Positions 1 to 64,000 of a stretch of DNA of 64,000 bases are shown one piece after another; position 1 is the stretch's first letter; every line of letters starts with the position of its first letter. The stretch is from Pseudovibrio ascidiaceicola (GTDB lineage Bacteria; Pseudomonadota; Alphaproteobacteria; Rhizobiales; Stappiaceae): assembly GCF_900114245.1 (NCBI RefSeq), contig NZ_FOSK01000001.1:124001-188000 (forward strand). Direction: 5' to 3'. Below the pieces are notes generated by a model that was given only the letters and a program-made list of their open reading frames with translations, did not search any database and was not told the origin of the DNA. The translations under genes were made by a program, and so were the position numbers.

Positions 1-2
1 AA

Positions 3-221
3 GACAACGACGCCTCAGCCTACGCCCAGCAAATGGTGAACTTCTACCGAGCCTTCACTGAAGCTCCACTACAGGCCGCTCTCTCAGGCACGCCAAACCT
101 CAGCGAGCTCCTCGACAGCATCTATGCCCGAGGCGAAGAGCGCATCCGCGAGGCTCCACACCTCTACGACTTCCACTTCATCAGCGTAGCCATGCTGCTG
201 ACCAGAACAGAGAACAGCTGA
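3..221 (+). CDS. C-terminal end of an unidentified protein, cut by the window edge
   Basis: The reading frame is open from the first bases of the window to a TGA at 219-221, so this is the last 72 or so codons of a gene that begins outside. An internal ATG at 33 is probably not the start. The end (LYDFHFISVAMLLTR) has the look of the last beta strand of a class I methyltransferase fold, but no SAM motif lies in the visible part and I would not name it. It is followed by a 106-base gap and then the next gene on the same strand. Confidence 0.5.
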   Translation, partial: DNDASAYAQQMVNFYRAFTEAPLQAALSGTPNLSELLDSIYARGEERIREAPHLYDFHFISVAMLLTRTENS

Positions 222-327
222 AACCCTGATCGTTTGTGCGAACACGCGTGTTTTTGTGATCATCACAAACTCTCGCCACAGTCATGATTGAAGCTTCTTA
301 GAACTTCATAGTCTATTGGTTTCAATC

Positions 328-828
328 ATGTTTATTGCCCATTTACCCGCTGGCTATCTACTCGGAAAAGCGGCAAGCAAATACCTCGATCAAAAATCTA
401 AGCAGCTCGTCATTTGGATCTCAATTGGCAGCGTCTTGCCTGACGCTGACATGCTCTATTTCTATCTCATAGACAATCAGAGCACCCACCACCGACACTA
501 CCTTACTCACTGGCCGATAACATGGCTGGTGCTTATTGCTCTGTCTGCCATCCTTTTGCATCGGAACTTCCGTGTTGGAGTCATTCCACTTGGCCTTGGT
601 ATTGGCGGCCTTTTACATATGGTCCTTGATAGTATTGCAGCTCCCCTGTTCTGGCTTGCACCATTTTCCAAACTTCAAGTTGAACTGGTCAAAATTCCAG
701 CTATCTATGACAACTATATTTGGAGCTTCATATTGCACTGGACATTTGCATTTGAAATCCTCATTTGCTCAGTAGCTCTTGGTGTATTCTGGGTGAGCCG
801 TTTTCCGAGACACCAAAGACAATCATAA
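328..828 (+). CDS. Integral membrane metal-dependent hydrolase-like protein (DUF457/YdjM type)
   Basis: About 166 residues with four to five hydrophobic segments. Early residues MFIAHLPAGYLLGK, the SVLPDADML stretch and the HHRHYLTHW cluster match the DUF457/YdjM family of inner membrane proteins, which carry conserved His/Asp residues and are annotated as putative metal-dependent hydrolases; no substrate is established. I take ATG 328 rather than the in-frame TTG at 316. The next gene starts 11 bases after the stop with its own AAGGA, so the two are probably cotranscribed. Confidence 0.75.
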   Translation: MFIAHLPAGYLLGKAASKYLDQKSKQLVIWISIGSVLPDADMLYFYLIDNQSTHHRHYLTHWPITWLVLIALSAILLHRNFRVGVIPLGLGIGGLLHMVLDSIAAPLFWLAPFSKLQVELVKIPAIYDNYIWSFILHWTFAFEILICSVALGVFWVSRFPRHQRQS

Positions 829-839
829 AGGACTGCACA

Positions 840-1385
840 ATGATCGACGGAACCAAGCTTTTCATACAATTACTCCGGATTGCTCTTGGTTTCTCACTCG
901 CAATTATTGCAGCAGGTCTGTTTCTGTCCTGGGGCTTCTTCAGAACTTTGAGCGTTCACGGTGGGCCAGAGGCTGACATTATTCAGCTGCTGGTGATCAC
1001 TTGGAGTACCATCATCTCTGCAAGCGCAATTGGTGCCCTCTCTCTCATACCAAGCGGTTTCGCAATTGGCTTTGCAGAACTCATGAAATGGCGTGGTGTT
1101 ATCTACCACGTCTCCGCAGGCGGTCTTATCGCACTGGTACTCTGGGGCATTGGCGGCGCTCTTCCGGCTGACTTATTTTATGCATCCAACGAGGCTGGCA
1201 GTTTCATCGCTTACTCAACACCAGGTTCTGCAACCCCAACACCCGCATCCGAAGGCTTCCGCCCCGGCTCATCCATCGCCGCCTCCGCCGGATTTATTGC
1301 AGGTTTCATCTACTGGATTGTTGCTGGCAAAGGTTCAGGAGGATGGTGGATCGACAAGCCCTCTTCCCCGAAAGGGTCTCGTTAG
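840..1385 (+). CDS. Hypothetical four-segment membrane protein
   Basis: 181 residues starting at ATG 840, preceded by AAGGA seven bases upstream. Hydrophobic segments fall near residues 10-32, 47-70, 85-106 and 145-165. Between the last two lies a Ser/Thr/Pro/Gly-rich stretch (STPGSATPTPASEG) likely exposed in the periplasm or cytoplasm. No catalytic motif is visible and I do not recognise the family. The upstream in-frame extension back to 765 overlaps the previous gene and is not needed. It follows the DUF457-like gene by 11 bases, suggesting a two-gene unit. Confidence 0.65.
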   Translation: MIDGTKLFIQLLRIALGFSLAIIAAGLFLSWGFFRTLSVHGGPEADIIQLLVITWSTIISASAIGALSLIPSGFAIGFAELMKWRGVIYHVSAGGLIALVLWGIGGALPADLFYASNEAGSFIAYSTPGSATPTPASEGFRPGSSIAASAGFIAGFIYWIVAGKGSGGWWIDKPSSPKGSR

Positions 1386-1568
1386 GGAATACATTTCTCA
1401 TTCTTACAGAGAGTTTCATCCAGAGGCTAATACTCTGTAATATATAGGTAATTTCTCAGATAGGAAGAACCCGATATAACGCTTGCAGATTGCAAATCAG
1501 AAGATATAAAAGCTACTTCTTCAATCAAGAATTTGCACCCGCACACCTGTGCAATTGAAAGGTGAATT

Positions 1569-1880
1569 ATGAACAAAGCAAATTACTTTATGCAGTTGAA
1601 AGCACTGAGAGATAACGTCCCAGCTGAAAAACAGTCTGACTTTGACGTGATGTTTGCTGGCAGAGAAAAAAACCCAGTTGTAGCACTCGTGCTTGGCCTG
1701 TTCCTTGGCAGCTTCGGCATTGACCGCTTCTATACCGGACAGATCGGCCTTGGAATCCTCAAGCTCATCACACTCGGTGCACTCGGCATCTGGACGTTGA
1801 TCGACTGGTTCCTGATTATGGGTGCCGCGCGCAACAAAAACATTCAGATCGCAAATGAAACTGCGCTCTACATAAAGTAA
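1569..1880 (+). CDS. TM2 domain-containing protein
   Basis: 103 residues. A short soluble N-terminus (about 35 residues) is followed by a TM2 domain: KNPVVALVLGLFLGSFGIDRFYTGQIGLGILKLITLGALGIWTLIDWF contains the family pattern of two membrane helices joined by a short turn with the GxDRFYxG signature. The role of TM2 proteins in bacteria is unknown. An AAGGTGAATT sequence lies just before ATG 1569. A strong hairpin terminator follows the stop. Two further TM2-like genes lie at 46905-47798, so the genome has a small family of these. Confidence 0.85.
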   Translation: MNKANYFMQLKALRDNVPAEKQSDFDVMFAGREKNPVVALVLGLFLGSFGIDRFYTGQIGLGILKLITLGALGIWTLIDWFLIMGAARNKNIQIANETALYIK

Positions 1881-1885
1881 GAGAT

Positions 1886-1920
1886 AAAAAGCCGAGGCAA
1901 ATCACCTCGGCTTTTCTTTT
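1886..1920. terminator. Bidirectional rho-independent terminator
   Basis: AGCCGAGG (1890-1897) pairs with CCTCGGCT (1905-1912), followed by a T-rich run on + and preceded by an A-run that gives Ts on -. It lies between the convergent TM2 gene and the metal ATPase gene and can serve both. Confidence 0.9.
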
Positions 1921-1925
1921 GGCTA

Positions 1926-4403
1926 TTACGCTTTATCCTTCAGCAATCGCAGAGCATTGGTCACCACAATCAGCGTGGCTCCAACATCACCCAGAATCGC
2001 TGCCCAAAGACTGGCAAAGCCCATTGCGGTCAGCACCACCAAAATACCCTTCACGATAAAAGCAAATGCGATGTTCTGATGAATGATCTGGAGCGTCCGT
2101 TTGGAATGGTGAATAAGCCACGGCAAGCGGGAAAGGTCATCTTTCATCAACGCGATGTCAGCGGTTTCAATGGCAGCATCAGAGCCAATCGCCCCCATCG
2201 CAACGCCAAAGCTGGCCCGTGCCATCGCAGGTGCATCATTCACACCATCGCCAATCATCGCAACTGTCTCATACTCATGAGAGAGCTGCTCAACGGCTGC
2301 CACTTTATCTTCCGGTAGCAACTCAGCACGCACCTCATCAATCCCGACAGAAGACGCAACACGCTCTGCAGTCGCCTTATTATCACCGGTCAGCATCACC
2401 AGCTTTTCAACGCCAGCTTTGTGTAGCTGAGACACCAGCTCTTCCGCTGTATCGCGAACGGTATCAGCCAGAGCAATCAACCCGCAGACATGCGCGTCAG
2501 TACCAACAGCGACAACCGTCTTCCCTTCGGCTTCAAGCTCACGCGCCTTCGCATCAGCTTCGCCAATCTCAAAGTCCTTTTCATTCAAGAACCGGCGAGA
2601 TCCCAGCCAGTAGCTCTTGCCATTACGCTGGCCAGAAAGGCCACGCCCCGGCAACAACTCAACGTTCTCAGCAGGTTGATACTCAGCACCATCTTCCTTG
2701 GCACGTGTCAGTATAGCCTCAGCAAGTGGGTGAGAGCTTCGAGCTTCCAATGAAGCGGCACGTGTAAGAAGCTCCTCAACGCTATGGCCAGACAACGGAT
2801 AAACATCAGTCACAGTCGGCAGACCGTTGGTAATGGTGCCAGTCTTGTCAAAGGCCAAAGCTTTCAACCGCGCTGGCAATTCAAGGAAAACACCGCCCTT
2901 AATCAGCACACCATTGCGAGCGGCTGAGGTCAAACCAGCCACGATTGAGACCGGCGTCGAGATAACCAGCGCGCATGGGCAGGCGATGACCAGCAGCACA
3001 AGTGCACGGTAAAACCAGTCCATCCAGGCCGCACCAAACAGCAGCGGCGGAACCGTAGCGAGCAAAATCGCAAGAACCATCACCGCTGGTGTGTAAACAC
3101 GGGCAAACTTCTCAACCCATTGCTCTGCAGCTGCACGCCGGGCCTGTGCCTCGCTGACCATACGGATGATGCGGGCAAGCATGGTGTCATCAGCACCCTT
3201 GGTCGCTTCTACTTCAAAACTCCCTTCACCGTTGATGGTACCAGCGTAAACATCATCACCAGCCTCTTTCATCACCGGCACACTTTCACCCGTGATAGGA
3301 GCCTGATCAACGCTGCCTACACCTTTGCGCACGACACCATCTAGAGGGATACGGTCTCCACCACGAACAATAAACGTCGCGCCAGGCTTCACACTGTTGG
3401 CAGGAACTTCTTCTTCAGTACCATTTGGATTGAGCAAACGGACAACGGTTGGGGCAATATCCATAAGCGCTGCAACAGCCTTGCGCGCACGCCCAACACT
3501 CCAACTTTCCAGATAGAGCGAGAGAGAAAACAGGAAGGCAACCGTTGCGCCTTCAAACCACTCACCAATCCCGATAGCACCAGCAACCGCAACCAGCATC
3601 AGCAGGTTCATATCAGGCCGTAATGTCTTAGCTGCATACAAGCCCTTCGGCGCCACCAATCGAAGGCCAGCCACAATGGCAAGCATGTAAAGCACTTCAA
3701 CAGGACCCGTTGGAACGGAGTCAAACACACTAAACACATCTGTAGAATTGGTGCTGGAAAAGAACAGAACCGCTTGCACAATAAGCGCCGTTGCCCAGAA
3801 CAAACCACTGGCAATCGTAAATGACCCCAACCGCCTGTGTTGCTTTGCACGCGCATCAGCTGCTTCCTGTTCAATAAACAGAGCAGCCTTCATGCCCGTG
3901 GTATTGACAGCCTTGATGATCAGATCATCCGCCACATCACGTGCAACAGGGGAAATAATCATTTTCCCATTCAAGACATCAAAGGCAAGGTATTCAGGAT
4001 CACCAACAACAGGGCCAACAACACGGCGCAGAATACTCATTTCTTCTGCACAACACAGGCCTTCAACCCGGAAAGAACGAGCGCCTTTCCAGTTGGTCAC
4101 ATCAGGAATAGCTGCTTCGCTCTGACTGGAGCATCCGCACCCCGTGTGAGCATGTACATGTTCATGCTTGTGTGCATGCGTATGTTCATGTTCTTCAGTA
4201 GAACTGCAGCAATCCTCTTTGGGGCTATCATGGTCGGAGGAGCAGCAAGAAGTCTCTTTCTCTTGCGCAGCATCATTGCCTGAACAGCAAGAATCTTCAG
4301 TTTCCTGAGATTGTTCGGCTTTACTGGAACAACAACTCTTCTTGGTGTGTTCTTCAATCTCATCCGGAGAGAGTTTCTGGCCTCGATCTTCCGCGTTGGA
4401 CAT
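1926..4403 (-). CDS. zntA: Heavy-metal translocating P-type ATPase (Zn/Cd/Pb class) with Cys/His-rich N-terminus
   Basis: About 825 residues. An N-terminal tail (residues 10-95) holds four CC(S) clusters (KKSCCSS, DSCCSG, TSCCSS, EDCCSS), a run of alternating His, and GCGCSS. An HMA-like domain with GLCCAEE follows instead of the usual CxxC. The P1B core is complete: CPC in ACPCAL, the phosphorylated Asp in DKTGT, the TGES loop and GDGVNDAPA. CPC plus the C-terminal GDVGATLIVVTNALRLL is typical of the Zn/Cd/Pb exporters. I prefer ATG 4403 over ATG 4415 because GGAG sits six bases before it and the predicted transcript begins only about 15 bases before 4415. It exports divalent metal from the cytoplasm at ATP cost. 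The promoter looks MerR-controlled. Confidence 0.93.
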   Translation of the reverse strand: MSNAEDRGQKLSPDEIEEHTKKSCCSSKAEQSQETEDSCCSGNDAAQEKETSCCSSDHDSPKEDCCSSTEEHEHTHAHKHEHVHAHTGCGCSSQSEAAIPDVTNWKGARSFRVEGLCCAEEMSILRRVVGPVVGDPEYLAFDVLNGKMIISPVARDVADDLIIKAVNTTGMKAALFIEQEAADARAKQHRRLGSFTIASGLFWATALIVQAVLFFSSTNSTDVFSVFDSVPTGPVEVLYMLAIVAGLRLVAPKGLYAAKTLRPDMNLLMLVAVAGAIGIGEWFEGATVAFLFSLSLYLESWSVGRARKAVAALMDIAPTVVRLLNPNGTEEEVPANSVKPGATFIVRGGDRIPLDGVVRKGVGSVDQAPITGESVPVMKEAGDDVYAGTINGEGSFEVEATKGADDTMLARIIRMVSEAQARRAAAEQWVEKFARVYTPAVMVLAILLATVPPLLFGAAWMDWFYRALVLLVIACPCALVISTPVSIVAGLTSAARNGVLIKGGVFLELPARLKALAFDKTGTITNGLPTVTDVYPLSGHSVEELLTRAASLEARSSHPLAEAILTRAKEDGAEYQPAENVELLPGRGLSGQRNGKSYWLGSRRFLNEKDFEIGEADAKARELEAEGKTVVAVGTDAHVCGLIALADTVRDTAEELVSQLHKAGVEKLVMLTGDNKATAERVASSVGIDEVRAELLPEDKVAAVEQLSHEYETVAMIGDGVNDAPAMARASFGVAMGAIGSDAAIETADIALMKDDLSRLPWLIHHSKRTLQIIHQNIAFAFIVKGILVVLTAMGFASLWAAILGDVGATLIVVTNALRLLKDKA

Positions 4404-4436
4404 GATCCACTCCATGCAATTTCTTCATTGCAAGAG

Positions 4437-4467
4437 AAGATAAGACCTCTAGTCGCTGTAGCTTCAA
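4437..4467 (-). promoter_or_regulatory. MerR-family (ZntR/CadR/PbrR-like) promoter of the metal ATPase gene
   Basis: Read on the minus strand: -35 TTGAAG (4467-4462), a 19-bp spacer and -10 TATCTT (4442-4437). An over-long 19-20 bp spacer is the hallmark of MerR-activated promoters. The spacer contains CTACAGCGACTAGAGG, close to the operator I remember for PbrR/CadR. No merR-type gene is visible in this window, so the activator would be encoded elsewhere. Confidence 0.75.
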
Positions 4468-4548
4468 GAGCAAAATGCAAATTCTATGAATTTTCTTTTC
4501 GAAGGCACCTGCTGTTTTGACAGAGAACGCTAGCATCAGGTTCAGATT

Positions 4549-4995
4549 TCACAACTTTCCGGATTTTACCTGAACGCTTTTGAGCATACGCTCCAACATA
4601 GGGAACAACTGTTCCTTCTCAGCTTCGGATAGATCTGACAGCAAAACTCCGTTCACGTGCCTGTACATATCAATAAGATGAGACAACCCCTGCCCTTTGT
4701 CCGTCAGGTGTATTTTCACAGATCGTTTGTCATCCTCAACAGCACTACGACTGACCAACCCTTTGCTTTCCATGCGATCCAGCAATCGAGAAAGCGCAGC
4801 CGCCTTCTTGCTCGAGTACTCCGACAGCTCCGAAACGCTCAATCCATCCTGCCGCCACAGCGCGGAAAGCACGACCCACTGCGCCAGCGAAATCTCATGC
4901 GGACGTAAGTAGTCCTCAGCAATGCTGCAAGCTGCTTCAGACAACGTGTTGAGCAATCGGCCCATCGAAGGCAGGTATGAGATCTTCTCAGTCAT
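4549..4995 (-). CDS. MarR family transcriptional regulator
   Basis: 148 residues with the MarR winged-helix layout: N-terminal dimerisation helix, then LAQWVVLSALWRQDGLSVSELSEYSSKKAAALSRLLDRMESKGLVSRSAVEDDKRSVKIHLTDKG, where the recognition helix and the DxR-type wing (DDKRS) are clear. The ligand is unknown. It is transcribed divergently from a cytochrome b561 gene; the 94-bp gap holds an AT-rich palindrome (5037-5054) likely to be its operator, so it probably represses that gene and itself. It is also upstream of the metal ATPase gene, but that gene has its own promoter. Confidence 0.88.
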   Translation of the reverse strand: MTEKISYLPSMGRLLNTLSEAACSIAEDYLRPHEISLAQWVVLSALWRQDGLSVSELSEYSSKKAAALSRLLDRMESKGLVSRSAVEDDKRSVKIHLTDKGQGLSHLIDMYRHVNGVLLSDLSEAEKEQLFPMLERMLKSVQVKSGKL

Positions 4996-5028
4996 CGGAT
5001 TCCTGAATATTTAGACTTGATTATATTA

Positions 5029-5058
5029 TTGACATCTAATTTACATGTAAACTAAAAT
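5029..5058 (+). promoter_or_regulatory. Promoter of the cytochrome b561 gene with MarR-type operator in the spacer
   Basis: TTGACA (5029-5034), 18-bp spacer and TAAAAT (5053-5058). The spacer region contains the near-perfect palindrome TAATTTACATGTAAACTA (5037-5054, one mismatched pair). Such AT-rich 16-20 bp palindromes between -35 and -10 are typical MarR operators. The transcript would start about 25 bases before ATG 5090. Confidence 0.7.
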
Positions 5059-5089
5059 CACTATATTCCTATCGCCAAAGGTAAGCCCA

Positions 5090-5611
5090 ATGTCATCACC
5101 ACAAAAATATAGCCGCCCGACAATCATCCTCCATTGGCTGTTCGCCGTCACCATCATTGCTGTTTTCATTTTGGGAAAAGTTCTCGAAGGAAGCGCAATC
5201 TCGCCTGAGAAGCTCAATGTCTTCATGGCTCATGCGGGGCTAGGCGCTCTGACTGGCCTGTTCCTGATCTATCGCATAGTTCTGTTGATCAAGCACGCTC
5301 GGCCAAAGCCAGACCCTAAATGGGGTGTCGTAATGATCAGCTTATCCAAGCTGGTTCACTTGCTTCTCTACCTCGCACCGCTAGCCCTGGTCATCTCTGG
5401 CATGAGCATGTCACTCTTTGCAGGCCTAATGGAGCTCGCGATGGCAGGGGACTGGCAAGCCTGGCCAGAAAATATCACCATCCCGCCAGCTGCAATCCAT
5501 GGCTTTGCGGCCCCAGTCTTGCTTGCATCGTTCGCACTGCACGTCATCGCAGCACTGTATCATCAGCTCGTTCTGAAAGATAATCTGGTCGCCAGAATGA
5601 AAACGGCCTGA
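5090..5611 (+). CDS. Cytochrome b561 family membrane protein
   Basis: 173 residues, four membrane helices. Histidines placed as in bacterial b561 proteins are seen in IILHWLFA, FMAHAGLGA, LVHLLLYLAPL and ALHVIAALYHQLVLKD, which would bind two b-type haems across the inner membrane. Proteins of this family move electrons between the quinone pool and periplasmic or membrane partners; the YodB/YceI-type partner is not present here. AAAGG lies nine bases before the ATG. Expression is likely controlled by the divergent MarR gene. A hairpin terminator overlaps the end of the convergent folK. Confidence 0.9.
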   Translation: MSSPQKYSRPTIILHWLFAVTIIAVFILGKVLEGSAISPEKLNVFMAHAGLGALTGLFLIYRIVLLIKHARPKPDPKWGVVMISLSKLVHLLLYLAPLALVISGMSMSLFAGLMELAMAGDWQAWPENITIPPAAIHGFAAPVLLASFALHVIAALYHQLVLKDNLVARMKTA

Positions 5612-5619
5612 TCAAACAC

Positions 5620-5652
5620 AAGGCATCTACAGTTTGTAGATGCCTTCTTTCT
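5620..5652 (+). terminator. Rho-independent terminator after the cytochrome b561 gene
   Basis: GGCATCTAC (5622-5630) and GTAGATGCC (5636-5644) form a perfect 9-bp stem with a 5-base loop, followed by TTCTTTCT. The 3' half lies within the last codons of the convergent folK gene. Confidence 0.8.
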
Positions 5653-6118
5653 CTCCGCAGGTTTCCAACGCTTCTGCGGCGGTTCGCCCGTCCAATAGCG
5701 GTGCCTCCGGCCAGATCTCTGCAAGCGGAATAAGTACAAAGGCACGCTCGCCCATACGCGGATGAGGCACTTGCAGTCCCTCTTCTTCAACGCTTGCATG
5801 ATCATAGATCAGCAGGTCGATATCAATCGTCCGTGGGCCCCAGCGCACATCACGCACACGGCCCAACTGCTTCTCAACGTCAAGGCCTGCATTCAAAAGC
5901 GCACGCGGAGAAAGAACCGTCTCCACGGTAATGCAACAATTGCGGTAATCATCCTGTGGCACAGGCCCCCACGGCGGGGTCCGATAGTCAGATGATTTCT
6001 GCAAAACTGAGATTCCGTCGACAGCATTCAATGCGACTACTGCACCGTCGATATTCGCTTTCGTATCGCCAAGATTTGAGCCCAAACCTAGAGCTGCAAC
6101 AATTTTTTCTTTTGTCAT
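5627..6118 (-). CDS. folK: 6-hydroxymethyl-7,8-dihydropterin pyrophosphokinase
   Basis: 163 residues, normal for HPPK. LGLGSNLGDTKANI at the N-terminus, the SSDYRTPPWGPVPQDDYRNC substrate loop, and GRVRDVRWGPRTIDIDLLIYD are the family signatures (the last is PROSITE-type HPPK with the catalytic Arg and metal-binding Asp pair). The enzyme transfers pyrophosphate from ATP to hydroxymethyldihydropterin in folate synthesis. It reads in the same direction as folP, but 1 kb lies between them, including an AT-rich membrane gene rather than folB. Confidence 0.95.
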   Translation of the reverse strand: MTKEKIVAALGLGSNLGDTKANIDGAVVALNAVDGISVLQKSSDYRTPPWGPVPQDDYRNCCITVETVLSPRALLNAGLDVEKQLGRVRDVRWGPRTIDIDLLIYDHASVEEEGLQVPHPRMGERAFVLIPLAEIWPEAPLLDGRTAAEALETCGEKEGIYKL

Positions 6119-6183
6119 TATTGGCTGCTGCCTAGTTATTATTAATTATTCGGCCGCTTTTTTAGTTTTTAAATACGGCCCTC

Positions 6184-6819
6184 CTAAGAGAGAGCCTTAT
6201 TTATTGCAATTTCTTGCTCATAAACTTCATGGGGAACAATGCTCCTCTCAGAAACCAAAGCTGCCACCACAATAGCAAAATATCCCATCAACTCAAATGT
6301 TTCTTCCCAAACAATATTAAACTGAATTGGGAGCCATTCCTTCTCAAAAAAGTCCCCCATGAGAATGAAAACAAAGGAGGAAATAGCCCAGAAAAAATTA
6401 GGCGTAGAGATAAAAGCTCGAAAAATCCTCCAAGTATTGCGCGGTGTACGAAACCACTGTAAAGAAAGAACCCCCAAGATCGAAACTGCAATCACAGTGG
6501 TTAGCAGCATAAGTCCAAGTTCAAGATTTTCTCCTGCTCCATACACCTTTAGAAAAGAGGTTTCTCGCCCAACCACAACAAAACTCAGCACCGCAAAAAA
6601 AATAGCTATCGTGTAGTGAATGTTATCATCTCGTGAAGTTTCCCTCTTCCTAACGATTGCTAACCTCCACCAAATAACTAAACTTGCAACCATGAGAAGG
6701 GCTTGAGCCAATTCAAAGGGTCCCATTTCTGAAAATAACTCTGGGCTTGGTTTAAATGAGAAAACAACTCCAAACGAAAACAGAGCCAGTATTAATGTTA
6801 AGCCAATTTTATTAGTCAC
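6184..6819 (-). CDS. Unrecognised AT-rich membrane protein between folK and folP
   Basis: I do not recognise this family. From the GTG at 6819 the protein has 211 residues and about six hydrophobic segments, ending with a cytoplasmic tail (EVYEQEIAINKALS). The frame is open up to an ATG at 6957, but the first 46 residues of that longer version are Cys-rich and unlikely, and a good promoter (6961-6990) would begin transcription almost at that ATG. GAGG lies nine bases before GTG 6819. Base composition is visibly more AT-rich than folK and folP, and it interrupts a folate cluster, both consistent with acquisition by transfer. Confidence 0.6.
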   Translation of the reverse strand: MTNKIGLTLILALFSFGVVFSFKPSPELFSEMGPFELAQALLMVASLVIWWRLAIVRKRETSRDDNIHYTIAIFFAVLSFVVVGRETSFLKVYGAGENLELGLMLLTTVIAVSILGVLSLQWFRTPRNTWRIFRAFISTPNFFWAISSFVFILMGDFFEKEWLPIQFNIVWEETFELMGYFAIVVAALVSERSIVPHEVYEQEIAINKALS

Positions 6820-6960
6820 TTGGACCAACCTCTTTACTTTGGCCAAATCATTACTACGCTGACAATAAGTTGCTAGGCATATCCATACGAAACACAACTG
6901 CGTAAACGAACACGCACCTCTGCACTTACAGATGATTTGACCATTAATATTATCCATTTA

Positions 6961-6990
6961 ATTATAGGGGAGTATAGAAGCTAAGCACAA
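6961..6990 (-). promoter_or_regulatory. Probable sigma-70 promoter for the AT-rich membrane gene
   Basis: On the minus strand TTGTGC (6990-6985), an 18-bp spacer and a perfect TATAAT (6966-6961). Transcription would start near 6954, giving a leader of about 135 nt to the GTG at 6819 and arguing against ATG 6957 as the start codon. Confidence 0.55.
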
Positions 6991-7161
6991 ACGAACCAAG
7001 TAACATTCGGTTACTTTTACCCACTTTTAAATGTATACTACACATCGACTATATTTTATGCTGGAGAGTGTTTTCGACGAACTATAAACGGCTCTTCTAT
7101 AAGTGGAATTTTCTTAATAGCGAACTCTACTGAGATTGAAACACTCGAAGTAAGGCAGTAT

Positions 7162-7989
7162 TCAAGAATCCATTTTCACGCCTAGTTCCTTCATCGCCTG
7201 GAAGATCCGTACTGCATCCACGTGCGGTTTCACATCATGCACTCGCAGGATCTGTGCTCCGTTTTGCAGAGCCAGCGTATGTACTGCAAGCGATCCAGCC
7301 ATACGCTCTGGCGCTTCATTATTCAACACATATCCAATCATCCGCTTACGAGAAGCTCCCGCAAGGACAGGACGACCGAATTTCCCAAGCTCCGAGAGCT
7401 GGCTCAGGATCTGATAGTTCTGCTCCAGGGTTTTGCCAAACCCAAAACCAGGATCCAGAATCTGATGTTCTTTGGGAATGCCTGCATCAGCGGCTAGTTT
7501 GAGGGATTTTTCAAAAAAGCGGTCGATATCACTCATGATATCCAGCTGCTCATCCACCTCAGTACGGTTATGCATCATAACCACCGGCACACCAGCATCC
7601 GCCACAGCACCAGCCATTTCAGGGTCTTTCTGTAGACCCCAAACGTCATTCACGATATGCGCTCCGGCCTTGCAAGCCTCAGCAGCAACTCTCGCCTTAT
7701 AGGTATCAATGGAAATCAGCACCGGCAGTTCTTTAATCAGCTCAAGAACTGGCAGAACACGCTCCAGCTCGTCCTGCTCCTGAACTACCGTCGCTCCGGG
7801 CCGCGTGCTCTCACCGCCAACATCAATAATGTCAGCCCCTTCAGCGACCATCTCAATCGCGTGCGCCAACGCCACTGCTGGCGCATCAAACTGACCGCCA
7901 TCAGAAAAGCTGTCTGGAGTTACATTCAATATGCCCATGACGAGCGGACGCTGAGAGCTTTCCAGCAATCCATGATCAAACTCTGCCAT
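7162..7989 (-). CDS. folP: Dihydropteroate synthase
   Basis: 275 residues, usual length. Motifs in order: MGILNVTPDSFSDGG (pterin/pABA loop 1), DVGGESTRPGA (loop 2), SIDTYKARVA, IVNDVWG, VVMMHNR, DPGFGFGKT and ASRKRMIG (pyrophosphate-binding SRK). It condenses p-aminobenzoate with hydroxymethyldihydropterin pyrophosphate, the product of FolK, and is the target of sulfonamides. ATG 7989 is followed directly by AEFDHGLL. The usual neighbour folB is not seen on either side in this window. Confidence 0.96.
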   Translation of the reverse strand: MAEFDHGLLESSQRPLVMGILNVTPDSFSDGGQFDAPAVALAHAIEMVAEGADIIDVGGESTRPGATVVQEQDELERVLPVLELIKELPVLISIDTYKARVAAEACKAGAHIVNDVWGLQKDPEMAGAVADAGVPVVMMHNRTEVDEQLDIMSDIDRFFEKSLKLAADAGIPKEHQILDPGFGFGKTLEQNYQILSQLSELGKFGRPVLAGASRKRMIGYVLNNEAPERMAGSLAVHTLALQNGAQILRVHDVKPHVDAVRIFQAMKELGVKMDS

Positions 7990-8122
7990 AAGGGTTCCCT
8001 CCCAATTTCTGGCCCCTCATAGCCTCCCATTGCCTTTGTTTCCAGCAAAAATCAAAAGACCTTTTCTACCCGCTACAAGATATGGCCGATATTTACTGCA
8101 TAGCGATCAGATCAGCGTGCTT

Positions 8123-9358
8123 TTAAGGACTGACAGACTGTTCTTCCACGTCTCGTTTTTTTACCGGCAACACAAACAGGAACAGCGCAAGAAAGGCCAT
8201 TCCAGGCATCACAACGCCAAGAGCGGTCACAGGATCTGGCACAACAATTGCGGTAACCAGACTTCCCAGAAATCCACCTGCCATCTGCATAAAGCCCATT
8301 AAAGCAGAAGCAGCACCTGCAATCTTGGGAAACGGCTCCATTCCTCGCATAGAGAGCGCCGGTAGGGCCATTGAAGCGCCAAAAGCAAACACACCAATAG
8401 GGATCATGATGCTTAGAAAGCTCAGATACTCAAGCTGCGTGACTGTAAACAGCGCCAATCCACCCAAGCCGCACAAAACCAGCGCCGGCCCAAGAAGCGC
8501 CTCTGTGCTGAGCCGCCGTAGAAGCAGCCGAGTGGCCACGCCACCAGCAAAGAACGAGCCTGACTGAAGCACCATCCCCATGCCGAACTGCAAAGGCGTC
8601 AACCCAAGCCGCTCAATCAAAACAAACGGCAGAACCGTTGAGAGCGTATAGATTACGCCAATAGTAAATCCGAGGATCAATGAGGGCTGCATAAACTCAA
8701 AGGACCTTAGTAGCGTCCAATAAGAAGACGCCATCTGCCTCGGCCGAATAAGCTTCACATCTCGGTAGGGGTTGGTTTCCGGCAAAACAGTGAGCGTTAG
8801 CAGTAGGATAAACCCGGCATAGATCACCATCAGAATAAAGATCGCCTGCCACCCGAACGCGCTGAGCGTTAAAGCTCCAATTGTAGGAGAAATAGCTGGC
8901 CCGATCCCCAGCATCACAGCCAGCAAGTTCATAATCCGCGCACCAGCCTCAGCAGAGAACTGATCCCGCACAATCGCACGTGCCACAGCAATTCCGCTGG
9001 AAGCACCGATCCCCTGTATCAGACGGCCAACCAGCAGCATTTCAATGTTCGGCGCCAGCCACGCCAAAAGACTGCCAAGCAAATATAGGCTGAAGAACCC
9101 GAGAATAATCGGACGGCGCCCAAACGCATCAGAAAGAGGTCCACACAACAGCTGAGCCAGCGTAAAGCCAGCAAAATACACCGTCAGTGTCAGCTTAGCG
9201 ACAGCAGCTGTCGTCCCAAACACTTCCGCCAATGTCGGCAAAGCGGGCGTGTAAAGCGCCATGGAAAGCGGGCCAATCGTAACCAGCAATGCACCAATGA
9301 CAGCCGTGCGCCCAGCCGAAAGCTGAAGCTCTGTTTGTGTACCCATTGCCTTTGTCAT
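8123..9358 (-). CDS. Bcr/CflA family MFS drug-efflux transporter
   Basis: Twelve membrane segments. The conserved MFS motif A appears as CGPLSDAFGRRP and the early ALYTPALPTLAEVFGTT region is characteristic of the Bcr/CflA subgroup, which exports bicyclomycin, chloramphenicol and related compounds by proton antiport across the inner membrane. The frame is open to 9478, but residues 1-40 of that version do not resemble the family; starts at ATG 9358 or ATG 9346, just before GTQTELQLSAGRTAV, are more likely. An AraC-type regulator lies upstream on the same strand, a usual arrangement for efflux pumps under inducible control. Confidence 0.88.
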   Translation of the reverse strand: MTKAMGTQTELQLSAGRTAVIGALLVTIGPLSMALYTPALPTLAEVFGTTAAVAKLTLTVYFAGFTLAQLLCGPLSDAFGRRPIILGFFSLYLLGSLLAWLAPNIEMLLVGRLIQGIGASSGIAVARAIVRDQFSAEAGARIMNLLAVMLGIGPAISPTIGALTLSAFGWQAIFILMVIYAGFILLLTLTVLPETNPYRDVKLIRPRQMASSYWTLLRSFEFMQPSLILGFTIGVIYTLSTVLPFVLIERLGLTPLQFGMGMVLQSGSFFAGGVATRLLLRRLSTEALLGPALVLCGLGGLALFTVTQLEYLSFLSIMIPIGVFAFGASMALPALSMRGMEPFPKIAGAASALMGFMQMAGGFLGSLVTAIVVPDPVTALGVVMPGMAFLALFLFVLPVKKRDVEEQSVSP

Positions 9359-9531
9359 TCCCGAACCCCAAGGCAAGGCACTGAGCTTTCCCGTATGCGC
9401 TTCACCAGTTTTCTTGATAATCATCGGATGCGCGGCAACTCTAGGGAAATTGCGTAGAGCGCACAACGAAAAACACACGCCCTCCTTTCAGAGAGCACGT
9501 GTCAAAAATCTCAAATCCAACGCATCGTGCG

Positions 9532-10422
9532 TTACGCTAAAACGCGAAACTTCGCTGCTTCCTGAGTTGGAGAGCTGCCGAAGAACCGCTTGAATTCACG
9601 GCTGAACTGCGACGGACTTGCATAACCAACCCGATAAGCAGCCTGACTGGCGCTCATGTTCTGGCTCAGCATCATAGACCGCGCCTTATGCAAGCGGATC
9701 GACTTAACGTACTGCAGCGGAGAAAGGCCGGTCGCGCCTTTAAAACCGGCATGAAAAGCAGAAATGCTCATGCAGGCCATCTTGGCCATTTGATCTACAC
9801 TGAGATTTGTTGAGAAATCCTCGTGCAACACTTGAAGAACTCGTGCAATACCCTGAGACTTCTCACTGTTTTGGAACAGCACCCTCAGACTCGCACCGTA
9901 CTCGGACTTGAGCACGTGATACAGGAACTCGCGATAGTAGCCATCAGCGAGAATTTTAGTTTGTTCTTCGCTATTTAGCGTCTGCATCAGGCGACAGACA
10001 GAAAACAATGCCTCTTCAGACAGATGCGCTGGACGACCAAGCGTTTCGCCATACTCAAACTCGAGAGGCTCCTGCTCGATAAGCAGCATCAGTTCTGCCA
10101 AGACATTGATATCGATCGCCAAATTGACCGCGTAGAGAGGCTTCTCACGGGACGCTTCCACAATCTCAATCTCAAGCGGGATCGGAGAAACGAGCGCGGC
10201 ATAGCTCTGCTGGGAATAGAGGAAACTCTGACTACCCAAATGGCCTCTGACCAGACCCTGAAAAACGATACGAATGCTTGGTGAATACATAACAGCGCGA
10301 GGCTTAGTCGCGGTTGTCATGCGAATCACTTCTACACATTCATGTCTGGTTGCACTCACGCCCTCGCTCGGAGCGAGTGGGGCAAACCATTCTTCTAACC
10401 ACTGTTGGGTTGCAAATTGCAT
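9532..10422 (-). CDS. AraC family transcriptional regulator (AraC_N ligand domain)
   Basis: 296 residues from ATG 10422; a GTG at 10455 is possible but has no ribosome site. The N-terminal two thirds match the AraC_N cupin-like domain (VMYSPSIRIVFQGLVRGHLG, LVSPIPLEIEI), and the last 100 residues carry the two helix-turn-helix units (VDQMAKMACMSISAFHAGFKGATGLSP and ASQAAYRVGYASPSQFSREFKRFFG). It probably controls the downstream efflux gene and itself; the upstream region holds a clear inverted repeat (10506-10535). The inducer cannot be told from the sequence. Confidence 0.9.
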   Translation of the reverse strand: MQFATQQWLEEWFAPLAPSEGVSATRHECVEVIRMTTATKPRAVMYSPSIRIVFQGLVRGHLGSQSFLYSQQSYAALVSPIPLEIEIVEASREKPLYAVNLAIDINVLAELMLLIEQEPLEFEYGETLGRPAHLSEEALFSVCRLMQTLNSEEQTKILADGYYREFLYHVLKSEYGASLRVLFQNSEKSQGIARVLQVLHEDFSTNLSVDQMAKMACMSISAFHAGFKGATGLSPLQYVKSIRLHKARSMMLSQNMSASQAAYRVGYASPSQFSREFKRFFGSSPTQEAAKFRVLA

Positions 10423-10505
10423 TGGTTTTCCAACAACTTTTGGGATTACGCGCACAGGGGGTATTCTATTGTCTTTTAATCACCCACCACGAATAAGTTG
10501 GTGTA

Positions 10506-10535
10506 AATATTGGGGATTGCAATACCCAATATTGC
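10506..10535. promoter_or_regulatory. Inverted repeat upstream of the AraC-type regulator
   Basis: AATATTGGG (10506-10514) and CCCAATATT (10525-10533) are perfect inverted arms 10 bases apart. A second overlapping repeat GCAATA-N5-TATTGC lies at 10519-10535. It is 84 bases upstream of ATG 10422 and 116 bases before the divergent cupin gene, a fitting position for an operator or promoter element of either. Confidence 0.5.
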
Positions 10536-10650
10536 GATATTGAATGGTATTAGATTGCCATATTCCTTTTTGTAGTCAAGCGACTGTCTACGGATGGTCC
10601 CGAGCCATAATTTATTAGTTAGCCTAAGGTCTAAATTAAAGGAGCATTGC

Positions 10651-11031
10651 TTGCTTTTAGCTGAACTGTCTCATCTTGAACAACAGAAACAAGAGCTGCA
10701 AGCAAGCTTTCGCGAACGTGGCTATGCATTTCATCACCAAATCGACACACCGGGCCGTATTTGGAGAAATTTGTTTGCTGAGGCAGAAGAAATTTTCGTC
10801 GCACTCACCTCTGGTATGTCTATAGGCATCAACGGCCAGTTTATCAATCTGGAACCCTTTGAAGAGTTCTACATCCCTGCCGGAAAAAACTATGACATCG
10901 TGGGCCGTTGCCCCGATGAATGCCAATGGATGCACGCCTACGACCTTGCTGAAGTCGATATGCGCTCCCGACTGGTGAGAAAATCCGGCCTGCTATCAGT
11001 TGATGAATACAACTTCATAAATGAAGAGTAA
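10651..11031 (+). CDS. Small cupin-like protein
   Basis: 126 residues from a TTG at 10651, which has an ideal AAGGAG six bases upstream; the frame also runs back to an ATG at 10594 without a ribosome site. After an N-terminal coiled-coil-like helix (LSHLEQQKQELQASF), the middle has the strand pattern of a cupin: AEEIFVALTSGMSIGINGQFINLEPFEEFYIPAGKNYDIVGRC, with the EFYIPAGxxHxx-like turn lacking the usual metal His set. It may bind a small ligand; no enzyme function is evident. It stands alone, divergent from the AraC-type gene. Confidence 0.65.
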   Translation: MLLAELSHLEQQKQELQASFRERGYAFHHQIDTPGRIWRNLFAEAEEIFVALTSGMSIGINGQFINLEPFEEFYIPAGKNYDIVGRCPDECQWMHAYDLAEVDMRSRLVRKSGLLSVDEYNFINEE

Positions 11032-11272
11032 GTGATCTGGCACACTTTTGCACCGAAAGCCTCATATTCTGATATCCGAACGATGACTTATCAGCTAAAC
11101 AGATGCTGAATTGCGTTCTTTTTCCGGCAAAGTCTATCCAAAAAACCAGGCTCAACTGTAAAAAAGTGAGCTCGACTAAATACTTAGCAGTTTTTTAGCG
11201 AGATGGTTTGAATTGACACAAAAATAGGATAGAAGAGCGCATCTTTCATTAGAGAAAAACCAGATTGAAGGA

Positions 11273-11344
11273 ATGGCGTGGATCGGGCACCTCATGATCC
11301 TCCCACACGCCGCGACTTCCTATGGCCAGACGGAGCCACCATGA
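11273..11344 (+). CDS. Possible 23-codon upstream ORF overlapping the typA start
   Basis: ATG 11273 opens a 23-codon frame (MAWIGHLM... to TEPP) whose TGA at 11342-11344 overlaps the typA ATG at 11341 as ATGA. AAGGA directly abuts the ATG, which is too close for good initiation; the same AAGGA is five bases from GTG 11278 in the typA frame. Either a coupling peptide or chance. Confidence 0.25.
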
Positions 11345-13161
11345 AACTTCGCAATATTGCGATCATCGCCCACGTTGACCACGGCAAGACGACCCTTATT
11401 GACGTCCTGTTGAAGCAGTCCGGCGTCTTCCGCGAAAACCAGCGCACCGAAGAACGCATGATGGACTCCAATGACATCGAGCGTGAACGCGGCATCACCA
11501 TCCTTGCCAAGAACACCTCTTTGGTCTGGAACAACACACGCATCAACATCGTTGACACACCAGGTCACGCTGACTTCGGCGGTGAAGTAGAGCGCATTCT
11601 GCATATGGTAGACGGCGTTGTACTGCTCGTAGACGCAGCTGAAGGCCCAATGCCGCAGACCAAGTTCGTACTTGGTAAAGCGCTGAAGCTTGGCCTGAAG
11701 CCAATCGTTGCGATCAACAAAATCGACAAACCAGAGCAGCGCGCTGACGAAGTACTGGACGAAGTATTCGACCTGTTCGCATCTTTGGATGCAAACGAAG
11801 AACAGCTCGACTTCCCGGTCGTATACGGTTCCGCTAAACAGGAATGGATGGCTCTGGAGCCAGCCGGTCCTCAGGAATCCATGGCGCCACTCTTCGACAT
11901 GATCCTCGACAAAGTTGCAGAGCCACAGGCTGAAGAAGGCGAATTCCGCCTCCTCGCAACAACAATCGAATCTGATCCGTTCCTTGGCCGCATTCTCACA
12001 GGTCGCATCGCATCTGGCGTTGCAACCCCGAACATGCAGATCAAGGCGCTATCACGTGATGGCAGTGTGATCGAAACCGGTCGTATCTCCAAGGTTCTCG
12101 CGTTCCGTGGTCTTGAGCGTTCAGCAATTGAAGAAGGCGAAGCAGGCGACATCGTCTCCATCGCTGGTCTGACCAAAGCAACCGTGGCAGACACAATCGT
12201 TGCTCCTCAGGTGACTGAGCCAATTCAGGCACAGCCAATTGATCCGCCAACATTGTCCATGATGTTCCGCGTCAACGACGGTCCTCTGGCTGGTCAGGAA
12301 GGCTCCAAAGTTCAGTCCCGCGTTATCCGCGAGCGCCTGATGAAGGAAGCTGAAGGTAACGTTGCGCTTAAAATCGAAGAAACTGCAGAAGCAGATTCCT
12401 TCATCGTTTCCGGTCGTGGTGAATTGCTTCTCGCAATCCTGATCGAAAACATGCGCCGTGAAGGCTTCGAACTTTGCGTAGGTCGTCCTCGCGTTGTTTA
12501 TCAGGAAGACGAAGCTGGTAAGCGTCTTGAGCCAATCGAAGAAGTTATCATCGACGTTGATGATGAGTTCCAGGGTGCTGTTGTTAAAAAGATCACCGAA
12601 CGCAAAGGTGAGCTTCTTGAAATGCGCCCATCCGGTGGCGGTCGCTCCCGTTTGGTATTCCACGCTCCAACCCGTGGCCTTATCGGTTACCAGGCTGAGC
12701 TGATGTCAGACACCCGCGGTTCCGCGATCTTCAACCGTGTGTTCCATGAATATGCACCTTACAAAGGCGCAATTATGGGTCGTAACACCGGCGTTCTGCT
12801 GTCCAACGGTCAGGGCGATGCTGTTCCTTACGCATTGTTCAACCTGGAAGACCGTGGCCCAATGATGATTGATCCGGGCACAAAAGTGTACCAGGGCATG
12901 ATCATTGGTGAACACACACGCGGTAACGACCTTGAAGTGAACGTTCTGAAGGGCAAGCAGCTCACCAACATCCGTTCTTCCGGTAAGGACGATGCTGTTA
13001 AGCTGACCACCCCAATCAAGCTGAGCCTTGAAGGCGCACTGTCTTACATCGCTGAAGATGAACTGGTGGAAGTCACCCCAGAATCCATCCGTCTGCGTAA
13101 AGCTCTGCTGTGCCCGCATGACCGTAAGCGCGCGGAACGTGCATCAAACAAAGCGTCTTAA
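11341..13161 (+). CDS. typA: Ribosome-associated translational GTPase TypA/BipA
   Basis: 606 residues, standard for TypA. G1 AHVDHGKT, switch [17 protein letters not shown]4 NKID and the effector region RERGITI are intact. After the GTPase domain come EF-G-like domains 2, 3 and 5 and the TypA-specific C-terminal domain (GEDLxVN-like [28 protein letters not shown]). It binds the ribosome and is needed for stress and low-temperature growth and 50S assembly. GGAG lies five bases before ATG 11341, which gives the normal [11 protein letters not shown] start; an in-frame GTG at 11278 would add 21 residues of unlike character. Codon use is strongly biased, as expected for a highly expressed gene. 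Confidence 0.97.
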
Positions 13162-13186
13162 GACCGCTTACATTGATGAGTTATTT

Positions 13187-13215
13187 AAGGGAGGGCCTTG
13201 GCTCTCCCTTTTTTC
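13187..13215 (+). terminator. Rho-independent terminator of typA
   Basis: AAGGGAG (13187-13193) pairs with CTCCCTT (13204-13210), with internal GCC/GGC pairing possible, followed by six Ts. Confidence 0.88.
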
Positions 13216-13231
13216 TTGAGCGACCCAAAGC

Positions 13232-14194
13232 TCACTCAGCTGGTTCAACAGCCTTCGTAGCCTGATCTCCATTTGCTTCCGCCAACGCCTTCTCCTGAGT
13301 CTTCAAACGCTCCTGCTTCCGTTTCCAATTCGCTTTTGCAGTCTTAGTGGTCATTCGTGAGTTGTCAGGCGTCCATCCCGGCGTGCGAAACATATAGCCA
13401 TAGACGTCCCGTAGCGATCTTGCGGTCTTCAGATCTCTGACCATCGCCATCCACTCATGAAACGCCACAATCAGCAGGTTGTTGGTCTCAAGGTTCTTGC
13501 CAATCCCGTAGCGCGGCGGATCCTCAACAACTTCAGGGCTGAACGTCCCGAACATCCGATCCCAGATGATCAGCGTTCCCGCATAGTTGGAATCCAGATA
13601 TCGCGGGTTCGTCGCATGGTGAACGCGATGATGGCTCGGCGTATTGAAGATCCACTCAAACGGCCCCATACGATCAACCAGCTCAGTGTGAATCCAAAAC
13701 TGGTAGAGCAAGTTCCAGGCTGCCACGAAGAAAATCATCTCAGGCTGAAACCCAACCAACGCAATCGGCAGGCCGAAAATGAAGGTAAGTGCAATCGTCC
13801 CAGTCCACGTCTGTCGCAGAGCCGTCGAGAGATTATAGCGCTGCGAGGAATGGTGGTTCACATGGCTAGCCCAGAACCAGCGGTACTCATGCCCAAACCG
13901 ATGCTGCCAATAATAAGCCAGATCATACAACAGGAAGCAGATCAAGATGGTCCACCAGTTGAGCGGCACGTTTTCAATAAGGCGATGACTGTAAACCCAG
14001 CTATGCGCCGCATAAGAAACAGCAGCCCCAAAAACAATCTTTACAATGAGACTCCCAATCCCCATCGCCAGACTGAAAAACGTGTCTTTGACGTCATAAC
14101 CATCAATCCCACGCAGCTTTAAAGCCACACCTTCTACAATCATGAGAATGATAAAAAACGGCACCGCATACGATATAGGGTCAAAAAACTCCAT
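13232..14194 (-). CDS. Sterol desaturase / fatty acid hydroxylase superfamily membrane protein
   Basis: 320 residues. Four or five membrane helices precede and flank the eight-histidine di-iron motif: HRFGHE (about residue 98), HVNHHS (about 112), and HRVHHATN (about 194), with a further His near HEWM. Members of this superfamily use a di-iron centre and O2 to hydroxylate or desaturate lipids in the inner membrane. The exact lipid is not predictable; in this group carotenoid, sterol and alkylglycerol enzymes are all found. The C-terminal 50 residues are charged and soluble. The gene stands alone, convergent with typA. Confidence 0.88.
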   Translation of the reverse strand: MEFFDPISYAVPFFIILMIVEGVALKLRGIDGYDVKDTFFSLAMGIGSLIVKIVFGAAVSYAAHSWVYSHRLIENVPLNWWTILICFLLYDLAYYWQHRFGHEYRWFWASHVNHHSSQRYNLSTALRQTWTGTIALTFIFGLPIALVGFQPEMIFFVAAWNLLYQFWIHTELVDRMGPFEWIFNTPSHHRVHHATNPRYLDSNYAGTLIIWDRMFGTFSPEVVEDPPRYGIGKNLETNNLLIVAFHEWMAMVRDLKTARSLRDVYGYMFRTPGWTPDNSRMTTKTAKANWKRKQERLKTQEKALAEANGDQATKAVEPAE

Positions 14195-14362
14195 TGAGAT
14201 GGCCCTCCCAAACCGAACTCAAAACCCGAAGTGTACCCCACACCCACGGGCAAGTTACCTTAACGGTAACACACTCCTGTATATGTCATCAAACCCCGGA
14301 ATGAGAACACCATTCAACCAGTGAAGCAGTGAAGCAGAGACCTCAGCAGCAAAGTGACGCCC

Positions 14363-14784
14363 AAAAACTTATCCCCCTCACCAGCACTTGTCCTAGGCTA
14401 AGTCCTGTGCCCACGCATTCGGGCCGGGGTGGACCGTCCATCCCGCGGCGTGGGCGGGGTTGGGCTACCGGCATGAAGTAACGTATCGTGTCGGGAGGTC
14501 CGGTGAAGCGCCATACCCTATTGAGACCACAGTGGTAGTAGGGAGTTTGGGGTCGTTCCGGAGGGCGTCCGGTGGTGACAAGAAATTGTCAATGACAGGG
14601 AAACCTGTCAGTCGCGTCTGTCCGAGAGGGAGCCCGCGTGTTCATGAGAAAAGGCCCGGGCGAGGCGAGCAGCCAATGCCGAAGAAACATACCTAACAAG
14701 TAGCGCAGGCAAAGCCTGCTCGCCTTGCTCCACCCGTTTAACGGGAACCTTCAGCGCCAACACTGCATGGAAAACCATGCGGTG
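14363..14784 (+). ncRNA. Structured non-coding element, copy 1 (candidate transposon-associated RNA)
   Basis: A GC-rich stretch with no convincing protein. Visible helices: GCCCACGC (14409-14416) with GCGTGGGC (14448-14455), enclosing GGGGTGG/CCATCCC (14426-14432/14438-14444); TGACAGG-GAAA-CCTGTCA (14593-14610, a GNRA-loop hairpin); GCAGGC/GCCTGC (14705-14719); CCCG/CGGG (14733-14745); and a 3'-terminal 10-bp hairpin CACTGCATGG/CCATGCGGTG (14761-14784). A stub ORF ATG CCG AAG AAA CAT ACC TAA lies at 14676-14696. A diverged copy on the other strand at 33646-34149 keeps these helices by compensatory change. The layout (structured RNA, ORF start, short 3' end with terminal hairpin) recalls IS200/IS605-family elements with an omega-RNA; a group II intron 5' fragment is less likely because no domain V is seen. 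It ends five bases before the sodC stop. Confidence 0.6.
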
Positions 14785-14789
14785 CTAAA

Positions 14790-15398
14790 CTACTTGGTGT
14801 CGCTTGCTGGCTCTTCAGGGTAGCTCTGGAAACTATCCGCATTTTGCTTAATCGGTACAATCACACCACAAGCAATCCGCCCTCCGGCATCACCAGTCGG
14901 CTGACTGTGATAATCGTCTGGATCAGCATGAACAATCAGCGCCCTGCCCGGTCCACCAATCAGGCTGTCCTTGTCATCGGGAGCCAGGTCTAAGATTTCA
15001 GAGAAGTACTCGACGACAATCTTTCCATTCTCGGGCACATGAAGATTTGGAAGATCGCCCGCATGCGGTCCATCAGGAACTTCAATCCCATGCTCATGCC
15101 CTTCAGGTGCGAAATGACCTCCAGCAGCCGAAAAGGTTGGCTCACATAGACCAGTTTCATGAACATGGAACCCATGTACGCCAGCAGGCAAGCCATCAAA
15201 TGCCGCTGTAATATGGAGGGTCTGGCTCAAGGTCTCAGTCAACACGACACGGCCGACCTGCTTGCCATCAACGTCTTTCATAATGGCAACAGCGGTCGGC
15301 CCAGCGGGCACCTGATCTTCTTTAGAAGCCATCGCAGCAAAACTCGCAACAGCAAACCCGGCTGCAACAACTGCCGCCAATCCACTCAGCTTCATCAT
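14790..15398 (-). CDS. sodC: Periplasmic Cu/Zn superoxide dismutase
   Basis: 202 residues from ATG 15398, which has AGGAG nine bases upstream; the frame is open to 15491 but those residues are not needed. A signal peptide (MMKLSGLAAVVAAGFAVASFAAMA) leads it to the periplasm. Metal ligands are clear: GFHVHETG, CEPTFSAAGGHF, DLPNLHV and IVHADPDDYHSQPTGDAGGRIACG, the last containing the Cu-binding His and the partner Cys of the disulfide. It removes superoxide outside the cytoplasm. The structured element copy 1 abuts its 3' end. Confidence 0.95.
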   Translation of the reverse strand: MMKLSGLAAVVAAGFAVASFAAMASKEDQVPAGPTAVAIMKDVDGKQVGRVVLTETLSQTLHITAAFDGLPAGVHGFHVHETGLCEPTFSAAGGHFAPEGHEHGIEVPDGPHAGDLPNLHVPENGKIVVEYFSEILDLAPDDKDSLIGGPGRALIVHADPDDYHSQPTGDAGGRIACGVIVPIKQNADSFQSYPEEPASDTK

Positions 15399-15535
15399 CC
15401 AATAAACTCCTGAAAGCGCTTTATTCATCCTCAGAATATTCAGCGGAGAGGCCACCTCAAAATCACTCTTGAAACCTCGGTAAACCAACACCGCCTACCC
15501 AGCTGATAAGTTGACCAGTCTTGGTTACACCTTCA

Positions 15536-15570
15536 AAAGAAAACCCGGATCAGAACCAATCTGACCCGGG
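15536..15570 (-). terminator. Rho-independent terminator of the tyrA operon
   Basis: On the minus strand CCCGGGTCAG (15570-15561) pairs with CTGATCCGGG (15553-15544) with one T-G pair, followed by TTTTCTTTT. It closes the chorismate mutase-hisC-tyrA unit. Confidence 0.88.
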
Positions 15571-15597
15571 CTAAACATTCATAAAACCAACAAGACC

Positions 15598-16533
15598 TTA
15601 CTCTGCTGGCTCGCCTTTTTCGTTCTCACGACCAAAGTTCGGCGCCGCTGATTCCTGACCAGCTTCAACAAGCTGATGGCGAATATCTTTGGTCCGCGCA
15701 AACAGTTTGAACAAGGCATCACCATCACTCCACCGGATCGCCCGCTGCAAGGCAGACAGATCCTCAGAAAAGCGAGACAGCATTTCAAGAATGGCTTCTT
15801 TGTTGTTCAGGCACACATCACGCCACATGGTCGGGTCAGAAGACGCGAGACGTGTGAAGTCACGGAAACCGGAAGCAGAGTACTTGATCACTTCTGACTT
15901 GGTCACAGTCTCCAAATCATCAGCCGTACCCACGATGTTGTAGGCGATGATATGCGGAAGATGAGACACAACAGCCAACACCAGATCGTGGTGCTCAGCA
16001 TCCATGGTGTCCACATGAGAGCCACACGCTTCCCAGAAGGCAGTCAGGCGCTCTGTAGCACCCGCATCACTGTCGCTATCTGGCGTAAGAATGCACCAGC
16101 GGTTCTCAAAGAGAGAGGCAAAGCCAGCATCAGGGCCAGAATACTCAGTACCAGCAACCGGGTGGCCTGCAATAAAATGCACGTCGTCCGGCATATGCGG
16201 TTTCATCGCTGAAATAACGGAGGCCTTCACAGAACCCACGTCAGTTACAATCGCACCCTCAGCTAAATGAGGGCCAATAGTTTTCGCCACGGCTCCACAT
16301 GCACCAACCGGCACACAAACGATTACAAGGTCTGCCCCTTTAACGGCTTCTGCTGCGTCCAGATAATATCGGTCCCCAAGCTTCAACTCTTCCGCACGCT
16401 TCAGAGTAACTTCTGAGCGTGTGGATACAACAATTTCACCCGCCAGCTTTTCGCGGCGCATGACATGCGAAAGAGAGGAGCCGATCAGACCGATACCAAT
16501 CAGTGCGACCCGGCCAAACAAGGGTTCAGACAT
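15598..16533 (-). CDS. tyrA: Prephenate/arogenate (cyclohexadienyl) dehydrogenase
   Basis: 311 residues. The Rossmann motif GIGLIGSS near residue 13, VTDVGSVK, the HPVAGTEYSGP substrate loop and the catalytic-region SHLPHIIAY are all present. It oxidatively decarboxylates prephenate (or arogenate) with NAD to give the tyrosine precursor. It lies 18 bases behind the hisC-type aminotransferase, which in this order likely supplies the transamination of 4-hydroxyphenylpyruvate or prephenate, and behind a chorismate mutase gene; together they make a short aromatic amino acid operon closed by a terminator. No ACT domain is present, so feedback control at this enzyme is not evident. Confidence 0.94.
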   Translation of the reverse strand: MSEPLFGRVALIGIGLIGSSLSHVMRREKLAGEIVVSTRSEVTLKRAEELKLGDRYYLDAAEAVKGADLVIVCVPVGACGAVAKTIGPHLAEGAIVTDVGSVKASVISAMKPHMPDDVHFIAGHPVAGTEYSGPDAGFASLFENRWCILTPDSDSDAGATERLTAFWEACGSHVDTMDAEHHDLVLAVVSHLPHIIAYNIVGTADDLETVTKSEVIKYSASGFRDFTRLASSDPTMWRDVCLNNKEAILEMLSRFSEDLSALQRAIRWSDGDALFKLFARTKDIRHQLVEAGQESAAPNFGRENEKGEPAE

Positions 16534-16551
16534 GGAGACCTTCTATTAGAA

Positions 16552-17652
16552 CTACTTCAGAAATTCAGTGAGAGCAGCCACAACATCTCTGTTGGCTTCC
16601 TCACTACCGATTGACATGCGCAGGGCATTGTCAAATCCATAGGCTTTCACCTGCCTCAGCACACACCCGCGTTCCAGCAGGAAGGCATCCGCATCGACAG
16701 CCCGCTTACCCTGTTCCTCAGGGAAATGGATCAGAATGAAATTGCCGACACTTGGCGTAACGTCAAGACCTAGTTTGGTCAGTTCGTTAACTACCCACGG
16801 CAACCATTCATTATTGTGGCTAACTGCTTGCTCAATAAACGCCTGATCGCGCACAGCAGCAGCACCAGCTGCAATTGCAGCAGCATTCATGTTAAACGGC
16901 CCACGAATACGGCCCAATGCATCAATGATATGCTCAGGACCATACGCCCAGCCAACACGCAGCGCTGGCAAACCGTAAGCCTTTGAGAACGTCCGTGTCA
17001 TGACAACGTTTTCGGAGTTCGCAACAAGCTCAATACCGGACTGATAATCATTCCGGCGCACATACTCAGCGTAGGCCGCATCGAGAACCAGAATACAGGT
17101 CTTCGGCAACCCGGCGTGCAAACGCTTAACTTCGTCAAACGGAATATAAGTGCCAGTCGGGTTATTCGGATTGGCCACAAAAACCATTTTGGTTTTCTCG
17201 GTCACACGTTCCAAGATGGCATCCACGTCCGTCTTAAGATCTTTCTCTGGAGCGATAACAGGCGTCGCACCAGCTGCATGAATCGCAATCTTATAAACAA
17301 GGAAGCCGTGCGTGGTATAAATAGCCTCATCACCTTCACCCAGATACGCATAGGCCAGCAGGCTCAGCACTTCATCAGAGCCACAGCCACATATAACATG
17401 ATCAGGGTTCAGGCCGTATACTTCACCAATTGCTGTGCGAAGTTCACCAGCACTTCCATCAGGGTAAAACTGAAGCTCAGAAATGGTGCGGTAAGCTTCA
17501 AGCGCTTTCGGGCTCGCACCTAAAGGAGATTCATTGGAAGAGAGCTTATGTAGTTTATGGCCACCATTTGCCTTCGCTTTACCGGGTACATACGGATCAA
17601 TTGCCAACACACCAGCACGAGGGACAGGGCGTACTACCTGCTCTTCCATCAA
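16552..17652 (-). CDS. hisC: Histidinol-phosphate / aromatic aminotransferase, HisC type
   Basis: 366 residues, fold-type I PLP enzyme. [15 protein letters not shown] at the N-terminus, [16 protein letters not shown] and [17 protein letters not shown] with the PLP-binding Lys are the family motifs. In alphaproteobacteria this hisC copy next to tyrA serves in histidine synthesis, in tyrosine/phenylalanine transamination, or both; context here favours an aromatic role. Start ATG 17652 or 17649 cannot be separated. It is 29 bases downstream of the chorismate mutase gene and 18 bases upstream of tyrA. Confidence 0.93.
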
Positions 17653-17681
17653 CTCATTCCTTTATTCAAAAAACACGCAGT

Positions 17682-18563
17682 TTAACCAACTGCGTCTGCT
17701 TCACTATCAAATTCATCATCTAGGTCAAGCGGCGCGGGGTATCCACCGACATATCTAAGTTTATCCGGCGTCGCCTCAGCAGCTTCAAAGAAAGTCGCCA
17801 GCTCCTGCTCGGATATATTCCCCGGAACAGCTAATAACGCATCTACGCCTTCAAAACTGCGATAAAAACTCAACACTTCTATACCTTTGTGCATCAATGA
17901 GCCCGGTATAGTTCCCGTCCAGCGCACATCATAAACACAAATATCCGGCTTCTCTGTTTCAGCAGTCTGGGCCGCAACCACAACAGCAGGCAGATCAGCA
18001 GGTCTGTCCTGAACAACCAAAAACGGAAGCCGTGCAATAATCGAGGGTCCATTGGTGCCATCATCCCGGGCACCCATGCCACGCCACCAAGGCGTTTCTG
18101 CACGCTCTTCCAAGCCGATCACACCAAGATCGACCTGTGAATAATCAACTGCTGCAAGCACAGCAGACGGGTCTATCTCACGCTGTTGTTCAATTGCGTA
18201 ACCGAAATAAAAGCGTGTCAGCTCACTCATTGCGAGTCGATCCGCACTACCATCAAGATGTACACGATAAGTTGTCTGGGCATTTGTTAGCGAAGAGATT
18301 ATCTCACGCCAAATATGTTCCAATGACATAATAGGCAGAACACCGCGATGGTTCTCAACCAACCGCCGCATAATATCTGCTTCACGAGAGGGCCGAAAAA
18401 CAGCATGCATAGAACCTTGTTCAGCTTTTGCCGCAACAATATGCTCAATCAGGTCAGCACGCTCCATAAGCAAGGCATGCAGTTTATCATCAACTTCATC
18501 TAGTTTATCGCGGACTTGAGACAAGCTCATTTTTGAATCCGAAACTGATGAAGACCCAGACAT
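17682..18563 (-). CDS. Chorismate mutase with degenerate prephenate dehydratase-like C-terminus
   Basis: 293 residues. Residues 12-95 form an AroQ-type chorismate mutase: LSQVRDKLDEVDDKLHALLMERADLIEHI, then K in AAKAEQG and the R-x-x-RE pattern (FRPSREADIMRRL), giving the Arg, Lys and Glu expected in the active site. The remainder has the alternating strand-helix pattern of the periplasmic-binding-protein fold used by prephenate dehydratase, but the TRF motif is absent, so dehydratase activity is doubtful. It converts chorismate to prephenate for the tyrA and hisC products downstream. First gene of the operon. Confidence 0.85.
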   Translation of the reverse strand: MSGSSSVSDSKMSLSQVRDKLDEVDDKLHALLMERADLIEHIVAAKAEQGSMHAVFRPSREADIMRRLVENHRGVLPIMSLEHIWREIISSLTNAQTTYRVHLDGSADRLAMSELTRFYFGYAIEQQREIDPSAVLAAVDYSQVDLGVIGLEERAETPWWRGMGARDDGTNGPSIIARLPFLVVQDRPADLPAVVVAAQTAETEKPDICVYDVRWTGTIPGSLMHKGIEVLSFYRSFEGVDALLAVPGNISEQELATFFEAAEATPDKLRYVGGYPAPLDLDDEFDSEADAVG

Positions 18564-18642
18564 TGCACTAACCCACTCGAATTATTGAACAGAACCTATG
18601 TAAATTCATAGGAAACAACGACGGTGAAAGCAAAAGAAAACG

Positions 18643-18671
18643 TTGACACACTGCCAATTGGCACCTAGCAA
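18643..18671 (+). promoter_or_regulatory. Probable metX promoter with internal palindrome
   Basis: TTGACA (18643-18648), a 17-bp spacer and TAGCAA (18666-18671, weak). The spacer contains the perfect palindrome TGCCAATTGGCA (18652-18663), which could be an operator. Unlike metZ, no SAM-II riboswitch is seen before metX. Confidence 0.45.
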
Positions 18672-18733
18672 AAACTCTCTTGCAATCCCTAGAGGAACAC
18701 CCAATTCGCCTTCACAACACCGCGGAAGAAAAC

Positions 18734-19963
18734 ATGACTGAGACTGCCAGCGCAAAACCGGAGAAGACTCCGAATATCTCGCCCTCAACACAAGCCAGTG
18801 TTGCAGCGGAACAGATGGATATGCCTGCCAGCAAGCTCATGCGATTTGGTTCAGACAACCCTCTTCGGCTTGATGAAGGCACGGAACTCACCCCCTGGCA
18901 GATTGCTTATGAGACCTATGGCGAGCTGAACGAAGACAAAACCAACGCCATTCTTGTGTGCCACGCCCTCACTGGCGATCAGTATGTTGCCTCCGAGAAC
19001 CCTGTAACCGGCAAACCCGGTTGGTGGTCAATGATGGTCGGTCCTGGGCAACCAGTGGACACCGACAAGTATTTCGTCATCTGCGCAAATGTGCTTGGCG
19101 GTTGCCTCGGCACCACTGGCCCTGCATGCACCAATCCGGAAACCAATGAGGTTTACGGGTTAGACCTGCCTGTCGTCACAATCGGCGATATGGTGCGCTC
19201 CCAGGCAAAACTGGTTGAAGCGCTCGGTATCGAAACTCTTTTCGCAGTCGTCGGCGGCTCCATGGGCGGCATGCAAGTGCTGCAATGGGCATCTGCCTAT
19301 CCAGAGAAAGTATTTGCAGCAGTCCCAATCGCAGCTGGTCCGCGCCACTCCAGCCAGAACATTGCCTTCCATGAGGTAGGCCGTCAGGCTGTCATGGCAG
19401 ATCCAGACTGGTGCCACGGACAATATGCCAAAGAAGGCAAACGCCCTATGAAGGGTCTGTCTGTTGCCCGCATGGCCGCGCACATCACCTACATGTCTGA
19501 TGAAAGCTTGCACAGCAAGTTCGGCCGCAACCTGCAAGATCGATCAGCCATCACTTTCGGCTTCGATGCAGACTTCCAAATCGAGAGCTATCTGCGCCAT
19601 CAAGGCATGACGTTCGTTGATCGTTTCGACGCAAACTCATATCTCTATGTGACCCGCGCGATGGATTACTTCGACCTCGCGGCAACACATGGCGGCAAAC
19701 TGGCCAACGCATTTTTGCATAGCACAACCCGCTTCTGCGTCATGTCGTTTACAACGGACTGGCTTTTCCCAACCTCGGAAAGCAAAGACATTGTACGAGC
19801 CCTCAACGCAGCTGGAGCAAACGTCTCCTTTGTTGAGATCGAGAGCTCACGGGGACACGATGCATTCCTTCTTGATGAACCTGAACTGTTCAAAACAATG
19901 CGTGGCTTCCTGACAGGAGCAGCAAAAGCCAGAGGTATTCCCGCACCGGGAAATGGTGATTGA
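18734..19963 (+). CDS. metX: Homoserine O-acetyltransferase (or succinyltransferase)
   Basis: 409 residues from ATG 18734, with GGAAG five bases upstream; the frame is open to 18680. Alpha/beta-hydrolase fold: [11 protein letters not shown], the nucleophile elbow GGSMGGMQ, and the acid and base in [10 protein letters not shown] and [11 protein letters not shown]. The MetX family acylates the homoserine hydroxyl, usually from acetyl-CoA, though some members use succinyl-CoA; the paired enzyme MetZ at 29172 prefers succinylhomoserine, so the acyl donor is open. The N-terminal 40 residues before [14 protein letters not shown] are low complexity. metW follows 43 bases later. Confidence 0.94.
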
Positions 19964-20006
19964 CCGTAACACTGAGCAGTAAGCTTCATCAGAAAGCAGA
20001 TTCATT

Positions 20007-20630
20007 ATGAAAAAACATGATTTGAGTAATGTACGCGGCGATCACCGAATTCTCTGCGATTTTGTAGCATCGGGCTCGCGCGTTCTGGACATCGGTTGCG
20101 GCACTGGTGAATTGCTGGAACTGCTGATCGACACTCGCGGCGTTGATGGCCGTGGCTTCGACACCTCTCAAAAAGGCGTGAATGAAGCCGTTGCCCGCGG
20201 GCTCTCAGTTGTTCAGGGGGATGCAGACAATGACCTTGCAGCCTACCCGGACGACGCTTTTGATTACGCAATTCTAAGCCATACTCTTCAGGCGACCATG
20301 GACCCCAAACAGGTTCTTGAGCAGTTACTGCGCATCGGCAAGAAAGTCGTCGTGTCCTTCCCTAATTTCGGCCACTGGCGCAACCGTATGCAGTTGCTGT
20401 TCAACGGCAGAATGCCAGTCACCGACTATCTGCCTTACGAGTGGTATGACACACCAAACATTCACTTCTGCACGATCCGGGACTTTGTTGCTCTCTCCGA
20501 AGAGGTCCATGCTAAAGTTATTAAGGCAGAGGCTCTGGATGCAAGAGGTCAGCGCATTGGGTTCAACGCACCATGGTGGGTATGGAACCTGATCGGCGAT
20601 CAGGCCGTCTTCCTTCTGGAGCGGAAGTAA
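20007..20630 (+). CDS. metW: Methionine biosynthesis protein MetW
   Basis: 207 residues. A SAM-methyltransferase-like fold opens with VLDIGCGTGELLELL, followed by GRGFDTSQKGVNEAVARGL, QGDADNDLAAYPDDAFDYAILSHTLQA and SFPNFGHWRNRMQLLFNGRMPVTDYLPYEWYDTPNIHFCTIRDF, a block specific to MetW. MetW is always found with metX and is needed for full homoserine acyltransferase activity in several bacteria, probably by direct contact rather than by methyl transfer. Here it lies 43 bases downstream of metX, presumably in one transcript. Confidence 0.95.
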   Translation: MKKHDLSNVRGDHRILCDFVASGSRVLDIGCGTGELLELLIDTRGVDGRGFDTSQKGVNEAVARGLSVVQGDADNDLAAYPDDAFDYAILSHTLQATMDPKQVLEQLLRIGKKVVVSFPNFGHWRNRMQLLFNGRMPVTDYLPYEWYDTPNIHFCTIRDFVALSEEVHAKVIKAEALDARGQRIGFNAPWWVWNLIGDQAVFLLERK

Positions 20631-20637
20631 TCAGAAC

Positions 20638-21438
20638 TCAGCTTTCGCCCTCGTTGGCGAAAGTTCCCTCTTGCTGGCGACTATGCCCGTTCATCGCCTG
20701 CGCACCAGCAGTCTTGCCGTTAGGCAGAAAGACTGGCCGCAACACACGCGTCACGTGGCTCGCTTTCATCGGAATACCACGGTACACCTGCTTCTCAGCT
20801 TCTGTGACCAGCAACCCCGCAAATGCTGACCAGGCCACAGCCCCTAAACGCTCAAAACTCCGTGCATTCTTCAAAACCATTCTCGAGTTCGTCGGCGGCA
20901 CAAACAGTGCTTCTTCCCGCGAAACAACAGAAAGATGATGATTACTCAGGAAGTTATCGAGCTGTGGCCGTGAATAAGGACGACCATACCCAAACGGTGA
21001 AACCTCTGACCGTGCCCACGCCCCACGTCGATTAGGAACAATCACAATCACCCGTCCACCCGGAGACAAGACCCGGTAGACTTCATCCAGCAACGCCCCC
21101 GGCTGTCCTGCCATCTCCAGCGAATGCACGAGTAAGATGCGGTCAATACAGGAATCTGGGAACGGCAGCTGACCATCTTCCATCAGGAAGGCTTTGTTCG
21201 GCACTTCAACTTCACGCGGCCACTTCACCACGCCTTGCGCGGCAGGCATTCCGGCAAACACACGATTGGTCTTTTTCAGATAAGGCCGCAGATAAGGAGC
21301 TGCATATCCAATACCCAGCAAACTCTGACCATGCATTTCAGGCCAAAGCATTTTTACGCGGCTCCCAACCAGCACCCGAAGCATCCGTCCAAGTGGCAGG
21401 TCGTAGAACTCTTTTAAGTGAGTAACATCAAGATACAA
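20638..21438 (-). CDS. Class I SAM-dependent methyltransferase
   Basis: 266 residues. A short N-terminal helix region (LKEFYDLPLGRMLRVLVGSRV) precedes the methyltransferase core: LLGIGYAAPYLRPYL in the SAM site, PFPDSCIDRILLVHSLEMAG (motif II/III) and LSPGGRVIVIVPNRRGAWAR. This family is regularly next to gloB in alphaproteobacteria and is divergent from it here too, but its substrate is unknown. The gene is convergent with metW with only 7 bases between stops. GTG/ATG ambiguity is small; MYLDVTHLKEFY is taken as the start. Confidence 0.85.
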   Translation of the reverse strand: MYLDVTHLKEFYDLPLGRMLRVLVGSRVKMLWPEMHGQSLLGIGYAAPYLRPYLKKTNRVFAGMPAAQGVVKWPREVEVPNKAFLMEDGQLPFPDSCIDRILLVHSLEMAGQPGALLDEVYRVLSPGGRVIVIVPNRRGAWARSEVSPFGYGRPYSRPQLDNFLSNHHLSVVSREEALFVPPTNSRMVLKNARSFERLGAVAWSAFAGLLVTEAEKQVYRGIPMKASHVTRVLRPVFLPNGKTAGAQAMNGHSRQQEGTFANEGES

Positions 21439-21621
21439 CTGGTTCTCCGCGCGTTGCCTTCTCTTATCATGGGGTGCCAGAGCTCTGGGCGCAACGCTTC
21501 TTCCTGACGATTTGCAAGCTTAAATCAACCACACCCAGAGTTTTGTGAGTTTGCAGTTGAATTTGACAGCTTGTCCTCTCATGATCTCATAAAGATATAC
21601 TATACGCTTGGGAGCTGGTTG

Positions 21622-22395
21622 ATGATTGAAGTTGAAGTTCGGCAGTTTGTTTGTCTGAAAGATAATTTCGGCGTTCTCGTTCACCACCCCGACAGCGGTT
21701 GTACAGTCGCAATTGATGTTCCAGAAGCAGCCCCCTACTTACAGGTTCTGGAAGAAACCGGTTGGAACCTGACCGACATTCTCATCACACACCATCACTG
21801 GGACCATATCGGCGGAATGGCCGAACTCGTTGAGAAGACAGGTGCAAAGGTAACCGGGCCAGAACGCTCCCGCCAACACATCACGGGCATGAACCGCTTT
21901 GTAGAGGACGGAGATGACATTCTCGTTGGCCCTATTGCTGTTAAAGCCATAGGTACACCGGGCCATACACTTGACCATATCTCCTGGTGGTTCCAAGAAG
22001 CAGGTATTGCTCACACAGGCGACACACTCTTCGCACTCGGCTGCGGCCGCGTTTTCGAAGGCGATCCCGAGATGATGTGGGCTTCACTGAGCCATCTGGC
22101 AAACACACTACCACCAGAAACAAGGATCTATTGCGGTCACGAATACACGCTGGCCAACGCCAAATTCGCTCTTACTATCGATCCAAACAATCAAGCATTA
22201 CAGGAACGCACAAAACGCATCGAGGCGCTTCGCGAAGTTGGACGCCCTACCCTGCCAACATCCATGGCAGCAGAGCTTTCAACCAATCCGTTTTTGAGGG
22301 TTCGCAATCCTGAAGTTCAAAAAAACCTCAACATGGTCAATGCTGAACCAGTTGATGTCTTCACAGAAATCCGCCGCCGCAAGGACAGCTTCTGA
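21622..22395 (+). CDS. gloB: Hydroxyacylglutathione hydrolase (glyoxalase II)
   Basis: 257 residues from ATG 21622, with GGGAG seven bases upstream; the frame extends to 21571 without support. Metallo-beta-lactamase fold with the metal motif THHHWDHIGG, then H in TPGHTLDHIS, HTGDTLFALGCGR and CGHEYTLANAKFAL. It hydrolyses S-lactoylglutathione to lactate and glutathione in methylglyoxal detoxification. Its stop overlaps the start of the next gene by one base (TGATG), so the two are translationally coupled. Confidence 0.95.
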   Translation: MIEVEVRQFVCLKDNFGVLVHHPDSGCTVAIDVPEAAPYLQVLEETGWNLTDILITHHHWDHIGGMAELVEKTGAKVTGPERSRQHITGMNRFVEDGDDILVGPIAVKAIGTPGHTLDHISWWFQEAGIAHTGDTLFALGCGRVFEGDPEMMWASLSHLANTLPPETRIYCGHEYTLANAKFALTIDPNNQALQERTKRIEALREVGRPTLPTSMAAELSTNPFLRVRNPEVQKNLNMVNAEPVDVFTEIRRRKDSF

Positions 22396-22838
22396 TGTCA
22401 GTCGACCAAATCAGCTCCTCAGCAACAGCTGAAGAAATCATCGCAGCATTGCAGATGAAAGAGCATCCAGAAGGTGGCTATTACACCGAAACCTTCCGGG
22501 ATGAAGAAGGCCCTAGAGGCCGTGGCTATTCAACAGCTATCTACTATCTCCTCAAGAAGCACCAGAAATCTCATTGGCACCGGATCGACGCGATTGAGAC
22601 GTGGCACTACTACGGAGGCGCCCCGCTCCGGCTCTCCATCAGCTCCGAGGAAGGCATCCAAAATGATATCATCCTTGGCATGGATGTACTGAACGGACAA
22701 CGCCCTCAAGGCATCGTACCTCGTCATGCATGGCAATCCGCCCAAAGCCTCGGCGAATGGACATTAGTCGGCTGCACCGTTGCTCCAGGGTTTCTCTTCG
22801 ATGGCTTCGAGTTGGCACCGCCAGACTGGAATCCTTGA
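22395..22838 (+). CDS. Cupin domain protein (DUF985)
   Basis: 147 residues. EHPEGGYYTETFRD, SAIYYLL-like STAIYYLLKKHQKSHWHRIDAIETWHYYGGAPLRLSI and the PGFLFDGFELA ending are typical of the DUF985 cupin family, a small jelly-roll protein whose His residues (SHWHR, ETWHYY) are placed to bind a metal or ligand. The biochemical function is not established. It overlaps gloB by one base and probably depends on it for translation. Confidence 0.88.
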   Translation: MSVDQISSSATAEEIIAALQMKEHPEGGYYTETFRDEEGPRGRGYSTAIYYLLKKHQKSHWHRIDAIETWHYYGGAPLRLSISSEEGIQNDIILGMDVLNGQRPQGIVPRHAWQSAQSLGEWTLVGCTVAPGFLFDGFELAPPDWNP

Positions 22839-23333
22839 GCCAAAGTCATCGAATCGGGCAATAAGAACCTCAATAAGCTTGATCAAATCTCAAAGAAATT
22901 TACACGCAATTTTAGACAAAAGACGCATAAGACCTACCCGGAAACCTTCGTAGATACAGAGACTTGTTGGTTAACTACAGGACACTGGAAAAGTTTTCTG
23001 CGCATAAACTCTATGGTTTTTCCGCAGATACAGTTGAGATGTCATGCAGTTTAGCAACTCTCTGTTCGCACCCAAAACGTGCAAATTTTGTAGCATCAGA
23101 GCATAACGTAGCAGTCATTATCTTCGCGTTATCAAAACCTTACATATCCAACAGCCCAACCCAACAAGAGCTTCTATTCACATCATCATCAGGAACACCT
23201 GTAAGTAGCTCAACTATCCCGATTAATAACTCAGCACTCAATCCTCAATCACCGCTTGCGTTGCTCGCTCTGCTCGGTAGATTGCCCAGCGTAGGCGCTT
23301 TATGCGCCCGAACACACATTTGGAAGCTAATCT
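22839..23333 (+). other. 495-base gap between the cupin gene and argG
   Basis: No convincing gene. An open frame from 22964 runs into argG in another phase but has no ribosome site and no protein-like composition. Just upstream of argG is a small hairpin GGCGC-TTTAT-GCGCC (23294-23308). The first half is AT-rich and may carry the argG promoter. No tRNA or known riboswitch was recognised. Confidence 0.5.
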
Positions 23334-24578
23334 ATGGCCCAAGGCGACATCAAAAAGGTTGTGCTTGCCTATTCTGGCGGGCTCGACACCTCGATTATTC
23401 TAAAGTGGTTGCAGGCGGAATACGGCTGCGAAGTTGTAACTTTTACTGCTGACTTAGGTCAGGGTGAAGAGTTGGAACCAGCACGACGAAAAGCTGAACT
23501 GCTTGGTATTCGAGAAATCTACATTGATGATCTCCGTGAGGAATTCATTCGGGATTTCGTATTCCCGATGTTCCGGGCCAACGCAGTTTACGAAGGCGTT
23601 TATCTCCTCGGCACCTCTATCGCCCGTCCGCTCATTTCCAAGCGTCTCATCGAGATCGCTGAGCAAACCGGCGCAGACGCTGTTGCGCATGGCGCGACCG
23701 GTAAAGGTAACGACCAGGTACGCTTCGAGCTGGCTTGCTACGCATTGAACCCAGACATCAAGGTGATCGCACCTTGGCGTGACTGGACGCTGAAGTCCCG
23801 TACTGACCTGATCGAGTTCGCAGAACAGCATCAGATCCCGGTACCAAAGGACAAGCGCGGCGAAGCACCGTTCTCTGTTGACGCAAACATGCTTCATTCG
23901 TCTTCCGAAGGTAAAGTTTTGGAAGATCCGAATGAAGAAGCACCAGAGTATGTCTTCCAGCGCACCGTTGACCCGCTCAGCGCGCCAGACGAAGTCACCG
24001 AGATCGAAATCGGCTTCGAAAAAGGTGATGCGTGCTCCATCAATGGCGTACACATGTCTCCGGCAACCCTGTTTGCCAAGCTGAACGATTACGGCCGCGA
24101 CAACGGCATTGGCCGTCTTGATCTGGTAGAAAACCGCTTCGTTGGCATGAAGTCCCGCGGCATCTACGAAACACCAGGCGGAACAATTCTCCTTTCGGCA
24201 CACCGTGCGATGGAATCCATCACACTGGACCGTGACGCTGCTCACCTCAAAGATGAGCTAATGCCGCGCTACGCAAAGCTGATCTACAACGGCTTCTGGT
24301 TCTCACCTGAGCGCGAAATGCTTCAGGCGATGATCGATAAGTCGCAGGAGCTTGTGACGGGCACCGTTAAGCTGAAGCTCTACAAAGGCAACGTCATCGT
24401 TGTTGGTCGTGCGTCTCCTTACTCTCTCTACTCAGAAGAACTGGTGACTTTCGAAGACGACCACGGCGCTTACGACCAGAAAGACGCTGCAGGCTTCATC
24501 CGCCTCAATGCTCTACGTTTGCGTACACTGGCAAAGCGGAACCAGATGACCAAAGCAAAAGAGTTGACAGACGCCTGA
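23334..24578 (+). CDS. argG: Argininosuccinate synthase
   Basis: 414 residues, normal length. The PP-loop AYSGGLDTS at residues 12-20 binds ATP; later [29 protein letters not shown] and the [20 protein letters not shown] region are family signatures. It joins citrulline and aspartate with ATP in arginine synthesis. GGAAG lies seven bases before ATG 23334. The gene is followed by a strong terminator and stands alone. Confidence 0.97.
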
Positions 24579-24616
24579 AAGGGTAAAAGCTCCTAAGCTT
24601 TAAACTAGTTACTAAG

Positions 24617-24646
24617 CCCGCAGTGGAAACACTGCGGGTTTTATTT
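24617..24646 (+). terminator. Rho-independent terminator of argG
   Basis: CCCGCAGTG-GAAA-CACTGCGGG (24617-24638) is a perfect 9-bp stem with a GAAA loop, followed by TTTTATTTT. Confidence 0.93.
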
Positions 24647-24784
24647 TGCGCAATACCTAGCAACAAAAATACACCTACTTGCTGTTGATTACCTCAAGAC
24701 GATCAACCCAAAGAGGCTTACTGTTCATTAATTTTTTCATGGCTCAATCATGTCAGTATTCAAAGATGAGGATACTGCTCAGCG

Positions 24785-25636
24785 ATGAAGAATGACAAAA
24801 AAGAACAAGAAACAAACCCCGTTGCAGATTTCCTCCGGCATTTCGTGATCTATGATCATGTACTCAACCTCAAAGAGACCGGAGAGTTCAACGGAGCTGC
24901 CGATCACTTGCTAAACCTTCTTGGGCAAGGGGGCTCTGAAAGCTCAGAAGATGCCCTTGATCTACCGCTAGCAAACGCGAACTCAGAAAAACTGGACAGC
25001 ATGCCAGCCGAGTATGTTTCCGCTCTGTTTGACCAGAAAGCGAAGATTTTTGATATCAAGCTTCTGGAGATCCTCCAATACAGCCTACCAACCAAGATCC
25101 ACGAAAAAATCACCACTCTCAATCTTGGCCCCTTTAAACGTCTCTTAGATCTAGGTTGTGGCACTGGCTTAGCTGCCGAACTTTTCGAAGATCAGATCCC
25201 TTATAAAACTGGCGTCGATATTTCAGAGGAGATGCTCAAGTTAGCGAAAGACAAGGAGATCTACGACGATCTCCAACAATGCGAAATCAACGAGTTTCTC
25301 GATCAGGATCATCCTCAGAAATGGGACTTAATAATCGCATCAGAGCTCTTTCCATACTTTGGTTCATTGGAAGACCTCTTCGCAGGTGTCGCCCATAACA
25401 TCGAAAAGAATGGCGTGTTCTTGTTCTCCGCTGAAGCTGTGATGGAGCCTACCTCCGATACTCCACCCTACATTATGAGTGACAGCTGCCGCTTCACACA
25501 CACAGAAAACTACCTCCGCAATCTCTTGAAGCAATTTGACTTTGCAGTCATCGACTTTACGCAGACCACACTCCGGCAGGAGTGCGAAAATCCGGTGCGT
25601 GGACACCTCGTAGTCGCTCGCCACATACCAAAGTGA
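24785..25636 (+). CDS. Class I SAM methyltransferase, COG4976 (TPR-associated) type
   Basis: 283 residues. The N-terminal 70 residues are helical and repeat-like. MPAEYVSALFDQKAKIFDIKLLEILQYSLP is the linker typical of the COG4976 methyltransferases, and the core follows with LLDLGCGTGLAAELF (SAM site), GVDISEEML and WDLIIASELFPYFGSLEDLFAGV, ending with RGHLVVARH. The substrate is unknown. It is convergent with a MAPEG gene, the two stops being only a few bases apart. Confidence 0.82.
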   Translation: MKNDKKEQETNPVADFLRHFVIYDHVLNLKETGEFNGAADHLLNLLGQGGSESSEDALDLPLANANSEKLDSMPAEYVSALFDQKAKIFDIKLLEILQYSLPTKIHEKITTLNLGPFKRLLDLGCGTGLAAELFEDQIPYKTGVDISEEMLKLAKDKEIYDDLQQCEINEFLDQDHPQKWDLIIASELFPYFGSLEDLFAGVAHNIEKNGVFLFSAEAVMEPTSDTPPYIMSDSCRFTHTENYLRNLLKQFDFAVIDFTQTTLRQECENPVRGHLVVARHIPK

Positions 25637-25639
25637 GCA

Positions 25640-26185
25640 CTACAACCCGGCCATCAACGTAATCAGCACGACCACCAGCATTAAAATACTTGGATAGAAG
25701 GTCAGCGCAAAGCCGGTTCCACGCCATGGTGCACCCTTCTCATAGCTTGCAAAAAACAGGATACGCCCAAGCGCAAACAGCAGTGCTGCTAACAAAGGCA
25801 CAGACATCGTGCTACCGGGCATAACCGCAGCCCAAGCAATGTAGATGAACCCTGCCAACACCCCCTGCTCAAGTGTATTTTGCAAAATACTCTGCAGCAT
25901 TTTGGCTTCCTCACTGCCGTGGGTTAGCCCTCCTCCATCAATGTCATCAGCATGATAAAACCTGCGCATCGCCAGACGACCTATGGAAATCATAAGCAGC
26001 AAGGCAGGTGATAATAATGAAACCGCTGCCACCCAAAGCCGTTCAGAGGCATTCCAGTCCGCGGCAAATCCAAATGGATTGAGAAGCGCACCAAACAAAA
26101 GCACAATCGCGGTCACCAACGCTCCGACAATCATCCGCTGAAACACACCCCGCTGTTTTTCTGCAAAGTCCAATGCAACCTCCAT
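25640..26185 (-). CDS. MAPEG family membrane protein
   Basis: 181 residues with four membrane helices. The central LQNTLEQGVLAGFIYIAWA segment and GRILFFASYEKGAPWRGTGFALTFYPSI near the end follow the pattern of MAPEG proteins (membrane-associated glutathione/eicosanoid metabolism). Bacterial members are glutathione-dependent transferases or peroxidases of unknown physiological substrate. The extra Asp/Gly-rich cytosolic loop (HADDIDGGGLTHGSEEA) is longer than in the smallest members. ATG 26185 lies about 100 bases from the divergent YcaQ-like gene. Confidence 0.75.
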   Translation of the reverse strand: MEVALDFAEKQRGVFQRMIVGALVTAIVLLFGALLNPFGFAADWNASERLWVAAVSLLSPALLLMISIGRLAMRRFYHADDIDGGGLTHGSEEAKMLQSILQNTLEQGVLAGFIYIAWAAVMPGSTMSVPLLAALLFALGRILFFASYEKGAPWRGTGFALTFYPSILMLVVVLITLMAGL

Positions 26186-26291
26186 TTAGAGAACATAATA
26201 GGAACAAACCCACAACTATCTGATGCGGACTGCTTGCGGCAAGGCGCTGCCTCTCCTAGCCTAGGTACGTCTGACCAAGCAGGAGACTTTG

Positions 26292-27509
26292 ATGACTATG
26301 GAAGCGCAGTTAGTTTTAAAAGTTGATAACGCCGCTGCGCGTCGCTTGTTTCTGCAGAAACACGCCCTTCTCGAAGCGCCAACAGGCTCCTCGAAAGGAG
26401 AGGACCTCCTCAATCTCATTCACCGCATTGGCTTTGTGCAGGTTGATAGCATCAACACTGTAGAGCGTGCGCACCACATGATCTTATGGTCACGCCGCCA
26501 AAGTTACCGCCCCAAACATCTCAAGAAACTGCTGGAGAATGACAGAAGCCTCTTTGAGCACTGGACGCATGATGCCTCAATCATTCCAACCGAGTTCTTC
26601 CCTTATTGGCACTACCGCTTCCAAAAGAGCGCAGAGAGCTTGCAATCTCGCTGGAAGGTCTGGCGTGGTGCCGAGTATCAGGAAAAACTCAACCTCATTC
26701 TAAGGCATATCGAAGAAAACGGCCCCGCCGGCACCTCAGATGTCGGCAAGGATGAAAAGCGTAGCAAAGGCGGATGGTGGGAGTGGAACCCATCCAAAAC
26801 AGCGCTTGAATACCTATGGCGTACCGGACAAATTTCCGTCTCCCGGCGCGAGAACTTCCAGAAACTCTATGACCTGACAGAGCGCGTCATCCCTGCTGAT
26901 CATCTGACCACCAAGCCCAGTCATCAAGAGACCGTGGATTGGGCCTGTAACTCTGCAATCGACCGCCTTGGTTTCGCTACGCCCAGCGAAATTGCAGCCT
27001 ATTGGGACAAACTAGACCTTGCCGATGTAAAAGCGTGGTGTGAGCATGCCCAGAAGCATCAGGAACTGATCCCTATTGAGATTCAGGCTGCCAGCGACAC
27101 GAAGCCCAAATTATGCCTCGCACGCCCTCAAATTGAAGATGAGCTGAAATCTCTCGATACTCCTTCCCAGCGGATCCGCATCCTCAGTCCATTCGATCCG
27201 GCATTAAGAGACCGCAAGCGTGCCGAGTTCCTCTTTGATTTCAATTACCGCATCGAAATCTTCGTCCCTGAACCAAAACGGCAATACGGTTATTACGTCT
27301 TCCCGGTAATGGAGGGGGACAAGTTAATTGGCCGCGTTGATATGAAACGTGACAAAACCTCCAATGCTTTGGCCGTGAAACGCTTCTGGCCCGAGACTAG
27401 CATTCGCATGGGCAAAGGTCGCCTACAACGATTGGAAGCTGAACTGGAGCGATGCACTCAATTTGCTGGCTGTGAAGATCTTCAGTTCCTCTCAGCTTGG
27501 CAAGGATAG
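26292..27509 (+). CDS. YcaQ/AlkX-type winged-helix DNA glycosylase (HTH_42 family)
   Basis: 405 residues from ATG 26292, with AGGAG seven bases upstream; the TTG at 26289 is in frame but less likely. The HTH_42 superfamily core is clear: GFVQVDSINTVERAHHMILWSRRQSY carries the Q-x-D motif of the YcaQ/AlkX subgroup, as against Q-x-Q in AlkZ. LFEHWTHDASIIP, GWWEWNPSKTALEYLWRTGQI (winged helix) and ILSPFDPALRDRKRAEFLFDFNYRIEIFVPEPKRQYGYYVFPVMEGDKLIGRVDMK are characteristic. E. coli YcaQ unhooks DNA interstrand crosslinks. No repair operon around it. Confidence 0.88.
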   Translation: MTMEAQLVLKVDNAAARRLFLQKHALLEAPTGSSKGEDLLNLIHRIGFVQVDSINTVERAHHMILWSRRQSYRPKHLKKLLENDRSLFEHWTHDASIIPTEFFPYWHYRFQKSAESLQSRWKVWRGAEYQEKLNLILRHIEENGPAGTSDVGKDEKRSKGGWWEWNPSKTALEYLWRTGQISVSRRENFQKLYDLTERVIPADHLTTKPSHQETVDWACNSAIDRLGFATPSEIAAYWDKLDLADVKAWCEHAQKHQELIPIEIQAASDTKPKLCLARPQIEDELKSLDTPSQRIRILSPFDPALRDRKRAEFLFDFNYRIEIFVPEPKRQYGYYVFPVMEGDKLIGRVDMKRDKTSNALAVKRFWPETSIRMGKGRLQRLEAELERCTQFAGCEDLQFLSAWQG

Positions 27510-27596
27510 CCCATTGGATGGCGGGACTATCAGAAACGTAAGTAACCTCCAATACTGCAGGCAAACTTCGCATTCTCGCCAGCACCAAGAGAGCAA

Positions 27597-28490
27597 ATGG
27601 GCCAGCTTTTGCAAACTTTGTTGCGTCTTCTGCTCTGCCTTGTGGCGCTGCATACCTCTGCCAGCCTGGCCCAATCACTCTTAGATTTAGACGACCACTT
27701 CACTTTCAATCCGCAAGGCAAGTACCAACCCCGCCTCATCGGCCTGTTTGAGACAGACCGCAATAACACGTCTGGAGCCGCCGAAGTCATCACGCCGGTT
27801 TTTCAGGACAGTCATGGCATGTTCTTCGCAGATATCCGCTCTCGCAACTCCTCTGACGCTGTATATCTCCTAAGTGCTGGCGGTGGCCTCCGTCACTTTG
27901 TGCGGCCAAACCTGATTGGCAGCACCTACATCTTCATGAACTACAAGGAAGATTATGAACGCGGCCCCGAAACTGCAGTCACCACGGGCATCGAGTTTCT
28001 GGCAAATAACTATGAAGCTCGCTTCAACGCACAATTCCCGACAAGCAAAGCCCGTATTCTGGAACCAGAGCCGGGCAGCATAGACCAACGCGAAAGCGTC
28101 CCTCTCCTCAATCTCTCAGGAGAGATCGGTTACGACCTCCCCGGAACTGAAGATCTGGGGTTCGGCCTCCGAATCTATGCAGGAGGCTTTTATAGAACTG
28201 CCAACAACATTGAAGAGATAAGCGGAGCGCAGGGACGGTTTGAAATATCCCATGCAGGCTGGTTTGGCCTACCAGGATTAAAGACCACATTTGTTGGACA
28301 GATCCGCTATCACAGCGACATCAACTATCCCATTGGTGCTTTTCAACTCCGCATAGGCCTTCCCATTGTCAAATATTGGAACGGCATCGCCGTCGATAAT
28401 TATAACGAACTCTCTCATATAGAACGTCGCATGACGGAACGTGTGCGACGCCCCCTCACTATTCACAGTCGCACGCGTCGTATTCCCTAG
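27597..28490 (+). CDS. Outer membrane beta-barrel resembling the inverse autotransporter barrel domain
   Basis: 297 residues. A signal peptide (MGQLLQTLLRLLLCLVALHTSASLA) is followed by a string of amphipathic strands with Gly/aromatic ends: LLSAGGGLRHFVRP, STYIFMNYKEDY, TTGIEFLANNYEARFNAQFP, SGEIGYDLPG, FGLRIYAGGFYRT and ending GAFQLRIGLPIVKYW, the usual strand order and wording of the inverse-autotransporter (intimin/invasin) barrel. There is no passenger domain: after the barrel come only 40 basic residues. So it may be a standalone barrel or porin-like protein. It starts 87 bases after the glycosylase gene. Confidence 0.6.
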   Translation: MGQLLQTLLRLLLCLVALHTSASLAQSLLDLDDHFTFNPQGKYQPRLIGLFETDRNNTSGAAEVITPVFQDSHGMFFADIRSRNSSDAVYLLSAGGGLRHFVRPNLIGSTYIFMNYKEDYERGPETAVTTGIEFLANNYEARFNAQFPTSKARILEPEPGSIDQRESVPLLNLSGEIGYDLPGTEDLGFGLRIYAGGFYRTANNIEEISGAQGRFEISHAGWFGLPGLKTTFVGQIRYHSDINYPIGAFQLRIGLPIVKYWNGIAVDNYNELSHIERRMTERVRRPLTIHSRTRRIP

Positions 28491-28631
28491 AACTCCACTA
28501 AAAATGAAGGCCCTAGGCATTAAACCACTCGAAGCGTTACCCCTCCCGGTTTCAGGGCATCACAGACCCCCAGCATTAATGTTAATCTTTTCCGATAGGA
28601 TACCGCTTCCAGCTCTTCCGGGGACAACCAC

Positions 28632-29069
28632 ATGAGGACTATTCCACTCACGCTTATTCCGTTCTTGCTCTACAACGCTGTGGCATTTCGGTGGTTTGAA
28701 GATCTAGAGCCGGTGCTTGATCAGGGCTACAACGTCACTCCTTGGGCTGCCATTGTATTCCAGATCCCACTGCCATCCGGACTACTCGTTCCTCTGGATG
28801 TCGCCACCCTTCTGCTTGCAGGCACTTTGGTGCTGCTCTTCGTCGAGATCATCAAAGCCACCAGAACCAGCACACTCTCACTGGTAGATCACAGTCTGTC
28901 CTTGCTGATCCTCGTGGCCTACCTGATTGAGTTCCTCTCGGTGCAAGAAGCCGCTACCCCGCTCTTCCTGCTGCTCATGACCATCACATTTCTGGATGTT
29001 ATCGCCGGGTTCGTCATCACCTTGTCCAGCGCTCGTCGAGATGTGGTGGTGGCAGCCAGCAACAGCTAA
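28632..29069 (+). CDS. Hypothetical membrane protein with four helices
   Basis: 145 residues. Hydrophobic segments near residues 3-20, 36-75 (two), 85-105 and 110-130, with a charged linker EIIKATRTSTLSLVDHS. GGGGACAACCACATG gives a plausible ribosome site. I recognise similar conserved hypothetical proteins by shape only and no function is proposed. It follows the barrel gene by 141 bases on the same strand and is convergent with metZ. Confidence 0.7.
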   Translation: MRTIPLTLIPFLLYNAVAFRWFEDLEPVLDQGYNVTPWAAIVFQIPLPSGLLVPLDVATLLLAGTLVLLFVEIIKATRTSTLSLVDHSLSLLILVAYLIEFLSVQEAATPLFLLLMTITFLDVIAGFVITLSSARRDVVVAASNS

Positions 29070-29171
29070 CAGCAGCAACTCCAAGGCTGGCAACCAATCT
29101 CAGCATTACGTTTCAATGCACAAAGGGCACCCAGTTGGATGCCCTCACGCCAGTTATAATGTGCAACGCGC

Positions 29172-30356
29172 TTAAACCGCTGCCAGCGCCTTCGCGACGT
29201 CTTCCAGCAGATCATCTGCATCTTCCAGACCAACAGAAAGACGAAGCGTCTTATCTGTAATGCCCAGTTCCAGACGCGCATCTTCCGCAACACTCTGGTG
29301 CGTCGTCGTCGCCGGATGCGTGATCAGGCTCTTCGCATCACCAAGGTTGTTGGAAAGGCTGACAATCTCCAGTGCATTGGAGAACTTGAAGGCCGCTTCC
29401 TTGCCACCAGCCAGATCAAACGCCAGCATGGTAGACCCACCCTGCATCTGCTTAGCCACAATATCCGCCTGCGGGTGATCAGCGCGACCAGGGTAAATCA
29501 GGCGAGACACTGCAGAGTGATCCGCAAGGAAATCTGCCAGCTTCCCAGCATTCGCAGTCTGGCGCTCAACACGCAGAGACAACGTCTCCAGCCCCTTCAG
29601 CAGAACCCAAGCGTTGAACGGGCTCATCGCAGGTCCGGTATGCTTGAACGGGTCATGGAACTCTTCCACGATCCATTTCTCATCGGAAAGCACAATACCG
29701 CCCAGACATCGCCCCTGTCCGTCAATATGCTTGGTCGCAGAGTAGATCACCACATCCGCACCAAGTGCCAGCGGGCTCTGCCAGATAGCAGTCGCAAACA
29801 CGTTGTCGACGATAAGCCGTCCACCAGCTTCGTGAATAATATCCGCCACAGCAGGAATATCGATCACTTCAAGCGTCGGGTTGGTTGGGCTTTCAAGAAA
29901 TGCCGCTGTGGTGTTCGGACGAACAGCTGCTTTCCATTGCTCAATGTCAGTGCCATCAATCAGCGTGGACTCCACACCGTAACGTGGCAGCAGCTTTTCG
30001 ATGATGTATCGGCAGGAACCGAACAGCGCCTTTGGTGCAATCACATGATCGCCAGCTTTTACGCAGGCCATAATCGCAGAATTAACAGCCGCCATACCAG
30101 AAGCCGTGCCGCGTGCGGCCTCAGCACCTTCCAGTTCGCACATTCGTTGTTCGAACATTCCTACAGTCGGGTTTGCGTACCGGGAGTAGATATAGCCCGG
30201 ATTCTCGCCCAAAAAGCGTGCTTCTGCCGCTTCTGAGCTGTCGTAAACATACCCTTGTGTAAGGAAGATAGCTTCGGATGTTTCACCAAAGCTGGAGCGC
30301 GTTGTGCCTCCATGAACAAGCCGAGTTGCTGGCTTCCAGTTCTTTGCGTCTGTCAT
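29172..30356 (-). CDS. metZ: O-succinylhomoserine sulfhydrylase
   Basis: 394 residues, Cys/Met-metabolism PLP enzyme family. TRLVHGGTTRSSFGETSEAIFLTQGYVYDSSEAAE at the N-terminus, EGAEAARGTASGMAAV, the PLP-binding SATKHIDGQGRCLGG, and a C-terminal SNNLGDAKSLITHPATTTH block place it with MetZ rather than MetB/MetC. It converts acylhomoserine plus sulfide to homocysteine, following MetX. AGGA lies eight bases before ATG 30356. Upstream are a SAM-II riboswitch and an intrinsic terminator, so expression stops when SAM is plentiful. Confidence 0.95.
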   Translation of the reverse strand: MTDAKNWKPATRLVHGGTTRSSFGETSEAIFLTQGYVYDSSEAAEARFLGENPGYIYSRYANPTVGMFEQRMCELEGAEAARGTASGMAAVNSAIMACVKAGDHVIAPKALFGSCRYIIEKLLPRYGVESTLIDGTDIEQWKAAVRPNTTAAFLESPTNPTLEVIDIPAVADIIHEAGGRLIVDNVFATAIWQSPLALGADVVIYSATKHIDGQGRCLGGIVLSDEKWIVEEFHDPFKHTGPAMSPFNAWVLLKGLETLSLRVERQTANAGKLADFLADHSAVSRLIYPGRADHPQADIVAKQMQGGSTMLAFDLAGGKEAAFKFSNALEIVSLSNNLGDAKSLITHPATTTHQSVAEDARLELGITDKTLRLSVGLEDADDLLEDVAKALAAV

Positions 30357-30398
30357 CGCTCATTCCTGCCCGAAGAGATATTGCTCTACCCCTTCATT

Positions 30399-30422
30399 AA
30401 AAAACCCCGGCGCGGGCCGAGG
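30399..30422 (-). terminator. Leader terminator of metZ (riboswitch expression platform)
   Basis: On the minus strand CCTCGG (30422-30417), loop CCCGCG and CCGGGG (30410-30405) followed by six Ts (30404-30399). It lies between the SAM-II aptamer and the metZ start and would end the transcript about 45 bases before the coding region when SAM binds. Confidence 0.85.
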
Positions 30423-30436
30423 TCTATACAAGAACC

Positions 30437-30493
30437 CGACCCTTTAGCTACTTGTTTTACGTGGTTGCAAGCCGGTCGACCAAATCACCACGG
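30437..30493 (-). ncRNA. SAM-II riboswitch
   Basis: Read on the minus strand the segment has the SAM-II consensus: GTGG...CCAC first stem, the GACCGGCTTGC loop, an A-rich linker (GTAAAACAAGT), and AGCTAAAGGGTC, whose GGTC pairs back to GACC to form the pseudoknot. It senses S-adenosylmethionine in front of methionine genes in Alphaproteobacteria. It sits about 80 bases upstream of metZ, with a rho-independent terminator in between. Confidence 0.95.
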
Positions 30494-30624
30494 AATAGGC
30501 AGCGGTTTTACCTCGAAAATACAGTAGGGTCAATCAATCAGCGTAGGTTGCAGACTTGGCGAGAGATCAAACTTACGTTAATCAGTGTCAGAACGATTTG
30601 AGTACGAGTGGGGCGGAACCAACA

Positions 30625-31731
30625 ATGACAGGCATTCTTCCGGCAAAAGCGATTGAAGCTATGTTTGCCAGCGGTGCAATTAAAGCAGACAGAGTGCCGG
30701 ATGAGGACCAGATTCAGCCTGCCAGTCTTGACCTGCGCCTCGGCGTAAAAGCATGGCGTGTCCGTGCATCCTTTCTGCCCGGCCCTGACGCAAAAGTGGA
30801 AGACAAGCTGGAAAAGCTCATCCTGCACGAGATCGACCTCTCCAAAGGCGCCGTGCTGGAAACCAACTGCGTTTACATTGTCCGCCTTCAGGAGGCGCTA
30901 AACCTCCCGACTGAGCAGTCCGCCACAGCCAATCCCAAAAGCTCCACGGGCCGCATCGATGTGTTCACCCGCGTCATCACAGACCAGGGCCGCGCGTTTG
31001 ACCGTGTTGAAGCTGGTTACAAAGGCCCGCTCTACGCTGAGATCTCTCCAAAGACCTTCCCAGTGCTGGTTCGCGAAGGCTCTCGCCTGTCTCAGATCCG
31101 CTTCCGCAATGGCGAAACCATCATCAATGATGAAGACCTGACCGAAGTGCACAACCAGCACACGCTGGTATCTGGCGGCAAGGATGAAGACGCCATCAAC
31201 AACGGCGTCCAGGTTTCTATCGACCTGAAAGGCTCTGGCAAAGACAGCCTCATCGGCTACCGTGCCAAGCGCCATACAGGTGTGATCGACGTTGACCGCA
31301 AAGACGCGCAGGACCCGGAAGACTTCTGGGAGCCGCTGTACAACCGCGGCGATGCAACGCTCATCCTCGATCCCAACGAGTTCTACATTCTGGTCTCGCA
31401 GGAAGCCGTTCACGTCCCACCGCAATACGCCGCTGAGATGGTGCCATTCGACCCGCTCGTCGGCGAATTCCGCGTCCACTACGCAGGCTTCTTCGACCCC
31501 GGCTTCGGCCATTCCACCGTTGGTGGCACAGGGTCCAGAGCCGTTCTCGAAGTCCGCTCTCACGACGTTCCCTTCATCGTAGAACACGGCCAGACAGTTG
31601 GTCGCCTTGTTTACGAACACATGGAGGAAGTGCCAGAAACCCTTTACGGCGAAGGCATTGGCTCCAACTATCAGGGTCAGGCTCTGAAGCTTTCCAAACA
31701 CTTCAAAAGCAAAGAACCGGTAGGAGCATGA
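30625..31731 (+). CDS. dcd: dCTP deaminase, long two-domain form
   Basis: 368 residues from ATG 30625; the frame is open to a TTG at 30556 but MTGILPAKAIEAMFASGAI is a normal beginning. The protein is twice the length of the E. coli enzyme and carries two dUTPase-like folds: QIQPASLDLRLGVKAWRVRAS in the first and a second set around EVRSHDVPFIVEHGQTVGRLVYEHM. KSSTGRIDVFTRVITDQG resembles the catalytic strand with the Ser/Arg pair. It deaminates dCTP to dUTP for thymidylate synthesis. This long form is common in alphaproteobacteria. Four bases separate it from the YigZ-like gene. Confidence 0.9.
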   Translation: MTGILPAKAIEAMFASGAIKADRVPDEDQIQPASLDLRLGVKAWRVRASFLPGPDAKVEDKLEKLILHEIDLSKGAVLETNCVYIVRLQEALNLPTEQSATANPKSSTGRIDVFTRVITDQGRAFDRVEAGYKGPLYAEISPKTFPVLVREGSRLSQIRFRNGETIINDEDLTEVHNQHTLVSGGKDEDAINNGVQVSIDLKGSGKDSLIGYRAKRHTGVIDVDRKDAQDPEDFWEPLYNRGDATLILDPNEFYILVSQEAVHVPPQYAAEMVPFDPLVGEFRVHYAGFFDPGFGHSTVGGTGSRAVLEVRSHDVPFIVEHGQTVGRLVYEHMEEVPETLYGEGIGSNYQGQALKLSKHFKSKEPVGA

Positions 31732-31735
31732 TCTG

Positions 31736-32284
31736 ATGCCCCTCTTCACCGTTGAGCAGGAATACAACGCGATACTGGAAGAAAAGAAGTCACGCTTTCT
31801 TGCCTTTCTGGTACCTCATGTAGATTTTGCTCAACGGCTGGCGGACCTTCGGGACGAGCACAAAAAAGCCAACCACCACGTCACCGCTTTCCGCAGAATG
31901 CTCCCCGAGGGACGCATCGATGAAGGCGGCAAAGACGATGGCGAGCCCGCAGGCACCTCCGGCATGCCCACACTCAAAACACTCATTGGGGCAGACCTTG
32001 TCGATGTGGGCGTCATCATCGTCCGTTACTTCGGCGGTACAAAACTGGGCACTGGCGGTCTGGCACGGGCCTACTCCGGCGCGGCCAATCTCGCCATTCG
32101 GGAAGCTGAACTTGTGCCATGGCTGCGCATCAAAACCCGCAGTGTCTCCGCCAGCTTCTCCAGCAGTGCCGAACTGGAACGCCAGGTCATTCTGCTACAG
32201 CTGGAAATCATCGAACGCACCTTCACAGAGGACGGCGTAACCCTGCTCGTCAGCGGTCCTGAAGATCAGGTCGACAAACTCTAA
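31736..32284 (+). CDS. YigZ/IMPACT family protein
   Basis: 182 residues. KKSRFLAFL, ANHHVTAFR, DDGEPAGTSGMPTLKTLIGADLVDVGVIIVRYFGGTKLGTGGLARAYSGAA is the core of the UPF0029/IMPACT-type domain, with the GxxGTxGxP and RYFGGxxLGxGGLxRAY signatures. A ferredoxin-like C-terminal domain follows. The family is linked to translation control in eukaryotes, but the bacterial role is unknown. It starts four bases after dcd and is almost surely in the same transcript. Confidence 0.92.
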   Translation: MPLFTVEQEYNAILEEKKSRFLAFLVPHVDFAQRLADLRDEHKKANHHVTAFRRMLPEGRIDEGGKDDGEPAGTSGMPTLKTLIGADLVDVGVIIVRYFGGTKLGTGGLARAYSGAANLAIREAELVPWLRIKTRSVSASFSSSAELERQVILLQLEIIERTFTEDGVTLLVSGPEDQVDKL

Positions 32285-32442
32285 CCTTCTGTACCAGCTT
32301 ACCTTTCCCATTATCTCAGCAATCTCGCTGCACTCAACTAATTAAAATCCTAATAAAAACCTAAGCTTTGGCACGCGCCTTGCGATGTGAATCCCAGGAA
32401 ACGGCATCAGTCTCATTTTGAGACAGTCGGGGGAGTGAAGTC

Positions 32443-32853
32443 ATGCGTGTCACCCGCACTGGAAAAGCGATTAACACTGGAACAGACGCTGATCGTCGCT
32501 ATCGCGATATCGGTTCTCGCCGCCACGCCAAAATCACAGAGCAAAACGCAGAGACTGTCTCAAGACGGAACACCTATGGCAAAGCAGGCAAAGAGCTACA
32601 AGTCTCTGAGGATGTCGCCACCACGCAGACCCAGCACGAAAAAGACGCCCAGTTCTATGAACTGCCAAAGCGCATCAACGTCTTCCGCTGCAACTCCGCT
32701 TTCCTCGCCCACCTCATCGGCATCAAAGAAAACGCCGCCCACCTGCGCGACCGCCGCCGCGTAGAACCCGAAGAAGGCGCCATCAGCTACACCACCACCG
32801 AAAAAGCCCCCCGCCTCATCGGCGAAGGCCGCATCATCGAATACAACGCTTGA
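32443..32853 (+). CDS. Hypothetical basic protein, probably conserved in Hyphomicrobiales
   Basis: 136 residues, strongly charged and with no hydrophobic segment. GGGGGAG lies seven bases before ATG 32443. The second half (FYELPKRINVFRCNSAFLAHLIGIKENAAHLRDRRRVEPEEGAISYTTTEKAPRLIGEGRIIEYNA) looks ordered; the first half is polar and probably disordered. An overlapping frame starting at 32387 is Ser/Thr/Pro-rich and is a shadow. I do not recognise a characterised family and propose no function. Confidence 0.6.
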   Translation: MRVTRTGKAINTGTDADRRYRDIGSRRHAKITEQNAETVSRRNTYGKAGKELQVSEDVATTQTQHEKDAQFYELPKRINVFRCNSAFLAHLIGIKENAAHLRDRRRVEPEEGAISYTTTEKAPRLIGEGRIIEYNA

Positions 32854-32936
32854 GCCCCCATGATCTTAAGGTATCTCACCGTCAACCCAACTGATAACTT
32901 GATGGAGTAATAATTTTAATTGCAATTTAAAATTGT

Positions 32937-33287
32937 TTGATCACATATTTTTCAAAGGTGCGAGCTATATTGCCTAATGACGGTTTAGATGAGAAAATCA
33001 CCTCAGCCAGAGAGTACTTGGTCAACTATCTTAATATTGTAGCCGCAGGTGCGTTGGTAACAGGATTTGTTGCAACATTCGTTGAAATTGTAAAGTCGGA
33101 TGCCACAAATCTCCTATCGAGTTTCGCAGCTATACTTCTAGGAATATCCTTGTCTTTTATTTCTCATGGCTTAGGACAACTTATTTTGTGGTTTGCAAGA
33201 GAAGATCAGAGGGCACGCATTAGGGACCATGAGCTCGAAGCACAAGCTAGGATGGATGAGACGATAGCATCACAGGAGGACGCGTAA
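32937..33287 (+). CDS. Hypothetical small membrane protein, first of a pair
   Basis: Up to 116 residues with two hydrophobic segments (LNIVAAGALVTGFVATFVEIV and LLSSFAAILLGISLSFISHGLGQLILWF) and a charged C-terminal helix (AREDQRARIRDHELEAQARMDETI). There is no ATG before residue 100; a TTG at 32937 or the GTG/TTG codons shortly after could start it, with AAAGG around 32955. Composition is more AT-rich than the neighbours. It overlaps the next gene by one base (TAATG), so the two are likely coupled. The pair has the shape of a two-component membrane unit but no family is recognised. Confidence 0.5.
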   Translation: MITYFSKVRAILPNDGLDEKITSAREYLVNYLNIVAAGALVTGFVATFVEIVKSDATNLLSSFAAILLGISLSFISHGLGQLILWFAREDQRARIRDHELEAQARMDETIASQEDA

Positions 33288-33592
33288 TGCCAGAGTCATT
33301 TACAATCGCCGCTATGTCTGTAAGTGCAGGTGCATTTATCGCTTTGTTACCTGCAATTGGCTACGCAATCGTTCTATTCAAACGACTACTAGCATCTAAG
33401 CAACACTTACGTGTAACGGAACAGCGCGCAGAATCTGCGCATCAAATGCGCCTTGCAATGGAAGCAAGAGCAGCCAGTCGGGGAGGCTCTTCTATCTCTT
33501 CAAAGGCCGCCGCACAGCGCAAGCACAGTCGTCACGTCCTAAAACCTACTCGAAATTCATCATCTTCAAACAAAGAGCCCATGTCTGCATAG
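33287..33592 (+). CDS. Hypothetical membrane-anchored basic protein, second of a pair
   Basis: 101 residues. One strong hydrophobic segment (MSVSAGAFIALLPAIGYAIVLF), then a charged helix (LASKQHLRVTEQRAESAHQMRLAMEARAA) and a Ser/Lys/Arg-rich tail. ATG 33287 overlaps the previous stop by one base and lies behind GGAGG, a good ribosome site. Not recognised. It is the last gene before the 1-kb accessory region with the structured element and repeats. Confidence 0.55.
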   Translation: MPESFTIAAMSVSAGAFIALLPAIGYAIVLFKRLLASKQHLRVTEQRAESAHQMRLAMEARAASRGGSSISSKAAAQRKHSRHVLKPTRNSSSSNKEPMSA

Positions 33593-33645
33593 ATATCATC
33601 GTAGACCATCCCATTTATCAAAACGAGCTCCTCAAACACCAACAC

Positions 33646-34149
33646 CACCACATGACCTCTCATGCAGTGTGGAACCAGAGTTCCCGAAAGTCGGGATGAG
33701 CAAGGCGGCAGGCAATACCTGCGCTACTTATTTAAAAATGTTTCTTCGGCATCAGCTACACGCCTTGCCCGGGCTTTCTTGGGATGAACAACGTCGCCTC
33801 TTTTGCCTATAAGGCACGATAGTCAGTTTCCTGAAAAGACAGTGGCTTACCCAGACACGTTTCCATGCCCAAACAGTTCCTCCGTCTTTGACAGATCCAT
33901 TTGCAAAAGCAGGTTTTACTGCCGGTGCTCTTGTATCTATCACCGCGTGATACCCTATAGTCCTGGGCCCTTCCCCTCAAACCATGCGGTCACGTTTGAA
34001 GTTCGGTTCACCGGACCTCTGAAAGGTGCGTTACGTCTTCCAGAAGCCCCGCCCAGCCTACGACAAACTGACGGTCGCTCCGCCAGCAGCCCGTTACGTA
34101 GGCATGCACTTAGTATGGGCACGGTTTGAGGCCGGGGGGATAAGTTTTT
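33646..34149 (-). ncRNA. Structured non-coding element, copy 2 (inverted, diverged)
   Basis: Minus-strand relative of the element at 14363-14784. Both begin with the same 15-mer AAAAACTTATCCCCC and share AGGTCCGGTGAA (34018-34007 here). The GCCCACGC/GCGTGGGC helix of copy 1 becomes GCCTACG/CGTAGGC (34103-34097 with 34062-34056), and the inner hairpin becomes CTGGCGG/CCGTCAG around a 5-base loop. The GAAA-loop hairpin is TCAGGAAACTGA (33834-33823). The stub ATG CCG AAG AAA CAT TTT TAA is at 33752-33732. The 3' end has GCAGG/CCTGC, CCCG/CGGG and a terminal 10-bp hairpin (33669-33646). Sequence between the helices is poorly conserved, and this copy has about 80 extra bases in the middle. Confidence 0.6.
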
Positions 34150-34165
34150 TGAGACAGTCCACCCA

Positions 34166-34299
34166 CCGGTGTCTTCCCGGCCCCCGAGCCGGGATCCATA
34201 CCCCCTTGCCTCAATCTTCCACTGAAGCGCTCAATCAATCTCTAACACCGGGAGTATGGGTCCCGGGTCTACGCTCCGCTCCGCCCGGGAAGACACCGG
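34166..34299. repeat. 134-bp palindrome made of two inverted repeat units
   Basis: Outer arms CCGGTGTCTTCCCGG (34166-34180) and CCGGGAAGACACCGG (34285-34299) are exact inverted copies. Inner arms GGGATCCATAC (34191-34201) and GTATGGGTCCC (34254-34264) match but for one pair. Each half resembles the palindromic unit seen four more times to 35490. It lies 16 bases from the 5' end of structured element copy 2. Confidence 0.85.
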
Positions 34300-34477
34300 G
34301 AGAAACCAACTGGCTGACGACAATTGGGGGGGAAATCGGTTGGCAGAGGAATAAGCCCGCTTTTCCGCATGCATATAACAAACATCAGCTCGGAACTGCA
34401 TCCACCTCTGTGCATACTCATGAAAACCGTCAGCCGAGAACTACGCCGACCACCTTCTCTTCACGCAATCACCCTCC

Positions 34478-34520
34478 CTCGTCCTCCCGGACAAGCAACG
34501 CGCAGATCCGGGATCCAGAG
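34478..34520. repeat. Intergenic palindromic repeat unit
   Basis: CGTCCTCCCGGACAAGC...GATCCGGGATCCAG. Same shape as the unit at 35452-35490 read in reverse, with the CCCGGA/TCCGGG inverted arms. Such CGTCnTnCCGG...CCGGnATCCAG units recur in alphaproteobacterial intergenic DNA. Confidence 0.65.
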
Positions 34521-34558
34521 CCACACCCATCAACGCATCTAAAAACACACACGAAGAT

Positions 34559-34597
34559 GCTGGCCTGCGGGCACAAAACGCCCGGCCGCAGACCAGC
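34559..34597. repeat. Strong hairpin downstream of the 108-aa hypothetical gene
   Basis: GCTGGcCTGCGG...CCGCAGaCCAGC with inner GGGC/GCCC (34571-34585 region). On the minus strand it is followed within about 15 bases by TGTGTGTTTTTA, so it may terminate the hypothetical gene at 34664-34990, or belong to a small RNA. Confidence 0.5.
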
Positions 34598-34663
34598 AGG
34601 ACACTCATGAAGGGCTGTGCAAGGGTGGTCGAGGCCAGCCCTTGGAGTGCCGTTCACAGTGAT

Positions 34664-34990
34664 CTAATCAAGAGACGCTTTATTGGTATTGACCAGTGTT
34701 GGAGAGGCGACGCTGCGTGTCGCGTGACCGGAAAATCCTTTAGGGAAGGAAGTGCCGGACAACGCATCGGTTAAAATTCCGCAGGTCTTATCAAGTGCCT
34801 CTAGGCGGTCAGATAATGCATGGTGCAAAGTGAAGAGAACGTCACGTTCACTGCTGTTCTTCATCCGCTCGCTCAGCACCAAATGCTGCATGTAAGCAAG
34901 ATTCTGAAGATCAGAAACAGCAAAGTTCACGTCATCAATTTCATTCTGAAGAGTATTTGTGGCGCCACAGGCGCATGCAGAGTCGTCCAT
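34664..34990 (-). CDS. Hypothetical 108-residue protein
   Basis: From ATG 34990, which has AGAAGG eight bases upstream; the frame is open to 35140 but those 50 residues look like translated non-coding DNA. The protein begins MDDSACACGATN, followed by helical stretches (LQNEIDDVNFAVSDLQNLAYMQHLVLSERMKN and VLFTLHHALSDRLEALDKTCGILTDAL) and a Ser/Thr/Gly-rich end. Soluble, probably helical; the CxC near the start is notable. No family recognised. It lies alone between the repeat-rich segments. Confidence 0.55.
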   Translation of the reverse strand: MDDSACACGATNTLQNEIDDVNFAVSDLQNLAYMQHLVLSERMKNSSERDVLFTLHHALSDRLEALDKTCGILTDALSGTSFPKGFSGHATRSVASPTLVNTNKASLD

Positions 34991-35330
34991 ATTCAAAGCC
35001 TTCTTTTCTGGCTGTTGAAGTTCCGCACGACAATGAGCTTGTGACGGCCCGCTGGCGAGCGGGAGGTTCACAACCTGGAAAAGACAGGCGAGTTTATTCC
35101 CTCTCGAAAGAGGTGTTGTATTCACCGCCCTCCCGCTCATAGCAAAGGGTTTGCGCCCTCAGAAAAAAGGCACAAAAAATCCGCTAGTTGACGGGAGCGG
35201 TTACCGCTTTTCGGAGGTTGTGAAGCCTCACATATGAATGTGGAATGGAACGCACCACCTGTCAACGAAAAGTTGCAGGATGATAGGAAGGTGTTGCCGC
35301 AAGGATACGCTGGTGAGACCCCACCACCGC

Positions 35331-35490
35331 CATCTCGCACAAGCGTAGCGCGATGCGGGACCTAGAGCCCCACTTGCCAGCCCTATCCTTCGTCTTCCCG
35401 CACTTGATGCGGAATCCAGAGCTGCCCTCACCAACGCCAGCACCTTTGGCACTGGATACCGGATCAGCGCTCCGCTTGTCCGGCATGACG
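35331..35490. repeat. Cluster of three palindromic repeat units
   Basis: Units at 35331-35367 (CTCGCACAAGC...GATGCGGGACCTAGAG), 35391-35419 (CGTCTTCCCGCACTTGATGC then GGAATCCAG) and 35452-35490 (CTGGATACCGGATC...TCCGGCATGACGG). Each has inverted GC-rich arms around a variable centre. With the units at 34166-34299 and 34478-34520 there are six in 1.3 kb, in a 567-base gene-free stretch (34991-35557) that shows nothing else recognisable. Confidence 0.7.
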
Positions 35491-35557
35491 GTTGAGGTTC
35501 CAGAGCAACCAACCAGTCACTCTGGATACCCATCATAGTCAGCAAAGCACCAGCACC

Positions 35558-37156
35558 TTAGTAACCCAGTGCGCAGCCGTCTTTGCGTGGATCAGAGCCG
35601 CCAATCAGGCCGCCGCCATTGGCTCGGTCAAACATGATGGCCTGTCCGCCGCCTATTGGGGTCGCGACAATGGAAACCTCATGGCCCAGCGCTTTGAGAG
35701 CTTCAACGGTCTCTGCCGGAACACTGGTTTCAGCCTGCAGGGACAGAGATTTCTCATCAATGAACATACGCGGACAATCAATGGCTTCCTGCATGTTCAT
35801 GCCGTAGTCCAGATGGTTGGAGAGCACATGTGCGTGCCCACATGGCTGATACCCACCGCCCATCACACCAAAGCTCATATACGGCACGCCATCCTTCAGA
35901 ACCATCGCCGGAATGATGGTGTGCATTGGCCGTTTTCCAGCAGCAATCTGGTTGGGATGACCTTCTTCCAACGTGAAACAAGCGCCCCGATTTTGCAGCA
36001 GCACACCAGATTTCGGCGTTGCAATGCCAGAGCCGAAGCCGTGATAGATGGAGTTGATGAAGGAGATCGCAAGACCGTTCTCATCAACCACACTCAGATA
36101 AACCGTATCAGACTTTGGCGAGAGAACTTCTTCCGGCTGACGCGGCAACACTCCATCAGTGCGGATCAGCTTTGCAAGGCTGTCGATGTAGTCGCTATCA
36201 AGAAACGCCTGCGGGTCAAACTCCATAGACTCAGGATCTGCAAGAAAACGATCACGTCCAGAGTAAGCAATCTTGGCAATCTCCAATTCCAGATGGAACC
36301 GCTCCGGCCCCGTCGGATCAAGATCAGCCCAGTCAAACCGCTTCATCAACTCCAGCATGACAAGAGCAACAATGCCCTGCCCGTTTGGCGGCAACTCAGC
36401 AACCGTCACACCGCGATAGTCTGTGGTGACTGGCGTCAGATCAACAGCCTCATGCGCAGCTAGATCCTCCGCAGTCAGATAACCACCCTTAGACTGGACA
36501 GTGGCTGCAATCTCTTCAGCAATCGGGCCGCTGTAGAACGCATCCGCTCCACCCTTTGCCACAGCTTCCAGTGTCTCAGCCAGTGGGAGATTGCGCATCA
36601 CTTCGCCAACAACAGGCGCACGACCATCCTTCAAAAACAGCTCTGCCGCACCTTCATCACGCTTGAGAAAGTCAACAGCATCTTTCCAGTCAGCAGCCAC
36701 ACGCGGGCAGACTGAATATCCGTCACGCGCATAGCCAATCGCCCGCTTCAGAACCTTGTCGAAAGAAAACCGTCCATGGTCCTTGAGCAGTTTCTCCCAC
36801 CCGCGCAAGGCTCCCGGAACGGTCACGGCGTGAATTGAATCCACGGCAACATCAAGCAAACCATCTGCTATCAGCTTATCCGCGCTCACATTTTTAGAAG
36901 CACGCCCAGAAGAATTCATGCCCGACAACGTACCATCCGGCTGCGCAACAATGGCAAAGCAATCACCACCAATGCCCGTCATATGCGGTTCCACGACAGA
37001 ATGAACAGCCATCGCGGCCACAGCAGCATCAACGGCAGTACCACCCTCTCTCAAAATTTCAAGCGCTGCATTGGTAGCCAATGGATGGGATGTCGCTGCC
37101 ATCGCATGTGGTGCATAAACAGCGGAGCGACCCGGAGCATGAAAATCTCTAAACAC
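35558..37156 (-). CDS. ggt: Gamma-glutamyltransferase
   Basis: 532 residues from a GTG at 37156 (GAGGG seven bases upstream), giving the usual beginning RDFHAPGRSAVYAPHAMAATSHPLA; the frame is open to 37252. The large subunit has GGTAVDAAVAAMAVHSVVEPHMTGIGGD, and the autocatalytic Thr lies in KSDTVYLSVVDENGLAISFINSIYHGFGSG. It starts with no secretion signal, so it may act in the cytoplasm, as expected for this shorter group whose members include acylases. The family cleaves gamma-glutamyl compounds such as glutathione. Convergent neighbours are repeats; upstream is an HbpS-like gene on the other strand. Confidence 0.92.
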   Translation of the reverse strand: MFRDFHAPGRSAVYAPHAMAATSHPLATNAALEILREGGTAVDAAVAAMAVHSVVEPHMTGIGGDCFAIVAQPDGTLSGMNSSGRASKNVSADKLIADGLLDVAVDSIHAVTVPGALRGWEKLLKDHGRFSFDKVLKRAIGYARDGYSVCPRVAADWKDAVDFLKRDEGAAELFLKDGRAPVVGEVMRNLPLAETLEAVAKGGADAFYSGPIAEEIAATVQSKGGYLTAEDLAAHEAVDLTPVTTDYRGVTVAELPPNGQGIVALVMLELMKRFDWADLDPTGPERFHLELEIAKIAYSGRDRFLADPESMEFDPQAFLDSDYIDSLAKLIRTDGVLPRQPEEVLSPKSDTVYLSVVDENGLAISFINSIYHGFGSGIATPKSGVLLQNRGACFTLEEGHPNQIAAGKRPMHTIIPAMVLKDGVPYMSFGVMGGGYQPCGHAHVLSNHLDYGMNMQEAIDCPRMFIDEKSLSLQAETSVPAETVEALKALGHEVSIVATPIGGGQAIMFDRANGGGLIGGSDPRKDGCALGY

Positions 37157-37271
37157 GAAAAATCCCTCTTTGTATTTGGCAGTGAATCTCCGGTCCCCTA
37201 ACGAAGAATTCCCCGCATCATCATCCTCTGCTAAAACAGGGTGATTCAGCAAAACCTATCAGGAAATACTT

Positions 37272-37703
37272 ATGGTGCAATTCAATCTTGATCACGCCCG
37301 GACAATCATCTCAGCAGCACAGGCTAAGGGAAGCGAGCTTGGCCTCAAACCGCTCACCGTCGCTGTACTGGATGCAGGCGGCCACCTCGTAGCGCTCGAA
37401 CGCCAGGATGGCTCATCAATTTTGCGCCCACAAATCGCAATGGGCAAAGCCTATGGCGCCGTAGCCGTTGGCGCAGGTTCCCGCTGGCTCAACGACAACG
37501 CTCAAAGCCGCCCTCACTTCGTACAGGCCCTCAACGGCGTTGCAGGCGGTGGCATTGTGCCGGTACCGGGCGGCGTTCTGGTCCGCAACACTGACGGCGA
37601 AATTCTCGGCGCTGTCGGCATCACCGGCGACACATCCGAAAACGACGAAGCTGCAGCCATTGCAGGCATTGAAGCAGCTGGTTTCACAGCTGACGCAGGC
37701 TGA
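37272..37703 (+). CDS. GlcG/HbpS family protein
   Basis: 143 residues. LDHARTIISAAQAKGSELGLKPLTVAVLDAGGHLVALERQDGSSILRPQIAMGKAYGA and GGGIVPVPGGVLVRNTDGEILGAVGITGDTSENDEAAAIAGIEAAGF are diagnostic of the GlcG/HbpS (DUF336) fold. Family members bind haem, cobalamin or other ligands, or accompany diol dehydratase and glycolate genes. Here there is no signal peptide, and the neighbours give no clear hint. Divergent from ggt with about 115 bases between starts. Confidence 0.9.
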   Translation: MVQFNLDHARTIISAAQAKGSELGLKPLTVAVLDAGGHLVALERQDGSSILRPQIAMGKAYGAVAVGAGSRWLNDNAQSRPHFVQALNGVAGGGIVPVPGGVLVRNTDGEILGAVGITGDTSENDEAAAIAGIEAAGFTADAG

Positions 37704-37784
37704 CACAACTTTACCGCAGTTGCTGGATTATATTGCGCCCAGCAACTGCACCACACCATGGTTCACTTCATCAGATTGGTTCCA

Positions 37785-38417
37785 ATGCCTATTCGATTTG
37801 TAATTTTTGATATGGACAACGTCCTTTACGATTATGACCACCCGTACCGTTTGAATGTCCTAGCAGACATGACCGGCAAACCTGCCGAAGAAATCGACGC
37901 CATCGTCTTTAAAGGACCAGAAGAAAACGCAGCCGAAGCAGGTACACCGCACACCGCAGCAGAATACCTCTCGCAGTATCAACGGCTTCTGGGCCATCCT
38001 ATTTCACGTGAAACGTGGGTCAAAATCCGCCGGGATATGATGACCGAATGGCCGGACATGCTGTCCCATGTGGAAGCAATCAAGCAAAACCACGAAGTCG
38101 CATTGCTCACCAACAACGGCATGATGCTGAAAGACGCGCTCTACGAAGTCGCCCCGGCACTTGAGCCAATCTTTGGCGACCGCGGCCACGCCTCCGCCGA
38201 GTTCGGAACCCGCAAACCAGACCCGAACATCTACCTGACAGTCTGCGAGAAATACGGCTTCCAACCAGAAGAAGCGCTGTTCGTGGACGACCGCCTCGAC
38301 AATGTGGAAGGTGCCCGCGAAGCTGGCTTAACCGCCTACCAGTTCACCACAGAACCAGCATTCGCCAGTTACATCCGCACGCTGGGACTGATCAATGAGC
38401 AGGTTCCAACCAATTAG
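37785..38417 (+). CDS. HAD-IA family hydrolase
   Basis: 210 residues from ATG 37785 (an ATG at 37758 is in frame; neither has a clear ribosome site). The first Asp motif is FDMDNVLYDYD, motif II is LLTNN, motif III includes the Lys in GTRKPDPNIY, and motif IV is FVDDRLDNVEGAREAG. A helical cap follows motif I. It is probably a phosphatase for a small phosphorylated metabolite; the substrate is unknown. It follows the HbpS-like gene by 81 bases. Confidence 0.88.
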   Translation: MPIRFVIFDMDNVLYDYDHPYRLNVLADMTGKPAEEIDAIVFKGPEENAAEAGTPHTAAEYLSQYQRLLGHPISRETWVKIRRDMMTEWPDMLSHVEAIKQNHEVALLTNNGMMLKDALYEVAPALEPIFGDRGHASAEFGTRKPDPNIYLTVCEKYGFQPEEALFVDDRLDNVEGAREAGLTAYQFTTEPAFASYIRTLGLINEQVPTN

Positions 38418-38518
38418 AAATATCCCACTAACCGGGTATTCAGCAGACCAGCAATCAGTTCGCCTCAAAGACGATTTCTCTCCGTAAACTTGTGCGATTG
38501 CAACACCCACAAGCCGTG

Positions 38519-39223
38519 ATGGAGGGAAGTCTGTATCTGCGTCTGACAATAAGCTCAGCGATGCTCACCATATTCATCGCACTCGCCATCCTGCCATCCA
38601 TCGCCTTCGCCAGCTCATCACTGGCATGGCCACGCGGCTTGATGATTGTCGCGCTGGTTTACTTTGCGCAGATCGGCGTAGGCTTATGGCTCGCCCGCAT
38701 AAACCCCTGGCTGTTCAAAGAGCGCACCTCGTTCCCTACTAAGGCTCTGAAGGGAGACAAACGCGCCACCCTCATTCTGTTTGGGGTGATCTTTGTTTAC
38801 TTCTTGTTCGCTGCTCTGGACGCCCACCTCTGGCACATCCTGCCTCAAACAGGAGACGTGAAACCCATACTCAGAGGCCTGTTCCTCTTCATTTGCGGTG
38901 TCATTCTCATCGTCTGGACCTTCAGCAAAAGCCCATTTGCTAAACCAACACCTCAAATTGACCTGAACGAGCAACAATGCGTCGAGAGCTGCGGGCCTTA
39001 TGCGCTGGTCCGCCACCCCATGTATCTCGGCCTCATGTTCTGCATCGCAGGCCTTTCCATGATATTGGGCTCAAAACTCTTCGCCATCCTCGCAATCCCC
39101 CTCATCATCCTCGGCTTCTTGCCACTGATGAGAACGGAAGAAAAAACACTCGCCAGTGATTGCGAAGGCTACACAACCTATGCACAAAAAGTCCCCTGCC
39201 GCCTGTTCCCATGGATATATTAA
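38519..39223 (+). CDS. Isoprenylcysteine carboxyl methyltransferase-like membrane protein
   Basis: About 234 residues from ATG 38519 (starts at 38492 or 38561 are also possible). Five or six membrane helices; the C-terminal half has the ICMT/PEMT-type motif CGPYALVRHPMYLGLMFCIAGLSMILGS and then RTEEKTLASDCEGYTTYAQKVPCRLFPWIY, which binds SAM in this fold. Methyl acceptor unknown; bacterial relatives methylate lipids or small hydrophobic compounds. Its stop codon overlaps the phaR terminator on the other strand. Confidence 0.82.
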   Translation: MEGSLYLRLTISSAMLTIFIALAILPSIAFASSSLAWPRGLMIVALVYFAQIGVGLWLARINPWLFKERTSFPTKALKGDKRATLILFGVIFVYFLFAALDAHLWHILPQTGDVKPILRGLFLFICGVILIVWTFSKSPFAKPTPQIDLNEQQCVESCGPYALVRHPMYLGLMFCIAGLSMILGSKLFAILAIPLIILGFLPLMRTEEKTLASDCEGYTTYAQKVPCRLFPWIY

Positions 39224-39249
39224 AAAAGCCGAAGGCGTCCCTCCGGCTT
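39222..39249 (-). terminator. Rho-independent terminator of phaR
   Basis: Minus strand AAGCCG (39249-39244) and CGGCTT (39231-39226) with a run of Ts to 39222. It overlaps the stop of the convergent methyltransferase gene and may act for both strands. Confidence 0.8.
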
Positions 39250-39276
39250 CCGTAATTCAGCAGTAATATGAATGTA

Positions 39277-39894
39277 TCAGGCGTCTTTTTTGGCCGCCGC
39301 AAGAGCTGCAATCTGCTTTTGCATTTCTGCAAGCTGCTCTTTTAAATCAGAAATATCGCCACTGCTGGCCTGTGTTTCTGCAGGTTTAGGCGCAGCTTCT
39401 TTTTCAGGCGCTTGGGCTTGCCCCGGCATATCCGCAGGATTTGCACCATCAAACGGCAGGAACATCTTCATCGCGCGGTCAAACATATCCGCATTGCGCT
39501 TCACCTGATCTTCCAGAACCTCAAAGGCTGAGGAGCCAAAATTCTGGTTCATCTGGCTGCGCAGCTTCTCTTGCTCTCGTGTGAGAGAAGACATGGAGAA
39601 TTCCAGATAGCTCGGCACGAGGTTTTGCATGCTGTCGCCATAAAACCGGATCAGTTGGCGGAGGAAGGTAATCGGAAGCAGGTTCTGCCCCTTGCTTTCC
39701 TGCTCAAAGATAATCTGTGTCAGAACAGACCGGGTGATGTCATCACCGGACTTGGCGTCAATGACGACGAAGTCATCTTCATCCTTCACCATCACCGCAA
39801 GATCCTCGAGAGTCACATAGGTGCTGGTTCCAGTATTGTAGAGCCGCCGGTTGGCGTACTTCTTGATGATAGTGGCTTCGTTTGTCTTAGCCAT
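39277..39894 (-). CDS. phaR: Polyhydroxyalkanoate synthesis repressor PhaR
   Basis: 205 residues from ATG 39894, giving the family start MAKTNEATIIKKYANRRLYNTGTSTYVTLEDLAVMVKDEDDFVVIDAKSGDDITRSVLTQIIFEQE; the longer frame to 39978 is not needed. That N-terminal DNA-binding block is followed by the PHB-binding segment (LLPITFLRQLIRFYGDSMQNLVPSYLEFSM) and an Ala/Pro/Lys-rich coiled C-terminus (DISDLKEQLAEMQKQIAALAAAKKDA). PhaR represses phasin and PHB genes and is released when it binds the polymer. It is divergent from phaA. Confidence 0.96.
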   Translation of the reverse strand: MAKTNEATIIKKYANRRLYNTGTSTYVTLEDLAVMVKDEDDFVVIDAKSGDDITRSVLTQIIFEQESKGQNLLPITFLRQLIRFYGDSMQNLVPSYLEFSMSSLTREQEKLRSQMNQNFGSSAFEVLEDQVKRNADMFDRAMKMFLPFDGANPADMPGQAQAPEKEAAPKPAETQASSGDISDLKEQLAEMQKQIAALAAAKKDA

Positions 39895-40245
39895 CAGATT
39901 TGAGTACCTCAATGCGCTATTATGGCTGATCTGGAACACTATCCCAATTTGCTCCGGCCAGCTCCCCCCTGATCCCATATTTTTTACATACGAGATTAAC
40001 TAGTAAGCCGCAGAGTAAGCTAAATCCCACCTTTCACGCTAGCGGTTTCATTGGTCTACTATGGTCTTAATTGGATTTATCGAATTCATCTGGCTTTACC
40101 CCCTACAAATTGAATAGTCTGCCCATTAGGTATTCTACGAGTTCGAAGGATCTCTTATGCTGCAATGCACCAGCATGGCTGCCCGCCCTGGTGATTTGCG
40201 TGCGAATAAGAAGTCCCGCATTGCACAAATATTGGAGAATTGCAC
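39895..40245. promoter_or_regulatory. phaR-phaA divergent intergenic region
   Basis: 351 bases without a gene. Close to phaA are an inverted repeat TGCTG-N8-CAGCA (40158-40175) and three TGCA-type sites (AATGCACC, ATTGCACA, ATTGCACA). PhaR sites described in relatives are TGC/GCA-rich, so these are candidates. The rest shows no structure that I can name. Confidence 0.4.
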
Positions 40246-41430
40246 ATGACCTCGCCTAATGATGTTGTAATTGTAAGCGCGACACGTACCCCAATCGGAT
40301 CCTTCAACGGGTCCTATGCCAACACCCCAGCTCAAGACCTCGGCACCGCGGTTATCAAGTCAGCACTTGATCAGGCGAAAGTGGAAGCAAACGACGTCAA
40401 CGAAGTCATCTTCGGTCACGTGCTCACTTCTGGCCTCGGCCAGAACCCGGCACGTCAGGCAGCAATCAACGCTGGCATGGCAGATGATTCGACTGCAATC
40501 GTCATCAACCAGGTTTGTGGTTCAGGCCTGCGCGCTGTCGCAATGGGTATGCAGCAGATCCAGTCCGGCGATGCAGACATCATCGTTGCAGGCGGTCAGG
40601 AAAACATGACTCTGTCCCCACACTGCCAGAGCCTACGTGCCGGCGTGAAAATGGGCGATTACTCCATGACCGACACTATGCTGAAAGACGGTCTGATTGA
40701 TGCGTTCCAAGGCTATCACATGGGTATCACTGCAGAAAACATCGCAGAAAAGTACCAGATCACCCGTGAAGCTCAGGACGAGTTCGCTGTCTCCTCTCAG
40801 AACAAAGCAGAAGCTGCTCTGAAAGCTGGCAAGTTCAAAGACGAAATCACTCCAATCACCGTGAAAGAACGCAGAAATGAGCGCGTGGTGGAAGATGATG
40901 AGTTCATCCGCATGGGCGCTGAAATCTCCGCAATGCAGAAACTGCGCCCGGCATTCAAAAAAGACGGCACCGTCACCGCAGCAAACGCATCCGGCATCAA
41001 CGATGGTGCAGCAGCTCTTGTTTTGATGAGCGCAGATGCAGCTGAAAAGCGTGGCCTGACACCGCTGGCAACCATCAAGTCATGGGCAACCGCTGGTGTT
41101 GATCCTGCATACATGGGTCTTGGCCCAATCCCTGCTTCCAAAAAAGCACTCGAAAAAGCTGGCTGGGCTATCGATGACCTCGATCTCATCGAAGCAAACG
41201 AAGCGTTCGCAGCGCAGGCTCTTGCGGTTGGTCAGGAACTGGGAATCGACTCAGATAAGCTGAACGTCAACGGCGGCGCAATCGCTCTTGGTCACCCAAT
41301 CGGCGCGTCCGGTGCACGTGTACTTGTAACACTTCTGCATGAAATGAAGCGCGAAGAGAAGAAAAAAGGCTTGGCAACCCTATGCATTGGTGGTGGCATG
41401 GGTATCGCACTGTGTGTTGAGAGAAAATAA
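40246..41430 (+). CDS. phaA: Acetyl-CoA acetyltransferase (beta-ketothiolase)
   Basis: 394 residues from ATG 40246 (GGAG eight bases upstream). The thiolase active sites are present: nucleophile Cys in NQVCGSGLRAVAMG, His in GGAIALGHPIGASGARV, and the second Cys in CIGGGMGIALCVER. It condenses two acetyl-CoA to acetoacetyl-CoA, the first step of PHB synthesis. The next gene is phaB, 169 bases downstream behind a hairpin. High codon bias and GCA-rich usage point to strong expression. Confidence 0.96.
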   Translation: MTSPNDVVIVSATRTPIGSFNGSYANTPAQDLGTAVIKSALDQAKVEANDVNEVIFGHVLTSGLGQNPARQAAINAGMADDSTAIVINQVCGSGLRAVAMGMQQIQSGDADIIVAGGQENMTLSPHCQSLRAGVKMGDYSMTDTMLKDGLIDAFQGYHMGITAENIAEKYQITREAQDEFAVSSQNKAEAALKAGKFKDEITPITVKERRNERVVEDDEFIRMGAEISAMQKLRPAFKKDGTVTAANASGINDGAAALVLMSADAAEKRGLTPLATIKSWATAGVDPAYMGLGPIPASKKALEKAGWAIDDLDLIEANEAFAAQALAVGQELGIDSDKLNVNGGAIALGHPIGASGARVLVTLLHEMKREEKKKGLATLCIGGGMGIALCVERK

Positions 41431-41513
41431 CCTCAACATTGGTAGTAATGTCACCTAATTGGAATAATTGAGCTTTATGGTCCCTGCGTAAAGTTCAAGT
41501 CAATTCCCTAACT

Positions 41514-41548
41514 AATGACGGAGTTGTCTTTGCTCCGTCATTATTATT
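41514..41548 (+). terminator. Hairpin between phaA and phaB
   Basis: AATGACGGAG (41514-41523) and CTCCGTCATT (41533-41542) form a perfect 10-bp stem followed by ATTATTA, not a run of Ts. It could be a partial terminator or an mRNA processing/stability structure that lowers phaB transcript relative to phaA. Confidence 0.6.
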
Positions 41549-41599
41549 ACCTGTAACGGTGGGTTCCAATATTTTATTCCTAAGGCGGGGAGTATATCG

Positions 41600-42328
41600 A
41601 TGAGCAGGGTAGCAATTGTAACCGGAGGAACGCGTGGCATCGGCGCAGCGATTTCCAAAGGATTGAAGGATGCAGGATACACAGTTGCAGCAACATATGC
41701 AGGCAACACGGAAGCGGCTGATAAATTCAGCGCAGAAACCGGCATCAGTGTTTACAAATGGGATGTAGCAGACCCTAAGGCCTGTGAAGCAGGCATTGCT
41801 CAGGTGGCAGAAGAACTCGGCCCGGTCGAAGTTCTCGTAAACAACGCGGGCATCACCCGCGATGGCTGGTTCCACAAGATGGATTACGACCAGTGGTCCG
41901 CCGTGATGAAAACCAACCTCGACTCCATGTTCACAATGAGCCGCCCGGTTCTGGACGGCATGCGCGAGCGTGGCATTGGCCGCATCATCAACATTTCTTC
42001 CATCAATGGACAGAAAGGCCAGATCGGCCAGACCAACTACTCCGCAGCAAAAGCAGGTGTGATCGGCTTCACAAAAGCACTGGCGCAGGAAACAGCGCGC
42101 AAGGGCATCACAGTGAACTGCATCTGCCCCGGCTATATCGACACTGACATGGTCGCTGCTGTCCCTGAGAAGGTTCTGGAAGGCATCATCGGTCAAATCC
42201 CGGTCGGTCGTCTCGGCAAGGCAGAAGAGATCGCAGGCATGGTCTGCTACCTCGCCTCCACAGCCGCAGCCTTCGTCACCGGCTCCGTCATGACCATCAA
42301 CGGCGCTCAGTACGTCGCAAACGGTTAA
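41600..42328 (+). CDS. phaB: Acetoacetyl-CoA reductase
   Basis: 242 residues, classical SDR. TGGTRGIGAAI binds the cofactor, NNAG at the NNAGITRDGW motif, and the catalytic Ser-Tyr-Lys set is in ISSINGQKGQIGQTNYSAAKAGVIG. It reduces acetoacetyl-CoA with NADPH to (R)-3-hydroxybutyryl-CoA for PHB synthase, whose gene is not in this window. GGCGGGGAG lies 9 bases before the ATG. A strong terminator follows. Confidence 0.96.
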   Translation: MSRVAIVTGGTRGIGAAISKGLKDAGYTVAATYAGNTEAADKFSAETGISVYKWDVADPKACEAGIAQVAEELGPVEVLVNNAGITRDGWFHKMDYDQWSAVMKTNLDSMFTMSRPVLDGMRERGIGRIINISSINGQKGQIGQTNYSAAKAGVIGFTKALAQETARKGITVNCICPGYIDTDMVAAVPEKVLEGIIGQIPVGRLGKAEEIAGMVCYLASTAAAFVTGSVMTINGAQYVANG

Positions 42329-42382
42329 AATCAAGCGGTGGGGAACCTCCCGCTCTGTAACATTACATGACGACAAATCACC

Positions 42383-42413
42383 AAAACCGCCTCTCTACGG
42401 GGCGGTTTTTCTT
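42383..42413 (+). terminator. Rho-independent terminator of phaB
   Basis: AACCGCC (42385-42391) and GGCGGTT (42401-42407) with loop TCTCTACGG, followed by TTTTCTTT. Confidence 0.9.
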
Positions 42414-42507
42414 TGCTGGAACGCATCCGCAAAGTTGAACTAGTTTGATGTGTGCGATCAATTCCGATATGACCTCTCGTTTGCATACGAACTCGGGTGG
42501 AAACGCA

Positions 42508-43140
42508 ATGCCAGATCTTTCAACGCTGCTTCTGTTCACGGCAGCGTCCTTTGCCCTTACTGCAACTCCTGGCCCGGACATGCTGCTCATTGCCTCCCGC
42601 AGTGCAGCTCAGGGAAGACGCGCAGGGCTAGCCACCTTCGTAGGAATAGCCACAGGAACCTACTTTCATGCGCTCGCCGCAGCATTTGGCCTGTCACAGC
42701 TCTTCCTTGCTGTTCCTATCGCTTATGATGTTGTCCGGTTTGTAGGTGCCGCCTATTTGCTGTTTCTTGCTTGGAAGGCATTTGCCTCAAAATCAGCAAC
42801 GGTCACTACGACTGTTGAGAGTAAGAAGCACTCATCTATTCAGATGTTTCGCCAGGGTTTGCTAACCAATCTGCTCAATCCAAAGATGGTCATCTTCATC
42901 CTGGCCTTGTTTCCTCAGTTTGTGGAACCAGAAGCTGGAAACGTCGCATTACAAATTATGATCCTTGCCACGGTGCTGAACACAGTCGGCTTCTTCATCA
43001 ACGGGACTGTCATTGTGGCAGCAAATCATATGATGCGAACACTCGGCGGCAACGGAAAGCTTAAGTTTCTGGCAAATTATCTTTTAGGTGCTGTGTTTGC
43101 AGGCCTTGCTGCAAGGTTAGCGTTCGAAAGCCAACGTTAG
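42508..43140 (+). CDS. LysE/RhtB family amino-acid exporter
   Basis: 210 residues from ATG 42508 (MPDLSTLLLFTAASFALTATPGPDMLLIASRS); the frame extends to 42445 without support. The TPGPD motif after the first helix, GRRAGLATFVGIATG and the FRQGLLTNLLNPKMVIFILALFPQF block are typical of LysE/RhtB proteins, six-helix exporters of amino acids and derivatives. The substrate is not predictable. Flanked by terminators on both sides, so it is a single-gene unit. Confidence 0.93.
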   Translation: MPDLSTLLLFTAASFALTATPGPDMLLIASRSAAQGRRAGLATFVGIATGTYFHALAAAFGLSQLFLAVPIAYDVVRFVGAAYLLFLAWKAFASKSATVTTTVESKKHSSIQMFRQGLLTNLLNPKMVIFILALFPQFVEPEAGNVALQIMILATVLNTVGFFINGTVIVAANHMMRTLGGNGKLKFLANYLLGAVFAGLAARLAFESQR

Positions 43141-43149
43141 CAGAAAATA

Positions 43150-43184
43150 AAAAAGGCCGCCCTTTCACAGAGCGGCCTTTCTTA
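43150..43184. terminator. Rho-independent terminator after the LysE-type gene
   Basis: AAAGGCCGC (43152-43160) and GCGGCCTTT (43172-43180) with Ts on + and As before (Ts on -), so it works in both directions. Confidence 0.9.
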
Positions 43185-43209
43185 GTTCAAGCAAAACACC
43201 ACAAAAAGA

Positions 43210-43237
43210 AAAAGCCGCCCCGAGGGACGGCCTTTTC
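43210..43237 (-). terminator. Rho-independent terminator of rpmF
   Basis: Minus strand GGCCG...CGGCT stem around TCCCTCGGGG followed by TTTTTC (43215-43210). Confidence 0.8.
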
Positions 43238-43266
43238 AAAATCAACTCGCGTTGATCGCTTCAGAC

Positions 43267-43452
43267 TTAAGCGTCGTCTTTAGCCTGAAGGATCTGACGA
43301 CCCCGGTACATACCACTCTTCAGGTCAACATGGTGCGGGCGACGAAGTTCGCCGGAATCCTTGTCTTCCACGTAAGCTGGTTGTGCCAGAGCATCAGTAG
43401 AACGGCGAAAGCCGCGCTTCATACGCGATACTTTTTTCTTAGGAACAGCCAT
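43267..43452 (-). CDS. rpmF: 50S ribosomal protein L32
   Basis: 61 residues from ATG 43452: [61 protein letters not shown]. The beginning and the RRPHHV region are those of alphaproteobacterial L32, which lacks the zinc-binding Cys. It is a small protein of the large ribosomal subunit. GAGAG precedes the ATG. It lies downstream of mtgA on the same strand, a conserved neighbourhood in relatives, with about 140 bases between. Confidence 0.97.
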
Positions 43453-43592
43453 TGTAGCTCTCTCTCTCGTCACATGCGCACGCGCCACTCAAGCGCGGCG
43501 TTAACGTGCGAAATACACAATCTCTCAGATTGGCGGGGGTTATACAGGCAAACAGAAGGATTTGCCAGTCCTTATACGAAAATAATTTCGCA

Positions 43593-44309
43593 CTACCTCT
43601 CCGGCGCCGAAATACAGTTAAGCACTTCGCCGGCCACCTGAGCTCGGCTACGGTTTATACCGGCAAGCCTGCGATGTCCAGAGCTAGGTTTTGCAGGGTT
43701 CCTGGCAATTGGATTTGGGAGCGCTGTAGCCAGCAAAGAGGCCTGAGTCGCAGAAAGTTTTGCAGCACTTTTCCCAAAGAAAGTTCGCGATGCAGCTTCC
43801 ACTCCAAAGATCCCCGGACCCCATTCAGCAACGTTCAAATAAATCTCCAACACCCGCCGCTTTGACAGCACCGTATCAATGAGCATCGCCAGAGGAACCT
43901 CCAGCACTTTGCGCAGATAATCCCTGTCGTTCCAGAGGAACAGGTTCTTCGCAAGCTGCATGGTGATGGTACTCGCCCCACGAGGCCGCTTGCCTTCAAA
44001 CAACTTCCAAGCCTGCCCACGCACCGCAGGCCAGTCAACGCCGCCGTGAGAGCAGAACGTGGCATCCTCGGAGACGACCACAGATCGTTGTAAATTAACG
44101 GAAATTTCTTCCAAAGGCACCCATTCTCGCCAAACGGGCTGACCAGTCACAACGCGAAACAGCATCAGACTGGAATAAGGAGGAACCACAGAATACAGCA
44201 GTGTCAGCACCACCGGCAAAGCCACAAGCACCCCGAGTGTACGCAACACCCAACGCCTGATCCTGCGCTTTAATGGCTCTGGTTTCTCCTTTGAACGCGC
44301 TTTTTTCAA
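43593..44309 (-). CDS. mtgA: Monofunctional peptidoglycan glycosyltransferase
   Basis: 238 residues. One N-terminal membrane anchor (LGVLVALPVVLTLLYSVV) precedes a GT51 domain: VVVSEDATFCSHGGVDW (catalytic Glu), RGASTITMQLAKNLFLW and KVLEVPLAMLIDTVLSKRRVLEIYLNVAEWGPGIFGVEAAS are the class motifs. It polymerises lipid II into glycan strands in the periplasm without a transpeptidase domain. Its ATG overlaps the oxyR stop by four bases (ATGA), so it is translated together with a peroxide regulator. Confidence 0.95.
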   Translation of the reverse strand: MKKARSKEKPEPLKRRIRRWVLRTLGVLVALPVVLTLLYSVVPPYSSLMLFRVVTGQPVWREWVPLEEISVNLQRSVVVSEDATFCSHGGVDWPAVRGQAWKLFEGKRPRGASTITMQLAKNLFLWNDRDYLRKVLEVPLAMLIDTVLSKRRVLEIYLNVAEWGPGIFGVEAASRTFFGKSAAKLSATQASLLATALPNPIARNPAKPSSGHRRLAGINRSRAQVAGEVLNCISAPER

Positions 44310-45250
44310 GCACTTTTCTCCGATACATCTTGAGGAACCGAGACGTCTCTTTGAGTTTCAACCATAAAGCGTTCCAGAGCCTTGCAAAGTAATTTTGCAT
44401 TTCCTTCAAAAGAAGATTTACGCCTCCAGACCATTCCAATCGTCCGGCGCGCATTCTTGTCGGCAATCTTGATCAGCTTCAAAGAGGTCCCGCGGTCGAT
44501 ATCTGCATCTACTGCAATACGTGGCACCAAAGTGACGCCGATGCCGTTATCCACCATTTGCACAAGTGTTGATAAAGATGTGGCTTGTACATCTTCATTT
44601 GCCGTCAACATACGTCCTCCCGTAGCGGCAAGGACATGGTTTCGCAAACAGTGCCCATCTTCCAGCAGCAGCAGCACCTCATCCGCAAGATCTTCCATCC
44701 TCACTTCATGGACTCCAGCCAGCGCATGCGCACTTGGCACGGCCAGATAAAAAGCGTCGCTTCCGATCTCAGCAGATTCAAACCCCGTCGTGTCATAGGG
44801 CAGCGCCATCAGCGCTGCATCAATCCGCCCTTCCCGCAAAGCAATGATCAAATTGCGCGACAGATCCTCACGAAGGAACAATTGCAACTCAGGATAAAGC
44901 TCCCTGAGCTGCGGTAGAAAGCGTGGCAGCAAGAATGGCGCAACGGATGGAATCACCCCCAACCGAAACCGGCCACACAAAGGCTTGTTCTGCGCACGGG
45001 CCCCCTGCACAAGGTCCTCTGCATCACGCAACAACAAGGATGCTCGCTCCAGCACCTTCTCTCCTGCTTCAGTCAGCACCAGCGTGCGGCCAGAGCGGTC
45101 GAGCAGCTCACACCCAAGAATACCTTCCAACTGTTTGATCGAGGCAGAAAGCGTTGATTGTGTGATGAAACAAGCCTCCGCCGCCTTCGAAAAAGACAGA
45201 AGTTTGGCCAGCGTTTTGAAGTACTGAAGCTGTTTTAATGTGGGTAACAT
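44306..45250 (-). CDS. oxyR: LysR family regulator, OxyR type, without the usual resolving cysteine
   Basis: 314 residues from ATG 45250 (a GTG at 45268 is also possible). The N-terminal helix-turn-helix reads LSFSKAAEACFITQSTLSASIKQLE. The effector domain has the OxyR hallmark LLLEDGHCLRNH, whose Cys is the peroxide sensor (E. coli C199). Nine residues on, where E. coli has the resolving C208, this protein has Thr (CLRNHVLAAT). Other Cys are near ACFITQ, LGCELL, KPLCGR and AKLLCKA. It may use another Cys, stay as sulfenate, or form a mixed disulfide. It is divergent from ahpC, its likely target, and overlaps mtgA by four bases. Confidence 0.9.
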   Translation of the reverse strand: MLPTLKQLQYFKTLAKLLSFSKAAEACFITQSTLSASIKQLEGILGCELLDRSGRTLVLTEAGEKVLERASLLLRDAEDLVQGARAQNKPLCGRFRLGVIPSVAPFLLPRFLPQLRELYPELQLFLREDLSRNLIIALREGRIDAALMALPYDTTGFESAEIGSDAFYLAVPSAHALAGVHEVRMEDLADEVLLLLEDGHCLRNHVLAATGGRMLTANEDVQATSLSTLVQMVDNGIGVTLVPRIAVDADIDRGTSLKLIKIADKNARRTIGMVWRRKSSFEGNAKLLCKALERFMVETQRDVSVPQDVSEKSA

Positions 45251-45375
45251 CGTGCGACCAGATGACACAGATCAAAGCCTATAGATTAGAATTTCTCTAA
45301 GTTTTGGCGGAATTCGGCCAATTCCAAGACAACTTAGCATGTCGTTCGAAAAAATCGATGGACTTCTTCGTTATT

Positions 45376-45390
45376 ATCGTTTTGACCGAT
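45376..45390. promoter_or_regulatory. Candidate OxyR half-site pair upstream of ahpC
   Basis: ATCG-N7-CGAT is a palindrome with the 4-7-4 spacing of an OxyR half-operator (ATAG-N7-CTAT in E. coli). A second loosely matching stretch (TAGA...TCTA) is at 45283-45300, next to the oxyR start. The oxyR-ahpC gap is 229-247 bases, the natural place for such sites. Confidence 0.35.
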
Positions 45391-45497
45391 CAAATCAAGA
45401 GTTGCATAAAGACCCCAACGAAGATGCGTTTTTCGACATTTTCATAAGAATCACTAATCGACGCGCTCTGGCGTCATTCCATATTTAGGAGAGTACC

Positions 45498-46049
45498 ATG
45501 CTCGGTATCGGCGAAAAGCTTCCAGAATTTGAAGTAGTTGGCGTAAAGCCTGGTTTCAACAACCACGAAGAAAACGGCGAAAGCGCATTTGAAGCAATTA
45601 CTGAAAAAAGCTTCGAAGGTAAGTGGAAGGTAATCTTCTTCTACCCAAAAGACTTCACTTTCGTATGCCCAACCGAAATCGCTGAATTCGCTCGCCTTGC
45701 AGGTGAGTTTGAAGACCGTGACGCAGTTGTACTCGGCGGTTCTTCCGACAACGAATTCTGTAAGCTGGCATGGCGCCGTGATCACCCAGATCTCGATAAG
45801 CTGCCAATCTGGGCATTCGCTGACACCAACGGTTCCCTGATCGACGGCCTCGGCGTTCGCTCCCCAGACGGCGTTGCATACCGCTACACCTTCGTTGTCG
45901 ACAACGAGAACACCATTCAGCACATCTACGCAACCAACCTGAACGTTGGCCGTAACCCTAAAGACACCCTGCGTGTTCTCGACGCTCTGCAGACCGACGA
46001 ACTCTGCCCATGTAACCGTGAAGTTGGCGGCGACGTAATCGCAGCTTAA
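45498..46049 (+). CDS. ahpC: Peroxiredoxin AhpC
   Basis: 183 residues. The peroxidatic Cys is residue 57 in FYPKDFTFVCPTEIAEF, and the resolving region is LCPCN near residue 174. It reduces hydrogen peroxide, organic peroxides and peroxynitrite. Its shape, with the LCPC end and adjacent ahpD, matches the AhpC/AhpD system of mycobacteria and many alphaproteobacteria rather than the AhpC/AhpF pair; no ahpF is here. AGGAG lies seven bases before ATG 45498. Divergent oxyR is the probable regulator. Confidence 0.96.
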   Translation: MLGIGEKLPEFEVVGVKPGFNNHEENGESAFEAITEKSFEGKWKVIFFYPKDFTFVCPTEIAEFARLAGEFEDRDAVVLGGSSDNEFCKLAWRRDHPDLDKLPIWAFADTNGSLIDGLGVRSPDGVAYRYTFVVDNENTIQHIYATNLNVGRNPKDTLRVLDALQTDELCPCNREVGGDVIAA

Positions 46050-46064
46050 TTCCGGAACGATCAG

Positions 46065-46109
46065 GACCGGAGCACATAAAGCGAAAAATCGCAGGCTCCG
46101 GTCTTTTTT
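46065..46109 (+). terminator. Terminator or attenuator between ahpC and ahpD
   Basis: GACCGGAGC (46065-46073) and GCTCCGGTC (46095-46103), followed by TTTTTT. A small GCGA-AAAA-TCGC hairpin sits inside the loop (46081-46092). It probably makes ahpC message more abundant than ahpD. Confidence 0.85.
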
Positions 46110-46220
46110 AGCGTACTTCCGAAGACAATAAAAAACAGATTTCGGAAGAGTTTGCGCATCAAAAACTAAAAACCATCACTTTGCACGTGGCCCACCGCCA
46201 AAATCATTAGGAGAAACATC

Positions 46221-46763
46221 ATGTCCATCGATTCCTTGAAATCCCGCCTTGGTGACTTTGCTAAGGATGTTCGTTTGAATCTTGGCTCTATGGGAACTGA
46301 TGAATCTCTGACTGCTCAACAAAAATACGGCCTGATCGTCGCTTGCGCCATCGCCACCCGCAATGCAGACGTGAAGAAGGCCTTGATTGCAGAAGCTGCT
46401 CCGCACCTATCCGCAGAAGCGATGAGCGCCGCCAAAGCTGCTGTATCAATCATGAGCATGAACAATATCTACTACCGCTTCGTACACCTCTCCTCAAATG
46501 AGCAGTACGGAACCATGCCTGCCAAATTGCGTATGAACGTGATCGGCAAGCCGGGCGTAGACAAAGTTGATTTTGAATTGTGGTCGCTTGCTGTATCCGC
46601 CATCAACGGCTGTGGCATGTGCATTGATAGCCACGAAGCTATCCTGCGCAAAGCTGGAGTAACTGCCGAGATGGTGCAAACAGCTGTTCGTTTCGCATCA
46701 ATCATCCAATCTGCTGCTGTCGCCCTTGAAGCATCAGAACTGGAATTGGAAGCAGCTGAATAA
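46221..46763 (+). CDS. ahpD: Alkyl hydroperoxide reductase AhpD
   Basis: 180 residues, the usual length. The CxxC-type active site is [10 protein letters not shown], with the Glu and His that relay protons in AhpD (E-S-H-E type arrangement [10 protein letters not shown]). AhpD passes electrons to AhpC and also has weak peroxidase activity. AGGAG lies eight bases before ATG 46221. It is 171 bases downstream of ahpC, with a hairpin between, and is closed by a terminator shared with the convergent TM2 gene. Confidence 0.95.
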
Positions 46764-46859
46764 CCACAAGCGCCTCTCCTAAGGTTTTCGCCCTGTTTAA
46801 TCCCCTCCCAGGATTATTCGTGCCCCGAATAACAGGCGATCCCTAAACTGGCTCCAAGA

Positions 46860-46896
46860 GCTAAGCCGAAGCCCCCCAGCTTCGGCTTTTCTTTGT
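46860..46896. terminator. Bidirectional terminator between ahpD and the TM2 gene
   Basis: AGCCGAAGC (46864-46872) and GCTTCGGCT (46879-46887) followed by TTTCTTT on +; the minus strand can form the same stem. Confidence 0.85.
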
Positions 46897-46904
46897 AATG
46901 GCCT

Positions 46905-47264
46905 CTAACGAACCTCATTCGGCTCGGAAGGTGTATTGAACACTCCCACAAGAATGATCAGAAGATCAACAAAAGCCCATGCAGAGACAACCATTCCCAA
47001 CCCCAAAGCTCCACTGACAACAGCCAGCATTCCGTTCGGATCCAGCGTCTCCATCCGGTTCAGGCCGCTCACAATCAGAAAAGCCGTAATCAAAGAGAGA
47101 ACAAGCATCACTGCTCCGCTCAGCGGCTTACCAAGATAAAACCGATGCAGCCCCAAGCCGCCCAAAAAGAGCGACAGGACCACTGTCACTACAGCAGATT
47201 TGTGCGGATTCTTGAGATAAAAGAAACCTCTTTTACTAGGCGGAATGACGGTTTGATCGCTCAT
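46905..47264 (-). CDS. TM2-like membrane protein
   Basis: 119 residues from ATG 47264, with GGAGG eight bases upstream; the frame is open to 47309. Short basic N-terminus, then KSAVVTVVLSLFLGGLGLHRFYLGKPLSGAVMLVLSLITAFLIV, which has the TM2 pattern GxxGxHRFYLG, and two more hydrophobic stretches, so four segments in all. Function unknown. It is 150 bases downstream of a second, related gene; both are larger than the TM2 protein at 1569. Confidence 0.78.
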   Translation of the reverse strand: MSDQTVIPPSKRGFFYLKNPHKSAVVTVVLSLFLGGLGLHRFYLGKPLSGAVMLVLSLITAFLIVSGLNRMETLDPNGMLAVVSGALGLGMVVSAWAFVDLLIILVGVFNTPSEPNEVR

Positions 47265-47414
47265 AACTACGACCTCCGGTGAGCTTCGATCACACTCAGA
47301 GGCTGACACGCATTATCGATCAACACATCTCTCGAAATTTACGGCATAGAACTAGGGGTTATGAATTCTTCCTAGGCAAACCTGAAGAAACCAAGCCGCC
47401 GCCCCGCAGCTGCC

Positions 47415-47798
47415 CTAAAAGCTCTCCCGAATAAGCAATACAATCAGCACGATCAGATCGATAAACACCCAAATGTTCGCAATCATCGCCATGCCGATGG
47501 CAACACCGAAGCCAACCCACTCGCCTGTCGTCAGATCAGCAATCAAATTATGTCCGTCCAATCCCATCAGCAACGGGATCAGGATCAAAACTGCTGTAAT
47601 GTTCAGGCAGTTGATGACAACAGCACTGCCAAGCTTGCGCAGATAAAACCGGTGGGCCGCGAACTGCCCAAGCAATAGCGCAAACAAAACGGCATAAGCT
47701 GTCGACTTACCCGGTTCGGAAAAATTGAAAATGCCCTCTCGCCGCCTTTGCGAGGGCAATGGAATATCATCAAACACCAACGACCTGCTTTCACCCAT
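47415..47798 (-). CDS. TM2-like membrane protein, paralogue of the next gene
   Basis: 127 residues. A charged N-terminus (PLPSQRRREGIFNFSEPGKS) is followed by YAVLFALLLGQFAAHRFYLRKLGSAVVINCLNITAVLILIPLLMGL with the HRFYL core of TM2 and two further helices at the end. It shares length, hydrophobic profile and the HRFYL spacing with the 119-residue protein at 46905, so a local duplication is likely. No function is known. Divergent promoter space to cfa is short, with a terminator-like hairpin on the cfa side. Confidence 0.75.
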   Translation of the reverse strand: MGESRSLVFDDIPLPSQRRREGIFNFSEPGKSTAYAVLFALLLGQFAAHRFYLRKLGSAVVINCLNITAVLILIPLLMGLDGHNLIADLTTGEWVGFGVAIGMAMIANIWVFIDLIVLIVLLIRESF

Positions 47799-47859
47799 GC
47801 ATTCTAAACATCGGGAAAGTAGCCAATGATTTTACTTGGCGTCAATGATCCAACCCAAC

Positions 47860-47890
47860 AAACCCCGGAACTAATTCCGGGGTCATTTCT
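47860..47890. terminator. Hairpin terminator of cfa
   Basis: ACCCCGGAA (47862-47870) and TTCCGGGGT (47875-47883), perfect 9-bp stem with loop CTAA. The + side runs into TCATTTCTTT. Confidence 0.7.
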
Positions 47891-47905
47891 TTAATACAGA
47901 GTAGC

Positions 47906-49147
47906 TTAGGCCGTTTTTCTGCGATCATCACGATGAGAGATCATCGCCTGCTCATTGTCACCAATGAAGTCACGGATAATCGGCACAGCATCTCGTTCTT
48001 TAGACAGGATCAACTGGAACACCATGAGCCGCCCATGCAGGAAGTTCATTTCGCAGCCTGACAGATAAAACTCCCACATTTTGCAAAAGCGCTCGTCATA
48101 CAGCTCTTTGATCTTGTCCCGGTTACGCTCAAAGTTAAGGCGCCAATCTCTCAGGGTGTAATAGTAGTGCAGTCGCAAAATCTCGTTATCACAGACCCAA
48201 AGACCCGTTTTCTCAATATCGGCAAAAGTCTCTGAAAGAGCAGGACAATACCCACCTGGGAAGATGTACTTGCTCAGGAATGGGCCCGTCACACCCGGGG
48301 GCCCACTGCGACCAATCGAGTGAATGACAGCATAGCCATCCTGCTTCAGACAGTCTCTGACCTTAGCAAAGTAAGCACCCAGATTGCCGTGGCCAACATG
48401 CTCCATCATGCCGACAGAAACAACGCGATCAAACTCACCCTCAAACTCGTTGTAGTCCAGACAAACAAAATCAACCTTCCCCTCAAGACCGGCAGCTTTC
48501 ACCCGCTCTTCAGCAATTTTGATCTGCTCGGTAGAGACGTTGAGAGAGGTCACCTGCGCACCGGTCTGCGCCATACGAATAGCCAGAGAACCCCAACCGC
48601 CGCCAATTTCAAGAACTGACATGCCTGGCTTCAGGTCCAGCTTCGCAACAAGATGATCCAGCTTGGCTTGCTGGGCTTCTTCAAGCGTATCTTCGGGCGT
48701 CCGGTAATAAGCGCAACTATAATTGAGCCCGTCATCGAGAAAGAGCCGATACAAGTCCGTCGACAAATCGTAGTGATGGCGCACCTGCGCTTTGTTTTTC
48801 TTCAGGTTCAGGCCAAGGCGTCGTCGCGTATGGCCATCTTTCATGAAAGTCAAAATTCGTTGAATAGGATGTTCTGTAAGCAGGCCATCATTCGCCATGA
48901 ACACAGCAACCAGATCATTCAGAGTGTGACCCGGCTCCATGGTGATTAAGCCATCCATGTAGGCTTCGGCTGCTTTCAGCTCAGGATCAATCAGAAGTGT
49001 GTAGGGAAGTTTCTGACTGTGAAAACGCAATGCAGCGGAGGGGCCGCTTTCATCGCTACCAAAAACATGCTTTTTGTCTTTGGCATCAAAAATTACAAGT
49101 TGCCCTTTCTGGACAAAATTCGACAAAATCTTCGAAAGTGCACGCAT
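47906..49147 (-). CDS. cfa: Cyclopropane-fatty-acyl-phospholipid synthase
   Basis: 413 residues from ATG 49147, with GGGGG seven bases upstream; ATG 49165 is in frame. The N-terminal domain (residues 1-110) covers PYTLLIDPELKAAEAYMDGLITME, typical of the family. The SAM domain has VLEIGGGWGSLAIRMAQ, TEQIKIAEERVKAAGL, DFVCLDYNEFEGEFDRVVSVGMMEHVG, then FLSKYIFPGGYCPAL and LHYYYTLRDW. It methylenates double bonds of membrane lipids, strengthening them against acid and stress. Divergent from ispA with 300 bases of promoter region between. Confidence 0.95.
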   Translation of the reverse strand: MRALSKILSNFVQKGQLVIFDAKDKKHVFGSDESGPSAALRFHSQKLPYTLLIDPELKAAEAYMDGLITMEPGHTLNDLVAVFMANDGLLTEHPIQRILTFMKDGHTRRRLGLNLKKNKAQVRHHYDLSTDLYRLFLDDGLNYSCAYYRTPEDTLEEAQQAKLDHLVAKLDLKPGMSVLEIGGGWGSLAIRMAQTGAQVTSLNVSTEQIKIAEERVKAAGLEGKVDFVCLDYNEFEGEFDRVVSVGMMEHVGHGNLGAYFAKVRDCLKQDGYAVIHSIGRSGPPGVTGPFLSKYIFPGGYCPALSETFADIEKTGLWVCDNEILRLHYYYTLRDWRLNFERNRDKIKELYDERFCKMWEFYLSGCEMNFLHGRLMVFQLILSKERDAVPIIRDFIGDNEQAMISHRDDRRKTA

Positions 49148-49447
49148 TTCTATTCCCCCTATCATCTCTTATAGCTGACTTACTAGGGCGCCTTATTGCG
49201 AGGCTCTTATTATATGACCTTAGGTAACTTTAGATTTAACCTAAAGAAAAAAACAGCATCAAGGCAACTCCGCAGGAAATCTCAGCCGAATATTTACAGG
49301 GCGAAATTCCGCAGGAACCTTACGGAAACACTCCATTTCACTTGACGTTGAGCTGTTTTCAGGACAAACGATCAACTTGCTATCTGTCGAATAGGTAAGC
49401 ACTTTCAAATCTGTTGTACTTTATTTGCTCGTTTGGGATGGGGTTCT
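49148..49447. promoter_or_regulatory. cfa-ispA divergent intergenic region
   Basis: 300 bases without a gene, AT-rich near cfa. A loose inverted repeat TTCCG...CGGAA lies around 49307-49326. I cannot assign -10/-35 elements with confidence. Confidence 0.35.
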
Positions 49448-50353
49448 GTGTCTGTTGCTTTAAAATCGGTCATCACCGAAACCGCTCAGTCTCTTGAAGA
49501 AAAGCTCACCTCTCTTTTAGGGGAGACAGTTCGTTCTGAGGAATTGGCCCGCCCTGAACGCTTGCTGGAAGCGATGAACTATGCAGCGCTGTCCGGCGGC
49601 AAACGTCTGCGCCCGGTTCTCATGGTGGAAGCTGCCCGCTTGTTCGGTCACGAAGATGAAGGCACGCTTGTTGCCGCATCAGCGCTGGAATGCATTCACT
49701 GCTACTCCCTCGCCCATGACGACCTGCCAGCAATGGATGACGACGATGTGCGTCGTGGTCGTCCAACAACTCATAAGGCATTTGACGAAGCAACGGCTAT
49801 TCTAGCAGGCGATGCACTGCTCACGATCGCATTTGATTTCATTGCTGATGAACAAGTGCATCCAGATCCAGCCATCCGTCTGCGTCTGTCGCGGGAATTG
49901 TCCCGCGCATCCGGCATTGGCGGCATGGCAGGCGGTCAGATGCTGGACCTGGCCTCTGAGCACCGCGACAGAACAGAAGCTGAGATCCGTCAGCTTCAGG
50001 CGATGAAGACCGGCGCGCTCATTCGTTATGCATGTCGTGCAGGCGCAATTCTCGCAAATGCCACAGACGACGACATCGCTCGCCTCACCCGTTTTGGTGA
50101 AATCATCGGTCTGGCGTTCCAGCTGGCAGATGACCTGCTGGACTTGACCGGCGATGCAGAAGTGGTTGGCAAGGCAACGGGCAAAGATGCAGAAGCTGGC
50201 AAGGCAACCCTCGTCAGCCTGCTGGGTGAAAGCCACACCCGTCAGGAGCTCTCACGCTTGATTGCAGAAGCAGATGAACTGCTGGAGCCATACGGCGCTA
50301 AGGCCAACACCTTGAAGACGCTGGCCCGTTACATCGCTGATCGCGAAAGTTAA
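49448..50353 (+). CDS. ispA: Farnesyl (polyprenyl) diphosphate synthase
   Basis: 301 residues from a GTG at 49448 (GGGATGGGG just upstream; the TTG at 49433 is also open). First Asp-rich motif AHDDLPAMDDDD and RRGRPTTHK, GDALLTIAF, QMLDL, and the second motif LADDLLDLTGD (DDxxD-like). KTGALIRYACRAGA precedes it. The two aromatic-small residues before the first motif (CIHCYSLAHDD) fit a C15 product. It joins IPP with DMAPP/GPP in isoprenoid synthesis. Its stop overlaps that of the convergent hydrolase by four bases. Confidence 0.93.
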   Translation: MSVALKSVITETAQSLEEKLTSLLGETVRSEELARPERLLEAMNYAALSGGKRLRPVLMVEAARLFGHEDEGTLVAASALECIHCYSLAHDDLPAMDDDDVRRGRPTTHKAFDEATAILAGDALLTIAFDFIADEQVHPDPAIRLRLSRELSRASGIGGMAGGQMLDLASEHRDRTEAEIRQLQAMKTGALIRYACRAGAILANATDDDIARLTRFGEIIGLAFQLADDLLDLTGDAEVVGKATGKDAEAGKATLVSLLGESHTRQELSRLIAEADELLEPYGAKANTLKTLARYIADRES

Positions 50354-50901
50354 GCCGTCACTGCCTGCGCAAATTCAACGTCAGCTTCCGGTAAAACAGC
50401 AATACTGCCCTCATACCCACGAAGAAAAACGAGCGTATTGTTGTGATGCTCTCTGATTTGCTGTCCGGTAGCGTGCTCTTTGTCGTGCGTGGTGTGCGCG
50501 TCATTCACCAGTCGCAGGTTAAACCCAAGCGAAGCCGCACGGCGGAACGTGGTATCCACGCAGAACTCCGAGGCAAACCCGCAGATCGTCAGATCAGTGA
50601 TGCCGCGCTCATCCAACAACTCTTTCAAATTGGTTTTGTAGAAGGAATCCGGTGCAGTTTTCCGCACTTTCAAATCACTGTTCGTTACAACCAGATCATC
50701 CGGTAATTCCCACCCGTCAGTACCATAAGCCAATTGATGGTTTGCCCGTTCGTGCTGAACAACGATAACTGGCACATCTGCTTCACGAGCTTTTGCACTC
50801 AGCCTGTTGATACGAGCAATTGTTTCATCCCGCTCAAACGGGTGCGGCTCCACATCAAACAAATATTTTTGTACATCAATAATAATAAGCGCGGTGCTCA
50901 T
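50350..50901 (-). CDS. Isochorismatase-like cysteine hydrolase
   Basis: 183 residues. The catalytic Asp, Lys and Cys of the family are seen in IIIDVQKYLF (Asp), KVRKTAPDSFYKTNL (Lys) and ICGFASEFCVDTTFRRAASLGF (Cys), with the cis-peptide GF-A-S. It hydrolyses an amide or thioester of an unknown small molecule; nicotinamidase and isochorismatase are close relatives. GAGGG lies before ATG 50901. It shares four bases at its 3' end with convergent ispA. Confidence 0.9.
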   Translation of the reverse strand: MSTALIIIDVQKYLFDVEPHPFERDETIARINRLSAKAREADVPVIVVQHERANHQLAYGTDGWELPDDLVVTNSDLKVRKTAPDSFYKTNLKELLDERGITDLTICGFASEFCVDTTFRRAASLGFNLRLVNDAHTTHDKEHATGQQIREHHNNTLVFLRGYEGSIAVLPEADVEFAQAVTA

Positions 50902-51060
50902 CGTACCCTCATTTATCGGAGGAACAGGCGCCTCCGACTTCCCCTAAAAATATGCCCATGAATTAGTCATAAGCAATTGTAATCAATAAATATTTTCTTT
51001 GACCTTTGTAACCATCAAACAGATAGTTGGTCCTGAAGCAGATGGACAGGAGGTCGTCAC

Positions 51061-51273
51061 ATGAATCATGAAATGATGATGGAAGGCTTCGCCCTTTGGC
51101 AAGTCGTCATTATGATTGTCTGGATATTGGTTGTCGTCATTCCAATCGCGAGAATCCTGAACCGTCTCGGCTTCTCAAGGATCTGGACCATTCTGGCTTT
51201 CATTCCCTTGGTCAACCTGATCTTCCTCTGGATCCTCGCATATGTTCATTGGCCAGTCGAAGACAGAATGTAG
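51061..51273 (+). CDS. Small two-helix membrane protein
   Basis: 70 residues with a very strong ribosome site (AGGAGG, six bases from ATG 51061). Two hydrophobic helices (WQVVIMIVWILVVVIPIARIL and WTILAFIPLVNLIFLWILAYVHW) joined by the turn NRLGFSR. Similar short proteins occur widely in proteobacteria and are unnamed. The strong ribosome site and the independent setting support that it is real. Its stop is four bases from that of the convergent YbaK-like gene. Confidence 0.75.
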   Translation: MNHEMMMEGFALWQVVIMIVWILVVVIPIARILNRLGFSRIWTILAFIPLVNLIFLWILAYVHWPVEDRM

Positions 51274-51277
51274 CCTG

Positions 51278-51754
51278 TTACTTCACGCTGATAACCTGAT
51301 GATCTCCCAAAATGTCCGGCAAATTTCCGGGCATCATAAACACTGCATTCGGCGTTCCAGCAGCAGCCCACACTTCGTCAAAGCTCAACAGATCTTCATC
51401 TACGAACACTGTCAGCTCCTGCTTGTGTCCCAATGGTGGAATGCCGCCAATTGAATACCCGGTAACATTTCTGACGAACTTGGCATCAGGCCGCCCGATC
51501 GGCCCACCGACAACTGTAGAAATAGCCTCTTCATTAACGCGGTTGGTTCCGCTTGCCAGCACCAGAATAGCTTCCTCAGTATCCAGCTTCTGAAAGACAA
51601 GGGATTTGACAATCTGTTCCTGAGCACAGCCCAGCGCTTGCGCAGCCTCTGCGGCAGAGCGCGAAGACTCCGGCAGCTCAACCACTTTCAGCCCAAGACC
51701 ACGATCATCCAAAAAACTCTGAAACTGTTTCGCACGCTTACTTTGCAACATCAC
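51278..51754 (-). CDS. YbaK/EbsC-type aminoacyl-tRNA deacylase
   Basis: 158 residues. The YbaK/prolyl-tRNA-synthetase-associated domain is recognised from VVELPESSRSAAEAAQALGCAQEQIVKSLVFQ, LVLASGTNRVNEEAIS, RPDAKFVRNVTGYSIGGIPPLGHKQELTVFVDEDLL and the ending AAGTPNAVF. The catalytic Lys corresponds to KSLVF. Such proteins remove mischarged amino acids, for example Cys or Ala, from tRNAPro; the exact substrate cannot be told. It lies 25 bases upstream in the direction of transcription behind the carboxylesterase gene. Confidence 0.92.
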   Translation of the reverse strand: MMLQSKRAKQFQSFLDDRGLGLKVVELPESSRSAAEAAQALGCAQEQIVKSLVFQKLDTEEAILVLASGTNRVNEEAISTVVGGPIGRPDAKFVRNVTGYSIGGIPPLGHKQELTVFVDEDLLSFDEVWAAAGTPNAVFMMPGNLPDILGDHQVISVK

Positions 51755-51779
51755 ACCCCTCCTCCGGTCTTTGCTTCAT

Positions 51780-52454
51780 CTAGATAGTGGTTGGCGCTGA
51801 AATTCCAAATCGCTCTTTCAAAAACCGGAGCGCCAACGCCTGCGCTTCACCGTTGATGGAATGGTCAAGCGCTGCCAAATCATGCGCTTCCACATCAAAA
51901 CCTGCACTCACCAATACAGTCTTTGCAGCACCAAGATACGCCGCAGACACCACATCATCCTCACTGCCATGCAGCAACATCACCGGAGGCCGCACAACCA
52001 TCTGCTCCACCAGATGCTCAGGCCCGCCCAGAACACCCGAGAAACTTAGCAGGCCAGCCGCCTCAGAAAAACGCCGAGGTCCAACATGCAAAGCAACCAT
52101 AGCTCCCTGCGAAAAGCCGCCCAGCACCATGTCCCGCTCCAACAGACCATAATGCTCCAGCTCCGCATCCAGCACCCGGTTGATCAACGGCGCGGCCGCC
52201 TGCACACCAATCCAGACTTCCCGAGCATCAAACTCAGAGGCCGCAAACCACTGCCGCCCCTCAACCCAATGCGCACATGGCTCTGGCCCATTCAGGCAAA
52301 CAACGGCAGTCTCTGGCAGCTCGTCGCGTAAAACACGCGCCGTCGGCTCCATATCGCCCGCATCACCACCATAGCCATGCAGCAACACCAGCAATTTACG
52401 CACTGGCGCATGGCTCGGCTCCAAGCGAATGCACTCAAGCTCATGCATACTCAT
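51780..52454 (-). CDS. Alpha/beta-hydrolase of the phospholipase/carboxylesterase family
   Basis: 224 residues. LVLLHGYGGDAGDM opens the fold; the nucleophile elbow is GGFSQGAMVALHVG with Ser in GFSQGA; the acid follows in LLHGSEDDVVSA and the His in DLAALDHSINGEA. It hydrolyses an ester of unknown kind, in the cytoplasm as there is no signal. Its start overlaps the previous gene's stop by four bases, so it is coupled with the SnoaL-like gene. Confidence 0.9.
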   Translation of the reverse strand: MSMHELECIRLEPSHAPVRKLLVLLHGYGGDAGDMEPTARVLRDELPETAVVCLNGPEPCAHWVEGRQWFAASEFDAREVWIGVQAAAPLINRVLDAELEHYGLLERDMVLGGFSQGAMVALHVGPRRFSEAAGLLSFSGVLGGPEHLVEQMVVRPPVMLLHGSEDDVVSAAYLGAAKTVLVSAGFDVEAHDLAALDHSINGEAQALALRFLKERFGISAPTTI

Positions 52455-52888
52455 TCAGCTTCTTTCATCGTCATATGACCAGCAAGATCCTGAAGCAGAC
52501 CATTCTTCAAAAGGACGTTCATCATCGCACCATCATAATAGCGCTCTTCAACGACCTTGCCATCATCCCAGCGCTGCCAGCACAAACCATCAATCTTTTG
52601 CACAACACCGGCACCATCAACAAACTGGCTCAGATTGCGGAAGGCGCATAAACCACGCGCCTCATCAATCACAACATCTTCGATTTTACCAATGATGGAT
52701 TGCGCCGCCGAGATAAACGGCTCTTGCTTGGCACGCCCCTCAACAGCTCCATCCGCAAACAGCACATCATTAGCAAACATCTGCACAGTAGAAGCAAAAA
52801 ACACATCAAACGCTTCCAATGGCTTACCATCACGAAGCAGTTCAATCTGCTTGTTTGTCGCTGCCACAAAATTATTGGATTCCATCAA
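52451..52888 (-). CDS. SnoaL-like (NTF2-fold) protein
   Basis: 145 residues. ATNKQIELLRDGKPLEAFDVFFASTVQMFANDVLFADGAVEGRAKQEPFISAAQSI is the helix-strand start of an NTF2-like cone fold, followed by strands VVIDEARGLCAFRNLSQFVDGAGVVQKIDGLCWQRWDDGKVVEERYYDG. SnoaL-like proteins bind or transform small hydrophobic ligands; no catalytic set is visible. First of a small unit with the carboxylesterase and YbaK-like genes. Confidence 0.8.
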   Translation of the reverse strand: MMESNNFVAATNKQIELLRDGKPLEAFDVFFASTVQMFANDVLFADGAVEGRAKQEPFISAAQSIIGKIEDVVIDEARGLCAFRNLSQFVDGAGVVQKIDGLCWQRWDDGKVVEERYYDGAMMNVLLKNGLLQDLAGHMTMKEAE

Positions 52889-52922
52889 GCGGCTCCCTAC
52901 TTCATGATTGGCTCAGCATTCT

Positions 52923-53612
52923 TCAAACAGGCAGGGTCTCGCGCCCTTCTTTCATCACACGGTAATAAGACCAGAACAACCGCGCTGCAGTTCCACGATG
53001 AGGAGACCATGCCTCAGCAATTTCAGCAAGCACCTTTCCTTTGGGGCGCTCTTCCAGATCAAACGCGTGCTGTACAGCAGCCTGCAAGGCCACATCCCCA
53101 ACCGGAAATACATCCGGATGCCCAGCGCAAAACAGCAAGAAGATATCTGCGGACCACGGACCGATGCCCTTAATCTCACAAAGCCGCTTGTGTGCCACCT
53201 CACCCGGCCAGTCCACCGCCTCATTCAAACACAAACCAGCCTTCAGCTCTTCTGCAATGGCCTTCAATGTTCGCAGCTTAGCATTGGAAAGCCCAACACC
53301 CAGCAGTTCTTCATCACTCTTGGAAAGCAGCACATCCGGCTCAAACGGCACCACCAGCGCCTCAAGTCTTACCCAGATGCTCGCCGCAGCCGCCACCGAG
53401 AGCAGCTGCGCCACCACAATATTACAGAGCCCAGCAAAATCAGCAGAGCGCCTACGCAAAGGCACCTCACCTGCAACATCAGCAATACGAACAAGTCGCT
53501 CATCCAACTGCACAAGGGACGCGAGCTCCCGCTTAATATCCTCAAGCGTGTCTATAGGTCTCAACGCCCCCTCCTCAAGCAAGCAAAGATGCTCTAATAA
53601 CAAGCTGTCCAT
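52923..53612 (-). CDS. DNA-3-methyladenine glycosylase, AlkA/HhH-GPD type
   Basis: 229 residues from ATG 53612 (TTG 53636 is also in frame). The helix-hairpin-helix and Gly/Pro loop is LCEIKGIGPWSADIFLLFCAGHPDVFPVGDVALQ, with the catalytic Asp in PVGDVAL. CNIVVAQLLSVAAAASIWVRL earlier is the usual core helix. It excises alkylated purines and other lesions from DNA. The start is only 24 bases from the divergent gluQ ATG, so their promoters overlap. Confidence 0.92.
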   Translation of the reverse strand: MDSLLLEHLCLLEEGALRPIDTLEDIKRELASLVQLDERLVRIADVAGEVPLRRRSADFAGLCNIVVAQLLSVAAAASIWVRLEALVVPFEPDVLLSKSDEELLGVGLSNAKLRTLKAIAEELKAGLCLNEAVDWPGEVAHKRLCEIKGIGPWSADIFLLFCAGHPDVFPVGDVALQAAVQHAFDLEERPKGKVLAEIAEAWSPHRGTAARLFWSYYRVMKEGRETLPV

Positions 53613-53636
53613 ATTCCAAGTAGAACCATTTCGCAA

Positions 53637-54494
53637 ATGAACTCGCCTGTCTATCGCTTTGCTCCTTCACCCAACGGCCACCTCCATCTCGGCCATGCCT
53701 ACTCAGCCATCCTCAACGATGAAGCTGCAAAGCAAAACGGCGGAAGGTTCCTGCTGCGCATCGAAGATATCGACACGATCCGTTGCACCCCACAACTGCA
53801 AGAAGACATGCTGGAAGACCTGAAATGGCTTGGCCTGCACTGGGAAACACCAGTACGGAAACAGTCAGAGCATTTCAGCGAATACACCAAGGCACTCGCA
53901 CAGCTGGAAGCAATGGGCCTTGTCTACAAGGCCTACCTCACCCGCGCTCAAATCAAACGCTTCTTTGCTGAGCAGGATGCATCAGACACCCCATGGCCAC
54001 GAGACCCAGACGGTGCCCCACTCTATCCAGGCGACGACAACGTCCTCTCGGTACAAGAACAGCAAGCCTTTCAAAACTCTGCTGCTCCCTATGCCCTGCG
54101 CCTCAACATGGCCAAAGCCATTGAACTAGCTGGCTCAGCTCTCAGCTGGAACGAAGCTCATCAAGGGAAGATTCAGGCAGATCCCGCAGCCTGGGGCGAT
54201 GTAGTCCTTGCCCGCAAAGACACCCCAACCAGCTACCACCTCTCAGTAGTCGTAGACGACTCCCTGCAAGGCATCACTCACGTTCTGCGCGGCAAAGACC
54301 TCTACCACGCCACCAGCGTCCACCGCCTGCTTCAAACCCTGCTAGACCTGCCAGAACCGCATTACGAACACCACGATCTCATCTTGGATGAAACAGGCCG
54401 TAAACTCGCCAAATCCGCCAAGGACACTTCCCTCCGCGAACTAAGAGCAAGCGGTGCCACTCCCCTGCAAATCAGAGAGGAGTTGGGTCTCTAA
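53637..54494 (+). CDS. gluQ: Glutamyl-Q tRNA(Asp) synthetase
   Basis: 285 residues, the length of GluQRS, a truncated GluRS catalytic domain. FAPSPNGHLHLGHAYSAI contains the HIGH-like signature; RIEDIDTIRC, YRLSVVVDDSLQGITHVLRGKDL (YHLSVVVDD in this protein) and the KxSK-like KLAKSAKD are in place. The usual zinc Cys pair of GluQRS is not obvious. It glutamylates queuosine in the anticodon of tRNAAsp rather than charging a tRNA. Its stop overlaps the convergent HAD gene by four bases. Confidence 0.93.
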   Translation: MNSPVYRFAPSPNGHLHLGHAYSAILNDEAAKQNGGRFLLRIEDIDTIRCTPQLQEDMLEDLKWLGLHWETPVRKQSEHFSEYTKALAQLEAMGLVYKAYLTRAQIKRFFAEQDASDTPWPRDPDGAPLYPGDDNVLSVQEQQAFQNSAAPYALRLNMAKAIELAGSALSWNEAHQGKIQADPAAWGDVVLARKDTPTSYHLSVVVDDSLQGITHVLRGKDLYHATSVHRLLQTLLDLPEPHYEHHDLILDETGRKLAKSAKDTSLRELRASGATPLQIREELGL

Positions 54495-55126
54495 GATTTA
54501 GAATGCATTGAGGAGAGAACTCCCGGAAGTTGCCTGTAGGAACCAAAAGTTTCCGCTGTTGCTTCATGATCAGGCTGATCACAGAACTTCAAAACACTCA
54601 TCCCTGCCGCTTTCGCAGCACGAGTTCCAACCTCACTGTCTTCAACCACAACACAACGTTCTGGAGCGAATTGCATAGCCCGAGCGGCATGCAGGAAAAG
54701 CCCTGGATCAGGTTTCCAGATTCCAACTTCATACGAACTAAAAATTTTGGAACCAAAGAAGCCTTTCAGGCCTGCTTTCTCCAAAGCCGTTTCAATTTTC
54801 GCCCTAGGACCGCTCGAAGCAATACACATCGGCATTGGTATATCGGAGAGAGCTTCAATGACACCCGGGAATGCCTCTAACTCTGTCTTGAATAATTGAT
54901 CCACTCTCGAACGATAGTCTCTCTCAAAACTATCTGGCAAGCTTCGTTCTAGAATGCTTTCAATGTCTGCCAAAATTCCAGATAGCTTACGCCCTCTAAA
55001 ACGCTTCATCAGTTCTGAGAGTGGTAAATTAATCTCTGGCAGCAAATCCAAAAAAGCTTGAGAACATAACGGCTCACTGTCTACCAGCGTTCCGTCCAGA
55101 TCAAATATCAGACAGCGGTCAGTCAC
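54491..55126 (-). CDS. HAD family phosphatase (beta-phosphoglucomutase-like)
   Basis: 211 residues. Motif I IFDLDGTLVDSEPL with the nucleophile Asp, motif II CIASSGPRAKI, motif III Lys in WKPDPGLFLHAARAM and motif IV VVEDSEVGTRAAKAAGM, with a helical cap between I and II. Phosphatase or phosphomutase on a small substrate; not assigned. Convergent overlap with gluQ of four bases. Confidence 0.9.
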   Translation of the reverse strand: MTDRCLIFDLDGTLVDSEPLCSQAFLDLLPEINLPLSELMKRFRGRKLSGILADIESILERSLPDSFERDYRSRVDQLFKTELEAFPGVIEALSDIPMPMCIASSGPRAKIETALEKAGLKGFFGSKIFSSYEVGIWKPDPGLFLHAARAMQFAPERCVVVEDSEVGTRAAKAAGMSVLKFCDQPDHEATAETFGSYRQLPGVLSSMHSKS

Positions 55127-55160
55127 TTATTTGAACCTCATAATATGGAATCAAACTTCC

Positions 55161-56123
55161 TCAATACCCCTGCACCTGAATGAACCAGAGCCAGAAGCTT
55201 ACGGTGAAGACTGAGATGCCTGTGGTGATTGCGATGCCGTTGGTGGACATGGCGTGACCGGTGCCGAACTGGTTGGCCATGATGAAGGAGAACACGCCTG
55301 TCGGGCACGCTGCGATCAACGTTGCAACCCCTACCCAGACAGAGGGCAGACCCACCACGTGTGCAGCAACAACAAACACCACAAACGGCATCAGGATCGA
55401 TTTGATGATCGCCAGCACGCCGCCAATCGCTAGATTACCGCGGATACCGTAGTTCACCATGCTCATACCCACCGCAACCAGCGCTACAGGTGAGGCAGCT
55501 TTCGCTAGTGGCGCCAAAACATCATCTGCCAGTTTTGGGATCTCCAAACCTGATACATTCCAGAGCAACCCACCCACAACACCATACAGGATCGGGTTCG
55601 CCAACAAGCCTTTGCCAACTGCAATAAGAAGCTCTTTCTTAGAGCGCGGCGCCTTATGACCATCAATCACCACCGCACGCTCCATCAACACAGAAGACGT
55701 CAGCGCGGTTAACGGTGCGTGGAACACAATGAGAAGCGAAATCAAAAGCGTTCCCTCAGCTCCATAAACCGCATCAATCAAAGGAATACCAACCAGCACG
55801 GTGTTGGAGAAAGACGCCGTCAACCCAGCAATCACCGCCGCACGCGCTTCACGCCCAAATCCGACACGAACCAGAAGACCACCCAGAAATGCAACAACAG
55901 CCATCGAGCCGTAGTAAGTTGCCCAATACCCCCAAGGCGAAATACCGTCGAGGTCCGCAGAGCCAAGGCTGCGGAACAACAGGATTGGAATAAGCAGGTT
56001 CACACAGAACTTGCTCAGAATATCGCCAAGACTGCGGTCCAGATATCCAACACGAGCAATAACATAACCAATGCCAACAAGAGCAAAGATCGGGAAGACG
56101 ACGAAAAAGACCTGAACAATCAT
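55161..56123 (-). CDS. AEC (auxin efflux carrier) family transporter, copy A
   Basis: 320 residues with about ten membrane helices in two similar halves. VVFPIFALVGIGYVIARVGYLDRSLGDILSKFCVNLLIPILLFRSL and the C-terminal LIAACPTGVFSFIMANQFGTGHAMSTNGIAITTGISVFTVSFWLWFIQVQGY are typical of AEC transporters, which carry malate, malonate or other organic acids. It lies 30 bases downstream of a second gene of the same length and family, so the two are a tandem duplication in one unit. Confidence 0.92.
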   Translation of the reverse strand: MIVQVFFVVFPIFALVGIGYVIARVGYLDRSLGDILSKFCVNLLIPILLFRSLGSADLDGISPWGYWATYYGSMAVVAFLGGLLVRVGFGREARAAVIAGLTASFSNTVLVGIPLIDAVYGAEGTLLISLLIVFHAPLTALTSSVLMERAVVIDGHKAPRSKKELLIAVGKGLLANPILYGVVGGLLWNVSGLEIPKLADDVLAPLAKAASPVALVAVGMSMVNYGIRGNLAIGGVLAIIKSILMPFVVFVVAAHVVGLPSVWVGVATLIAACPTGVFSFIMANQFGTGHAMSTNGIAITTGISVFTVSFWLWFIQVQGY

Positions 56124-56153
56124 GGGAAACTCGAAAGAGGGTGCAAGACCTTC

Positions 56154-57116
56154 TTAGTAGCCCAGAAAGTTTAAGATCCAAAGCCAGAAGCTCATTGTGA
56201 TTATTGAGAAAATGGTCGTCAGACTGATAGAGTTTGCACTCATGGCATGCCCGGTTCCAAACTGACTGGCATAAAGGTAGGCCACAACACCAGTTGGGCA
56301 GGCCGCCGCCAGTGTCGCCACCGCCACCCAAAGCGGCGAGAGCGGGAACACATAAACGCCCAAAGCCAGCACCAACGCAGGCATCAGCACAATCTTGAGC
56401 AAACTCAACACGCTGCCAATGGCAATGTTCCCGCGCACACCATAGTTAAGCAACGTCATACCAACAGAGAACAACGCAACCGGGCTCGCAGCTTTTGCCA
56501 GAGGGTGCAGCACACCATCCAGCAACACAGGCAATTCATAACCCGAGAAATTCCAGCCCACGCCCAGCAAAATAGCAATAACCAGCGGGCTCTTGATCAG
56601 CGTGGTGAACAGCGAATGCATAACGTCTTTGAAAGGCCGCGCTTCCTGGTAGCCATCCACCACCACCGCTCGCTCCATCGCCAACACAAACACCAGTGTT
56701 ACAGACGGTGCATGCACGGAGATGATCAGGGAAATCGGAACCAACGCCTCCTGCCCAAAGGCTGAGGTAATCACCGGAATACCAACCAGCGACATGTTGG
56801 AGAACGCAGCAGAAAATCCACCAATACAGGCAGCCCTTGCTTCTCGCCCAAAGACCTTGCGCACCATATAACCACCCAGCACAGCACTGGTTGCCAGCGC
56901 CGTGTAATAGGTGCCCCAAAGCGCCCATGGGCTCAAACCAGCAAGATCAGATGTCGCCAGAGTACGGAAAATCAGAACCGGAATAAGCACGGTAATGCAG
57001 AAGGTGCTGAGATTGTCACCGACCTGCTTACTCAGCAGCCCGGCATATCCAAAGCCATACCCCACACCGACTGTCGCAAAAATGGGAAACACCACTTGCA
57101 GCGTACTAAACAGCAT
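56154..57116 (-). CDS. AEC family transporter, copy B
   Basis: 320 residues from ATG 57116 (MLFSTLQVVFPIFATVGVGYGFGYAGLLSKQVGDNLSTFCITVLIPVLIFRTLATSDL), chosen because it matches the start of copy A exactly in length; the frame is open to 57185. Nearly every helix aligns with copy A, including AAACPTGVVAYLYASQFGTGHAMSANSISLTTIFSIITMSFWLWILNFLGY. Substrate unknown. The pair may have divided a single organic-acid uptake role, or form a heterodimer; sequence cannot tell. Confidence 0.92.
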   Translation of the reverse strand: MLFSTLQVVFPIFATVGVGYGFGYAGLLSKQVGDNLSTFCITVLIPVLIFRTLATSDLAGLSPWALWGTYYTALATSAVLGGYMVRKVFGREARAACIGGFSAAFSNMSLVGIPVITSAFGQEALVPISLIISVHAPSVTLVFVLAMERAVVVDGYQEARPFKDVMHSLFTTLIKSPLVIAILLGVGWNFSGYELPVLLDGVLHPLAKAASPVALFSVGMTLLNYGVRGNIAIGSVLSLLKIVLMPALVLALGVYVFPLSPLWVAVATLAAACPTGVVAYLYASQFGTGHAMSANSISLTTIFSIITMSFWLWILNFLGY

Positions 57117-57280
57117 TCCGTGTCCGCTCTCTTTCCACCATACAGCACTCTCCCAGAGCGCAAGCAGATGCGCTTGCAGCAGCAAAAAACAAAATCTCGG
57201 TGGATCCTTGCCAGAACTGGGCGAACTTTTCCTGCCAGTGTTTTAGGCTCTTCTTCGAGGATTGATCAAGGAGTTATCTC

Positions 57281-58408
57281 ATGCCTGCGCCCAAACTGGC
57301 TCCAAAGCAGGATGTTGCAAGGCTGGTGCACGACCTGAAGACACCACTGTCTGCCATGAAAACGGCTTCTGATCTGATCGCACAGGAACCACTCAGCGAT
57401 CAGCAGCAACATCATCTGAATACCCTGCAAACAGCCATCAACTCACTTGCGAAGCTGACAGGTGCAATCCTCGGCGCAAACACACAAGCTGAACATCATA
57501 GCAGTGCTATAAGTAAGACCGAGCCTGAAGCAAGATCAGTTCTTGAGCAGCTCACCTATATCGCTGATCTGTTTTCACCACAGGCAGCAAGCTCTGGTCA
57601 CACCCTCACCCACCGCTGGTCACGAGAGGCTATGTCGGCCTATCAAACCCAATCGGACGAGCTGCAGCGCATTCTCGCAGTGCTGGTCGATAATGCTATT
57701 CTGTACAGCAATACGGGCACCATCACGCTCAGCGCGCACATCAAGTTCTCAAACCATCAACCCAACATCGTAGTTACACTCAAGGATGCTGGCCCAGGCC
57801 TGTCACCAGAGCAAGCCTCGCATCTGGACGCCGCCCCAACGCCGAAACGTAAATCCGACGGCCACGGCCTCGGGCTTTGGAGTGCACGGCACCTTGCCTG
57901 TGATCATCATGGAGACCTGAGGCTCATCACCAACACCGAGCATGCAGCCTGTTTTGAGTTGGTTTTGCCAATCCAAGAGATCGAGCAGACACAGCAACTT
58001 TCTACTCCAGCCCAAAATATGACGCGCTCCAAGCTTTCTGGCTCTGTACTGGTAGTTGATGACAATGAGCCAAACCGGGAGTTGCTGGCAGCAATCTTCT
58101 CATCATTTGGCCTGACAGTGCGCATCGCAGACAGTGGAAAGCAGGCGTTAGCTGTACAGTCAAAAACTCCATCTGACCTGATCTTTCTGGATCTGAATAT
58201 GCCAGAAATGAGCGGTTCAGAAACGCTTACTCAGATGCAGGCAAACGGATACGCAAAAGATAAAGCCAGTTTCGCGATCACAGCAAGCATCGCGCCGGAA
58301 GACCGCCCAGCGCTCTTCAAACAAGGTTTCAGGCAAATTCTGGAAAAGCCTATCAACCCGTCAGCCCTCTACAGCCTGCTGGAAAGCACGCTTCAGAAAG
58401 TCAGCTAG
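57281..58408 (+). CDS. Soluble hybrid histidine kinase with receiver domain, no sensor
   Basis: 375 residues. The HisKA helix begins only 14 residues in (VARLVHDLKTPLSAMKTASDL, phospho-acceptor His in the H box). The ATPase domain has N box LVDNAILYSN, G1 DAGPGLS and G2 GHGLGLWSARHL. A 25-residue linker leads to a receiver domain, VLVVDDNEPNRELLAAIF, phospho-acceptor Asp in FLDLNMPEMSG and the Lys in ILEKPINPSAL. There is no membrane segment or sensor domain, so it must receive its signal from a partner. GGAG precedes the ATG. Convergent overlap of four bases with the next gene. Confidence 0.9.
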   Translation: MPAPKLAPKQDVARLVHDLKTPLSAMKTASDLIAQEPLSDQQQHHLNTLQTAINSLAKLTGAILGANTQAEHHSSAISKTEPEARSVLEQLTYIADLFSPQAASSGHTLTHRWSREAMSAYQTQSDELQRILAVLVDNAILYSNTGTITLSAHIKFSNHQPNIVVTLKDAGPGLSPEQASHLDAAPTPKRKSDGHGLGLWSARHLACDHHGDLRLITNTEHAACFELVLPIQEIEQTQQLSTPAQNMTRSKLSGSVLVVDDNEPNRELLAAIFSSFGLTVRIADSGKQALAVQSKTPSDLIFLDLNMPEMSGSETLTQMQANGYAKDKASFAITASIAPEDRPALFKQGFRQILEKPINPSALYSLLESTLQKVS

Positions 58409-59007
58409 CCAATCCGCACAAAGGAAGCATCCAGCGCTTCATCAAGGCGGTCGTTGCCCCAATAAAGATCGCCTTTTTCGGTGATCATGCATGGCGCCCC
58501 AAACACACCCAGCGCCTCCGCCTCCGCAACAGCTGCCCGCAGGCCAATCTTGACCTCAGTGGTTTCAGCCTGACGCATGACCTTATCTGCATCCAGATCC
58601 AGCTCACGCAACAAGGCAATCATCAACTCTGGCTTGGAGATATCCTCGTCCAGCGCAAAAGCCATATGAAACACAGCGCGGGTAAACGCACCGATCCATG
58701 GCTCCTTACGCCCAGCAAAAGCAATGCGAGAGGCAAGCAGGCTGTGCTGTGGAAAGATCTGTGGCTTCTTCCAGGACAACCCCAGGTTTGCAGCAGTACG
58801 CGCAACGTCCCGCCACATATAAGCCCCCTTCTTCGGGTTCTCTACAAATGGAGAGCTTTGTATCCCCTGACGCCGGAAGATTGGCCCCAACAAAAAAGGC
58901 CGCCAATCAATATCGATGCCCCTGTCTTTCGCAAGCTGCTCAATACGTGCTGCGGTCAGGTAGGAGTATGGGCTGGCAAATTCATAATAAAACGCGAGCC
59001 GAGGCAT
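58405..59007 (-). CDS. 2-hydroxychromene-2-carboxylate isomerase / DsbA-like GST-kappa fold protein
   Basis: 200 residues. FYYEFASPYSYLTAARIEQLAKDRGIDIDWRPFLLGPIFRRQG at the start with Ser in ASPYSYL (in place of CxxC), and the C-terminal GVFGAPCMITEKGDLYWGNDRLDEAL (cis-Pro loop FGAPC). This is the HCCA-isomerase/GST-kappa family, which uses glutathione; in aromatic degraders it isomerises a naphthalene intermediate, elsewhere the substrate is unknown. No degradation genes are near, so I would keep the family name only. Confidence 0.87.
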   Translation of the reverse strand: MPRLAFYYEFASPYSYLTAARIEQLAKDRGIDIDWRPFLLGPIFRRQGIQSSPFVENPKKGAYMWRDVARTAANLGLSWKKPQIFPQHSLLASRIAFAGRKEPWIGAFTRAVFHMAFALDEDISKPELMIALLRELDLDADKVMRQAETTEVKIGLRAAVAEAEALGVFGAPCMITEKGDLYWGNDRLDEALDASFVRIG

Positions 59008-59218
59008 TTATTCTCTTTCTGATCCAATAGACCGGTAAGACCCAACCTACGGCAATGGAAACAATTTGAATTTATCTCGCAGGTCCCTATATGGGAGTTT
59101 GGCCGTGCGAGACGTAATCTTGCTGAGCACCAATGGAATTTCAAGGCAGCACATTGGCGCAACCTCCGAAAACAAGTATACCGCCTTGTAACTCAAAAGA
59201 GCGAACTCAGGAATTCCC

Positions 59219-60058
59219 GTGGCAAAAGACGGCTCGAACACTTCAATCCTAAGAAAAATCATTAGTTTCTGCGGTGAACGTCCGTTCACGGCAATCCTGA
59301 CATATATCCTTATAGTCTCAGCAATCTTCCTGATTTTCCCGAGACTGGATATCTGGGCCTCCACTTTCTTCTATGACGGCGAAGGCAGTTTCCCTGTTTC
59401 AAAAGACCCGTTCTGGCGCGGTGTACGATACTTCGGCGTCTATGTCTTCCAGTGGGTCGCAGGCCTGTCTTTGTTTGTGATGCTCTTCAAGCTCGCGTTT
59501 CCAAAGATCAAAGCACTGATGGATCTCCGTCACCCGATCTTCGTCGTATCCACGCTCATTCTCGGACCAGGCCTCGTCGTCAACGCGTTCTTCAAAAACC
59601 TGTGGGGCCGCCCACGCCCACGCCAAACTGAGATATTCGGCGGAGACCTGCCGTTCATCGGCGTTTGGCAACCTACTAACCACTGTGATAGTAACTGCTC
59701 ATTTGTATCCGGTGAAGCATCAGCATCCATCTGGTTGTTCGTGCTGGTCTTTATAGCCCCCAAAGCCTGGCGCATTCCGCTGGCAACAGCAATCGGGGCA
59801 TTGGTCTTTTTCCTTTCCGCCAACCGTGTGGCTTTCGGCGGACACTTCTTTTCAGACACCCTGCTCTCCTGGGGCATCACCATGCTCGTAATTATGGGTG
59901 TCTATCACTACCTGTACCAACGCACGCCAACATGGGCCCAGCCAGCTAACCTGGACACCTCCTTCACCAAGGGTGGTAACTGGCTACGTGCCAAACTTGG
60001 TCGCACTGCCTGCTGGTGCGCACGAAGCAGCAAAAGCTTCCTAGGCAAATTCAAATAG
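59219..60058 (+). CDS. PAP2-type membrane phosphatase (LpxE-like)
   Basis: 279 residues from a GTG at 59219, with AGGA six bases upstream. Six membrane helices and the three PAP2 motifs: KNLWGRPRPRQ (K-x6-RP), CSFVSGEASAS in the place of PSGH, and NRVAFGGHFFSDTL (R-x5-H-x3-D). In motif 2 the usual His is Glu. Family members remove phosphate from lipid A, phosphatidylglycerophosphate or undecaprenyl diphosphate in the periplasm; the lpxE-like group is my best guess. The C-terminus has a basic tail. A strong terminator follows. Confidence 0.82.
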   Translation: MAKDGSNTSILRKIISFCGERPFTAILTYILIVSAIFLIFPRLDIWASTFFYDGEGSFPVSKDPFWRGVRYFGVYVFQWVAGLSLFVMLFKLAFPKIKALMDLRHPIFVVSTLILGPGLVVNAFFKNLWGRPRPRQTEIFGGDLPFIGVWQPTNHCDSNCSFVSGEASASIWLFVLVFIAPKAWRIPLATAIGALVFFLSANRVAFGGHFFSDTLLSWGITMLVIMGVYHYLYQRTPTWAQPANLDTSFTKGGNWLRAKLGRTACWCARSSKSFLGKFK

Positions 60059-60072
60059 CCTGCCTCAAATAC

Positions 60073-60108
60073 AAAAAAGCTCCGCAACCAACTGCGGAGC
60101 TTTTCTTC
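60073..60108 (+). terminator. Rho-independent terminator of the PAP2 gene
   Basis: AAGCTCCGC (60077-60085) and GCGGAGCTT (60094-60102), perfect 9-bp stem followed by TTCTTC; an A-run in front makes it usable on the minus strand as well. Confidence 0.88.
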
Positions 60109-60125
60109 AATGTCTTGCAAAGAGC

Positions 60126-60611
60126 CTAGATCTCGGTCGGCTCCATCTCCTCACGAATCTCCTGAAGCAAATTGTAAGTCCCGTTGCTCACCAAATCGTA
60201 GACTTCATCAAAGCCCTCATTCGCTCCGTAATACGGATCCGGCACATCCTTCTGCTCATCCTGAAGCAGCAAGCGCACATTTGCTGTATGCAGATACGGC
60301 GCTTTAGACTGAATATTCGTTAGATTGCTGGCATCCATCGCGATGATGTAGTGAAACTTCTCAAAGTCCTCATCAATCAGCTGGCGCGCTTCCTGTTTAG
60401 AAATGTCGACACCATGCTTCTGCGCTGTCTGGATGCTGCGGATGTCCGGCTTTTTGCCACTATGCCAATTCGCAGTTCCCGCGGAATCCACGTAAATCTG
60501 CTCTTCCAGCCCGGCTTGTTTGACATGATGACGGAAGACACCCTCTGCCAATGGGCTACGACAAATATTGCCAAGACACACAAACAGTACACGACGCTGC
60601 AACAAGACCAC
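60126..60611 (-). CDS. Low molecular weight protein-tyrosine phosphatase
   Basis: 161 residues from a GTG at 60611 (GGAGG five bases upstream; the TTG 60623 is open but not needed). The C-x5-R-S loop is VLFVCLGNICRSPLAEGVF, and the acid loop is VPDPYYG near residue 130. It dephosphorylates phosphotyrosine or possibly arginine-phosphate in the cytoplasm. No tyrosine kinase of the BY type lies nearby, so the partner is unknown. Divergent from phhB. Confidence 0.92.
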   Translation of the reverse strand: MVLLQRRVLFVCLGNICRSPLAEGVFRHHVKQAGLEEQIYVDSAGTANWHSGKKPDIRSIQTAQKHGVDISKQEARQLIDEDFEKFHYIIAMDASNLTNIQSKAPYLHTANVRLLLQDEQKDVPDPYYGANEGFDEVYDLVSNGTYNLLQEIREEMEPTEI

Positions 60612-60766
60612 TGCTCCCTCCAAATCTGACTGCCAGAATATTTAACCCAGCCGAAATCTTTGCTCCAGACTTTCGCGCGGATCTACTCAAATATCCATGG
60701 ATTTTGCGAGTCAGAAAAACCTACTAAATCTGAGACACCCCTTGCAACAAAACCAAAGGTGGTCTT

Positions 60767-61060
60767 GTGCCCGAGTTGTTGACCTCTACCGCAAAAGAAT
60801 TTGCCCTAGCAGAATTACCGCATTGGACCTTGTCTGAAAATGGCAACGCGATAGAACGCACATTCACCTTCCGGTCCTTTGCACGCGCATTTGGCTTCAT
60901 GGCCAGCGCTGCAATTCTGGCAGAAAAGATGAACCACCATCCTACATGGACGAACACCTACAACAAAGTGGATGTGTTACTTACCACCCATGATGCAGGT
61001 GGGCTGACTGAGTTGGATTTCAAGCTCGCTCGCAAACTGGACAGGCTGTGCGAGGCTTAA
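60767..61060 (+). CDS. phhB: Pterin-4a-carbinolamine dehydratase
   Basis: 97 residues from a GTG at 60767 with AAAGG upstream. [80 protein letters not shown] contains the catalytic H-H-P and W-x-N-x-Y-x-x-V signature. It recycles the pterin cofactor of phenylalanine hydroxylase; no phhA is in the window, and in its absence PhhB may serve in molybdopterin or folate chemistry. Stop of tusA is 22 bases away on the other strand. Confidence 0.95.
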
Positions 61061-61081
61061 TCTTTTTCAGGAAGAGCGCAA

Positions 61082-61309
61082 TCAGCATTCAATCTTGAAC
61101 TGACGCACGTCACCTACCATCTTATTCTCAATCAGCACATGGCCGTCTTGCTGGCACATATGTGGAATATCGATTGCAGACATTGGATCAGTAGCTTTCA
61201 CAACAAGCTGCTCGCCTTTTGCCATACGCTTAAGATGCTTGCGCGTCTTCATCACAGGCAGTGGGCAGTTGAGACCTCTCAGGTCCAGAATATTTGTATC
61301 TTCCACCAA
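61082..61309 (-). CDS. tusA: TusA-type sulfurtransferase
   Basis: About 75 residues; ILDLRGLNCPLPVMKTRKHLKRMAKGEQLVVKATDPMSAIDIPHMCQQDGHVL contains the CPxP motif with the sulfur-carrying Cys (LNCPLP). There is no ATG at the right place: a TTG at 61309 or GTG three bases on is likely, since an open frame to 61495 overlaps the divergent gene. TusA passes sulfur in tRNA thiolation and Moco routes. The second Cys, PHMC, is usual in this group. The start needs confirmation. Confidence 0.85.
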   Translation of the reverse strand: MVEDTNILDLRGLNCPLPVMKTRKHLKRMAKGEQLVVKATDPMSAIDIPHMCQQDGHVLIENKMVGDVRQFKIEC

Positions 61310-61400
61310 TGTTTCACCAGGTACTCGAGTGTGGCACTGTGTTTGATGCTGGGCTAACGGAACTTTGCGCAACAGTAAAGTGAATATTGGGGAGTAGACC

Positions 61401-61973
61401 ATGGCGACGATGGAACTGGACGGAAAAACAGAGACCAGCAAAGCGCTTGAGATTCTGGACTTCTGGTGGACGGCAGGCGGCCCCAAATGGTTCAACGGCG
61501 GCGAAGCGTTCGATCAGGAAATTCGTGAGAACTTTGAAGCCGACGTAGAAGCCGCCAATCGCGGAGATTACGATGCCTGGACAGCAACGCCTCACGGCAC
61601 TTTGGCCCTCCTTTTGCTGCTCGATCAATTCCCGCGCAATATCTACCGCGGCTCACCAAAAGCATTTGCATCCGATCCGAAGGCTGTAAAAGTCGCTCTT
61701 GAGTCATTGAACAAGAACTTCCATACCGCCTTTCCTATGGGCTATCGCATGTTTTTCTTCCTGCCATTTGAGCATTCAGAAGAGATGGACATGCAGGATT
61801 TGAGCGTGGACTTGTTCCGCGGTCTTGGCGATCAGGACACTTACCATTATGCGCTGATCCATATGGACGTGATCCGTCGATTTGGCCGTTTTCCTCACCG
61901 CAACGAAGTGCTCGGTCGAACCTCAACGCCAGAAGAGACCAAGTTCCTCGCCTCTGGAGGTTTCAGAGCATAA
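61401..61973 (+). CDS. DUF924 family protein
   Basis: 190 residues. ILDFWWTAGGPKWFNGGEAFDQEIRENF, ATPHGTLALLLLLDQFPRNIYRGSPKAFASDPKA and FFFLPFEHSEEMDMQDLSVDLF are the conserved blocks of DUF924, a helical, TPR-like soluble family of unknown function. GGGGAGTAGACC lies just before the ATG. Alone between tusA (divergent) and the PII operon, and followed by two hairpins. Confidence 0.92.
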   Translation: MATMELDGKTETSKALEILDFWWTAGGPKWFNGGEAFDQEIRENFEADVEAANRGDYDAWTATPHGTLALLLLLDQFPRNIYRGSPKAFASDPKAVKVALESLNKNFHTAFPMGYRMFFFLPFEHSEEMDMQDLSVDLFRGLGDQDTYHYALIHMDVIRRFGRFPHRNEVLGRTSTPEETKFLASGGFRA

Positions 61974-62014
61974 GCATCTTGGCTAAAAATTAGCCAAACA
62001 TCACACATGACTAC

Positions 62015-62051
62015 AAAATAGGCAGAGTCAATTTATGGCTCTGCCTATTTT
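62015..62051 (+). terminator. Terminator after the DUF924 gene
   Basis: AAAATAGGCAGAG (62015-62027) and CTCTGCCTATTTT (62039-62051), perfect 13-bp stem. A smaller GGCTAA/TTAGCC hairpin lies right after the stop (61981-61995). Confidence 0.85.
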
Positions 62052-62173
62052 AGTGACAGCCACATTCTGCGCAATTCCGCCAGATCGTCCCCTCCTCAAG
62101 AAAATTTAATTTCAAACAAGCCGCTGAATTTTCGAGATTATTCCAACATCTTCCCCATGCGGAATCCACATAA

Positions 62174-62677
<504 letters not shown>

Positions 62678-62699
62678 TGAAATGAAGGGGACAAAGAAT

Positions 62700-64000
62700 A
62701 TGAAACGCGCCTCCACCCTTGTTGCCGCAGGCTCACTCCTGGCACTTTCCGCAGGTCCAGTCATGGCAGAAGAAAAATACGCTCTGGCTGTCGACACCGC
62801 CTACATCTTCAACACCCTGCTCTTCCTGATTGGCGGATTTCTGGTGATGTGGATGGCTGCAGGCTTCGCCATGCTGGAAGCTGGTCTCGTCCGCACCAAG
62901 AACGTTTCCATGCAGTGCCTCAAGAACATCGCCCTCTACTCCATCGCAGGTCTGATGTTCTGGATCACCGGCTACAACCTCATGTACACTGGCGTTGACG
63001 GCGGCTTCATGGGCTCCTTCGGCCCCTACTCGTTTGATCCTGTCGGCGGCGACGCTCTGGATACCGGCTACTCAACGGCGTCCGACTGGTTTTTCCAGAT
63101 GGTCTTTTGCGCTACAACAGCCTCCATCGTGTCCGGCACCATGGCAGAGCGCATCAAGCTCTGGGCTTTCCTGATCTTCGTTGTCATCCTCACAGGCGTC
63201 CTTTATCCAATCACCGGCTCCTGGCAGTGGGGCGCAGGTTGGCTCTCAGAAATGGGCTTTGCTGACTTTGCTGGTTCCACTCTCGTCCACTCCGTTGGTG
63301 GCTGGGCAGCTCTTTCTGGCGCAATCATCCTTGGCGCGCGTAAAGGCAAGTACGGTAAAGACGGTCAGGTCTACGTAATGCCGGGCTCTTCCATGCCGCT
63401 GGCAACTCTGGGCACCTTCATTCTGTGGCTCGGTTGGTTCGGCTTCAACGGCGCATCCCAGCTCGCAATGGGCACAATTGGTGACGTCACAGACATCTCC
63501 CGCATCTTCGCAAACACCAACATGGCTGCTGCGGGCGGCGTGGTCACCGCAATTGCCCTGACACAGGCCCTCTACAAGAAGGTTGATGTCACCATGGCTC
63601 TGAACGGTGCATTGGCTGGTCTTGTTTCCATTACCGCTGAACCGCTGGCCCCAAGCGTACTTCAGTCGGTCATCATTGGCGGCGTCGGTGGGGCAATCGT
63701 CGTCTTCGCAGTTCCAATGCTCGACAAGCTGAAGATCGACGATGTAGTGGGCGCAATCCCGGTTCACCTGCTGGCTGGCATCTGGGGCACTCTCATCGTG
63801 CCACTGTCCAACTCTGACGCGTCATACGTCACCCAGTTCATCGGCGTTGCAGCCGTCGGCATCTTCACCTTCGTTGCCTCCACCATTGTCTGGTACGCAA
63901 TCCAGCTTGTGGTCGGCCTGCGTGTCACAGAAGAAGACGAAGCCATGGGCCTCGACAAAGCGGAGATTGGCGTCGAAGCCTATCCGGAATTCGGAACCGG
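62700..64000 (+). CDS. amtB: Ammonium transporter, 3' end at or beyond the window edge
   Basis: 433 codons are visible without a stop, close to a full length AmtB. A signal peptide (MKRASTLVAAGSLLALSAGPVMA) is followed by ten or eleven membrane helices. LFLIGGFLVMWMAAGFAMLEAGLVRTKN and TLVHSVGGWAALSGAIILG (first of the twin His), and IPVHLLAGIWGTL (second), are the pore signatures. GlnK blocks the cytoplasmic face of the trimer when nitrogen is plentiful. GGGG lies nine bases before ATG 62700. The last visible residues (IGVEAYPEFGTG) match the usual C-terminal tail. Confidence 0.96.
   Translation, partial: MKRASTLVAAGSLLALSAGPVMAEEKYALAVDTAYIFNTLLFLIGGFLVMWMAAGFAMLEAGLVRTKNVSMQCLKNIALYSIAGLMFWITGYNLMYTGVDGGFMGSFGPYSFDPVGGDALDTGYSTASDWFFQMVFCATTASIVSGTMAERIKLWAFLIFVVILTGVLYPITGSWQWGAGWLSEMGFADFAGSTLVHSVGGWAALSGAIILGARKGKYGKDGQVYVMPGSSMPLATLGTFILWLGWFGFNGASQLAMGTIGDVTDISRIFANTNMAAAGGVVTAIALTQALYKKVDVTMALNGALAGLVSITAEPLAPSVLQSVIIGGVGGAIVVFAVPMLDKLKIDDVVGAIPVHLLAGIWGTLIVPLSNSDASYVTQFIGVAAVGIFTFVASTIVWYAIQLVVGLRVTEEDEAMGLDKAEIGVEAYPEFGT

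Follow-up and report, generated by a model that had tools for sequence, protein, structure and literature searches.

A probable new family of free-standing structured noncoding RNA genes, present in many copies in part of Pseudovibrio

Background

To our knowledge, few families of large structured RNAs are known from bacteria, and those that have been studied have unusual biology. GOLLD, ROOL and OLE are free-standing RNAs, as the RNA described here appears to be, while the HEARO or omega-RNA of IscB elements is an intergenic structured RNA of several hundred nucleotides, and the rRNA operons are multicopy RNA genes with fixed loci, an RNA product and copies that exchange sequence. One paper describes three large structured RNAs with unusual biology, and reports that GOLLD, ROOL and OLE assemble as RNA homo-oligomers (PMC12286853).

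The element analysed here occurs twice in a 64,000-nt stretch of the Pseudovibrio ascidiaceicola genome (the window). Like GOLLD, ROOL and OLE it is several hundred nt long with a complex multibranch structure, but it lacks an Rfam match, reaches 19–27 copies in each of eight genomes, and occupies loci that are common to species yet hold differing subtypes. It shares with HEARO/omega-RNA an intergenic position, a structured nature and a length of several hundred nt, but has no above-chance Rfam match, no associated ORF that we could see and no guide-like segment in the predicted RNA. Dispersed intergenic copies, a terminal hairpin and empty sites recall MITE and REP repeats, from which it is set apart by loci common to species, covariation on one strand with a G-U bias, a conserved upstream box and conservation above that of the adjoining sequence. 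Fixed loci and apparent exchange between copies are as in rRNA operons, whereas the coexistence of several subtypes by locus and species, and the failure to detect the family in many relatives, are not. The RNA was not described in the open-licence titles and abstract openings that we searched on Pseudovibrio, Stappiaceae or Labrenzia RNA, on ROOL/GOLLD and on gene conversion in multicopy ncRNAs; a term search of two ncRNA surveys (PMC11109978, PMC8632094) found neither Pseudovibrio nor Labrenzia named, and the family is apparently uncatalogued.

Two copies of one element in the window

An earlier note on the window had proposed an RNA element at 14363–14784 (+) with an inverted second copy at 34149–33646 (-). 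Both copies are present as claimed and align along their full length, and in a DNA search of the own genome paralogues matched copy 1 over nearly its full length (E 6.9e-129 and 3.5e-126). The first helix, P1, is indeed GCCCACGC/GCGTGGGC in copy 1 and GCCTACG/CGTAGGC in copy 2, and the inner hairpin, the GAAA-loop hairpins and the 3'-terminal hairpin were found in both. The two also have a shared start, which reads AAAAACTTATCCCCC and is not the 15-base sequence that had been named; the stretch AGGTCCGGTGAA is 12 bases long and internal (14496–14507 and 34018–34007). Single-sequence folding gave z-scores of -5.69 for copy 1 and -3.67 for copy 2, with 0/100 shuffles as good in each case.

In each unit a promoter-like box is followed by a 5' domain, a middle that varies, a 3' domain that is highly conserved, and a terminal hairpin (Table 1). 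The box, CTT[AG]T[CTG]C, was found in 24/24 own copies and 22/23 divergent copies, and is followed 19–20 nt after its TT.... hexamer by a TA...T hexamer in 14/24 own and 18/23 divergent copies, the end of which usually lies 7–8 nt ahead of the first helix; the CATACT hexamer of copy 2 departs from this pattern, and ten of the 24 own copies have none at 19–20 nt. A promoter scan found no canonical σ70 promoter, and we regard the upstream element as promoter-like but non-canonical. A simple terminator scan did not call the terminal hairpin, the tail of which is only moderately U-rich.

Table 1. Coordinates of the parts of both copies, numbered within the window
Feature	Position	Strand	Remarks
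Copy 1, promoter-like bipartite element	14363..14399	+	CTTATCCCCC at 14368-14377; TAGGCT at 14394-14399
Copy 1, 5' domain	14408..14507	+	P1 14409-14416/14448-14455, inner hairpin P2, P4 hairpin with UAACG in its loop, AGGTCCGGTGAA
Copy 1, variable middle domain	14508..14653	+	GNRA-capped hairpins
Copy 1, conserved 3' domain	14654..14741	+	GCCCGGGC; long helix, its internal loop GCCGAAGA...AGCGCAGGC; a small hairpin follows
Copy 1, 3'-terminal hairpin	14761..14784	+	A convergent Cu/Zn SOD gene (Pfam) has its end 5 nt away
Copy 2, promoter-like element	34112..34150	-	CTTATCC at 34144-34138; CATACT at 34117-34112
Copy 2, 5' domain	34007..34104	-	From sequence and predicted fold
Copy 2, variable middle domain	33779..34006	-	Longer than the middle of copy 1
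Copy 2, 3' domain and 3'-terminal hairpin	33646..33778	-	R1 match, G000:C31:157646-157778

The 5' domain (~100 nt) comprises P1, the inner hairpin and the P4 hairpin, and its UAACG motif is identical in all 29 sequences of the 5'-domain alignment. The middle domain varies by subtype, many copies carrying GNRA-capped hairpins, and a long-range GGGC/GCCC helix is predicted to close it. In the 3' domain, matched in copy 1 by covariance models R1 (14650–14784) and R3 (14650–14739), the GCC.AAGA-type and GCGC letters show little or no variation. Within the 3'-domain loop, the 17–18 nt between GCC[GA]AAGA and GCGC are G-poor and variable in sequence among the own, G002 and G010 copies.

The suggestion that a parent element might hold a full ORF after ATGCCGAAG was not borne out: no such parent element was seen. 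The scanned neighbours share no theme. A broken ORF start at this place was also rejected; predicted folds show an internal loop there, with its GCC pairing with a later GGC. Across the 24 own copies, the longest sense-strand frame opened by ATG is anywhere from 7 to 84 aa long, and a consistently long ORF is thus lacking.

RNA structure is maintained by compensatory change

RNAalifold on the 24 own copies gave 85 pairs, of which 32 were changed on both sides. For the covariation test, the structure was taken from own copies and the counts were made on 29 sequences (6 own, 23 from other genomes) aligned by MAFFT on sequence alone, with 500 shuffles and six slid structures as controls for each domain; kinship among the sequences inflates such counts. 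In the 5' domain, 91.6% of cells were paired and 20/28 pairs showed two-sided change, with a covariation of 0.510 against 0.223 ± 0.013 in shuffles (0/500 as high) and ≤0.183 in slid structures. The 3' domain scored 0.258 against 0.173 ± 0.008 (0/500 as high) and ≤0.111, with weaker counts of two-sided pairs (12, reached by 4/500 shuffles) and pair types (33, reached by 27/500). Cells with G-U outnumbered those with A-C in the helices by 146:13 in the 5' domain and 80:19 in the 3' domain, which indicates that the named strand is the RNA strand, with a small bias remaining in this asymmetry from picking the structure under RNA rules on own copies. RNA structure is thus maintained by compensatory change on the named strand, and the one-strand covariation, as looked for in a structured ncRNA gene, exceeds both sets of controls. 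One candidate of the earlier note, a new large ncRNA whose helices are maintained by compensatory change, thus has strong support from RNAalifold, from covariation against controls and from the G-U:A-C asymmetry.

Copies in the genome and distribution in relatives

The many copies anticipated in the note were found: the own-genome DNA search gave 33 matches that resolve into 24 full-length copies, none of which lacks the 5' box or the 3' core, and copy-to-copy identity ranged from 59% to 96% among the comparisons listed. The 3'-domain model R3 also counted 24; R1 counted 30, partly from reverse-strand matches to a near-palindromic helix, and R3 counts are therefore used below. Applied with stricter filters at E≤0.001 to 87 Stappiaceae genomes, some of which had contributed to its training, R3 matched 33: 14/16 in Pseudovibrio (g1), 16/45 in Labrenzia/Roseibium (g2, named from its records; 1–4 copies each), 2/3 in g6 and 1/1 in g3, with 1–4 copies in the 19 genomes of these three other genera and no match in g4, g5 or g7. 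Eight Pseudovibrio genomes carry 19–27 copies (27 in G006 and G010; 24 in G000, G002 and G004; 21 in G003; 20 in G015; 19 in G007), six carry fewer (9 in G011, 8 in G005, 7 in G009, 2 in G008 and G012, 1 in G013), and G001 and G014 had no match. The family is thus far more numerous in part of Pseudovibrio than elsewhere, and the RNA is either dispensable or undetected in the 2/16 Pseudovibrio and 29/45 g2 genomes without an R3 match.

The 5'-domain model R2, built from own copies only, was run on 30 divergent loci fetched with R1 and found the domain at 25 (27 matches). Two of the other five, L081 and L100, are cut by contig ends; the remaining three are L088 (g6), L089 (g3) and L090. With filters off, R2 gave nothing convincing at L088 and L089 (top score where the domain is expected, 10.5 bits at E 0.77), where one can read a box, CTAATCCCC or CTTATCCCC, and a stretch resembling GGACCGTCC. 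The low-copy Labrenzia/Roseibium versions retain the structure and the upstream box. A 3'-core pattern marked at least 105 stretches in named genomes, 80 of the 105 being listed; R1 scoring covered every one of the 23 listed loci from outside Pseudovibrio, Labrenzia and Roseibium, the only IMG/VR match and four Labrenzia/Roseibium loci, and among the matches listed only these last four scored well (50–71 bits), the others giving nothing bar one at 12.7 bits.

Searches of class and order genomes found no complete copy outside the Stappiaceae. R1, with stricter filters at E≤1e-4, matched one of 385 class genomes, the own genome; R3 matched ten of 397 order genomes, seven Stappiaceae and three others. 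In G724, from another family of the order (R3 E 3.4e-6 and 2.3e-4), GCCGAAGAAAC...GCGCAGGC is kept in a helix and neither the upstream box nor the 5' domain was seen, as was also the case in G725 and G792 (E 4.3e-4 and 5.8e-4). The helix-loop module of G724 (locus L358, two R3 matches) could be a shared RNA module.

Two divergent loci have variants of their own. At L114 a full copy is preceded, ~0.8 kb upstream, by a truncated one (5450–5511), which keeps the upstream box and the start of the RNA and then runs into a short hairpin with a T run; the truncated copy may be a derived small RNA. The middle domain at L098 (G078) is ~160 nt longer than at L095 and L097, with hairpin-like repeats, and both conserved domains are still matched.

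Shared loci and exchange of subtypes

Synteny was compared in 14-kb regions around the copies. All 24 own loci hold a copy in G002 (Pseudovibrio sp. Alg231-02), one to one and with flanks matched on both sides, the nearest flank matches being mostly 87–96% identical (one covers 230 nt at 70%). As every locus is occupied in G002, recent transposition is unlikely, and a recently active transposon was rejected; the locations are the same. Loci n10 and n20 are empty in G005, whose intergenic sequence around these sites has diverged too far for exact ends to be placed. For G010, in which R3 counts 27 copies, 19/24 own loci pair with one of 22 regions fetched (flanks 74–89%), and the partners of the other five may be copies outside those regions.

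A locus common to two species need not hold the same subtype in both. At n01 and n12 the own and G002 subtypes differ (62% and 59% identity), 7 of the 19 G010 partners are <80% identical, and at 11/24 loci the own copy is closer to one of its paralogues than to its G002 orthologue. At n01 the wider flanks match around the differing element, yet ~70 nt just upstream differ too, for which conversion within the element alone would not account; upstream of n12, the nearest match with G002 ends ~0.9 kb away. We infer that gene conversion or cassette replacement between loci fits this pattern, in a form not strictly confined to the element.

Averaged over the other 22 of the 24 own/G002 pairs, the 5' domain is 95.4% identical, the 3' core 92.7%, the middle 90.9% and the terminal hairpin 90.1%. 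The promoter-like stretch reaches 79.9%, the 95 nt on either side of the element 70.1% (30% gaps) upstream and 83.1% downstream, and the 900 nt beyond these 86.0% upstream and 88.4% downstream. This contrast does not reflect selection alone, because gene conversion can also slow divergence; gene conversion does not produce compensatory changes.

These observations bear on a reading in which the copies are a frozen or domesticated, non-autonomous MITE-like element, whose structured strand once served transposition and whose conservation reflects spread and gene conversion rather than a cellular RNA function. A dispersed, multicopy, intergenic element with two empty sites would fit it, as would the sequence of at least 40 nt upstream that 10/24 own loci have in common with another locus, the two near-identical G057 copies that end contigs, and the differences beside the element at n01 and n12. 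The 24/24 shared loci, conservation above both the adjoining sequence and the next 900 nt, structure and box kept in low-copy Labrenzia/Roseibium versions, the lack of a consistently long internal ORF, and a blastn search of copy 2 that found no plasmid or phage record all speak against it, and we consider this reading unlikely. Directly next to the promoter-like box, at ~34161–34300 of the window, lies a further, distinct palindromic repeat (GGTATGGATCCCGGCTC...GCCGGGA.GACA), which is also present upstream of other copies.

Known RNA families and genomic neighbours

At gathering scores, Rfam models matched the whole window only with SAM_alpha, away from both copies; this riboswitch (30424–30501, -) lies just upstream of a 394-aa ORF (29172–30356, -). 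At E≤10 copy 1 had no match, and copy 2 only two mammalian lncRNA models (E 2.1, 15.8/80 bits; E 3.2, 12.5/55), which are chance matches; at E≤1 the RNA of 13 divergent loci had none. Group I and II introns, RNase P, tmRNA, 6S RNA and riboswitches were accordingly rejected, in line with the earlier note, which had seen no riboswitch, tmRNA, RNase P or 6S pattern. The HEARO/omega-RNA model and those of GOLLD, ROOL and OLE, presumably among the 4227 Rfam models searched, were likewise unmatched on copy 1, copy 2 and the 13 divergent loci.

Pfam searches of 45 own-locus neighbour proteins, a mechanical choice of ORF pairs that does not take in every true neighbour, gave unrelated functions (8/45 without a Pfam family), including bipA, Cu/Zn SOD, chorismate synthase, a DEAD-box helicase, TsaD, DapB and carbonic anhydrase. 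A shared neighbour function was rejected, as these 45 and five proteins from relatives show no theme. By the same ORF choice, 14/24 copies converge on the neighbour past their 3' end. The RNA has bipA nearby in the window genome, G054, G069, G078 and probably G084, but not in G005, G008, G011, G012, G013, G022, G061 and G066; as so many genomes carry it elsewhere, bipA as the ancestral neighbour stays a lead. Matches to the cspA thermoregulator, below gathering score, lie beside the RNA at L097 (651–1103, 46.6/78 bits) and L098 (742–1099, 34.4/78).

The earlier note had also named a standalone omega-RNA/HEARO-type guide RNA, which would work with a nuclease encoded in trans. A large intergenic RNA with a terminal hairpin would suit such a guide, as would the variation between copies in the sequence that separates the CTTATCC box from the start of the RNA; this variable sequence, however, would precede the predicted RNA start. 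The lack of any Rfam family at gathering score on the window copies, or of an above-chance match there or at the 13 divergent loci, and the absence of a nuclease among the 45 scanned neighbours leave this candidate unsupported and very improbable. A genome-wide search for PF14239, which we take to be the IscB N-terminus domain, matched 0/6 genomes, but its control was silent too, and the result does not show absence.

A possible role for the RNA

The element is probably a new family of free-standing structured ncRNA genes, whose products may be trans-acting RNP scaffolds or protein-binding regulatory RNAs. Each copy would use its own promoter-like element and terminal hairpin to yield an RNA of ~350–460 nt, folding into a 5' domain, a multibranch middle that bears GNRA-capped hairpins and is closed by the predicted GGGC/GCCC helix, and the conserved 3' domain. 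As the neighbours lack a common, cis-regulatory theme, an RNA that acts in trans is the better guess, and the UAACG loop and the GCCGAAGA/GCGCA internal loop are candidate sites for binding protein. Copy number may raise RNA dosage, and gene conversion or cassette replacement would pass sequence from one locus to another.

By analogy with GOLLD, ROOL and OLE, the RNA might instead self-assemble into a homo-oligomer. Such assemblies exist, according to PMC12286853, and the multibranch fold, the GNRA loops and the palindromic GCCCGGGC would be compatible with one, but complementarity between the 3' loops of different copies is not in excess of shuffles (3 pairs of ≥8 nt against a shuffled mean of 2.7; longest 9 against 8.5), and we think it improbable. 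Kissing or inverted loops between paralogues were rejected on the same comparison.

Conclusions

For the probable family of trans-acting structured RNAs, up to 27 copies per genome in Pseudovibrio provide covariation that suffices for a structural model and a covariance-model family, and rRNA-depleted RNA-seq of Pseudovibrio brasiliensis Ab134 (reference GCA_018282095.1) is deposited as GSE263005, according to passages of PMC11796379. A bolder proposal, which we hold only tentatively, is a new class of large RNA machine found in several Stappiaceae genera, which grew to about two dozen genes in part of Pseudovibrio and whose structural subtypes coexist and are swapped as cassettes among fixed chromosomal loci; if true, the cassette-swapped RNA would be a noncoding counterpart of cassette-switching gene families. 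Fixed loci that hold differing subtypes make the family a natural experiment in the evolution of multicopy RNA genes in bacteria.
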